Of a stretch of DNA of 37,472 bases, positions 1 to 37,472 are shown in pieces; positions within the stretch are counted from its first letter, which is position 1; every line of letters starts with the position of its first letter. Source of the stretch: Bryobacterales bacterium (GTDB taxonomy: Bacteria; Acidobacteriota; Terriglobia; Bryobacterales; Bryobacteraceae); the NCBI GenBank assembly GCA_003167275.1, contig PMTT01000161.1:1-37472 (forward strand). The letters are read 5' to 3'. The notes under the pieces were generated by a model. That model was not told where the DNA came from. It did no database searches and was given only the letters and a program-made list of their open reading frames with translations. The translations under genes were made by a program, and so were the position numbers.

Positions 1-782
1 CCGAAATCCGTGATGGTCTTGGCATTGCGGCCGTCGGCGTCGGAGACCACCAGCTCCATCTTCATGGGGGTGGTCTGATTGTCCGCCAGCAACGCTTTGT
101 ACCGGGCCATGTCCTCCGGCGTCTTGGGATAATTCGCGCGCCACACGATCTTCTTGCCATCGCGCGAGAAGGTGGGGCCGCCATCGTACCCGATCGCGGA
201 CGTGATCTTCGTCTTGTGGGAGCCGTCGGCGCGCATGGTCCACAGATCCAGATCGCCCCCGGCTAACGAGGTGTAGACCAGCATGCCGGTCTTCCAGTTG
301 ACGGTGGTTTCCGCGTCGTAGCCCGGCGTGTCGGTGAGCCGCTTCTCAATCTTCCCGGTGTCGGTCGCCAGGAAGATGTCGTAACCCGCATAGACCGGCC
401 ACACATAGCCTCTACTGCGATCCGGCGGCGTCGGGCAGGCGTCCCCCGCCAGGTGGGTGGAGGAGTAGACGATGTGCTTGTTGTCCCCCAGGAAGTACCC
501 GCAGGTGGTCTGGCCCTTGCCGGTGGAGACCAGGTGCTGGTCCGAGCCGTCGGCGTTCATGATGAAGATCTGGTCGCACCCGTAGGGCGGACGCGTGGTC
601 ATGAAGATGAGCCGCCTACCGTCCGGCGACCAATAGGCCTCCGCATTCTGACCGCCGTGCGTGAGCTGGCGGATGTCATTGAAATTGAACGTCTGCGCCG
701 CGGCAGGGTTTGCCAATAAAGTCGCGACTAGCGCTGTAATCACGGCCGCAGCCGCCCCGACCGCCAATGTTAGTTTCTTCAT
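1..782 (-). CDS. TolB-like PD40 beta-propeller exported protein (3' end outside window)
   Basis: This frame is not in the ORF track because it runs off the left edge; I translated it from the ATG at 782. The first ~30 residues are a signal peptide (MKKLTLAVGAAAAVI, then a likely AQA-type cleavage site). Repeated PD40/WD40-like blades follow, with typical motifs such as YWSPDGRRLIFMT, IFIMNADGSD, LDLWTMRADGSHKT and PTFSRDGKKIVW. About 260 residues are visible. Proteins of this type are exported beta-propellers related to the TolB C-terminal domain, often of unknown role in Acidobacteria; binding or scaffolding is likely, and catalysis cannot be claimed. It is divergent from the FG-GAP protein at 812, with only 29 bp between the starts. 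I am confident about the fold, not the function. Confidence 0.8.
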   Translation of the reverse strand, partial: MKKLTLAVGAAAAVITALVATLLANPAAAQTFNFNDIRQLTHGGQNAEAYWSPDGRRLIFMTTRPPYGCDQIFIMNADGSDQHLVSTGKGQTTCGYFLGDNKHIVYSSTHLAGDACPTPPDRSRGYVWPVYAGYDIFLATDTGKIEKRLTDTPGYDAETTVNWKTGMLVYTSLAGGDLDLWTMRADGSHKTKITSAIGYDGGPTFSRDGKKIVWRANYPKTPEDMARYKALLADNQTTPMKMELVVSDADGRNAKTITDF

Positions 783-811
783 AGCCTGAACCTGCCAGTA
801 TACTGTGGAGC

Positions 812-1978
812 GTGCCCCGGATTTCGATATTCCTTTTCGCCCTTCCGCTTCTTGCGGCGGCGCCGCCCGCCCGCTTCACCGAGCACACCATCGCCACCGA
901 CCTCAGAGGCGGCTACCAAGTCGTTGTTGCCGACCTCAACCATGACGGCAAGCCCGACCTGATCGCCCTCGCGAGCGGCATGACCGAGCTGGTCTGGTAC
1001 GAGAATCCCGGCTGGCAGCGGCACATCCTCGCCTCGGGACTAGCGCACATGATCAACTGCACCACCATCGAAATGCCGGGCGACCCCATCCCGCAAATCG
1101 TGCTGGCCACCGAATTCGCCAACCAGGCCAAGAACAGTCTCGGAGTGGTCTCCGTGCTACGCCACCAGGGCGACCCGAGGGAACCGTGGACGGTCACCGA
1201 AATCGACCGACTCACGACCTCGCACCGCCTGCGCACCGCCGATCTAGATGGCAGTGGGAAGCGCGTGGTCCTCAACCAGCCGCTCACCGGCGCCAAGGCC
1301 GAGGCTCCCGACTACCGCGACCAGACGCCGCTCGTCTTCTACCGGCCGGGCGAATGGAAGCGCCAGCTTATCAGCACGGAGGATAGCGGCGTGGTGCACG
1401 GCATTTTCGTGCTGGATTGGGACGGCGACGGGCGCGACGCCATCCTCACGGCCAGCTTCACCGGCATCCATCTCCTGCGATTCGGCAAGGACGGCCGCTG
1501 GAGCCGCACGGAGATTGCCAAAGGCGACCCAGCCCCCTGGCCCAAATCGGGGTCGAGCGATATTGCCGTGGGGCGTCTCGGGAAGTCGCGATTCCTAGCC
1601 GCGATCGAGCCGTGGCATGGCAACCAGGTGGCGGTCTACCGGCAGCAGGGCGGGCGCTGGGAGCGCCAGGTGATCGACACCACGCTGGTGGATGGCCACA
1701 CCATCGCCGTGGCCGACCTCAACCATGATGAGATCATCGCCGGTTACCGCGGCCGGGGCCGCAGCGTGTACCTCTACTATGCTGACGACGCCGCTGGCGA
1801 TCACTGGACCCGCCAGATACTCGACGATGGCGGCATGGGCGCCGCCGCGTGCGCGGTAGCCGACCTCAGCGCCGATGGCCGCCCCGACATTGTCTGTATC
1901 GGCTCCGCCACTACCAATCTGAAGTGGTATGAGAACTTAGGGAGCGACGTTCCAAAGGGGGCGAAGCAAGGCCTCTAA
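812..1978 (+). CDS. FG-GAP/VCBS repeat secreted protein
   Basis: A 388-residue protein starting at GTG 812, preceded by GTGGAG at about the right distance for a Shine-Dalgarno site. The N-terminus is a short signal peptide (MPRISIFLFALPLLAAAPPA). The body carries several Asp-rich calcium-binding-like loops of FG-GAP/VCBS repeats: VADLNHDGKPDLIAL near residue 40, LDWDGDGRDAILTA near 200, VADLNHDEIIAGY near 300 and VADLSADGRPDIVCI near 350. The family forms a beta-propeller that usually acts in the periplasm or outside the cell in binding or adhesion. It diverges from the TolB-like gene at 782. No catalytic motif was seen, and the substrate or partner is unknown. Confidence 0.85.
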   Translation: MPRISIFLFALPLLAAAPPARFTEHTIATDLRGGYQVVVADLNHDGKPDLIALASGMTELVWYENPGWQRHILASGLAHMINCTTIEMPGDPIPQIVLATEFANQAKNSLGVVSVLRHQGDPREPWTVTEIDRLTTSHRLRTADLDGSGKRVVLNQPLTGAKAEAPDYRDQTPLVFYRPGEWKRQLISTEDSGVVHGIFVLDWDGDGRDAILTASFTGIHLLRFGKDGRWSRTEIAKGDPAPWPKSGSSDIAVGRLGKSRFLAAIEPWHGNQVAVYRQQGGRWERQVIDTTLVDGHTIAVADLNHDEIIAGYRGRGRSVYLYYADDAAGDHWTRQILDDGGMGAAACAVADLSADGRPDIVCIGSATTNLKWYENLGSDVPKGAKQGL

Positions 1979-2002
1979 CGTCTTCAGGGTGCCCCTGGAC
2001 TA

Positions 2003-2419
2003 CTATACGAAAGGATTCTCCGCCCGGACGCCAAAGTATGCCTGCCCGGGATTCAGGTCTTCCGACCAGATGCGGGTGCATCCGGCGCGTTCGGCAGATG
2101 CCACCATCATTCCGTCGTAGAAGTGAAGTCCGTACGTGGCTCGGACCTCTACTGCACGCCGGACCATGGCCCAATCCGGAGTGATGACGGCTATCGGTGA
2201 TAACGCGTCGAGGGCTCGCTTTACCGCAGCGGAATCCGCGGGTGGAGACTTCTTGTGCAGCAGAACTGCCGCGAACTCGGCCAATGTCTGCGTGGAGACT
2301 AGACACCCTCCGCCCAGTCCTTTCCGCACAAGGTCCCTCGCGATCCGTTGCTTCCGCGGATCGGTCGGGTCGTACGCGTAGACCAATACGTTAGAGTCGA
2401 GCAGATCAGTCGCGATCAT
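2003..2419 (-). CDS. PIN-domain toxin (VapC-like)
   Basis: A PIN-domain protein of about 138 residues. The first acidic residue is in LLDSNVLVYAYD near the N-terminus, TLAEF lies in the middle, and the downstream acidic cluster includes FYDGMMVASAERAGC and IWSEDLN. This is the usual spacing of the PIN magnesium site of VapC ribonucleases, which cleave RNA in the cytoplasm and are held inactive by the cognate antitoxin. The ORF track starts at a GTG (2431), but a GGAAG there lies only one base from that GTG, so I prefer ATG 2419, which gives the typical MIATDLLDSN beginning. The gene overlaps the 3' end of the antitoxin gene by 14 bp, so translation is probably coupled. Confidence 0.85.
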   Translation of the reverse strand: MIATDLLDSNVLVYAYDPTDPRKQRIARDLVRKGLGGGCLVSTQTLAEFAAVLLHKKSPPADSAAVKRALDALSPIAVITPDWAMVRRAVEVRATYGLHFYDGMMVASAERAGCTRIWSEDLNPGQAYFGVRAENPFV

Positions 2420-2645
2420 AGAGGTCTGCACGCTTCCAGTCGTGTTTGCCGACCTGGAACTGCAACTCTTCGAAGCTCTGCTCCAGAATCTCGCGCTCCC
2501 TTTTCTTACGCCCGAACACGTCCTCGTCGGCGGAAAGTTTCTCCAGATAATCTCGGATCAAACCCGTGAGCGTCGTGTCGCGCTCTACGGCGAGCTTCCG
2601 GACTTTCCGCACAAGATCGTCGTTGAGCGACAGGGTGACGTTCAT
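2406..2645 (-). CDS. Ribbon-helix-helix-type antitoxin (VapB-like), partner of the PIN toxin
   Basis: A 79-residue protein starting at ATG 2645 (MNVTLSLNDDLVRKVRKLA). The track's longer 142-aa ORF begins upstream of the promoter and is rejected. The N-terminal strand followed by helix resembles ribbon-helix-helix (CopG/Arc-like) DNA-binding antitoxins; the C-terminal half (KKREREILEQSFEELQF) is charged and probably wraps the toxin. It is the first gene of a two-gene operon with the PIN toxin. The predicted -10 lies only six bases before the ATG and there is no Shine-Dalgarno, so the mRNA is probably leaderless. The palindrome in its promoter is the likely site of autoregulation. Antitoxin identity rests on gene order, size and fold type. 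Confidence 0.8.
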   Translation of the reverse strand: MNVTLSLNDDLVRKVRKLAVERDTTLTGLIRDYLEKLSADEDVFGRKKREREILEQSFEELQFQVGKHDWKRADLYDRD

Positions 2646-2650
2646 ACCCA

Positions 2651-2681
2651 CATAATAAGGGAAAACCTTATTATGGGTCAA
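2651..2681 (-). promoter_or_regulatory. Promoter plus palindromic operator of the PIN toxin-antitoxin operon
   Basis: A perfect 10-bp inverted repeat, CATAATAAGG-GAAAA-CCTTATTATG, occupies 2651-2675. On the minus strand TTGACC (2676-2681) and TATTAT (2652-2657) form a -35/-10 pair with an 18-bp spacer, so the palindrome covers spacer and -10. This is the arrangement expected for antitoxin autorepression. The sequence is strikingly AT-rich in a GC-rich region. Confidence 0.7.
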
Positions 2682-2795
2682 GTTGGTTTGGCCTTGGATA
2701 GGGAAAGGAGTTAGCCGCCGATGAACGCAGGTGAACGCGGAACGCGGGATAAGGACTCCCAAAGGGACCAAGGCCCTAGACAAGGTTGTTGACAT

Positions 2796-2832
2796 GAAAA
2801 ACGGGTCGCACGATGATGCCACCGTGCGACCC
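2796..2832 (-). terminator. Intrinsic terminator of the mtrABC operon
   Basis: On the minus strand, 26 bp after the mtrC stop, GGGTCGCACG pairs perfectly with CGTGCGACCC across a 10-base loop, and the hairpin is followed by GTTTTTC. The stem and T-run make a standard rho-independent terminator pointing in the direction of mtrC transcription. Confidence 0.8.
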
Positions 2833-2857
2833 AAATGTTGAAGTTGATGCTCGGAAG

Positions 2858-4882
2858 TTAGAAGATCCTCTGGTGTACGCGATCCACCGAGAACTCCTCG
2901 CCGGCGCTATGGCAGGCTGCGCAGCTCTCGCCCAGGACCGTCGTGTTGGCAAGGGCGTGGGAAGCGGTGGCCACGTCGTCGTGGCAACCCTGGCAGGCGG
3001 CGGAGATCGGAGCGGTGGTCTTGGTGAAGCCGCCGGGGCTGGCTACCATCGCCTTGGCGCCGACATTCTCTACCAGGTAGGTGCCGGTCATGTGGCACGT
3101 GGTGCAGTCGCGGAGGTCGCCCGGGAACCGGACGTCCTGGTAATTGGTGGTCCCCAGCACGTACGGGTTGGCCAGGGCATCGCCGCGGTGGATGCTGTGG
3201 ATTTGGACGGGCATGTCCACGCTCTGGCCTGAAGTGCCATCCGTCAGGGCAGGATTGTGGCAGATGGTGCATTCCTGGGTGGCAGCGCGGGTACCGCCGT
3301 GGACGAATTCCATATTATTGTGGCAGGACTGGCACTTCGCAACGTCCACCACTGTGCGCCTCGGCGCCGTGGCGCTTTTGTCGACCGAGAAGTAGAACTC
3401 CACCGGCTTGGCGGCGTCCACCGCCGTCGTCGATTGCTGCGTGTTCGGCATCAGTGTGACGGTATTGGCGGCTTCGATGGAGATCGTATAGGAACCCGTC
3501 CCAGCGGCCGGGATCTTGTTGGTCATGGTGTAGACGTACACGCCATTGTTGCCCTGCAGCGTGGCGGGGGGCGTTTCGGAAACGCGGATTGCGCCCGGCC
3601 CAGTGTTGTAGTCGGTGTTCGGGCCGCCCAGAACGATGCGGATGGAGCTGATTTTGCTGATATCGACCGGCGCGCCGGCCTTGTTCTGCACGCTGAACGT
3701 GACCACGGGTTGGCTACCCGGCACAGCGTTGGTGACCTTCATCACCGCGGTAACCAGTCCGGGGAGCGACGTCGAGTTCATGGGGATCAAGTGGGCGCCG
3801 GAGACCGAAGCATCGAAATCGTGGATGGCGTCCGGAGTATGGCAGCCCTTGCACTGGTTGTCATCGGGCTCCGGCAGGTTGACGTGGTTCACGCCGGTGG
3901 CGAAATTCACGTCGTCATGGCAGGAACCGCATACCGCGCGGCTGGGATTGGTCTTATAGTTGGCGGCTTGCGTGGCGGCCGCGGAATGGCAGGTAGTGCA
4001 ATTCCGGACGTCCTGCGGGAAGACGACTGTGGAGAAATCCGACCATGCACCGCGATGCCAAACGCGATACGGAGTCCCGGCTATGACGCTGGGCAGGCTC
4101 GATCCCATATGGATCTTGTGGACCATAACCTTCATATCCATGGTGAGCCCGGTATCCGGGTTGATGGTCTGGGGCGTGTGGCACATGATGCAGAGTTCCA
4201 CTTCCAGGCGGGATCCGCCGTGGCCGATCAGCGGGTCATGGCACTGGTTGCATGCCGCGGTGGTCACCACCGAGCGTGTCACCTTCACAGGGGTACCATT
4301 CGGAACGAAGTTGAAGACGTCGTTGGAGGTCTCGCTCCATTCGTCGAAGGTGCCGAACTCGGCGAGATTGCGCTGCGCGGAGACGCCGATCGAGTGGGTC
4401 GCCGTGGAATCGAAGGTGGTGGGGGCCTTGGTTTTGAACGTGTAGGTATAGTCACCCACCGCATTGGTGGTGAACGTGCCACCGGAATCGTTGGCGGCCT
4501 GGACCTGCGAGGGGTTGCTATTCAACGTAGCAGCGGCGACGGAGGTGGTGTAGGACACGTACTGGGACTGACCGGCCGGGATGTACGCGGCGATGAAACT
4601 GAGGGAGACCGGACCCTTGGTGGCCACGCCCAACCGGTCCAGAGGGATGTTGTCAGAATCCACAATCGTGGCACGGACAGTGATGGTGCCGTCTTTCGCT
4701 ATGGCGGCGCTTTGGATTTTCACCACAACACCGGTCTTCCCGAGGGAAGTAGTACTGCCATTGAGCCTGGCAGTGGCCGCAAAGTCCACGGTTGGTTTGA
4801 CCCGGTGGTCGTCGGCGGATGCGATGTTGAATAAAACTACAGGGGCTAGGGCAAGTAGAGCACTAGCCAGGTACTTTCTCAT
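2858..4882 (-). CDS. mtrC: OmcA/MtrC-family decaheme c-type cytochrome (surface terminal of the conduit)
   Basis: A 674-residue protein with exactly ten CXXCH haem sites, at about residues 211, 231, 295, 318, 344, 517, 538, 593, 630 and 654. They form two pentahaem blocks, each preceded by a beta-rich domain (about 30-200 and 370-510). This is the I-II-III-IV domain plan of OmcA/MtrC, the extracellular cytochromes that pass electrons to minerals or other acceptors. The N-terminus is a signal peptide ending in ASA before DDH; I see no lipobox cysteine, unlike the lipid-anchored Shewanella proteins. The start is ATG 4882 with AGGAG nine bases upstream. It lies 300 bp downstream of mtrB with its own candidate promoter, and a terminator follows. 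The symbol is by family and context, not proven orthology. Confidence 0.9.
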   Translation of the reverse strand: MRKYLASALLALAPVVLFNIASADDHRVKPTVDFAATARLNGSTTSLGKTGVVVKIQSAAIAKDGTITVRATIVDSDNIPLDRLGVATKGPVSLSFIAAYIPAGQSQYVSYTTSVAAATLNSNPSQVQAANDSGGTFTTNAVGDYTYTFKTKAPTTFDSTATHSIGVSAQRNLAEFGTFDEWSETSNDVFNFVPNGTPVKVTRSVVTTAACNQCHDPLIGHGGSRLEVELCIMCHTPQTINPDTGLTMDMKVMVHKIHMGSSLPSVIAGTPYRVWHRGAWSDFSTVVFPQDVRNCTTCHSAAATQAANYKTNPSRAVCGSCHDDVNFATGVNHVNLPEPDDNQCKGCHTPDAIHDFDASVSGAHLIPMNSTSLPGLVTAVMKVTNAVPGSQPVVTFSVQNKAGAPVDISKISSIRIVLGGPNTDYNTGPGAIRVSETPPATLQGNNGVYVYTMTNKIPAAGTGSYTISIEAANTVTLMPNTQQSTTAVDAAKPVEFYFSVDKSATAPRRTVVDVAKCQSCHNNMEFVHGGTRAATQECTICHNPALTDGTSGQSVDMPVQIHSIHRGDALANPYVLGTTNYQDVRFPGDLRDCTTCHMTGTYLVENVGAKAMVASPGGFTKTTAPISAACQGCHDDVATASHALANTTVLGESCAACHSAGEEFSVDRVHQRIF

Positions 4883-4928
4883 GGATCGGTTCTCCTAATC
4901 AAATCAAGACTACAAGATCCTAAAATAT

Positions 4929-4957
4929 AGAATATTACAGCAGGTTGCCATCCACAA
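4929..4957 (-). promoter_or_regulatory. Candidate promoter of mtrC
   Basis: On the minus strand TTGTGG (4952-4957) and TATTCT (4929-4934) are separated by 17 bp, about 47 bp before the mtrC ATG. This would allow mtrC to be transcribed apart from mtrAB. It is based on consensus matching only. Confidence 0.4.
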
Positions 4958-5145
4958 TGGTCCGGGCATGGGAGTGGAAGTGGTAAAACGCGGCAGGAAT
5001 TGAGGTATTCCTTTACATTATGTGGTGGAAACGGACTAGTGGGGCGAGGAAGACGCTCGATATACCCGCAATCGGGGGTGGGCCTTTGGGCGGGTGAGTT
5101 GGGCGGTTTCGCGCAGTTGTGGGTGGAAAAGTGGGGGATCAAGCC

Positions 5146-5172
5146 GTGGGGCAGGTCGGTGACCTGCCCCAC
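5146..5172. repeat. GC-rich palindromic repeat (GTGGGGCAGG family), solo hairpin
   Basis: GTGGGGCAGGTC-GGT-GACCTGCCCCAC is a perfect 12-bp inverted repeat ten bases after the mtrB stop codon. Its arms share GTGGGGCAGG with the ends of the larger element inside mtrB (7205-7322), so the two are one family. On the minus strand there is no T-run after it, so it is more likely a dispersed element or mRNA-stabilising hairpin than a terminator. Confidence 0.75.
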
Positions 5173-5182
5173 GGGTTTCTCC

Positions 5183-7387
5183 TTAGAACGACCACAAGAC
5201 GCTGGTGTAGCCTGTGTGCGCGTGATAGTCCTGGTCGTATCCCAGAATGTGGAATTTTTCCCCATACCCATAGAACTGGTATCCCGCGTTCCAGCGGAAT
5301 TTGGGCGTGATCCTGATCGAAAGCCGCGCCAGTGGCGATTGGTAGGTCAGCGGAAAGGTCTGCACCGAAGTGAGCAGCACTTGGAGGGGATCGGTCACCG
5401 TGGCAGGCACCGCCGTGGCGCGGCCGTCGCCCGTATCCTTTGTGATGCTGTATCCCAGGTACAGATCCGCGCGCTTCCCGATGCCCCAGCGGATTCCTAA
5501 ATTGGCCCCGTGAATGTTGCTTACAAACTCCGAGGAGTCCCCCCTCTGCAAGGTGGACCGCCCCCCCACCGGCCCGGCGAAGAAGGCCAGGCCGTCCATG
5601 GTGTCCAGGTGCAGCTTGGTGTAGCTGGCATCGATCGAGAACCAGTCCTTGGGAGCCCACGACGCGTTGGCGCTGTACTGCCGGGAATGCGAGCTGAAGG
5701 TCGAAAACGAGAGCGGCGGATTCAAATCGTACACCTGCCGGTAGGTCGTCGAAAGCTGCAGCCGCTTCAAACGGTACTCCACACGGCCGTTGATCGCGTG
5801 ATAGTTCTTGTCGCTGATGGGCGTCAGCGGATGGTAGGCCCGTGCCACTTCGCCGCCCAGGTTGATAGTCAGCGCGGCCACCGGCTTGATGCGGACTCCC
5901 GCCGTCCCCGAGTTGACGTGATTCGACACGTCGAACTGGAAGGCGCCAAATGAATTGGCAAAAGCCGGGACCGCGGAGCCATCGATCGTGCGAATATGCC
6001 GGTCGGAATAGTGGTATCCGCCGTAAAAGCCAATCCATTTCTTCACCCGGTAATTCACATCCGTGGAGTTGGTCAGGGTGAGGATCCCCAGGTATTGGAA
6101 ATAGATAGTGGTGCCCAGGTTGGTGCTGGGGTTGACCTCGGAGTAACTGGAATTGCCGTCGATGCGGTTGCTCGAGATGGAGCTGTTATTGACCACGGTC
6201 AGGCGCTCGGTGGGGAACAGGCTGAGACTGAAGTCTCCTGCCAGGTCGGGCCGGTTCGCCTGGCCGCCGACCACGATCTGCCGGCTTCCGGCTCCCCCGA
6301 ACTGGCTGATGCCCATGACCGATTCGTCCAGGGCGAAATCGCTGCGGCCGCTGGTATAGGTCACGCGCGCGTTCACCCCCCAGCGCTTCCGCCGCGTGAA
6401 GAGATTGCCCAGCCATCCCGAATTAGAGCCATGGATCGGGTTCGAGCGTTGGAACTGCTGCACCACGGTCTGGTCGATTGGCGTTCCGGCAGCGAAGACT
6501 CCCGCCGAAGTGAACGGCGTGTCGTCTTTGAAAAAATCCCAGCGGCGCAGCACCGTGAGCTTGAACCCGGCGAAGTCGGCGTCCGCCCCCAGCCGGTATT
6601 CGTTCCATTGGCGGCGGACATTGCTGAATACGGGGTAGGCCGAGCCGGCGGCGTCGAACTCCAGCGCGGTGGAGAGCGCCGGACCGTCCTCGGTGTCGCG
6701 GCTATATCCCAGGTTGAACCGGATCTTGGATTGGGGCAGCAGCACCAGGTTGTGGTCCTGGAGGCGGCGGGTGGTATCCATGAGGTGCTCTCCGCCAGCG
6801 ACCGTCAGCCCCGGATTGTAATAGGCGTTCAGCCTCCAGGTCATGTCGTAGCGGTAGAGGTTGTTCTTCTGGATGCGCAGCACGGCGGCCTGGTAGTTGT
6901 CGTTACCCAACCCGATCGTGTTGAGCAGAATCTCATCGAACCAGCGGCCGTGACCGTCCTTCGAATTGATGGTGAAGTTGCTTCCCAGCAGGCGGAGGCC
7001 GTTGCCGATGTTATCCACGCTGCGGTACATCCCTTCATCGCCGCCCACGGACTTGAAGCGGTATCCGAATTCGAACGACTGGGTCACGTTGTAGTCGCCC
7101 ATCGAATCGCCGCGAGGGGAGCCTGTCGTATCCGGGGTCGGCCCCACTACCTGCTGGGCGGCCAGAGTGCCCGCCGTTACCAGGAGTGCAGCGAGGAGTG
7201 CGACCTTTGTGGGGCAGGATGGTATCCTGCGCGCCGGTTGGCAACCGGCGCAAGGAGGCCATGCGCACACGTCAAAAGGCGGGTTACCAACCCGCCGCAG
7301 GTTGCCAACCTGCCCCACAAAGCGGCAGATCCGCCCCACCCGGGCGCGTGGCAATACAGGTCGGCTCTTCAAGAATGTGTTCAGCAT
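5183..7387 (-). CDS. mtrB: MtrB/PioB-family outer-membrane beta-barrel protein of the cytochrome conduit
   Basis: A 734-residue protein from ATG 7387, five bases after the mtrA stop. The track's longer start at 7552 lies inside mtrA and is rejected. After a hydrophobic signal segment (VALLAALLVTAGTLAAQQ) comes a long run of alternating, aromatic-rich strands ending in a C-terminal Phe (TSVLWSF), as expected of a large barrel inserted by BAM. MtrB/PioB proteins sheath the periplasmic decaheme cytochrome and let it contact the outer cytochrome; mature length and context both fit. The N-terminus is odd: about 40 residues between MLNTFLKSRPVLPRAR and the hydrophobic core are encoded by a 118-bp palindromic element, giving a very long n-region. 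The CXXC found near the mature N-terminus of Shewanella MtrB was not seen after the signal. Confidence 0.85.
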   Translation of the reverse strand: MLNTFLKSRPVLPRARVGRICRFVGQVGNLRRVGNPPFDVCAWPPCAGCQPARRIPSCPTKVALLAALLVTAGTLAAQQVVGPTPDTTGSPRGDSMGDYNVTQSFEFGYRFKSVGGDEGMYRSVDNIGNGLRLLGSNFTINSKDGHGRWFDEILLNTIGLGNDNYQAAVLRIQKNNLYRYDMTWRLNAYYNPGLTVAGGEHLMDTTRRLQDHNLVLLPQSKIRFNLGYSRDTEDGPALSTALEFDAAGSAYPVFSNVRRQWNEYRLGADADFAGFKLTVLRRWDFFKDDTPFTSAGVFAAGTPIDQTVVQQFQRSNPIHGSNSGWLGNLFTRRKRWGVNARVTYTSGRSDFALDESVMGISQFGGAGSRQIVVGGQANRPDLAGDFSLSLFPTERLTVVNNSSISSNRIDGNSSYSEVNPSTNLGTTIYFQYLGILTLTNSTDVNYRVKKWIGFYGGYHYSDRHIRTIDGSAVPAFANSFGAFQFDVSNHVNSGTAGVRIKPVAALTINLGGEVARAYHPLTPISDKNYHAINGRVEYRLKRLQLSTTYRQVYDLNPPLSFSTFSSHSRQYSANASWAPKDWFSIDASYTKLHLDTMDGLAFFAGPVGGRSTLQRGDSSEFVSNIHGANLGIRWGIGKRADLYLGYSITKDTGDGRATAVPATVTDPLQVLLTSVQTFPLTYQSPLARLSIRITPKFRWNAGYQFYGYGEKFHILGYDQDYHAHTGYTSVLWSF
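7205..7322. repeat. 118-bp palindromic element inside the 5' coding region of mtrB
   Basis: The ends are 14-bp perfect inverted repeats (CTTTGTGGGGCAGG and CCTGCCCCACAAAG). Inside are four further hairpins: GCAGGATGGTATCCTGC, GCCGGTTGGCAACCGGC, GGCGGGTTACCAACCCGCC and GCAGGTTGCCAACCTGC. The whole element is read through in frame by mtrB between the initiator region and the hydrophobic core of the signal peptide. It has the form of a MITE or REP-like cluster, with no protein of its own. Confidence 0.85.
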
Positions 7388-7392
7388 CGTGG

Positions 7393-8355
7393 TTATCTCA
7401 GGAAAAACTGGTCGGAGTTCGATCCGTGTATGCGCACGTGGCAGGTGGTGCATCTTTGATACTTGGGATCCAGCAGATTGTGCCGCGACGTCTGCAGATC
7501 CACGCCCAAGCGGCGGGTTCCCTCCGCTCCGCCGTTGTGGCACTCCAGGCAAACCGTGAACACCACTGGCCTCCGCAGCAACTTGGCGTTCATCGAACCG
7601 TGCGGATTGTGGCAGGCCTCGCAGCCCTCCACCTGCACCGAAGGATGCTCGTAGACGAACGGCCCGCGCTTATCCACGTGGCACTTCAGGCAGGGCTCTT
7701 CGTTCCCCAGCGCCTGCTCCACCATTCGGGGACGCTGGCCCATGCTCCACGTGGCCGCGAATGCTCCGTGCGGGTTGTGGCAATCGGAACATTGCATGAA
7801 GCCCTCGTTCACGCGGTGCTTGGAGGGCATGTCGAATTGCGCGCGAATGGTGGCGTGGCAGGTGTAACAGAGCTCGTTCTGCTTTTTGGCCAAAAGATAT
7901 TTGGGCGTCGGCGAATGGTGAATCGAGTGGCAGCTCGTGCAGGCCACGTCATTCAGGGTGTGCTCGGACCGCCGGATGTTGGCCCGCGCCAGATCGCGCG
8001 CATGGCAACCCAGGCAGTCTTCCAGCACCTGTTTCGGCTCCATGAGCGAGAATGCATGCGGGATGCTGGCCTTTCCGCCTCGCGCCGCTACATGCGCCTG
8101 GGCGGGCCCGTGGCAGCCTTCGCAGCCGGTGCGCTCCGCGGTTTCCTTTCCGGAAGCAATGCTCTTATAATGCGGATTCTTGTAGAAGTTGAGCCACACG
8201 TTCGGGTGGCAGGTCTTGCAGACTTCGCTTCCCGTGTAGCCGTTGGTGGCCGCGGGAGGCGAGGTCGCCTGTGGTACGGCGTTCTGGGGTTGCGCGTGCG
8301 CAACGCTGGTCAGCAGAATCAGGAGTGGAAGGGCTTGAACGCCCGCGCGTGCCAT
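7393..8355 (-). CDS. mtrA: DmsE/MtrA-family periplasmic decaheme c-type cytochrome
   Basis: About 320 residues with ten CXXCH sites; counting from the upstream TTG they fall near residues 48, 80, 116, 141, 165, 191, 224, 247, 271 and 304. A cleavable signal peptide (ALPLLILLTSVAHAQ) sends it to the periplasm. Even haem spacing, extra His residues and a length near 320 match the MtrA/DmsE/PioA family, whose members thread through an MtrB barrel. The track starts at TTG 8361; I prefer ATG 8355 because a TATCAT -10 box lies seven bases before it, which would make the mRNA leaderless there. It is the first gene of the mtrA-mtrB-mtrC series and is divergent from the aminotransferase gene, with 40 bp between them. 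Confidence 0.9.
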   Translation of the reverse strand: MARAGVQALPLLILLTSVAHAQPQNAVPQATSPPAATNGYTGSEVCKTCHPNVWLNFYKNPHYKSIASGKETAERTGCEGCHGPAQAHVAARGGKASIPHAFSLMEPKQVLEDCLGCHARDLARANIRRSEHTLNDVACTSCHSIHHSPTPKYLLAKKQNELCYTCHATIRAQFDMPSKHRVNEGFMQCSDCHNPHGAFAATWSMGQRPRMVEQALGNEEPCLKCHVDKRGPFVYEHPSVQVEGCEACHNPHGSMNAKLLRRPVVFTVCLECHNGGAEGTRRLGVDLQTSRHNLLDPKYQRCTTCHVRIHGSNSDQFFLR

Positions 8356-8362
8356 ACTCAAA

Positions 8363-8390
8363 ATGATACTGGAGCGCAGGACGGACTGAA
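8363..8390 (-). promoter_or_regulatory. Candidate promoter of mtrA (possibly leaderless)
   Basis: On the minus strand TTCAGT (8385-8390) and TATCAT (8363-8368) are 16 bp apart, and the -10 is seven bases before ATG 8355. No Shine-Dalgarno is visible before that ATG. Consensus matching only; the -35 is weak. Confidence 0.35.
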
Positions 8391-8395
8391 TCGAA

Positions 8396-9757
8396 ATGGC
8401 GAGAGAATTTACGTTGGTTCCTCAGGCGGTTGCGCGCGTCGACACGCATTTGCGGCGAATTGTCACGGATCTTCCGGTTCCCGAGTCGCTCCCGCTCCTC
8501 GAAAAACTTTACGAATTTGAACCGCGCGCCATGCGAGGCCAACCGCCCGTGGTGTGGGACCGCGCGGAGGGGTTCCAGGTGTATGACGCCTGGGGGAACC
8601 AGTGGATCGACTGGTCATCCGGCGTGCTGATCGCCAACGCCGGGCACGGTCGCCGGGAGATCGCCGAGGCCATCGCCGCTCAGGCCCGGTCCCAGATGCT
8701 GATGAGTTTCTCGTTCGCCAACCAGCCGCGTGCGCGGTTGGTGGAGAAGCTCGTTTCGATCCTGCCCGATCCGCTGAAGAAGGTGTTTCTCTTCAGCGTC
8801 GGATCGGAGGCCGTGGAATGCGCTATCAAGCTCTGCCGCTCCTGGGGAGTGAAAAACGGGGGCCGTTCCAAGCATGTGATCGTCACCTACAACAACGCTT
8901 TTCACGGCCGCACGATGGGCGCCCAGCAGGCCGGCGGCATCCCGGAGCTGAAGTCCTGGATCGTGAATCTGGATCCCGGCTTCGTGCAGGTGCCCTTTCC
9001 GGATGGCTTTCGCACGCCCAACACGTCCTTCGAGACGTTCGAGAACGGCTTGCGGGAGCGGGGCATCGAACCGCAGAATGTGGCGGGCGTGATGCTGGAG
9101 ACCTATCAGGGTGGAAGCGCCGCCTTCGCGCCGGTGCCCTATATGCAGGCGCTGCGCCAGTGGTGCACCGGGCACAAGGCGCTGTTGGTGTGCGATGAGA
9201 TCCAGGCCGGCTTCGGCCGCACCGGCACCCTGTGGGGCTTCGAACAGTACGGGATAGTTCCCGATCTGGCGGTATTCGGCAAGGGTATTTCCGGTTCGCT
9301 GCCGCTTTCGGCGGTGGCCGGCCGGGCCGATGTGCTGGACGCGTATCCGCCTCTGAGCATGACTTCCAGCCATGCCGGCAATCCGGTCTGCTGCGCCGCC
9401 GCCCTGGCATCCATCGACTTGGTGCTCCAGGAGAACCTGGCCGACCGCGCGCGAGTCACCGGCGCTCTTCTGCACCAGAAACTCAGCGCCATGGCGTCGC
9501 GCTTCCCGCAGATCGGCAAGGTGGCGGGCAAAGGCCTGGTGGCGGGCCTCTCCTGCGTCAAGCCCGGCACGACGGAACCTAACTCCGACCTGGCATTTGA
9601 CGTAGTCCAGCGGGCCATGGAGAAGGGCGTGCTCATGTTCGCGCCTGTGGGTTTCGGAATGGCCACGGTCAAGATTTCTCCTCCGCTGGTCATCACGGAA
9701 GAAGCGATTACGGAGAGTGTTGGGGTGCTGGAGGAGGCTTTCGGTGAGTCTGTTTGA
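8396..9757 (+). CDS. Class III PLP-dependent aminotransferase (GABA/ornithine aminotransferase type)
   Basis: A 453-residue fold-type I aminotransferase in subgroup III. Visible motifs include the cofactor loop SVGSEAVECAIKL, the NNAFHGRTMG stretch, LLVCDEIQAGFGRTG with the PLP-binding Asp, and FGKGISGSLPLSA, whose Lys296 should form the Schiff base. SSHAGNPVCCAAAL is also typical. Members move an amino group from an omega-amino acid such as 4-aminobutyrate, ornithine or diaminobutyrate to 2-oxoglutarate or pyruvate in the cytoplasm. The exact substrate cannot be read from the sequence. A glutamate decarboxylase gene lies 1.2 kb further on, which makes GABA a reasonable guess. The start is ATG 8396. 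The next gene begins close behind, so the two are probably co-transcribed. Confidence 0.85.
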   Translation: MAREFTLVPQAVARVDTHLRRIVTDLPVPESLPLLEKLYEFEPRAMRGQPPVVWDRAEGFQVYDAWGNQWIDWSSGVLIANAGHGRREIAEAIAAQARSQMLMSFSFANQPRARLVEKLVSILPDPLKKVFLFSVGSEAVECAIKLCRSWGVKNGGRSKHVIVTYNNAFHGRTMGAQQAGGIPELKSWIVNLDPGFVQVPFPDGFRTPNTSFETFENGLRERGIEPQNVAGVMLETYQGGSAAFAPVPYMQALRQWCTGHKALLVCDEIQAGFGRTGTLWGFEQYGIVPDLAVFGKGISGSLPLSAVAGRADVLDAYPPLSMTSSHAGNPVCCAAALASIDLVLQENLADRARVTGALLHQKLSAMASRFPQIGKVAGKGLVAGLSCVKPGTTEPNSDLAFDVVQRAMEKGVLMFAPVGFGMATVKISPPLVITEEAITESVGVLEEAFGESV

Positions 9758-9766
9758 GGGGCGGCC

Positions 9767-9794
9767 GTGGCGCAGACACGAGTGTCCGCGCCAC
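9767..9794. repeat. Palindromic element at the 5' end of the Gfo/Idh gene
   Basis: GTGGCGCAGACAC and GTGTCCGCGCCAC form a 13-bp inverted repeat with a single mismatch and a two-base loop. It lies between the aminotransferase stop and the likely Shine-Dalgarno of the next gene. If the TTG 9754 start were used, it would be coding. Confidence 0.7.
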
Positions 9795-9804
9795 GAGGCC
9801 CCAG

Positions 9805-10956
9805 GTGCTCATTGTCGGCGGAGGGATGATCGTCTTCGCTCAGATTCTGCCGTCCCTGTTCCATTTGCAGCGGCTGTCGCGCATCGGTGAAATCTCCGTC
9901 TGCGCTACGTCCTACGAAACCGTCCGACGCCTGGCCGACGAGCCTGCGTGGGCCCGCGCCTTCCCGGGCCAATCCTTTCGCTTGTATCCCGCCGATCCCG
10001 CCCCAGATCCCCAGCCCACCCTCTATCGCGAAATCATCGCCAGCCTGCCGCCACGCCAGATTGTGGTGGTCGCCGTCCCCGACCAACTTCACTACGAAGT
10101 GATCCTGGAGGCCCTTCGCCACCAGCAGCACGTCTGCGCCGTGAAGCCCCTGGTGTTGAAGCACAGCCAGGCCGAGGAGATCGCCCGGGAAGCCCGCAGC
10201 CGCGGTCTCCTGGTGGCCGTGGAGTACCACAAGCGCTTCGACGACCGCAGCCTGATGGCCCGCCGCGGCTACCGCGAAGGCCATTTCGGCGAATTCCGCC
10301 TGGGAAGCGCCTGCCTGCTCGAAAAGTGGTACTACCGCGCCTCCAACTTCCAAAACTGGATGACCGCGGAAAACTCCGATGCCTTCACCTACATCGGCTG
10401 TCACTATGTCGACCTGGTCCATTTCATCACCGGACTGCTGCCCGTCTCGGTCAGCGTGTATGGCATCCTGGACCGCTTCCCCAACTACAACCAGGGCTAC
10501 CTGTGGACCGACGCCCGGGTGATCTGGAACAACGGCGCCTGCCTGAACGTCCAGAATGCCCTCGGCTTCCCCGACGACGCCCCCGGCACCAATACCCAGG
10601 GAATGACCCTCTACTGTCAGGGCGACTTCGAAGGCGGCCTGATCTCGCATTCCGATCAATACCGCGGCCTCAAGTACTGCTATACCAACCCGGTAACCTA
10701 CCAGGAACCAAGCCCCGACTATTTCCAATACGTGGACCTGGGCGGCCCGGGCCTGGTGCCCATAGGCTACGGCTATCGCTCGATCGAGGCGATTGTCAAC
10801 GCGGCCATCCGGGTGAATCTGGAAGGCCCAGCCGCGTTAGAGGAGATCGACCGCGCCGGCATCATCGCTACGCCCGCCAACAGCAGTTACAACGAGCGTG
10901 TGATCGAAGCCGCCCGGGAGTCCATCCTCAACGGCGGCCGTGAAGTCAAGTGCTAG
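9805..10956 (+). CDS. Gfo/Idh/MocA-family NAD(P)-dependent oxidoreductase
   Basis: About 383 residues. The N-terminus is a Rossmann nucleotide-binding motif (LIVGGGMIVFAQ). VVVAVPDQLHYE, the KPL of the family's EKP motif (CAVKPLVLKH), EYHKRFD and the helix GCHYVDLVHFITG with its conserved His follow in the usual order. The family oxidises or reduces sugars, inositols and related compounds, or biliverdin; the substrate here is unknown. The track begins at TTG 9754, overlapping the aminotransferase stop, but the first 17 residues would be encoded by a palindromic repeat. GTG 9805 has a CGAGG six bases upstream and starts directly at the Rossmann strand, so I prefer it. It is probably in an operon with the aminotransferase. 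Confidence 0.85.
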   Translation: MLIVGGGMIVFAQILPSLFHLQRLSRIGEISVCATSYETVRRLADEPAWARAFPGQSFRLYPADPAPDPQPTLYREIIASLPPRQIVVVAVPDQLHYEVILEALRHQQHVCAVKPLVLKHSQAEEIAREARSRGLLVAVEYHKRFDDRSLMARRGYREGHFGEFRLGSACLLEKWYYRASNFQNWMTAENSDAFTYIGCHYVDLVHFITGLLPVSVSVYGILDRFPNYNQGYLWTDARVIWNNGACLNVQNALGFPDDAPGTNTQGMTLYCQGDFEGGLISHSDQYRGLKYCYTNPVTYQEPSPDYFQYVDLGGPGLVPIGYGYRSIEAIVNAAIRVNLEGPAALEEIDRAGIIATPANSSYNERVIEAARESILNGGREVKC

Positions 10957-11005
10957 AAAACCGGGGACTGACGGAACGTTTCCCGATTCTGACACCTGAC
11001 TCCTC

Positions 11006-12388
11006 CTAATGATGGAACTGTCCGCTATCCAGCTTCGCATTCAGCCCCGGTTGGGACGCGAACCAGTCCAGATGACGGCGTATATCCTTAACGAGCATAT
11101 CCGCCAGATCGCAGGTGAAGCCGTTACGTACCACAACCCGTTGAATGACGGTCTCCTGACGGTTGGCCGGCAGGCGGTAGGCAGGCACCTGCCATCCTCG
11201 ATCCCGCAACCGGTCCGCCAGATCGTACAACGACCAATGCTGGTTCTCCTTCAGTTTCCACGCGAAGACCGGAAGATCCCGGCCGGTGCTGACTAACTCG
11301 AAGGGTCCCAGTGCGGCAATCTGCTCCGCCAGGTGGACGGCTACATTCTGGCAAGCCTGATGAATCGCCCGATAACCCGACTTACCGAGGCGAATCAGGT
11401 TGTAATACTGGGCGATTACCTGGCTGGCAGGCCGGGAGAAGTTGATCGCCAGTGTGGGCATGGTGCCGCCCAGGTAGTCGACATGGAAGATCAGTTCGGG
11501 GTGTAAGTCGGAAGCCTCGCGCCAGATGATCCACCCCACACCCGGGAATACCAATCCGTACTTGTGGCCCGACGCATTAATCGATTTGACTCGGGGCAGC
11601 CGGAAATCCCACCGAGTATTGGGATGCAGAAACGGAGCGACGAAGCCTCCACTGGCGCCATCCACATGAATCGGGATGTCGAGTCCGGTCTTTTCCTGCA
11701 AACGGTCGAGGGCGGCGCTCAGCGCCTCCACGTCTTCATAGTCGCCGGTATAGGTACTGCCCATCACAGCGATCACGCCGATGGTATTCTCGTCGCACAG
11801 GGCCGCGGCGCGCTCCGGATCCATGACAAATCCGTTGCCTTCCAGCGTCACGCACCGCTCCTCGACGTCCCAATAGCGGACGAACTTATGCCAGCAGACC
11901 TGCGTGTTCGTGCCCATGATAAGGTTGGGCCGGTCCGTTGGCTTGCCCGCCTTGCGCATCTTTTCCCGCCAACGCCACTTCAGCGCCAGACCTCCCAGCA
12001 TACAAGCCTCGCTCGAACCGATGGTGGACGACCCCAGCGTGCCCTCGGGATCGGGTGAATTCCAAAGCTGGGCGAGCATGTGGACGCACCGCATCTCCAG
12101 TTCCGCCGTCTGCGGGTATTCGTCCTTGTCGATCATGTTCTTGTCGAACGTCTCGGACATCAGCTTGTGCGCTTCCGGCTCCATCCAGGTACCGCAAAAG
12201 GTGGCCAGGTTGAAGCGCGAGCTGCCATCCAGGATCAGTTCGTCGTGGATGAGGTGATAGGCGGTACCGGGCGGCATGCCCTCGTCTGGGATGGCGTGCC
12301 TGGGCGCCGGCCCTAGCAGCCACTGCCGGGCGTACATCGGTCTCATGACTTGTAATGCTTCATGTTTCGGATGGGTTGGATCGTGCAT
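11006..12388 (-). CDS. gadB: Glutamate decarboxylase (PLP-dependent)
   Basis: A 460-residue protein that is GadA/B-like throughout. HVDGASGGFVAPF (His241, Asp243) and SINASGHKYGLVFPG place the PLP lysine at residue 276, the same number as in E. coli GadB. It converts glutamate to 4-aminobutyrate and CO2, consuming a proton, which supports acid resistance and the GABA shunt. The C-terminus ends in FHH, recalling the His-containing tail that closes the E. coli active site at neutral pH; functional equivalence is inference. The start is ATG 12388 with a weak ribosome site. No GadC-type glutamate/GABA antiporter is visible nearby. It lies 257 bp downstream of usp on the same strand, with palindromic repeats between them, so read-through is possible but not shown. 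Confidence 0.92.
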   Translation of the reverse strand: MHDPTHPKHEALQVMRPMYARQWLLGPAPRHAIPDEGMPPGTAYHLIHDELILDGSSRFNLATFCGTWMEPEAHKLMSETFDKNMIDKDEYPQTAELEMRCVHMLAQLWNSPDPEGTLGSSTIGSSEACMLGGLALKWRWREKMRKAGKPTDRPNLIMGTNTQVCWHKFVRYWDVEERCVTLEGNGFVMDPERAAALCDENTIGVIAVMGSTYTGDYEDVEALSAALDRLQEKTGLDIPIHVDGASGGFVAPFLHPNTRWDFRLPRVKSINASGHKYGLVFPGVGWIIWREASDLHPELIFHVDYLGGTMPTLAINFSRPASQVIAQYYNLIRLGKSGYRAIHQACQNVAVHLAEQIAALGPFELVSTGRDLPVFAWKLKENQHWSLYDLADRLRDRGWQVPAYRLPANRQETVIQRVVVRNGFTCDLADMLVKDIRRHLDWFASQPGLNAKLDSGQFHH

Positions 12389-12438
12389 AACTGGACCGAA
12401 TGTACCATGTTATGACCGACTGCCCCACCAAGCCACCA

Positions 12439-12524
12439 AACCGAGCCGCGACCGTGAGGGAGCGTTGCCCCAAGGCGGAAGCATCAGCCACGCCAAAACA
12501 CTCCCTTACGGTCGTGGCTCGGTT
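12439..12524. repeat. 86-bp element with imperfect 24-bp terminal inverted repeats
   Basis: AACCGAGCCGCGACCG (from 12439) is matched in reverse complement by CGGTCGTGGCTCGGTT (ending 12524), with 22 of 24 positions agreeing over the full arm. A similar arm is seen at 37438-37459 at the right end of the window, so this is a dispersed family. It lies between usp and gadB. Confidence 0.8.
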
Positions 12525-12551
12525 GCGGCTGTTGCTGATTCAGCATGAGTT

Positions 12552-12585
12552 ACCGAGCCGCGACCGGGGTACCCCTGTTAGGGGT
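12552..12585. repeat. Partial copy of the ACCGAGCCGCGACCG repeat with an adjoining hairpin
   Basis: ACCGAGCCGCGACC recurs here in the same orientation as the left arm at 12439, followed by the hairpin ACCCCT-GTT-AGGGGT (12571-12585). It sits about 60 bp after the usp stop on the usp strand. No T-run follows, so a terminator role is doubtful. Confidence 0.6.
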
Positions 12586-12645
12586 CCGGGGCGGTGTTGA
12601 CTGGTGAGGAATCTCCAAAATAGTTAAGCACCCACATGCGGCCTG

Positions 12646-13068
12646 CTACTTGACGACGAGCACGTTGCAGCGTACGGTGCTGGTCAGGTTGTGGGCCGTG
12701 CCACCCCAAAGATGCTCGTAGATCCGGGAATGTCCCGTGAAGCCGATCACCAGCAGATCGATCGCATTCTCCTGGACGAAATCGCCGATCATCTTGACGG
12801 CATGCCCCGGCACAATCACGGTCTCGATGTCCACGGAATGCATCGCCGCACGCGCCCGGCAATGTTCGGCAAGCTGCCCGAAGTAGCTGTCGGCCTGGTC
12901 CTTCGCCTCGCGAAGCTCGTCGATCACCTCCGCATGACGCGGGATCTCTTCTTCCACGCAGATCATGCGCAGGCGCCCGCCCAGCCTGGCCGCCAGTTGG
13001 ACCGCCACGTCGAAGGCCATCCGCGCGCTGTCGGAGCCGTCATGTGCAATTAGAATCTGATCGAACAT
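12646..13068 (-). CDS. Universal stress protein, UspA family
   Basis: A 140-residue single USP domain starting at ATG 13068 (MFDQILIAHDGSDSARMAFD); the track's 13089 start is inside the antiporter gene. It begins with the usual strand and Asp of the USP fold and ends with LLVIGFTGHSRIYEHLWGGTA and CNVLVVK. This resembles the G-x2-G-x9-G-(S/T) nucleotide-binding loop, with one extra Gly before the Thr. USPs bind ATP or act as small stress regulators in the cytoplasm. The ATG is one base after the antiporter stop with AAGGA upstream, so the two genes form one translationally linked operon. They share the fluoride-type riboswitch upstream of the antiporter. Confidence 0.9.
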   Translation of the reverse strand: MFDQILIAHDGSDSARMAFDVAVQLAARLGGRLRMICVEEEIPRHAEVIDELREAKDQADSYFGQLAEHCRARAAMHSVDIETVIVPGHAVKMIGDFVQENAIDLLVIGFTGHSRIYEHLWGGTAHNLTSTVRCNVLVVK

Positions 13069-13069
13069 A

Positions 13070-14284
13070 TCAATCCTTGGCCCCCGCACCGGCGCCTTCC
13101 AGCAAGGCAGGAGTAGACCGGATCACCGTCTCAGTCTTGGGCAGGAGGTGCCTGGGCATGAACCAGGCGTTGGCGATGGCTGTAGGCACCACCGCGCTGG
13201 CAATCACGGTCGCGACCAGGTAAGAATACTGCGCTTCACTGATGATCTGGTGATTGAGACCGAACAGAGCCGAGATGGTTCCAAACGTTAGTCCAGTCGA
13301 CATCATGAGCGAGTAATACAGTCCCTGGTGCCCGGTGTGATTGAAGGCCCGCACGGTGGGAACTAACGGGACCATTTTGCCCACCATCTTGGCGGCGAGG
13401 AGCGCGAGAAAGGCGAGTGGCATGGCGATCAGCGCCGGCACGGAGACCAGCGATCCCGCACGGATGAAATAGAAAGGCGTGAGCAGTCCAAAGGTCAAGG
13501 TGCGCAGACGCCTGACCAGGATGTGATCCTTTCCGACGGTTCCCGCCAACACCATGCCGATGATGTAGGCAGGTAGTACGGCCTCGCTGCCGGCCCACGC
13601 GGCCAGTCCGCCCATCCCGAACAACAGGAAGAGAATGTACTTGGTTTCGAGCTCCGAGACGCGCCCACCGTATCTTTCAAAGAACCACGGAGTGACGAAC
13701 GGCAGCGCCGCAAAAACGACGACGCTCGAGCCCACAAAGATTAGCGTCCGCATCGTAAATGGCGCGAAGATGAGCCCCAGCGCGATCACGGTCCCGAGAT
13801 CGTTCACGAAGCAGGCGGCGAGGATGCCTTTGCCAAAGTCCGTGCGATTGAGACCGAATTCCAGCATGACGGCGTAGACCACCGCGACTGAGGTAGTAGA
13901 CAGGGCAACTCCGGCCAGCCAACTTGAAGGGATGGACCACTTCAGCACATAGTGTGCGACCGCCGCAGCCCCCAGGAACGGTCCGAAGAAGCCGACCAGG
14001 CCAACACCCATGGCCTCCTTCCATTTCGTCCGGAATATCGCCGGATCGAGCTCCGCACCGGCCAGAAACGTGAGCACGATGGCGCCGGTGCCGGCCAGGA
14101 AGCTGACCCATGCGGACTTTGCGCCCAGCACCTCGGTTCCGATCAGTGCGCCGATGATGAGCTGTGCGACCGTACCGACGACGATTTCCGATAGTGCCGT
14201 CGATATCCTGAACCAGATTGACAGCATGGTGGCTACCAAGGCAAGCACCAGCCACAGCGCTGCGGAAAACCAGACCTGTTCCAT
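13070..14284 (-). CDS. Cation:proton antiporter, CPA2/KefB-like membrane domain
   Basis: A 404-residue protein with about twelve hydrophobic segments over its whole length and no C-terminal RCK/TrkA domain. GTGAIVLTFLAGAELD and STTSVAVVYAVMLEFG resemble the CPA2 core, and AACFVNDLGTVIAL carries the acidic transport-site motif in the ND form. It should exchange a monovalent cation for protons across the inner membrane; the ion is not determined. The start is ATG 14284 with CGGAGA six bases upstream. The gene lies directly behind a fluoride-type riboswitch and is followed by usp after one base. Antiporters and USPs are among the gene types I recall being linked to fluoride riboswitches, which supports a role in fluoride or acid stress. 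Confidence 0.85.
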   Translation of the reverse strand: MEQVWFSAALWLVLALVATMLSIWFRISTALSEIVVGTVAQLIIGALIGTEVLGAKSAWVSFLAGTGAIVLTFLAGAELDPAIFRTKWKEAMGVGLVGFFGPFLGAAAVAHYVLKWSIPSSWLAGVALSTTSVAVVYAVMLEFGLNRTDFGKGILAACFVNDLGTVIALGLIFAPFTMRTLIFVGSSVVVFAALPFVTPWFFERYGGRVSELETKYILFLLFGMGGLAAWAGSEAVLPAYIIGMVLAGTVGKDHILVRRLRTLTFGLLTPFYFIRAGSLVSVPALIAMPLAFLALLAAKMVGKMVPLVPTVRAFNHTGHQGLYYSLMMSTGLTFGTISALFGLNHQIISEAQYSYLVATVIASAVVPTAIANAWFMPRHLLPKTETVIRSTPALLEGAGAGAKD

Positions 14285-14332
14285 CTCAGTCTCCGATGCT
14301 TAAACTATGCTGTCGAGGGATTCGGCGTGGAA

Positions 14333-14408
14333 GCCCCTACAGCAGACCTGCTATAGGAGTCATTGGCCGCTGGGAAGCGGCGGTTTGGCGAACTCCACCG
14401 CCTGATCA
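14333..14408 (-). ncRNA. Fluoride (crcB-type) riboswitch upstream of the antiporter-usp operon
   Basis: Read on the minus strand, GGCGGTGGAGTTCGCC, AAACCGCCGC..GCGGCC and AATGACTCCTA appear in order, matching the crcB/fluoride aptamer layout (GGCGAUGG-type hairpin, second stem, then UGACUCCUA able to pair back with AGG). One base differs from the usual GAUGG (GGUGG here). ACTCCTATAGCA then pairs with TGCTGTAGGGG in a long hairpin with G-T wobbles (14333-14360). Only a short T-run follows, so termination would be weak. The antiporter ATG is about 50 bp further on. Confidence 0.75.
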
Positions 14409-14409
14409 G

Positions 14410-14438
14410 AGAATACAGCAAAGAGCGGAACGCTGCAA
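14410..14438 (-). promoter_or_regulatory. Promoter of the antiporter-usp operon
   Basis: On the minus strand TTGCAG (14433-14438) and TATTCT (14410-14415) are exactly 17 bp apart. The predicted start point falls at the first bases of the riboswitch, which supports both calls. Confidence 0.65.
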
Positions 14439-14531
14439 TAATATTCCAAGCAACCCCGGTTGCGGACGGAGCGGAGCCATCTGGCGTTCGTGCTGAGAAA
14501 CGGGAGCGCTCCTGACGCGCGACCAGCCGCG

Positions 14532-14560
14532 TTGCCCCAACCGGCGCCATGAGTTATAGT
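14532..14560 (+). promoter_or_regulatory. Promoter of eno
   Basis: TTGCCC (14532-14537) and TATAGT (14555-14560) are 17 bp apart. Transcription would begin near 14567, just before the plus-strand riboswitch. Confidence 0.65.
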
Positions 14561-14572
14561 CGAGCTTCGAAT

Positions 14573-14635
14573 GCGAATAGGTGATGGAGCATCACCTCTA
14601 ACCGTTCCGGGCCGCCGGTTCTGATAGCTCCTACC
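14573..14635 (+). ncRNA. Fluoride (crcB-type) riboswitch upstream of eno
   Basis: The sequence contains ATAGGTGATGGAGCATCACC, then TCTAACCG..CGGTT, then CTGATAGCTCCTACC. This is the conserved order of the fluoride aptamer: GGNGAUGG hairpin, AACCG stem, and GAUxGCUCCUACC whose CCUA can pair with the upstream UAGG. Enolase is inhibited by fluoride and eno is a known target of this riboswitch class. The last aptamer strand is also the 5' arm of a terminator, giving a simple on-switch: ligand binding would keep that strand in the aptamer and let transcription reach eno. Confidence 0.88.
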
Positions 14636-14652
14636 GTCTGGTAGGAGCTTTT
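14626..14652 (+). terminator. Riboswitch-controlled intrinsic terminator before eno
   Basis: AGCTCCTACC-GTCT-GGTAGGAGCT is a perfect 10-bp stem followed by TTTC. It shares its 5' arm with the end of the aptamer and lies 56 bp before the eno ATG. Confidence 0.85.
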
Positions 14653-14704
14653 CACTTTTGGGCAAAGTCCGCTTGTCATTCGCATCGCAAGACACAAGGA
14701 GTGA

Positions 14705-15988
<1,284 letters not shown>

Positions 15989-16023
15989 TCGCAGGTTTCC
16001 CACAACAACTGAGCAAAGCCGGC

Positions 16024-18132
16024 CTACCTGGCGGGATTGCCGCGCCGCTCCGCCGGAGCTCCGGCCCAGCGCTCCAGCACGTCGGCAAGCGCCGACATGC
16101 GCAGAGGTTTCGTGAGGTAGTCCGACATTCCGGCTTCCAGGCAAGCCGCCCGGTCTCCCTCCATCGCGCTCGCCGTCAGCGCCACCACGGGGACTTGTCG
16201 ATCCGCGGGCCAAAGCTGTTTCAAGCGCCGCGTCGTCTCCAACCCGTCGATGCCCGGCAGTTGCCAGTCCATCAATACGAGGTCGAACTCTTGCCGCTCC
16301 GCCACCTGGATCGCTTCTGCCCCATCCTCGCTCATGCTCACGGTGCATCCCAGCTTCTCCAGCATGCGCTGGACCAGCTTCCGATTCACGACATTATCCT
16401 CCACCACCAGCACGCGCGCGCCAGCCGGCGTTCCGGACGCTTCGGAGCAGGGCTTCTCGGGAGCCTCAGCCTTCCCCGTCCCGGAGACGATCGCGAGCGG
16501 CACGGAAAGGACAAAGGTCGATCCGACCCCGCGCTCCGAATTGACTTCGATACGCCCACCCATCAACGCGGCCAGCTTCTGGCAGATGACCAGACCGAGG
16601 CCCGATCCCCCGCTCCTGGCGCCACCGCCGTTCGCCTGGGTGAAAGGCTGGAACAACCGGGACAGGTCGGCCTGCGAAATCCCGATGCCGGTGTCCTCCG
16701 TTTCATACCGCACCATAGCGCGGCCCTGACCGATCGGCGTGATGGACAAGCGCAGCGTGACGCCTCCACGGTCGGTGAACTTGACGGCATTGCTCAACAT
16801 GTTCGCCATGATCTGCCGCAGGCGCAGGCCGTCGCCCATCACCCGGATGGGGGGACCGGACGGTTCTTCGAGGGTCAGCTTCAGTCCCTTTTCGACGATC
16901 CTGGCCCGGAAGAGGCGGACCACTTCGAGCAGTTCCACCGAGGGATCGAAAGGCTCGGCGCGCAGCAACATCTTGCCCGCTTCCACTCTGGCGAGATCCA
17001 GAATATCGTTGATGAGCTCCAGCAGTGCATGCCCGGATTGCCAGATGGTCTCGGCGTAATCGCGCTGTTCGACGGAAAGCGGCGTCCGTAGCATCAGCTC
17101 CGCCATCCCCAGCACTCCGTTCATGGGCGTCCGGATTTCGTGGCTCATATTGGCCAGGAATACCGATTTCGCACGGTTCGCGCTATCGGCCGTTACGCGA
17201 GCCTTGCGCAGGCGCATTTCCTCCCAGATCAGCAACCCCATCACGACCAGCAGCACCGCTAGTACGATCCGGAGTTGGCTTTCCTTCTTGCTCGACTCGA
17301 TGTACTGGTAGACCGTCGAGGCTTGCCCGGAAGTGGCCAAACCCCAGTTCAGGGTGAGGGAGGCAAACCGGCCGTCAAGCGTCATGTCGCCGATCTTGTC
17401 GCGCAGCACACCGGCTGCCTGAACGGCGCCCGGATCGGTGCGTTCCGCTCCTACTCCGAACCAGACATCCGAATTCGGCAAAGCAGTCAGCGCGATCCTC
17501 TGCTTTTCACACGCTTGAGGTTTGGCCATGAGGATACCGTCGCCCATGCCCTCGGCCACTAGGGCGGCGTCCACCTCGCCCCGGCAGGCGGCCTCCAGGG
17601 CCATCTGCTGATTGGTGAAGACCACGAATTGCGCACCCGGCACCAGCCGGTCGGCCAATTTGGTGGGGATGGTTCCCGATCCGCGTGACACACGGAGCCC
17701 GGCCAACCGCGTGGGAATGGGGGAGCCTTCACGCGTCACCGCCCAATAGGTCAGCTTGAGATACGGATCGGTGATATGGATCGTGCGCGCGCGTGCCGGC
17801 AGTCTGCCGATGATGGGCCACAGATCCACCTTTTTCGCGGCAAAGGCGGCATCGGGGCCCTCCGGCGCCAGGACCCACTGCAGCTTGATTCCCGACCGGT
17901 CGGCGGCCACGTTGATGGCCTCGATGATGGCGCCCTTCGGACCGCCGTTCTCATCCAGCAACTGCGCGGGAGGAGCATACTGATAACCCATGCGGAAGAC
18001 GCGATCGTGCGTACGGTCGCGGAAACGCCACCAGCCTGTGAGGCCGAGGCACACCATGACAGCGAGCACGACGGCGCGCGCCCACCATTTCGCCCCCCCG
18101 GATGGCGCCGGCCCCGGTGCGGAAAAATCCAT
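16024..18132 (-). CDS. Hybrid sensor histidine kinase with periplasmic solute-binding-type sensor
   Basis: About 702 residues from ATG 18132; the track's start at 18525 reads back through the repeat element and into the LRR gene. The order is a membrane segment (~15-37), a periplasmic family-3 solute-binding-like domain (~45-270), a second membrane segment ([15 protein letters not shown], ~285), HisKA with [13 protein letters not shown] (His331), and an HATPase domain with DTGIGIS and [11 protein letters not shown] receiver domain follows ([14 protein letters not shown]; phospho-acceptor Asp622 in [10 protein letters not shown]), ending in DYLTKPL. This resembles the EvgS/BvgS design: the sensor detects a small molecule and signals by an internal phosphorelay. 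No separate Hpt or output regulator is adjacent, so the partner is unknown. It is divergent from LRR gene 1 across the 125-bp palindromic element. Confidence 0.9.
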
Positions 18133-18208
18133 CCTTCGATCATAGAGACGGGGGTGGGATCGGTAAATGACCCGTTTGGTTAACTGCCAGGACGAACCGA
18201 AAGATATC

Positions 18209-18333
18209 GTAGGGTATGCTTTAGCTTGCCCAGCCAAAAAACGGAACATCATTGAAGGGCTACCATTTGGGGATAATATGAAGATCTTGTCGGGATTTCC
18301 TCTTATGTCTGGGCAAGCTAAAGCATACCCTAC
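18209..18333. repeat. 125-bp element with perfect 25-bp terminal inverted repeats spanning an LRR gene start
   Basis: The left arm begins GTAGGGTATGCTTTAGCTTG (18209-18233) and the right arm (18309-18333) is its exact reverse complement over 25 bp. A third, single arm lies at 28745-28769 with the same 25 bases. The probable start codon, ribosome site and first residues of the LRR protein lie inside the element. It is MITE-like: short, non-coding by itself and palindromic at its ends. Confidence 0.9.
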
Positions 18334-20296
18334 GCTGCTCGCTCTGGTCCTCTCGGCGGTTGCCCTGTCCGCGGCCGACCGCGACGCGGGCGAGTGGGTG
18401 ATTCGGAAGGGCGGGCGGGTGATGGTGAACGGCGGCCGCCAACCCATCGCCCGGCTCGCTGACCTGCCCCAGGGTGACGTGAGGATCACCGGAGTCGATC
18501 TCACCGGGACCGTCCTGGATCCCAAGGAACTCGAGCATCTGGCTGGCCTGTCCGAGGTCCACGAACTCTATCTCCCGGGCTCGGCCTTCACCCCGGGCGC
18601 GGGCAGCAAACTGGAGGGCAACGCTGAATTGAAGGTGATCGCGGGCATGACCAGCCTCGAGCGCCTCCAGTTTTCGCTGCACTTCCTTCCCTATTTCAAT
18701 GTCACCGACGACGGGTTCGCGAACTTCAGCGGCTTGACCAACCTTAAGGAATTGCGCTGTACGCAATGCCGGATCGCCCGGCAGGGCCTCGCACCATTCG
18801 TGAACCTGGAATCGCTGGACATGAGCTACTCGATGTTCGGCGATGCCGCGATGGCCAGCCTTGCGGGAATGAAGAATCTCCGGCGGCTGTACCTGCGCGA
18901 CACCAGCGTCACCGACGAGGGCCTGAAACAGATCCGCGGCCTCACCCGGCTCGAAGAGCTGGATCTCTACGGAGTCAAGGTGACCGATCGCGGCATGGCA
19001 TCGCTCGCCGACCTGAAGCAGCTTCGCAAGCTGATTCTGCTGGGGGCGCCCATCACCGATGAGAGCGTTCCGATCCTCGCCTCGATGACCCACTTGCGCG
19101 AGTTGAACCTCTATCGCAGCCACATCACGAACTCCGGCCTCGCGAAGTTGGCGGCGCTCCACGACCTCAGCACCGTGGACCTGCGTTACAGCCGGGTGAC
19201 GTCTACGGGCGTGGAAGCGCTGCGCGCGGCCGTTCCTACCTGCGAGATCGAATTCGCGGGAGTGCCGTCCGCATCCACCGGGGCTAAGGCGGCGCGTCCG
19301 AAAGGCTCCGGGGATAAGGCGCTCGGGGAGTGGGTCGCCTCGCTGGGCGGCAAGACCGTGTTCGTCCAGGGCCGATTGCGCGAGGTTTCGCTCGCCGCCA
19401 CGCACATCGGTGATGCTCAGGTGGCGCCCCTCGCCGCGGCGGGGTCGCTGGAGAAACTAAATCTGGAAGCGACCGAAGTGGGCGATCTCGGCCTGCAGTC
19501 CCTCGCGCGCCTGAAAAGCCTGAAAGAGCTGAATCTCGGCTACACCACGGTTTCCGGCGCCGGTCTCGATCCGTTGGCGGCCCTGCCGAACCTCCGCGTG
19601 TTGAAACTGGCCGGCACGCAAGTCAAGGGTTCGGGGCTGGCGCATTTGCGGGGCTTGAAGTTCCTGATGGAACTGGACCTCAGCGCGTGTCCCATTTCGA
19701 ACGAGGGCGTCGGGAGCATCGTCGCGCTCACGGGCCTGGAGCGCCTTTCGCTGAGCGGCTCCGATATCACCGACGCCGCCATCGAGGAGTTGGCCAACCT
19801 GCCGGTGCTGAAGGCGCTCGACCTCAACAGCACCGATATCGGCGACGCTGGGCTTCGCCAACTCGGCACAATGGTCAATCTGCGCGATCTGCGCCTCAGT
19901 TACGCCCGCTTCACCGACAAGGGCTTGAGCGCGTTGAAATCGCTGACCCGCTTGCAGCGTCTCGACCTGGTGCGCACGCGCACCGGGGCTCTCGGTATTG
20001 CCACCATCGCCACGTTGCGGAATCTGGAGGAGCTAAATCTGGACTACACGGCGGTGGATGCCAAGAGCTTCGCCTTGCTACACGGTATGCCGCAGTTACA
20101 AGAGCTTCATCTGGATTCCGCCGATATCGGCGACGAATCCATCGAGGTGCTCTCCTCCTTGCCTAATTTGCGCGAAGTGAATCTCTACCACACGCTGTTC
20201 ACGGAGGCCGGTGTGGCGCGGCTGAAGCAGGCGCTGCCGAAGTGCCGGGTGATTTGGGATCGGGACTCGGCGCGGCCATTGCGCAGGAAGACATGA
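18278..20296 (+). CDS. Exported leucine-rich-repeat protein, two-module
   Basis: A 672-residue protein from ATG 18278, with GGGGA five bases upstream; the track's 18167 start would read the left repeat arm. The signal peptide is [19 protein letters not shown] plus [14 protein letters not shown], its first part supplied by the palindromic element. The rest is about 20 LRRs of the [22 protein letters not shown] type. There are two modules: each opens with a GEWVxxxGGxV segment (near residues 39 and 350) and ends with (A)xPxC before the next. Such LRR solenoids bind proteins; no enzyme domain was seen. The next gene overlaps it by ATGA and is a one-module paralog, so the two are an operon. Confidence 0.85.
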
Positions 20297-21342
20297 CGGG
20301 ACCAGGCAAATGTTGTGGGGCGGACCCCCTGGTCCGCGCGGGTCCCCCCGGACCCGCGTTTGGCACTGAACTCAACATCCGACCCGCGGCAAGAAGGCCG
20401 ACGAGGGCGTCGGCCGCGGACCAGGGGGTCCGCCTCACGAAGCTAAGGAACATTGTTATACCGTGCTGGTTGGCGACCTTCACTCTCGCCTCGGTTGCTC
20501 TGGCGGCGGACCCCGCGTGGATCGAACAGGCGGGAGGCTCGGTGACTCGCGATGCCGCCGGAAAGATCGTCGCCGTGGACCTGCGTTCGAGCTGGGTCAC
20601 CGATTCCGACATGCCACTCCTCGCCCGGATGACGGACCTTCAGCGGCTCGATCTCACGCTCACGCGCATCTCCGACCGCGGCCTGCGCGCGCTCAAGTCC
20701 GCGCCGGCGCTGGAGGATCTCAATCTGTGCTTCGCGGAGCAGATCACCGACGAAGGTGCCGCGGTGGTCAAAAACTGGCCGCATCTCAAGCGACTGAATC
20801 TGCGTGGGACCAAGATCACGGATTCGACCCTGGAGTTCCTTGCGGGCGTGCCGAGGCTCGAATGGCTGGACATCGGCTGGGCGCAGATCACCGATACCGG
20901 GTTGGAACACCTGTCCACGCTCACCAACCTGCGATGGCTGGCGATGGGCGGCAACAAGCTCACCGACACCGCGCTGCAGTTCCTCCGTACGATGCCGCAA
21001 ATCGAGTATCTCGACCTGGGTGGCGCGCAGCGCACCGATTCCGGACTGTGGTCACTCGCGATCACGCGCACGGGCCTGCGGGCGGTGGGGTCGGTGACGG
21101 AGTTGCGTGAGCTCTCGTTGGCGGGGACTGTGGTGAATGCGCAGGGATTGCAGGAACTGAAGGCACTTGCGAAGCTGGAGCGATTGAATTTACAGGGATG
21201 CCGGCAGTTGCGCGACGATGCGGTGGGCGTGCTAGCGAGCTTCAAACAGCTTCGGGTGCTGGATGTGAAAGATAGCGGCATGACGGTGCAGGGCGTAGAG
21301 CGGCTTCGGGCTGCGCTGCCGGAATGTAGGGTGCTTGCTTAG
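20293..21342 (+). CDS. Exported leucine-rich-repeat protein, one-module paralog
   Basis: About 349 residues. I chose ATG 20293, which overlaps the previous stop as ATGA and has AGGAAG just upstream. From there the frame reads through a 116-bp palindromic element before the hydrophobic signal core ([15 protein letters not shown]). TTG 20470 would give a short normal signal peptide and is the alternative. The mature protein begins [12 protein letters not shown], matching the module openings of the upstream gene, has about ten LRRs ([22 protein letters not shown]), and ends [13 protein letters not shown]. It is evidently a duplicate of one module of its neighbour. The role is probably protein binding in the periplasm or at the surface. 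Confidence 0.8.
20319..20434. repeat. 116-bp palindromic element in the 5' coding region of the second LRR gene
   Basis: The ends are perfect 20-bp inverted repeats (GGCGGACCCCCTGGTCCGCG at 20319-20338, reverse complement at 20415-20434), each arm itself nearly palindromic. Internal hairpins GGGTCC..GGACCC and GGCCGAC..GTCGGCC are present. Its sequence differs from the elements in mtrB and in LRR gene 1, so it is a separate family of similar architecture. Confidence 0.85.
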
Positions 21343-21416
21343 GAGATCCTCCAGATCCTTGAAATTCCTCGACGTCCCTAGCCTGTTTCATGGTAGTCTT
21401 GATAATCTGCGATCTA

Positions 21417-21483
21417 TTGACAACTTGTAAGCTAGTAGGTTATGATCTATCAAATAGTATTAAAATAATAGGCTATAACCTAT
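21417..21483 (+). promoter_or_regulatory. Promoter and candidate operators of the mobile mystery protein operon
   Basis: TTGACA (21417-21422) and TATGAT (21441-21446) are 18 bp apart. TAGGTTAT (21436-21443) overlaps the -10, and its reverse complement ATAACCTA ends at 21482, inside the imperfect 16-bp palindrome ATAGGCTATAACCTAT that abuts the start codon. These are good candidates for binding by the XRE protein encoded next. The region is AT-rich against a GC-rich background. Confidence 0.65.
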
Positions 21484-21937
21484 GAAGAAGGCCCGCCTTG
21501 CCGCCCAATCCCGCGCTCACCTTGATGACCGCTTCAGGGAACTGGGACCGGTTGCGCTCTACACTCCACCCGTGCGCGGATGGATCAAAGCGGTCCGCGA
21601 GGCGCTCGGCATGACATCGGCGCAACTGGCGAGAAGGCTGGGGGTAAAGCAACCCTCCATCGTGGCTATTGAGCAATCTGAGGCGAAGGGAACCATCGAA
21701 CTGGCGACGCTGCGGCGCGTGGCCGAAGCGCTCGACAGTACTCTAATCTATGCGCTCGTGCCCAACAAACTCCTGGAGACCGCCGTCCGTGACCGCGCGC
21801 GGGCATTTGTGCGCAGGCGCCGGGCGCCTGTCGAGCATTCGATGTTGCTCGAGGACCAGAACGTGAAGGCGAAGGATTCTGAAGGGCGACTCGATGAGAT
21901 CATGCGCGAGACAAACCCCCGTCTGTTCTGGGACTAG
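21482..21937 (+). CDS. Mobile mystery protein A (XRE-family regulator)
   Basis: A 151-residue protein starting at ATG 21482. The N-terminal part (RFRELGPVALYTPPVRGWIKAVREALGM) leads into a helix-turn-helix (TSAQLARRLGVKQPSIVAIEQSEAKGTI). ELATLRRVAEALDSTLIYALVP is characteristic of the TIGR 'mobile mystery protein A' family. It is nearly always paired with protein B, as here, three bases downstream. The pair is scattered among genomes in a toxin-antitoxin-like manner; A is probably the antitoxin and autorepressor. The promoter contains inverted repeats that would suit it. Confidence 0.85.
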   Translation: MKKARLAAQSRAHLDDRFRELGPVALYTPPVRGWIKAVREALGMTSAQLARRLGVKQPSIVAIEQSEAKGTIELATLRRVAEALDSTLIYALVPNKLLETAVRDRARAFVRRRRAPVEHSMLLEDQNVKAKDSEGRLDEIMRETNPRLFWD

Positions 21938-21940
21938 CCC

Positions 21941-22525
21941 ATGAGCGGTCTTTTCCAGGAGCCGGACAATGCGACGCCCCTCACACCGGAGGAGAGGCGT
22001 GAGCTGATCCCCGCGCATATCGCCTACCGCAGCGAGTTGAACGAAGCCGAGCAGGAAAACATCGCACGGGCGCAGGACTGGGCCCTCGCCCGCCGCCGCG
22101 ATCTGCTGAGCGAGAAATTCATCAAGGACCTGCACCGGCGCATGCTCGGCGATGTGTGGCGCTGGGCCGGGAAATTCAGGACCAGCGAGCGCAATCTCGG
22201 GATCCCCTTCTACGAGATCCCCGCAGCCATACGCCAGTTGCTTGACGACACAAGGGCGTGGATCGAATACAAGAGCTATCCGCCTGATGAAATCGCCGTA
22301 CGCTTCCATCACCGCCTTGTGCAGATTCATCCGTTCCCGAACGGTAACGGACGCCACTCCCGCCTGTTGACAGATCTCTTGGTGATGAGCTTGGGTGGAG
22401 AGCGGTTTTCATGGGGAAGCGCCAATCTGCAAGATGCCGGCGGTGTGCGTCACCGCTATATTACGGCCTTGCAAGCCGCCGACAATCATGACGTCGGTCC
22501 GTTGCTGGCATTCGCCCGTTCATAG
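21941..22525 (+). CDS. Mobile mystery protein B (Fic/DOC-family protein)
   Basis: A 194-residue protein with the Fic motif HPFPNGNGRHSRLLTDLL, catalytic His130, matching HPFxxGNGR in full, so AMP transfer is chemically plausible. The N-terminal part (LTPEERRELIPAHIAYRSELNEAEQ) and LHRRMLGDVWRWAGKFR are typical of mobile mystery protein B. Fic proteins attach AMP or another nucleotide-derived group to Ser, Thr or Tyr of a target protein; this target is unknown. An inhibitory (S/T)xxxE(G/N) helix was not identified with confidence. It follows protein A by three bases and its product is the probable toxin of the pair. Confidence 0.88.
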   Translation: MSGLFQEPDNATPLTPEERRELIPAHIAYRSELNEAEQENIARAQDWALARRRDLLSEKFIKDLHRRMLGDVWRWAGKFRTSERNLGIPFYEIPAAIRQLLDDTRAWIEYKSYPPDEIAVRFHHRLVQIHPFPNGNGRHSRLLTDLLVMSLGGERFSWGSANLQDAGGVRHRYITALQAADNHDVGPLLAFARS

Positions 22526-22572
22526 ATTCCCGCAGAGCCAGTTCAGGAGCACGGCGTTGGCCCTGTAACACG

Positions 22573-22651
22573 GGCATTCTTGCCTGTGTCGGTTTTTTTT
22601 GCGCCACTGCAGATCTCGTGCAGAAGAAAAAGCAACACAGGCAAGAATGCC
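22573..22651. repeat. 79-bp element with perfect 17-bp terminal inverted repeats between convergent genes
   Basis: GGCATTCTTGCCTGTGT (22573-22589) and its exact reverse complement (22635-22651) flank a core with a run of eight T. AGGCAAGAGTGCCCCGTGCC immediately outside looks like a further degenerate arm. It sits between the 3' ends of the Fic gene and the DUF1552 gene, where it could act as a two-way terminator. Confidence 0.8.
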
Positions 22652-22674
22652 AGGCAAGAGTGCCCCGTGCCACA

Positions 22675-24012
22675 TCACGCAACGATCTCCCCCATCTTCT
22701 GGGACGCTGTGGGGAACTTTCCCAACCCGGCGCCCATGATCTCATCCGCCACCGTCAGGTACAGGTCGCCGACCGTCCCCATCACACGCGAGTGCACCCC
22801 AGTCTTAAGCTTGGGCAAATGTCCCGCCACGATCATCGCCAAGCCGCTGCACTTGTGCGGATTGGCCTCCGCATGTTCGTGGGCGTACAACAGGCAGCAA
22901 TGGTCCAGGACCGTGCCGTCGCCTTCCGGAATCGATTTCAGCTTTCCCAGCAGGTACGCAAACTCCTCCACGTGCCACCGGGTGATGTCGCGGAGAATCC
23001 GCTGGCCGTCCACGCCGTCGCCGTTGGGCGCTTTGCCATCGGCGTGCGTGTAATCGTGATGCCGCGCGGCAGTCAGCCCCAGCCAGGGGAAGCGCGCCAA
23101 ACCTTGGCCCTTCGTCAGCATGTAGGAAGCCACGCGCGTCTGCCGGGTCACCAGAGCCTGCGCAAGCAGATCGCTTTGCAGCTTCGCGATCTGCGGCCAA
23201 TCCTTCATATCGCCGTCATAGTCGGGCGGGTCGAGCCGACGGTACTGGGTGGGCAACCCCTCGATGCCGCGCTCCACATCGCGGATCGCTGAGAGATGTT
23301 CCTCCACGCGCGCCGCGTCATCCTTGGGAACTTCCTTTTGGAGCGCCAGCGCGTCCTGGCGCACCGCGTCGAGAATGCTGCGCTTGCGTTTCACCCAGCC
23401 TTCTTCGCGAGCTCCGAAGAGGTAATCGAACAGCTTGTTCGGCAGCATCTGCGGCGGTAGAGGGCGGTCGTACCCGGCCCAACTCATATTGCGCTGAATG
23501 CTCTCGCCGAACGACTCCTGCGATACGCCGATCTGAATCGAGCTGAAGCGTGACTGCCGGCCGATCCTGGCCGCGATGGCCTGGTCGATCGAGGGCCCAC
23601 CCGCGCCGTGGCCGGTGAACGGCGTGCAGGTGGTAACCCCGCTGATCGCTTTGTGGTGGCCGTTGCCGGGGCCGGAAACATTGGCCGCCTGGTTATCCAG
23701 ACCGCTGAGCACATGAATGTCGTTGCGGAAGGGCGCTAGCGGCGTAAGGCACGGCGAGAAGTGAAAATCGGACCCAGTCTCCGTGGGAATCCAGTACCGC
23801 TCCGGAATGCCGTTGCCGTTGAACCAGAAGACGAAGCGGCTCTCGATGGGCGTTCCGAGGGTCTCGGCCGCCGCGGCGTAGGCCGTCCCGTGCGAGTTGA
23901 ACATGCTGACCAGCGGCGGCAATCCGACCCGAATCGCACTGCCCGCCAGGGTAATGCCTTTCAGGAAACGCCTGCGCGACACTCTGGGGCGCTTAGTGAT
24001 TACGTGCGGCAC
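22675..24012 (-). CDS. DUF1552 protein, Tat-exported
   Basis: A 445-residue protein with a twin-arginine signal (VSRRRFLKG followed by a hydrophobic stretch), implying export of a folded protein. [36 protein letters not shown] and the C-terminal HXXSHH-like region ([11 protein letters not shown]) match the DUF1552 family (PF07586), found mainly in Planctomycetes, Verrucomicrobia and Acidobacteria. Function is unknown; the fold is related to the sulfatase-like DUF1501 group by context only. It overlaps the upstream DUF1592 gene by 20 bp, the standard two-gene unit of this family, so the proteins probably act together in the periplasm. Confidence 0.9.
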
Positions 24013-26002
24013 TGGCCTGTCCTCCTTCGGCCGGGACTTCTCTGGCCCGCGACATCGCGGCCATCATGGCCACCATCATATCCTGAAAGCGAAAGCCCGA
24101 TTTTCGAAACTCTTCGAAGACTCCGCGAATCAGCGGCCGGTCGGCCGGCGTCTCCATGCGGCCCGCCACGTAGCGGAAATACTGCTTGACGATGCATTCC
24201 TGGCATTGCGGGCTGCCGGCCAACACAGCGCCCAGTTCCTTGGGCGAAGCGAACGCCGAGTTCGGAAGCCCGGCCACCTGTCCCTTCGTATCGAGGTCCA
24301 CTTCCACCGTCGAGATCTTTCGTTTAGGCTCTTTGCTCTCTCCGACCACCTCGCCGAACGTCAGCGTCAGCCGGTCGCGCCGCTGGCCGATCGCGTCGAA
24401 CTTCTCGAACCCGAAACCGATCGGGTCGATCAGGTCGTGGCAGCCCGCGCAAGTCCGGCTGGTGGTGTGCATCGAAAGCCGGTCCCGATTGCTCATGGGC
24501 TTCGCCTCGGTGACCGGCGGCAGATTGGTGTTCACACCCGGCGGCGGATCGGAGACGTGCTGGCACAGGAACTGTTCCCGCACAAACAGCCCGCGCGCGG
24601 TGGGTGAAGTGTCGTCGGGCTTAGCGGTCATGGCCAGAAACAGCGCCTGGCCGAGCAGTCCCGCGCGCTCCGACCCGGCGGGAAACGCAGTGCGCTCAAA
24701 GTCGGCCGCGGGCGGCTCCACTTTGTAGATCCGCGCCAGGTCGCCGTTCATGTAGCCGTATCCGGCGGTGAAGATCTGTGTGAAGTCGCGGCCGTTCCAG
24801 ACCAGGTCGGAGACGAAACGCCGCGCTTCTTCCGTCATGGCGAGAGCCGTGCCGGCGTTGAACTGCGGGAATGCGCGCCGTTCCTTGGCGGCGGTCAAAG
24901 CGCGGTCGAACCGCAGCCACTCCGCAACAAACTCGTCGAGTGCCTCTTTCGCTCGGGGATCTTCGAGCATGTGGCGCGCGATTTTCTCCACTCCCTGTGG
25001 CGTATCGAACTCGCCGCGAGCGGCGGCGGCCAGCAGCGCGTCGTCCGGCATGCTGTCCCAAAGCGCGTAGGAAAGCCGGCTGGCGGCGGCATAAGGGCGC
25101 CACTTCGGGTTGCCGGTGTCTTCCAGACGGAACAGGAAGTTGGGCGATTGCAGCATCACCTCGACGCCGAGTTGGGCTCCAGCGAGAAAATCCTGCTCCT
25201 TCCGAAACAGTGACTCGTAGCGTTGCAGCTCGGCAGCCTCCAGGGGTCGGCGGAATGCCTTCAGGCCAAAGCTCCGGATGAACTCGGTGCGGCAAGAGGC
25301 TGAAGGCTGGCACGCCAGGAGCGCGGCCACGCCGGTGTTGGCGCCCTTCGAACCGGCATTCCGGAAAGCCCGCTTCGCGAGTTTCTCCGCCGCGGCGCTG
25401 TAGGCATCTTCGAGCAGCGGCGAAAGGTTCTGAGCCGCGTACTGGTTCTTGAAACCGTTGACGAAGTCCTCGGGCGGAAACTGGCTGGCCGGCAGACTGT
25501 TGTCGCCCAACAGATCGCGCACGGTGTGGTTGTACTGGCTATGGGTCAACCGGCGAAGTGCCACGGACACCCGCTCCATGCCTGCCCCCGATGCCACTTC
25601 TTCCCGATAGCGCAACGCCGCCGCCAGTTCGTCGCCCCGGAGCAGCACGAGCCGGTCAATCCAAGCGCGCAATGCCGTCTCCTGCGGACTGCCCGGCGGA
25701 ATACGCTGCCCGCCGGCATGCGCCACGCGCGCAGTTGGCTTGCGAAGCAGTAGCGAATTTGCCGGATTGTGGGCATCGACCAACACGACCAGGGATTTCC
25801 CGAACGCGTCGATCCGGTTCGCGGCCGCGCCCGGCTCCGGGAATTGCAGGCGGGTAGCAGAGGCGACACCATCGGGATTGTGACAGTTGCGGCACCCCGC
25901 CTCCTCGAAGACGGGATAGACCGTCTTCGAAAAGGGATCCGTCTCCGCCGCAATCATCACGACCGCGAAGACGCCGAACACGCAGATGGGAAGCTTGGCC
26001 AA
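23993..26002 (-). CDS. DUF1592-family cytochrome-type protein (DUF1587/1592/1588/1585 array)
   Basis: About 669 residues. Near the N-terminus [10 protein letters not shown] is a c-type haem site; [17 protein letters not shown] is the DUF1587 signature. Later come [15 protein letters not shown] (DUF1592), [17 protein letters not shown] and [18 protein letters not shown] (DUF1588, with a second CXXCH), and DUF1585 at the C-terminus. The family is periplasmic and thought to be redox-active, with unknown substrate. The track's start at 26149 would read through the GCTGGT hexamer array, giving a run of Thr-Ser. I prefer TTG 26002 ([15 protein letters not shown], a signal peptide), with a TATAAT 13 bases upstream. 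That start is uncertain because there is no good ribosome site. It is co-transcribed with DUF1552. Confidence 0.85.
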
Positions 26003-26056
26003 GCGTTTGTGTCCATTATATGTGTACCGGGGATGCGCTGGGTTGGTCCTGGTGCT

Positions 26057-26098
26057 GCTGGTGCTGGTGCTGGTGCTGGTGCTGGTGCTGGTGCTGGT
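26057..26098. repeat. Hexanucleotide tandem array (GCTGGT)x7
   Basis: Seven perfect copies of GCTGGT follow a degenerate leader (GGTCCTGGTGCT). The array lies about 40-80 bp before a TATAAT box for the DUF1592 gene on the minus strand, where a -35 would be expected. As a hexamer it would vary spacing without shifting any frame. Confidence 0.9.
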
Positions 26099-26100
26099 GG

Positions 26101-26137
26101 GACAGGCGGTTCCGCCTGTCTCGCCCGCTTGCGGGCG
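26101..26137. repeat. Two adjacent perfect palindromes
   Basis: GACAGGCGGTTCCGCCTGTC (26101-26120) and CGCCCGCTTGCGGGCG (26122-26137) directly follow the hexamer array. They are likely a further family of short palindromic elements, or a terminator-like barrier between the divergent DUF1592 and AbrB/Doc units. Confidence 0.7.
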
Positions 26138-26230
26138 ATTTCTTCGCAAGTTCTCAGACTCAGGGAGCCGCTACACGCCAAATTCCCTCGGGCTCGCGTG
26201 GTGATACATTGGATATACGGAGTGTGCGAG

Positions 26231-26458
26231 ATGCTCAAGAAACTTACGAAGCACGGAAACAGCCTGGCGCTGGTGATCGATCGTCCGATCCTGGACCTTT
26301 TGAAGATCGATCCCGACACGCCGCTCGATGTCAGTACCGACGGCAAGCAACTGATCATCACGCCGGCGAGGCCCTCCGGCCGGAGGAAGAAGTTTGAGGC
26401 AGCTCAAGAATGGGCGCATAAGCGGTATGGAAAGGCTTTCCAGGAGTTGGCTAAATGA
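26231..26458 (+). CDS. AbrB/MazE-type antitoxin
   Basis: A 75-residue protein starting at ATG 26231 (MLKKLTKHGNSLALVI), with GGAG nine bases upstream. The track's longer ORF from 25769 runs through the DUF1592 gene and the hexamer array. The swapped-hairpin SpoVT/AbrB fold is indicated by KHGNSLALVIDRPILDLLKI, DTPLDVSTDGKQLIITPA. The C-terminal tail (RKKFEAAQEWAHKRYGKAFQELAK) is helical and basic, suitable for binding a toxin. It is followed 24 bp later by a Doc-type gene, so it is probably its antitoxin. Doc is more often paired with a Phd-fold antitoxin, but AbrB-Doc pairs are also known. Confidence 0.85.
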   Translation: MLKKLTKHGNSLALVIDRPILDLLKIDPDTPLDVSTDGKQLIITPARPSGRRKKFEAAQEWAHKRYGKAFQELAK

Positions 26459-26482
26459 GGACCGCGGACGAACCTGGAACCG

Positions 26483-26872
26483 GTGTTCCTATCGCTTGAT
26501 GAAGTCTTGGAAATCCATGAGCAGCAGATCGAGCGGTACGGCGGATCTTCGGGGCTCCGGGATACTGCCGGGCTCGAATCCGCCGTAGCCACGCCGCAGG
26601 CGACCTTCGGCGGCGAATTCCTGCATGCCTCCATTCCGGCCATGGCGGCAGCGTACCTCTTTCATCTCTGCCAGAACCACGCGTTCATCGACGGCAACAA
26701 ACGCGTGGGCGCAAATGCTGCGATCACATTCCTCCTGATGAACGACTGGGAGCCCACATTCGATGAGCAGGAGCTCGTGGACCTTGTTCTGTCGGTTGCC
26801 TCTGGAGTACTGCGCAAACCGGCGTTGATCGAGATCTTCGAGTCTCGTTCAAAGCCCCGCGAAGACGCATGA
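26483..26872 (+). CDS. Doc-type death-on-curing toxin (Fic fold)
   Basis: A 129-residue protein from GTG 26483. It has the Doc form of the Fic motif, HAFIDGNKRVGANAA, with the catalytic His at residue 66, the same number as in phage P1 Doc. The opening MFLSLDEVLEIHEQQIERYGG and SSGLRDTAGLESAVATP are typical of the family. P1 Doc phosphorylates elongation factor Tu and stops translation; the same activity is likely but inferred. No upstream in-frame ATG was found, so the GTG start with a weak GGA is accepted. It is the second gene of the AbrB-Doc pair. Confidence 0.88.
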   Translation: MFLSLDEVLEIHEQQIERYGGSSGLRDTAGLESAVATPQATFGGEFLHASIPAMAAAYLFHLCQNHAFIDGNKRVGANAAITFLLMNDWEPTFDEQELVDLVLSVASGVLRKPALIEIFESRSKPREDA

Positions 26873-26925
26873 TATGCGCTTCCACCAGGCTCTACCTTGT
26901 CACCATCGTCTGGATTGCGAGAGCA

Positions 26926-27732
26926 TCAATTCTTCCGCATGGGAGGAGGCGCGGGAGGGCATCTGAAGGATAGGATGTCAGAAAGGCCTTTTTTCCAAAG
27001 TCGCTGCCGCCTGGCGTCCCAGTCTCTGGCGATCTTCTTGTCGGTTTTGTAACCTCGCCGGTCGCCGCATTGCACTTCGGCCCGCTCGTCGTAGAGCCAA
27101 CTCAGGAAGCCCATCGGTTCGCTGTAGTCGCCTTTTTCAAGAACGCGTTTCACCAGAGTAATTCCCTCCTCCATCCTCGAGAGATCTCTGGCACGGACTG
27201 CCGGGCAGGAGGGCGAATCGATCAAGGGCCGCTTTGGATGGTGGAGGTGAGATTTGATAAGACCAAGATCGCGCCAAACCCGATCCGCATCGATAGCGGC
27301 AACCGCACATAACAGGTCGGGGTCGTTACCACGCTGAGCAAGCGCCTTGCGGTAGTAGCTTTCGGATTCATCCAGTTGGCCATTCGCATACAGCGCCCAG
27401 GCCAGGTTCTTGGAAGCCTCAGGATGGGTCCCGTCGAGTTCCAGCACCTTCTGATATGCCTGACGGGCGAGTGCGCACAAGGGACCTCCCTGGCCGCACC
27501 AAAAGTCCGCTGTGGTTCCAATTGCCAAATAGGCATCGATGAATCCTGGATCGATTGATACGGCCCGTTGAAAGTGACAAAGAGCCTCTTCAGTGCTGCC
27601 CTTTTCGTTCGCGCGCACTCCCAGCGCAAGCTCCGCCGCTGCGGACGTGCGGGCGTCTGGTTGCGCCGCGACAGAGCGAAGGCACAAGCAGAGGACCACA
27701 ATCTTGGAATGGACTGATCGTATAGGTGCCAC
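26926..27732 (-). CDS. TPR-repeat exported protein
   Basis: About 268 residues if GTG 27732 is the start (MAPIRSVHSKIVVLCLCLRSVAAQ looks like a signal peptide); the track's GTG 27798 adds 22 residues without a clear purpose. Two or three TPR-like helical pairs are visible: KGSTEEALCHFQRAVSIDPGF, LARQAYQKVLELDGTHPEA and LAWALYANGQLDESESYYRKAL. TPRs bind other proteins. The C-terminal 80 residues (CGDRRGYKTDKKIARDWDARRQRLW) are charged and not recognised. It stands alone, convergent with Doc. The start is uncertain. Confidence 0.65.
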   Translation of the reverse strand: MAPIRSVHSKIVVLCLCLRSVAAQPDARTSAAAELALGVRANEKGSTEEALCHFQRAVSIDPGFIDAYLAIGTTADFWCGQGGPLCALARQAYQKVLELDGTHPEASKNLAWALYANGQLDESESYYRKALAQRGNDPDLLCAVAAIDADRVWRDLGLIKSHLHHPKRPLIDSPSCPAVRARDLSRMEEGITLVKRVLEKGDYSEPMGFLSWLYDERAEVQCGDRRGYKTDKKIARDWDARRQRLWKKGLSDILSFRCPPAPPPMRKN

Positions 27733-28045
27733 ATCCTTTTGACTCTGTTTGACCAAACGAAGTTCCGCGCGGCGGCTGGAGTCGCAGCACAGGGGCACAG
27801 GGCTCGGGACCTTGATTCATCAGTGACGAGGGGGGGCCGTCCTGTATGACGATGCCACGCCGGCCTTTCATGGCGAGTCTGGCAGGCCCGCTTTGGCCAG
27901 TCACAGACTTTCGAACTTTATTTTGGACCCGTCATCCCCCGCAATATCATTCAGATACAGACATCCACCCCCCGCACTCACCCCTGGGACCCCCACCCCC
28001 TCACTGCTACCTTGGAATTAGCGCAGTCCCGCGCCAGTGAATCCT
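27733..28045. other. Intergenic stretch without a supported gene
   Basis: About 310 bp between divergent genes. It contains a G-run (GGGGGGG near 27832) and a C-rich tract (about 27966-28003). Short ORFs here do not look like proteins. No promoter was convincing. Confidence 0.5.
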
Positions 28046-29011
28046 ATGTCTCAGATGTTTACCGAAGAGCAAATGCACGCCGACTACCTCCAGTATGTGA
28101 ATTCTCGGCCGCGCCCCGTCCCGAGCAGGACCGTGTCGTCGATACACGGCTTCAAATCCGGCTTCGATGCCGAAGAACAGTTCGTCTACGGCGAGGACCG
28201 CCTCGATTTCTTCCTCCTGCAAAAGGAGTACTTCGACCGCTTCCAGCCAGCCTCTCCCGAAGAGCGTTTCCAGGTCGACAACCTCATCCGCAGCGAATGG
28301 AGCCTGCGCCGCCTCTTCCGCGCCGAGACCCATCTCTGGGAGTACCACTCCACGCTCTCCAACCGCTCCAACGGCGTTCCCCTGGGCGAAGGCTTCCATC
28401 GCGCCAGTGAGGTCTTCATGCGAATGCAGCGCCGCATCGGCGCCTCCGAGCGAGCTTACGAGAAGGCCTATGGCGAACTCGGCCGCCTCCAGGGCATGCG
28501 GACATCCGCCTCCAACCCGGCCCTCAACTTCGCCGGCCTCCAGCCGCAACTGAATCTGCAACCATGCGCTCCGCAGCCGCTCCCATTCGAGCCGCAAGCG
28601 AAACCCGCAGCGCCACAACCCGCGGCGCAACCACTCCAACCCGATCCGCTACCACCGCAGCCTCCACAACCCGAAGCGCAACCTGCACAAACCCATATCG
28701 CCGCTGCCCCATTGGAACCGCCGGCCACGGTCCCTGCCCGCGCTGTAGGGTATGCTTTAGCTTGCCCAGCCACAATCAAAATTCCCGCTGCCGCAGCCGC
28801 TTCCGCCTCCGCCTCTGGAGCCCATACCACCTCGGCAGCCCCGGTGAATCAGCCCGGAACCGCCGCCGCAAACCCGACCGTCCCGCCATATAGCACGCGC
28901 TTCAGCCCTCCGCGTCCTCCGCGCGACGCTGATCCGGTCGCGCCGGGTGTCACCGCAAGCCTTCCGTTGATTGGGAACCACAGTTCCCCAACTCCAAACG
29001 CCTTAGGGTAG
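28046..29011 (+). CDS. Unrecognised protein: conserved-looking N-terminal domain with Pro/Ala-rich tail
   Basis: About 321 residues from ATG 28046 (the track's GTG 28037 adds three). The first ~150 residues are well structured, charged and probably helical (GEDRLDFFLLQKEYFDRF, FQVDNLIRSEWSLRRLFRAE, RMQRRIGASERAYEKAYGEL). The rest is a low-complexity Pro/Ala/Gln tail without signal peptide or membrane segment. I do not recognise the family; the N-terminal pattern resembles hypothetical proteins found in several copies in acidobacterial genomes, but that is memory only. One arm of the 25-bp repeat is translated in the tail as VGYALACPA. It ends just before the amidohydrolase gene. Confidence 0.55.
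   Translation: MSQMFTEEQMHADYLQYVNSRPRPVPSRTVSSIHGFKSGFDAEEQFVYGEDRLDFFLLQKEYFDRFQPASPEERFQVDNLIRSEWSLRRLFRAETHLWEYHSTLSNRSNGVPLGEGFHRASEVFMRMQRRIGASERAYEKAYGELGRLQGMRTSASNPALNFAGLQPQLNLQPCAPQPLPFEPQAKPAAPQPAAQPLQPDPLPPQPPQPEAQPAQTHIAAAPLEPPATVPARAVGYALACPATIKIPAAAAASASASGAHTTSAAPVNQPGTAAANPTVPPYSTRFSPPRPPRDADPVAPGVTASLPLIGNHSSPTPNALG
28745..28769 (+). repeat. Solo arm of the 25-bp repeat, inside a coding region
   Basis: Begins GTAGGGTATGCTTTAGCTTG and is identical over 25 bp to the left arm at 18209-18233, 10.5 kb away. No second arm was found nearby. It is read in frame as VGYALACPA within the low-complexity tail of the 28046 gene product. Confidence 0.9.
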
Positions 29012-29084
29012 GATGCTGGACCAGGAGTCCGCCCCACCGGCAGTTCCACTGGCTATTGCGGCGGGATCGCGCCAGAATCTACGT

Positions 29085-30266
29085 ATGCGCTTCCACCAGC
29101 TTTTCCTAGCGTTACTTCCTGCACTCGCCCTAGCCCAAAGCCCCTCCGGCAAGATCGTGATCCAGACCAGCACGCTTCTCGACGGCAAGGGCGGCGTCTT
29201 GAAGAACCAGCAAATCGTCATCGAGGGCTCGCGCATTCAATCCGTGTCAGCAGGCAAAGAGAAGCCTACTTACGACCTCCGGGGCCTCACCGTGATGCCG
29301 GGGTGGATCGACACCCACGTCCACATGAACTGGCACATGGACGCCAATCACAAGTCGGTGAGCGGCGGGGATAAGCCTGAAGATGCCGCGCTCTACACCG
29401 CCGGAGACGCATGGCTCACGCTGGAAGGCGGCTTTACCACCGTGCAGAGCGTCGGGGCGGCGATCGATGGCGTGGTGCGCGATCGGATTAATCAGGGAGT
29501 CTTGCCCGGACCGCGCATTCTGACCTCCCTGCGCCAGATCAATGCCGGCAGCGGGAACCCGGAGGCGCTGCGGGCGCTCGTCCAGCGCACCAAATCCGAA
29601 GGCGCCGACGTGATCAAACTGTTCGCCACCACGGGACTCGGCGCGGGCGGGAACCAGAGCATGACGGATGAGCAGATTCAGGCTGTGTGCAGCGAAGCGA
29701 AGGCGGTTGGGCTGCGCGCGGTGGTGCACGCCATCGGCGATGCCGGCGCCAAGGCGGCGGTCCTGGCGGGTTGCACGTCGATCGAGCACGGCACTTTTCT
29801 GGAGGATTCCACGCTGGACCTGATGGCCGAGCGCGGCACTTACTTCGATCCGAACCTCCTGGTGCTGCACAACTACCTGGACAACCGCGCCAGCTACACG
29901 TTCAACGAACAGTCGCTCGCCACGTTGGAGAAGGGGATTGCACCGACCATCGACGTGCTGCGCCGCGCCCGTGCCCACAAGGTGAAGGTGGTCTTCGGCA
30001 CCGACGCGGTGGCCGGATCGCACGGACGCAACGCCGAGGAGTTCGTCTACCGCGTGAACGACGCGCACGACAAGCCAATGGACGCTCTGATCAGCGCCAC
30101 TTCGCTCTCGGCGGAGTCGCTGGGTCTGGGTAAGGAGTTTGGGACCGTGGCGCCGGGCTTCGAAGCGGACCTGGTGGCCACCCAAGGCAACCCCCTGGAA
30201 GACATCACGGCCGTGCGCCGGGTGGTCTTCGTGATGAAGGGCGGCAAAGTCTACCGGCGGCAGTAG
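29085..30266 (+). CDS. Exported metal-dependent amidohydrolase (imidazolonepropionase-like)
   Basis: About 393 residues from ATG 29085, which opens a good signal peptide (MRFHQLFLALLPALALAQS); the track's 29013 start adds an unlikely leader. The TIM-barrel metal ligands are visible in order: DTHVHMNWH (first two His), VIKLFATTG (Lys, possibly carboxylated), VVHAIGDAG and IEHGTFL (His residues), and VVFGTDAV (Asp). It ends with LGTVAPGFEADLVA-type sequence and a C-terminal beta-sandwich strand. Members hydrolyse cyclic amides, dipeptides or related bonds; an exported form may act as a peptidase or prolidase-like enzyme. The substrate is not determined. Confidence 0.88.
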   Translation: MRFHQLFLALLPALALAQSPSGKIVIQTSTLLDGKGGVLKNQQIVIEGSRIQSVSAGKEKPTYDLRGLTVMPGWIDTHVHMNWHMDANHKSVSGGDKPEDAALYTAGDAWLTLEGGFTTVQSVGAAIDGVVRDRINQGVLPGPRILTSLRQINAGSGNPEALRALVQRTKSEGADVIKLFATTGLGAGGNQSMTDEQIQAVCSEAKAVGLRAVVHAIGDAGAKAAVLAGCTSIEHGTFLEDSTLDLMAERGTYFDPNLLVLHNYLDNRASYTFNEQSLATLEKGIAPTIDVLRRARAHKVKVVFGTDAVAGSHGRNAEEFVYRVNDAHDKPMDALISATSLSAESLGLGKEFGTVAPGFEADLVATQGNPLEDITAVRRVVFVMKGGKVYRRQ

Positions 30267-30322
30267 CGTGCTGTGCGCGATCAAGTCAAGCAGACGCGGC
30301 GATTTACCTCTATGCTGAAAGG

Positions 30323-31063
30323 ATGGCGATAGGCGGACCGGTCCCAGAAGATAAGCCGGCGCACCGAAAGAGCCGGTTGGCGACGGGGCCGGAAACCAGC
30401 GAGTTTCTTCTGCACCTCAGCCACGATCTGCGGGCGTCGCTTCGCGCCATTCGCGTGAATGCTGAGATGCTCGTCAGAGAGTTGAAATCGGGCGAGACCG
30501 CCAACTGTGGACCACACCTGAACGTCATTGTGTCGGACACCGAAAGAATCGAGTCACTCGCGAACGGCCTGGCCAACTATGCCATCGCCTGTCAGATCGC
30601 CGAGGATTCTTTTGTGATCATTTCGGTGGAGACCTTGGTTCGCAAAGTGGTGGCCAGGCTGGCCCAGGAACTACGGGACAACAGCGCTGTGGTGACATAC
30701 GGGGCCTTGCCGCGGATTCGTTGCGAGCCGGACCGGATCGGACACCTTTTCGAAAATCTGATTCGCAACGCCCTGGTTCACCGCCATTCGGCGGCTCCAC
30801 GGATCCATATCGCCGCGGAGGGACAAGGCGACGGATGGCTGTTTAGCGTTCACGACAATGGCCCCGGTATCGAATCCGGATATCTGGAACGTGTTTTTGA
30901 GCCCTTCGAGCGTCTGCGCGGACAGCAAGCCGCGGGACCAGGTCTGGGCCTCGCGATTTGTTGGGAGATTGTGGCGCGGCACGGTGGCAGGATATGGGCC
31001 GAATCGGAGCCCGGACATGGCGCGACGTTCTTCTTCACGGTTCCTGGAGAGCCGCGGGCGTAA
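30323..31063 (+). CDS. Small cytoplasmic sensor histidine kinase
   Basis: A 246-residue kinase core with no sensor or membrane segment. The H-box is LLHLSHDLRASLRAI (His34), resembling the HisKA of phytochrome-type kinases. The N-box (NLIRNALVHR), G1 (VHDNGPGIESG), F-box (FEPFERL) and G2 (GPGLGLAICWEIV) of the HATPase follow. The short N-terminus means that input must come from a partner protein or that the gene is truncated. No response regulator is adjacent; the nearest receiver gene (32064) is in another operon on the other strand. The start is ATG 30323, with AAAGG immediately before it. Confidence 0.85.
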   Translation: MAIGGPVPEDKPAHRKSRLATGPETSEFLLHLSHDLRASLRAIRVNAEMLVRELKSGETANCGPHLNVIVSDTERIESLANGLANYAIACQIAEDSFVIISVETLVRKVVARLAQELRDNSAVVTYGALPRIRCEPDRIGHLFENLIRNALVHRHSAAPRIHIAAEGQGDGWLFSVHDNGPGIESGYLERVFEPFERLRGQQAAGPGLGLAICWEIVARHGGRIWAESEPGHGATFFFTVPGEPRA

Positions 31064-31100
31064 CACTTTTCCCGGTGCTGTGTGCAATCCTCCGCTTCAT

Positions 31101-31130
31101 TTGACACGGCACAGGTTCGGCGCATACAAT
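31101..31130 (+). promoter_or_regulatory. Promoter of the TacAT-type operon
   Basis: TTGACA (31101-31106) and TACAAT (31125-31130) are 18 bp apart and 28 bp before the antitoxin ATG, close to the ideal sigma-70 consensus. Confidence 0.7.
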
Positions 31131-31158
31131 GTGAGTACGTGCAGGATTAAGGATTCCT

Positions 31159-31449
31159 ATGGCGCACATGATTCCCCAAGAACCGCGGACTAAGCGGATC
31201 AACCTCCGGGCAACGCCTTACCAGGAGAGATTGATTCGCGCCGGAGCCGTGCGGCGAGGCGAGAATCTGTCGGATTTCATTCTGGAAAGCGCCTGCACGA
31301 GAGCAGAGGAAGCAATCTCCGATCAAGTGCATTTCATCGCATCGGAGGCACAGTGGAAAGCCTTCACGAAGGCCCTCGATGCACCTCCGCGCGTCCTGCC
31401 TAAATTGAAGCGCCTTCTCTCGAAGCCCTCGCTTGCCGAAAGCCGGTGA
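31159..31449 (+). CDS. DUF1778 antitoxin (TacA-like, ribbon-helix-helix)
   Basis: A 96-residue protein starting at ATG 31159, with AAGGA six bases upstream. TKRINLRATPYQERLIRAGAVRRGENLSDFILESA is the ribbon-helix-helix domain of DUF1778. The C-terminal part (VHFIASEAQWKAFTKALDAPP) is the usual toxin-neutralising peptide of TacA antitoxins. It overlaps the acetyltransferase toxin gene by TGATG. It should repress its own promoter together with the toxin. Confidence 0.92.
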   Translation: MAHMIPQEPRTKRINLRATPYQERLIRAGAVRRGENLSDFILESACTRAEEAISDQVHFIASEAQWKAFTKALDAPPRVLPKLKRLLSKPSLAESR

Positions 31450-31967
31450 TGGTTTTCGAGTTCGTCATCGAAAAGCTCGGGGCCGTCCACGATGCGAGGG
31501 AGTTCGACTGCGGCCTCGAGTCCATGACGACGTGGATCAAGCGCTACGCGCTCGCAAGCAAACAAAGCGACATCACGCAAACCTACGTACTCCATCGGCA
31601 ACAAGACAACCAAATCATCGGCTATTACGCCCTTTCAGCAGGAGATGTGAATCGGGAAGCGGCTCCCGAACGGATTGCGAAGGGAATGCCCAATTACCCC
31701 ATTGGCGTGATCGTGCTTACGCGGCTGGCAATCGATACCCGCTTTCATGGCCGGGGGCTTGCGGCAACGCTGCTACTGGATGCATTTACCCGCGTGGAGC
31801 GGGCCGCCAATATCGTAGGCGTCCGCGCCTTGTTCGTCCACGCTATCAATGATAGGGCGCGCGAGTTCTACTTGCACCAAGGCTTTACTCCATCACCGAT
31901 AGAGCCTCTGCACCTGATGCTTGCGATGAAGGATATACGAGCCACATTGAAGGCGCAGAAGACTTAA
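31449..31967 (+). CDS. GNAT acetyltransferase toxin (TacT-like)
   Basis: About 172 residues from ATG 31449 (the track's GTG 31446 adds one residue). It is a GNAT fold with the acetyl-CoA loop RLAIDTRFHGRGLAATLLLDA (R/Q-x-x-G-x-G/A). LGAVHDAREFDCGLESMTTWI at the N-terminus and AREFYLHQGFTP, containing the catalytic Tyr, at the C-terminus are typical of TacT. These toxins acetylate the amino group of aminoacyl-tRNA and block translation; the preferred tRNA is unknown. Gene order and a one-base overlap with DUF1778 make the pairing secure. Confidence 0.92.
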   Translation: MVFEFVIEKLGAVHDAREFDCGLESMTTWIKRYALASKQSDITQTYVLHRQQDNQIIGYYALSAGDVNREAAPERIAKGMPNYPIGVIVLTRLAIDTRFHGRGLAATLLLDAFTRVERAANIVGVRALFVHAINDRAREFYLHQGFTPSPIEPLHLMLAMKDIRATLKAQKT

Positions 31968-31971
31968 ATGT

Positions 31972-31987
31972 CCCGCTCCGCAGCGGG
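31972..31987. repeat. Small hairpin after the toxin gene
   Basis: CCCGCT-CCGC-AGCGGG forms a 6-bp stem directly after the TacT-like stop. No T-run follows on the plus strand, so a terminator function is only possible. Confidence 0.4.
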
Positions 31988-31999
31988 CATGATCTTGAG

Positions 32000-32060
32000 T
32001 GGTCAGCTATCAGCCCTCTGAGGCGGATACCACAAGAGTCGAAGGCTGACTGCTGAGCCA
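32000..32060. repeat. Imperfect inverted repeat between convergent genes
   Basis: TGGTCAGCTATCAGCC (32000-32015) pairs with GGCTGACTGCTGAGCCA (32044-32060) with about two differences. It fills most of the space between the TacT-like and receiver gene ends and is another likely dispersed palindromic element. Confidence 0.6.
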
Positions 32061-32063
32061 TCA

Positions 32064-32510
32064 TCATGCGCCCGCTAGTCCAGTCTCCACCAGCAGTTCC
32101 TTGAGCATGAAGCCGATCCTCAGGAACTCGTCAAAATCGGGTGGCTTGATGATGTAGCGGCCGATCCCGTACTGCTCGACCCGGGCCCGCTCTCGTGGCG
32201 ACCCGGAGGACGTTACAATCGCGACCGGCACTTGAGAAAATGCCCCGGTGGCGCGCATCGCCTGCAGTACTTCGACGCCATCGTTCTTCGGTAGGTTCAA
32301 GTCCAGCACGGCGAGATCGGGCGCGGAGGCGCCGGCATTCGTTTCCAGCCTGCTCAGGAAGGAAAGCGCTTCGGCTCCGTCCTCCAGCACGATCAGATCG
32401 CAATCGAGCTGCGCACTGGTGAGCGCTCGGCGCAACAGTTCCACGTCGGCTGCATTGTCTTCGATCAGCAGGATGCGCACTTTGCGGACGCCTGGTCGCT
32501 CATCAGTCAT
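32064..32510 (-). CDS. Stand-alone response regulator receiver (Rcp1-like)
   Basis: A 148-residue single receiver domain with no output domain. The acidic pair is in ILLIEDNAADVELL (Glu17, Asp18), the phospho-acceptor is Asp70 in LAVLDLNLPKNDG, the switch Thr is in VAIVTSSGS, and the conserved Lys in YIIKPPDF. The NLPKNDG form is typical of Rcp1-type regulators paired with phytochrome-like kinases. It overlaps the 3' end of the kinase gene 32503-34803 and is surely its partner. With no DNA-binding domain, it should act by protein contact or as a phosphate shuttle. Confidence 0.92.
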   Translation of the reverse strand: MTDERPGVRKVRILLIEDNAADVELLRRALTSAQLDCDLIVLEDGAEALSFLSRLETNAGASAPDLAVLDLNLPKNDGVEVLQAMRATGAFSQVPVAIVTSSGSPRERARVEQYGIGRYIIKPPDFDEFLRIGFMLKELLVETGLAGA

Positions 32511-34803
32511 CGGTTTCCCCTTTGAAATGGGCTTGCTCGCCCGGCAGTGTGAAGAAGAAGGTGGCGCCGCGGCCCACCTCTGACTCGACCCAGATACGGC
32601 CGTGATATCGTTCGACTACGCGCTGGCAGATCGCCAGGCCGATTCCCGTCCCGGGAATCTTCTTGCCATGCAGGCGCTTGAAGATGCCGAATATTTTGGC
32701 GTGATATTGCGGATCGATTCCCATGCCATTGTCGGCCACGCGAAACCGAAACTGGCCGCCCTCCGCCTGGCAGGAGATACGGACTCGCGGTAGGCTATCG
32801 CCTCGATACTTGATCGCGTTGCCGATCAGGTTCTGAAAGAGCTGGACAAAATGGCCGCTGTAGCCCGAAATCACGGGCAGGTCGTCAGCGGCGATCTCCG
32901 CTCCGGTCTCCTCGGCCGAAACTTTGAGATTCTGCCGGACGCTGGCGAGCACGAGATTGAGATCGACTCTCTCAATGGGTTCGTCTGGCTCGCCTCCGAC
33001 TTCGCTGTATGCCAACAGGTCGGCAAGCAGGCTCCGCATCCGCATGGCCGCGTCCACGATCGTGCCAACGAACATTTTCATGTCGCCATCGGGCGGGGCG
33101 GGCATCGCCCGGACCAGAAGCTGGACGTAAGTGGTGATCATGCGTAACGGCTCCTGAAGGTCGTGGCTGGCGGCGAAGGCGAAGCCGGCGAGGTCTTCGT
33201 TGGAGCGCGCCAGGCGTTCGTTCGACTTTCGGAGGTCGGCATTGATGCGGACCACCTCGGCCTCCGCGTTCTTGAGAGCGGTCAGGTCGGCGACGTCGGC
33301 CACCCAACCACTGACTGCGCCGTTGGGGTCGTAGGTGGGGACGTACACGGCACGAATCCATCGTGGACCGATCGAAGCGAAGTTGACCTGCTCCTCGTAT
33401 TCCACCCGTTCACCGGCGAGGACCCGCTCGACGTGGGGCTTGATGGCGGCCAGCGCCTGGAGCCCGATGACATCCTCAATCGACCGGCCGGCGAAAGCTT
33501 GCGGGGTGGTCCCCAGCCACTCCGCGTAGCGGCGGCTGACCCAAATGTATTTCAGGTCCCGGCTGCAGTGCGTGACAGCGGGCGCCATGGTATCGGTGAC
33601 CAATTGCAGTTGCTCCCGCGCCGAGCGCAATTCCTGTTCCGCGAGCCGCCGTTCGGTAATATCGCGGAAGATGAGCACCACCCCAACCAGATTGCCGCGG
33701 TGGTCGCGGATGGGAGCGGCGCTGTCATCGATGGGAACCTCGGCGCCATCGCGGGCGACCAGCGCGGTGTGGTTCGCGAGACCGACGACCGTACCTTCGC
33801 GCAAGGCGCGCGTGACGGGGTTCTCCACCGGAAGGCGGGTCTGCTCGTTCACCAGGTGCAGGACCTCATCCACCGGGCGGCCCGCGATTTCACTCTCGGC
33901 ACAACGCATCAATTGGCAGGCCATCGGGTTCGCGAATACGACTTTTCCTACCGCATCGGTGGAGATCACCCCCTCGCCGATGCTGGCGAGAGTGGTTCTC
34001 AGCAAGTCGCGGGCGGACTGCGCCTCCGTGAGGGCGTTTTCGCGGGCCACCAGCGCCTGCCGGAGTTCCTGGTCGCGGAATTGAATCCCGGCCAGCATCG
34101 AGTTGAAGGCGTCCACCAGAACGCCCAATTCATCCCGCGACAGCTTTTGCGCGCGGATGCTATAGTCTCGCGTTTCGGAGACGGTCGCGGTGGTGCGCGC
34201 GAGCTCGGAAATCGGAGTGGCGATCAATTCCCGAAGATTCGACGAAAGCAGAAACGCCACGAAGCAGGAGGCCAGCAGAATCCCCAGGACGGTAGCGCCG
34301 TGGATCCTCATGCGCTCGTTGAGCTCGTCCAGATCGTACAGCAGCACGAATGTCCCAATCGGCCGGCGGGCCAGAACGATGGCTCGGGAGACGGTGATGT
34401 CGTGGGCGTTGAAGTGCACGCCGTCCGCATCTCCCGGCGGTGGGCAGTGGGCATCCACGTCCGGGCGCGAGTATTGGGCGAACGTCTGCCCGTCGGGTCG
34501 ATACACGCAAGCGGTGACGACGTGCGCCCGCGCCCGCAAGGCGGTGAGGGTTTGCAGGGCGGACTCCGGATCCTCGAACAGGAGGGCCGCCGTGGTGTTG
34601 TCCGTTGTAATCTGAGCGAGCGCGGTGAGGTCGCGTTCCAGGTGCTGGCGATAGAGGATCGAGTCGGAAGCCACCAGGGCGAGGCCTGAGGTGGCGAGCG
34701 AGGCGGCAGTGACCGACATGATGATCACCATCAGCTTGCGTTTGATGGGCATGTCCGCGAAGGCTCGCGGATGGGGCGGCTCTTGAGACGAGCTATTTTT
34801 CAA
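32503..34803 (-). CDS. Membrane sensor histidine kinase: CHASE8-HAMP-PAS-PAS-HisKA-HATPase
   Basis: A 766-residue kinase. The order is a membrane segment (~25-48), a periplasmic CHASE8-type domain (ITTDNTTAALLFEDPESALQTL..ACVYRPDG, ~50-165), a second membrane segment (~170-188), and HAMP (ATPISELARTTATVSE). Two PAS domains (~275-390 and ~400-520), HisKA with FAFAASHDLQEPLRMI (His547) and an HATPase (NLIGNAIKYRG, DNGMGID, GTGIGLAIC) follow. CHASE8 is also the periplasmic domain of the YfiN/DgcN cyclase, which YfiR controls; here a YfiR-like gene lies just upstream and overlaps by 11 bp. The start is TTG 34803 with GAGG upstream; ATG 34752 is the alternative. The receiver gene overlaps its 3' end. 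Confidence 0.9.
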   Translation of the reverse strand: MKNSSSQEPPHPRAFADMPIKRKLMVIIMSVTAASLATSGLALVASDSILYRQHLERDLTALAQITTDNTTAALLFEDPESALQTLTALRARAHVVTACVYRPDGQTFAQYSRPDVDAHCPPPGDADGVHFNAHDITVSRAIVLARRPIGTFVLLYDLDELNERMRIHGATVLGILLASCFVAFLLSSNLRELIATPISELARTTATVSETRDYSIRAQKLSRDELGVLVDAFNSMLAGIQFRDQELRQALVARENALTEAQSARDLLRTTLASIGEGVISTDAVGKVVFANPMACQLMRCAESEIAGRPVDEVLHLVNEQTRLPVENPVTRALREGTVVGLANHTALVARDGAEVPIDDSAAPIRDHRGNLVGVVLIFRDITERRLAEQELRSAREQLQLVTDTMAPAVTHCSRDLKYIWVSRRYAEWLGTTPQAFAGRSIEDVIGLQALAAIKPHVERVLAGERVEYEEQVNFASIGPRWIRAVYVPTYDPNGAVSGWVADVADLTALKNAEAEVVRINADLRKSNERLARSNEDLAGFAFAASHDLQEPLRMITTYVQLLVRAMPAPPDGDMKMFVGTIVDAAMRMRSLLADLLAYSEVGGEPDEPIERVDLNLVLASVRQNLKVSAEETGAEIAADDLPVISGYSGHFVQLFQNLIGNAIKYRGDSLPRVRISCQAEGGQFRFRVADNGMGIDPQYHAKIFGIFKRLHGKKIPGTGIGLAICQRVVERYHGRIWVESEVGRGATFFFTLPGEQAHFKGETDD

Positions 34804-35389
34804 CGGACCTCGCCACGCTCAGCAGTTTGGAGCTGATTCTAAGCCCGGCTTTAGCAGCCGCGGACTGGTTGATGTCGAACCGCACGCGGCGGTTTTCCAG
34901 CATGAACGCGATCATACCCCCTTCGCGCAGAAACCTGGCTCCCTCGCCCACGGTGAGCACGCCGGGCCCCATGCCCGCCAACACTTTCGGAAGGTCCTTT
35001 TCCGATCCGCCGGCAAAGACGATCTGGCACGAAGCCGGCGTCTGGCGAACGATTCTTTGAATCTCGATCTTGCGGCCGTTGACACTCTCTCCTTCCACCG
35101 TGCGGTCCAGGGCCCGGCCGAAAGGGTCGTCGCCCAGGACGCATATGGAGAACGGCCCGTCAGCGGCGGCGAAAGCGGCCGGCGGCCATTCAATGAACCT
35201 GGTGAAGTTCAACAGGAAGGCGGCTTTCACCTCATACTCAAGGGGCGGTTGAACATCGGCCGCGGATCCACCGATTGAGGTGAGTACCAGGAGCAGGCAC
35301 ACGGGGAGCGCAGGATTCGGCCGCTGATTAAGCCGGCCGAAAGACCATTTGGCATGCGCTGCTTCCATGCTTCCGCTTGTTCGGATCAT
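34793..35389 (-). CDS. YfiR-family periplasmic regulator (DUF4154)
   Basis: About 198 residues with a signal sequence (LPVCLLLVLTSIGGSAADV). Then comes the YfiR signature: LEYEVKAAFLLNFTRFIEWPP, FSICVLGDDPFGRALD, RQTPASCQIVFAGGSE, VLTVGEGARFLREGGMIAFM and VRFDINQSAAAKAGLRISSKLLSVA. In Pseudomonas, YfiR binds the periplasmic domain of YfiN and represses it until the outer-membrane partner YfiB titrates YfiR away. The start at ATG 35389 overlaps the receptor stop as ATGA; an internal ATG (MEAAHAKW) is an alternative. The target here should be the CHASE8 kinase encoded next. Confidence 0.9.
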   Translation of the reverse strand: MIRTSGSMEAAHAKWSFGRLNQRPNPALPVCLLLVLTSIGGSAADVQPPLEYEVKAAFLLNFTRFIEWPPAAFAAADGPFSICVLGDDPFGRALDRTVEGESVNGRKIEIQRIVRQTPASCQIVFAGGSEKDLPKVLAGMGPGVLTVGEGARFLREGGMIAFMLENRRVRFDINQSAAAKAGLRISSKLLSVARSVEK

Positions 35390-37398
35390 TTCATCCAGGT
35401 GATTTTCACGTAGCCGCTTCTCCGGATGCCGACCAGCGGGCCGGGATCGCCGGCGGCTTCCACATGCCAGGGCTGCATCAGGTTCCTTCCCACGAAAGAC
35501 AGCTCCAATTCCCGGCTCACCCGCCAGGCGAGCCGCGCATCGCCCGTGGAATACGCCGCCACCTGCTGTTCCGGCAAGGCGCTGACATATCGATAAACCA
35601 AGTCCAGTTGCAGCTTTTTCGACAGGTCGAAGGCTGATTGGATGGTGACCTGGTGCTGCGGGCTGGATCCTTCGATAATCGGCCCGGTGCCCACATCACC
35701 GCTGTTGGGGGCTTTTTCCAGGTTCATATGCAGGTAGGAGTATGACCCGCGCAGCCGCCAGAAGGTCGTGGGCCTCCACTCGGGCGCTATTTCCACTCCC
35801 TTAGTGTTCCCGAGGAGACCGTTGCGAAACTGGGCCGGCAGCAATAGATGGGTGGGAGCCGGCGTAGTCTCGAGGAACGTCGGCCCTGCAAACTCCTCGT
35901 CGAAAAGATCGTGATAGTGGTTGTAGTACGAGGCCACGTCGACGTACACCTTCGGTCCGATCAGCCGGCGATACCCCAGTTCATAGCCGTTGAGCTGTTC
36001 CGGGGCGAAATTCTTGTTGGCGTTGAATCGCGCGAAGTAGGGCACGCCGCCGGCCGTGGTAGTGATGTATCCCGTAAGGTTAAAGTCCTCTTCGGCGCGG
36101 GATGGGGTTCGCAGGGCGTGCGTATAGGAGGCCCAGAAGGTCTGTCCTTCCGAGGGCGTCCACAGCAGGCGCACGCTTGGCTCCAGGCCAAAACCAGTGA
36201 AATTGGTGTGCAGCAGCTTGGTGCCGAGCGTCAAGGACAGGCGGCGATCCACCAGGCCGATCTCGTCCTGAAAGAATCCGGTCAAGAGTTGGTCGGTGCG
36301 TTGGACGGGATCGAACGTGAGACCGGACACCACCTCCGGGGCATTGCCGGCGCTGAAGCGCGCTCCCAGGCCCCAGGTAAGCTGCTGGCGGGCGATCCAA
36401 CGGTGGCGCTGCAGGTAATCGATATCGAAGGTATCGCGGGTCTCGGCGAAATTCGCTTCATGGCGATTGGTCCGGTCGTAGTAGGCCTGGATTTGAATGT
36501 CGTTGCCGCCTCCGAGATCCCTGGTCCAGCGCGCCAGGAGGTTGCCACCGGAGAGGGCGGCATTGGCGTCTACGTTTTGGGAATACGGCGGAGTATAGCT
36601 GGTGGCCGTGACCCGCTCGCCGGCTGATTCGTCGTAGAGATCGCCCTGCACAGTGATGCTGTCGCGGGCATCCTTGTCCCAGTCGACGCGAAAGCCGGCC
36701 TGTGCGGCACGCCAATCGTCGAAGCTCTTGCCGTCCGGATGCTCCTCGGGACCTCTGGTGAAGCCCTTGCCATAGAATCGGTAGTTCAGATCTCGCCCGT
36801 TGCCTCCGCCGTAACGGAAGCTCCCAAACCCCTGCTCCTCGTTGCCGGTTCCGGCCGATGCCAGTGTTCCGTGCGTGTCCTTTGTATGCTTGGTGATGAT
36901 GCTGATTACGCCATTCACGGCGTTCGGTCCCCAGATGGTGCCGCCCGGCCCGCGGATCACCTCGATCCGGTCGATGTCGTCCATCACCGTGTCCTGGACC
37001 TCCCAATAGGTGCCGGCGAAAAAGGTGGTGTAGACGGTTCGCCCATCGATCAGCACCAGCACGGAGCGTGACAGGCGGCTTCCAAAACCGCGAATCCCGA
37101 TGGACCACTTGTTGCCATCGATGCGCGCCACCTCCACACCGGGCGCAAGTCGCAAGGCCTCCGGGATGCTGGTAGCGCCGGAACGGCGGATTTCGTCGCC
37201 TGTAATTACGTAGATCGCCGTAGGTGAGTGTGAAGCCTGCTCGGGAGTCTTGGACGGCGTAGTCACTTCGATTTTGGAGAGTTCTTCCAGGCTCAGAGAC
37301 TTGAGCGCGGAGGTGGTGTCGGGCTGCTGGGTATTGGACGCCGGGGCTTGGGCGCCCGCCACAGGCGTGAATAGAGCGAGCAGGAGCAACACGGCCAA
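35386..37398 (-). CDS. TonB-dependent outer-membrane receptor
   Basis: About 670 residues. A hydrophobic signal (VLLLLALFTPVAGAQ) is followed by a TonB-box-like segment (LSKIEVTTPSK) and the plug domain (AIYVITGDEIRRSGATSIPEAL, VLIDGRTVYT, IDRIEVIRGPGG, NAVNGVISIITK). The rest is the long beta-barrel ending GYVKITWMK. Family members import iron complexes, vitamin B12 or glycans using TonB energy; the ligand is unknown. The track start is TTG 37398; GTG 37392 has better ribosome-site spacing (AGGGA, seven bases). The frame stays open through a palindromic repeat to the window edge, so the true start may lie outside. It is the first gene of the receptor-YfiR-kinase-receiver operon, overlapping the next by ATGA. 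Confidence 0.88.
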   Translation of the reverse strand: MAVLLLLALFTPVAGAQAPASNTQQPDTTSALKSLSLEELSKIEVTTPSKTPEQASHSPTAIYVITGDEIRRSGATSIPEALRLAPGVEVARIDGNKWSIGIRGFGSRLSRSVLVLIDGRTVYTTFFAGTYWEVQDTVMDDIDRIEVIRGPGGTIWGPNAVNGVISIITKHTKDTHGTLASAGTGNEEQGFGSFRYGGGNGRDLNYRFYGKGFTRGPEEHPDGKSFDDWRAAQAGFRVDWDKDARDSITVQGDLYDESAGERVTATSYTPPYSQNVDANAALSGGNLLARWTRDLGGGNDIQIQAYYDRTNRHEANFAETRDTFDIDYLQRHRWIARQQLTWGLGARFSAGNAPEVVSGLTFDPVQRTDQLLTGFFQDEIGLVDRRLSLTLGTKLLHTNFTGFGLEPSVRLLWTPSEGQTFWASYTHALRTPSRAEEDFNLTGYITTTAGGVPYFARFNANKNFAPEQLNGYELGYRRLIGPKVYVDVASYYNHYHDLFDEEFAGPTFLETTPAPTHLLLPAQFRNGLLGNTKGVEIAPEWRPTTFWRLRGSYSYLHMNLEKAPNSGDVGTGPIIEGSSPQHQVTIQSAFDLSKKLQLDLVYRYVSALPEQQVAAYSTGDARLAWRVSRELELSFVGRNLMQPWHVEAAGDPGPLVGIRRSGYVKITWMK

Positions 37399-37437
37399 GT
37401 CCCTGACCGCGTGATGATTTGCGCTCGCCGGAAACCA

Positions 37438-37469
37438 CTCCCTTACGGTCGTGGCTCGGAACCGAGCCG
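37438..37469. repeat. Copy of the CTCCCTTACGGTCGTGG repeat at the window edge
   Basis: CTCCCTTACGGTCGTGGCTC matches the right arm at 12501-12524, and GGCTCGGAACCGAGCC forms a perfect palindrome at its end. It lies about 40 bp before the receptor start on the receptor's upstream side. The element continues past the window. Confidence 0.85.
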
Positions 37470-37472
37470 CGC

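Follow-up and report, generated by a model that had tools for sequence, protein, structure and literature searches.

The closest described systems are YfiBNR (TpbB) of Pseudomonas aeruginosa and HmsCDE of Yersinia, which have in common with the locus presented here a periplasmic regulator of the DUF4154 family and a CHASE8-HAMP membrane protein. Genetic work in P. aeruginosa assigned the YfiR contact to an AAVVF motif in the periplasmic domain of YfiN and to a hydrophobic patch around YfiR Phe162 (PMC3375315). Among distant homologues, Malone et al. (2012) also described a YfiR-YfiN[PAS/HAMP] core with a sensor-kinase output, the same pairing of YfiR with a CHASE8 kinase as is found here; their Fig. 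S5 strain list includes Acidobacteria bacterium Ellin345, and TonB receptors have 0 occurrences in the main text (PMC3375315). The kinase-output Yfi core is thus not new, having been published in 2012 and being covered by three NCBIfam models. A literature search for a TonB-YfiR system, whose reach left out most subscription papers, returned no paper describing a link to a receptor.

The DNA analyzed here (the window) is an entire contig of 37,472 nucleotides from a Bryobacterales bacterium. It carries at one end four genes on the minus strand which, from the contig end inwards, encode a TonB-dependent receptor (TBDR), a YfiR-like protein, a membrane histidine kinase and a receiver. Their features are the following:

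35386..37398, minus strand: small TBDR, plug and barrel, TOL_0244-like (Pfam, NCBIfam)
37246..37305, minus strand: conserved N-terminal receptor segment LKSLSLEELSKIEVTTPSK, with a 'SLEEL' stretch and a probable TonB box, before the plug (family alignment)
34793..35389, minus strand: YfiR-like periplasmic protein, DUF4154 / NF053591 (Pfam, NCBIfam, PDB alignment)
34877..34879, minus strand: YfiR Phe171, equivalent of P. aeruginosa YfiR Phe162, the centre of the proposed YfiN-binding patch (PDB alignment)
32503..34803, minus strand: membrane histidine kinase, CHASE8-HAMP-PAS-PAS-HisKA-HATPase_c, 766 aa, TTG start (Pfam, NCBIfam, DNA)
34342..34650, minus strand: CHASE8 periplasmic domain, kinase residues 52-154 (Pfam; model pLDDT 95)
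34576..34590, minus strand: AALLF, kinase residues 72-76, matching YfiN AAVVF, the proposed YfiR docking site (alignment, model)
32064..32510, minus strand: stand-alone Rcp1-like receiver, predicted phosphoacceptor Asp70 (Pfam, PDB sequence comparison)

An earlier, sequence-only reading had described four genes overlapping by 4 to 11 bp in the order receptor, YfiR, kinase, receiver. All four reading frames and their overlaps were read in the DNA, and the observation of a four-gene operon is confirmed: receptor and YfiR genes share 4 bp (ATGA), YfiR and kinase genes 11 bp at the TTG start of the kinase, and kinase and receiver genes 8 bp (ATGACTGA). Position 37398 is merely the first start codon of the receptor frame in the window, and the frame runs without a stop up to the contig end at 37472; since the window is the whole contig, the true start of the receptor, its full signal peptide and any upstream gene lie beyond view. 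At the other end, the neighbors past the receiver gene, an antitoxin/acetyltransferase pair, are on the opposite strand, so that the operon has no further member after the receiver. This pair (31159-31967, plus strand), a TacA1-like (DUF1778) antitoxin and a GNAT acetyltransferase with a 4 bp overlap, is convergent with the receiver gene and constitutes a TacAT-type toxin-antitoxin module. About 1 kb past the operon, the window also encodes a soluble histidine kinase of 246 aa (30323-31063, plus strand) that consists of HisKA and HATPase_c only, without a sensor domain.

Pfam searches matched the receptor to the Plug (2.8e-22) and barrel (6.6e-28) profiles and revealed no N-terminal STN/Secretin_N signalling domain in it, only plug and barrel. 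Against NCBIfam model NF053590 (TOL_0244 TBDR) it scored 609.5 bits over its full length, narrowly under the cut-off of 645, yet it is linked to YfiR as true members are. YfiR matched DUF4154 (YfiR/HmsC-like) at 1.1e-42 and exceeded the cut-off of NF053591 (TOL_0243 YfiR-like; 155.7 bits against 125), as the kinase did for NF053592 ('HK near YfiR-like'; 210.6 bits against 194). The three models, which all three proteins match, YfiR and the kinase above the curated cut-offs and the receptor below, supply names rather than a described mechanism; they do not include the receiver, and the kinase is explicitly named as YfiR-associated.

In the kinase, Pfam identified CHASE8 (1.3e-15), HAMP, two PAS folds, HisKA and HATPase_c. 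The phosphoacceptor motif SHDLQEPLR is at residue 546, and N and G boxes are present. The CHASE8 region was modelled with a pLDDT of 95 as one sensor domain of the PDC/Cache type, carried by a long membrane helix, and Foldseek matched this model to the sensor domains of WalK, CitA and DctB. Profile and model thus agree with the earlier claim that the periplasmic domain of the kinase is CHASE8-like. Matches of the kinase N-terminus to WD40 structures in the PDB were dismissed as chance local matches, no stretch passing alone.

The docking motif and the hydrophobic patch known from YfiBNR are conserved in the operon. The AlphaFold2 model of YfiR has a pLDDT of 94.8, and the position of Phe171 is occupied by Phe in 75% and by Leu in 15% of relatives, the patch being hydrophobic. 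On the kinase side, the long periplasmic helix of the model terminates at AALLF, which would make this motif the membrane-distal tip of the domain. Because AALLF and Phe171 are both present and the Phe of the motif (Phe76) is retained in 98% of 142 loci, this conservation supports, by analogy with P. aeruginosa, docking of YfiR on the CHASE8 domain of the kinase.

The source genome (11.5 Mb) contains three YfiR genes and 48 plug proteins. Each of the three YfiR genes has a TBDR gene directly upstream and a CHASE8 kinase gene directly downstream, and the receptors adjoining them rank first to third among all plug matches in this genome. With about 10,000 genes and a probability near 0.003 that one given upstream neighbor is a TBDR, we estimate the chance of three out of three at about 1 in 10^7-10^8. 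The arrangement of receptor, YfiR and kinase is not due to chance.

The genes are also linked in other genomes, as the sequence-only reading had anticipated. We sampled 297 genomes of the same phylum, of which 65 contain YfiR, and examined 84 YfiR genes in the loci fetched; a CHASE8 protein was adjacent in 77/84 loci and a TBDR in 68/84, leaving 16/84 YfiR-CHASE8 pairs without a TBDR of the TOL_0244 kind. When counted from the receptor, 32 of the 35 TOL_0244-type receptors in this phylum adjoin YfiR, and two of the three exceptions lie no more than 500 bp from the end of a contig. A scan across GTDB that used the receptor alone as its anchor, and was not conditioned on YfiR, gave 80 loci, 75 of them informative; YfiR was adjacent or in the locus in 67/75 and not nearby in 8/75. 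By record title, these loci come from Gemmatimonadota, Verrucomicrobiota, Bacteroidota, Nitrospirota, Nitrospinota, Omnitrophota, Acidobacteriota, Gamma-, Beta- and Deltaproteobacteria, and others. In the order to which Marinobacterium belongs (that of the genome of locus L178), YfiR was beside the receptor in 24/30 cases and not nearby in 6/30. In these locus counts, loci from one genus are not independent; the underlying domain calls used profiles grown from the proteins of the window on stop-to-stop reading frames, by which weak or frameshifted genes are missed. The trio also occurs on replicons of Sphingobium, Pseudoalteromonas and Caballeronia, and annotated plasmid records label its members as TonB-dependent receptor, YfiR family protein, and ATP-binding or EAL protein.

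The arrangement varies in places. In two loci (L097, L101) the order is inverted, CHASE8 kinase, YfiR, TBDR, with all three genes kept. About ten YfiR-TBDR pairs have no CHASE8 neighbor, for example those of L071, L086:5537-6088, L175, L223, L226 and L069; where such loci were scanned, the neighbors were unrelated (FMN dehydrogenase, subtilase, methyltransferase), and YfiR may act there on a partner encoded elsewhere. Hints of shared cargo beside the two sister loci in the source genome, namely FAD oxidase, cytochromes and phosphofructokinase, had no common theme, and we therefore propose no ligand.

We then compared the trees of the components through correlations of patristic distances over 103 loci with all four elements. 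YfiR and CHASE8 correlated at r=0.735 (bootstrap 0.66-0.79), with a label-shuffle maximum of 0.235. Because this value matches the odd/even split-half agreement of YfiR (0.667) and of CHASE8 (0.681) with themselves, the two agree with each other, at that resolution, no less than a single domain does with itself. The kinase core, despite being in the same polypeptide, was poorly congruent with CHASE8 (r=0.18), and likewise with YfiR (r=0.14). We rejected an alignment artefact as the cause of these low values, given that the kinase core agreed with itself at 0.86 (odd/even) and 0.79 (N/C half). Correlations with the receptor were 0.47 for YfiR and 0.51 for CHASE8; in the GTDB-wide subset they rose to 0.59 and 0.70, respectively, and the pattern was alike within the phylum of the source genome alone. 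Since the trees of YfiR, CHASE8 and the receptor agree and that of the kinase core does not, the three make up an input unit that is inherited together and kept by selection, and its outputs (kinase, hybrid kinase, GGDEF/EAL) are swappable. What linkage and congruent trees demonstrate is joint inheritance; they do not demonstrate contact.

Within the receptor, no plug-specific co-evolution with YfiR was detected: every 120-column window behaved alike, and plug and barrel did not differ. The SLEEL motif was considered as a dock specific for YfiR and rejected, as it is also retained by family members that have no YfiR close by; the LKSLSLEELSKIEVTTPSK segment marks the receptor family as such, irrespective of linkage to YfiR. 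In the source genome, a fourth small TBDR, without YfiR (L140:5903-8979, contig C99), lies directly after a gene of the REC-HD_5 (HD-GYP) type and is followed by a large kinase, perhaps another receptor-signalling arrangement.

The receiver consists of a single Response_reg domain (1e-16) with no second domain, in keeping with the earlier claim that it lacks a DNA-binding output, and is closest by sequence to Rcp1/RcpA and to a bacteriophytochrome receiver (PDB 6xvu, 1k68, 1jlk). With His and ATP-binding boxes in the kinase and the acceptor Asp and Lys in the receiver, phosphotransfer between the two is predicted from sequence. The 142 CHASE8 proteins comprise 46 kinases without a receiver, 79 with fused receivers, 10 proteins with GGDEF, often together with EAL, and 7 fragments or others. 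A stand-alone receiver follows 29/46 plain kinases and 19/79 hybrids (Fisher p=2e-5). Because stand-alone receivers favor plain kinases over hybrids, the separate receiver of the window is an unfused version of the receiver that most relatives have within the kinase itself, and the pairing of kinase and receiver proposed earlier is backed both by fusion in most relatives and by this complementary distribution. The other two copies in the source genome (L004, L005) are of the fused-receiver form. In five loci (L183, L187, L211, L034, L086) a REC-GGDEF protein, in some cases with EAL, is encoded next after the receiver, and for this reason the relay may end in c-di-GMP.

Taken together, these data lead us to propose that the operon probably encodes an envelope-spanning switch of the Yfi type, in which the TonB-dependent receptor is the outer-membrane input and the phosphorelay is the output. 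YfiR in the periplasm would dock on the membrane-distal tip of the kinase CHASE8 domain, at AALLF with Phe76, and hold the kinase in one signalling state, the off state by analogy with YfiN. Ligand binding or transport by the receptor would then draw YfiR from the CHASE8 domain, or change it there, whereupon HAMP and the PAS linker would switch the kinase. Phosphate would pass to Asp70 of the stand-alone receiver, which would act by protein contact or hand the phosphate to an unlinked partner. Binding of YfiR to CHASE8 is transferred here from the P. aeruginosa genetics, and the role of the receptor as upstream sensor is suggested by linkage, co-inheritance and its outer-membrane location. We infer the sign of control on the kinase and also the target of the receiver, which is not in the operon. 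A more far-reaching version, which we put forward tentatively, is that YfiR is captured by the periplasmic face of the receptor (the plug or the SLEEL/TonB-box segment), depending on ligand or TonB, and that this capture releases a CHASE8 protein with a freely exchangeable output, be it a kinase relay or a c-di-GMP enzyme; this would be a further general signalling route for TBDRs, with hydrocarbon sensing of the OmpS type as one instance.

Other explanations were weighed against the same data. YfiR could itself be a solute-binding sensor, the receptor merely importing the ligand and loaded or empty YfiR setting the kinase with no contact between receptor and YfiR. This would account for the co-inheritance of receptor and YfiR without a special signal in the plug, and for the YfiR-CHASE8 pairs that have no TOL_0244-type receptor; YfiR of P. 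aeruginosa does bind small molecules, vitamin B6 and L-Trp, but weakly, with a reported affinity of about 10 mM (PMC4887326), and we consider this account rather unlikely. It seems more improbable still that the receptor is a target and not a sensor, with YfiR and the kinase monitoring the envelope or redox state and the operon co-expressing a needed transporter. P. aeruginosa YfiR is redox-responsive via its cysteines (PMC4887326), and its Cys71-Cys110 pair is matched here by Cys83/Cys121. However, Cys83 is kept in just 32% of relatives, and in the PDB alignment YfiR here lacks the Cys145-Cys152 pair, which matters for folding in P. aeruginosa. Furthermore, across phyla this receptor family is retained whether the output is a kinase, a hybrid kinase or GGDEF/EAL, which suits an input better.

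Finally, receptor, YfiR and kinase might have been co-transferred as a mobile cassette in which the receptor has no signalling role. Co-transfer can yield congruent trees, and several copies are indeed on large plasmids or secondary replicons. The kinase core, however, belongs to the same cassette and does not co-vary (r 0.14-0.18, against a split-half agreement of 0.86), which argues that receptor, YfiR and CHASE8 are kept together selectively and makes hitch-hiking a very improbable explanation.

TonB-dependent receptors are mainly known to signal inwards via sigma/anti-sigma pairs. A unit of receptor, YfiR and CHASE8, found in many phyla and with varied outputs, would be a separate, modular inward route for such receptors. 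It suggests what could serve as the outer-membrane input that is missing from the many YfiB-less Yfi systems described in 2012, and for receptors that are said to detect hydrocarbons but have no known inward pathway, it offers a concrete hypothesis as to the partner. TOL_0244, the namesake of the receptor family, was up 7-fold on C28 alkane in a proteomic study and is reportedly 40.3% similar to OmpS, a receptor reported to be essential for alkane detection (PMC6304351). This similarity makes OmpS of Alcanivorax dieselolei a candidate relative of the receptor family of the operon; its gene neighborhood, looked for in the text of the literature, was not found. A paper on a regulatory TBDR of Lysobacter was set aside, having no kinase or YfiR context.

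In comparison with YfiBNR, whose output is a GGDEF diguanylate cyclase, the operon has a HisKA and HATPase_c kinase with a receiver, GGDEF versions being found in relatives. The outer-membrane partner of YfiBNR is YfiB, a lipoprotein of the OmpA/Pal type, whereas the visible part of the operon, the contig ending upstream, has a TonB-dependent receptor. The earlier proposal that this receptor stands where YfiB would be thus holds as to the presence of an outer-membrane receptor instead of YfiB, but not as to gene order, since yfiR is first in the P. aeruginosa operon and the receptor precedes YfiR here; functional equivalence of the receptor to YfiB is guesswork. As a whole, the interpretation of the locus as a phosphorelay version of YfiBNR is partly supported: linkage, the CHASE8 domain, the docking motif and the kinase-receiver pairing back it, and it is qualified by the prior publication of a kinase-type Yfi core, by the different position of YfiB, by the absence of a receptor part that co-varies specially with YfiR, and by the relatives that feed a REC-GGDEF(-EAL) protein. 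FecA-FecR-FecI and PupB-PupR likewise have an outer-membrane TonB receptor thought to report its ligand to the inner membrane. Unlike FecA-type transducers, the receptor described here has no STN domain, its operon contains no sigma/anti-sigma genes, and the bridge is a separate periplasmic protein. We conclude that the operon belongs to a variant of the Yfi switch that is widespread and already catalogued, but uncharacterised.
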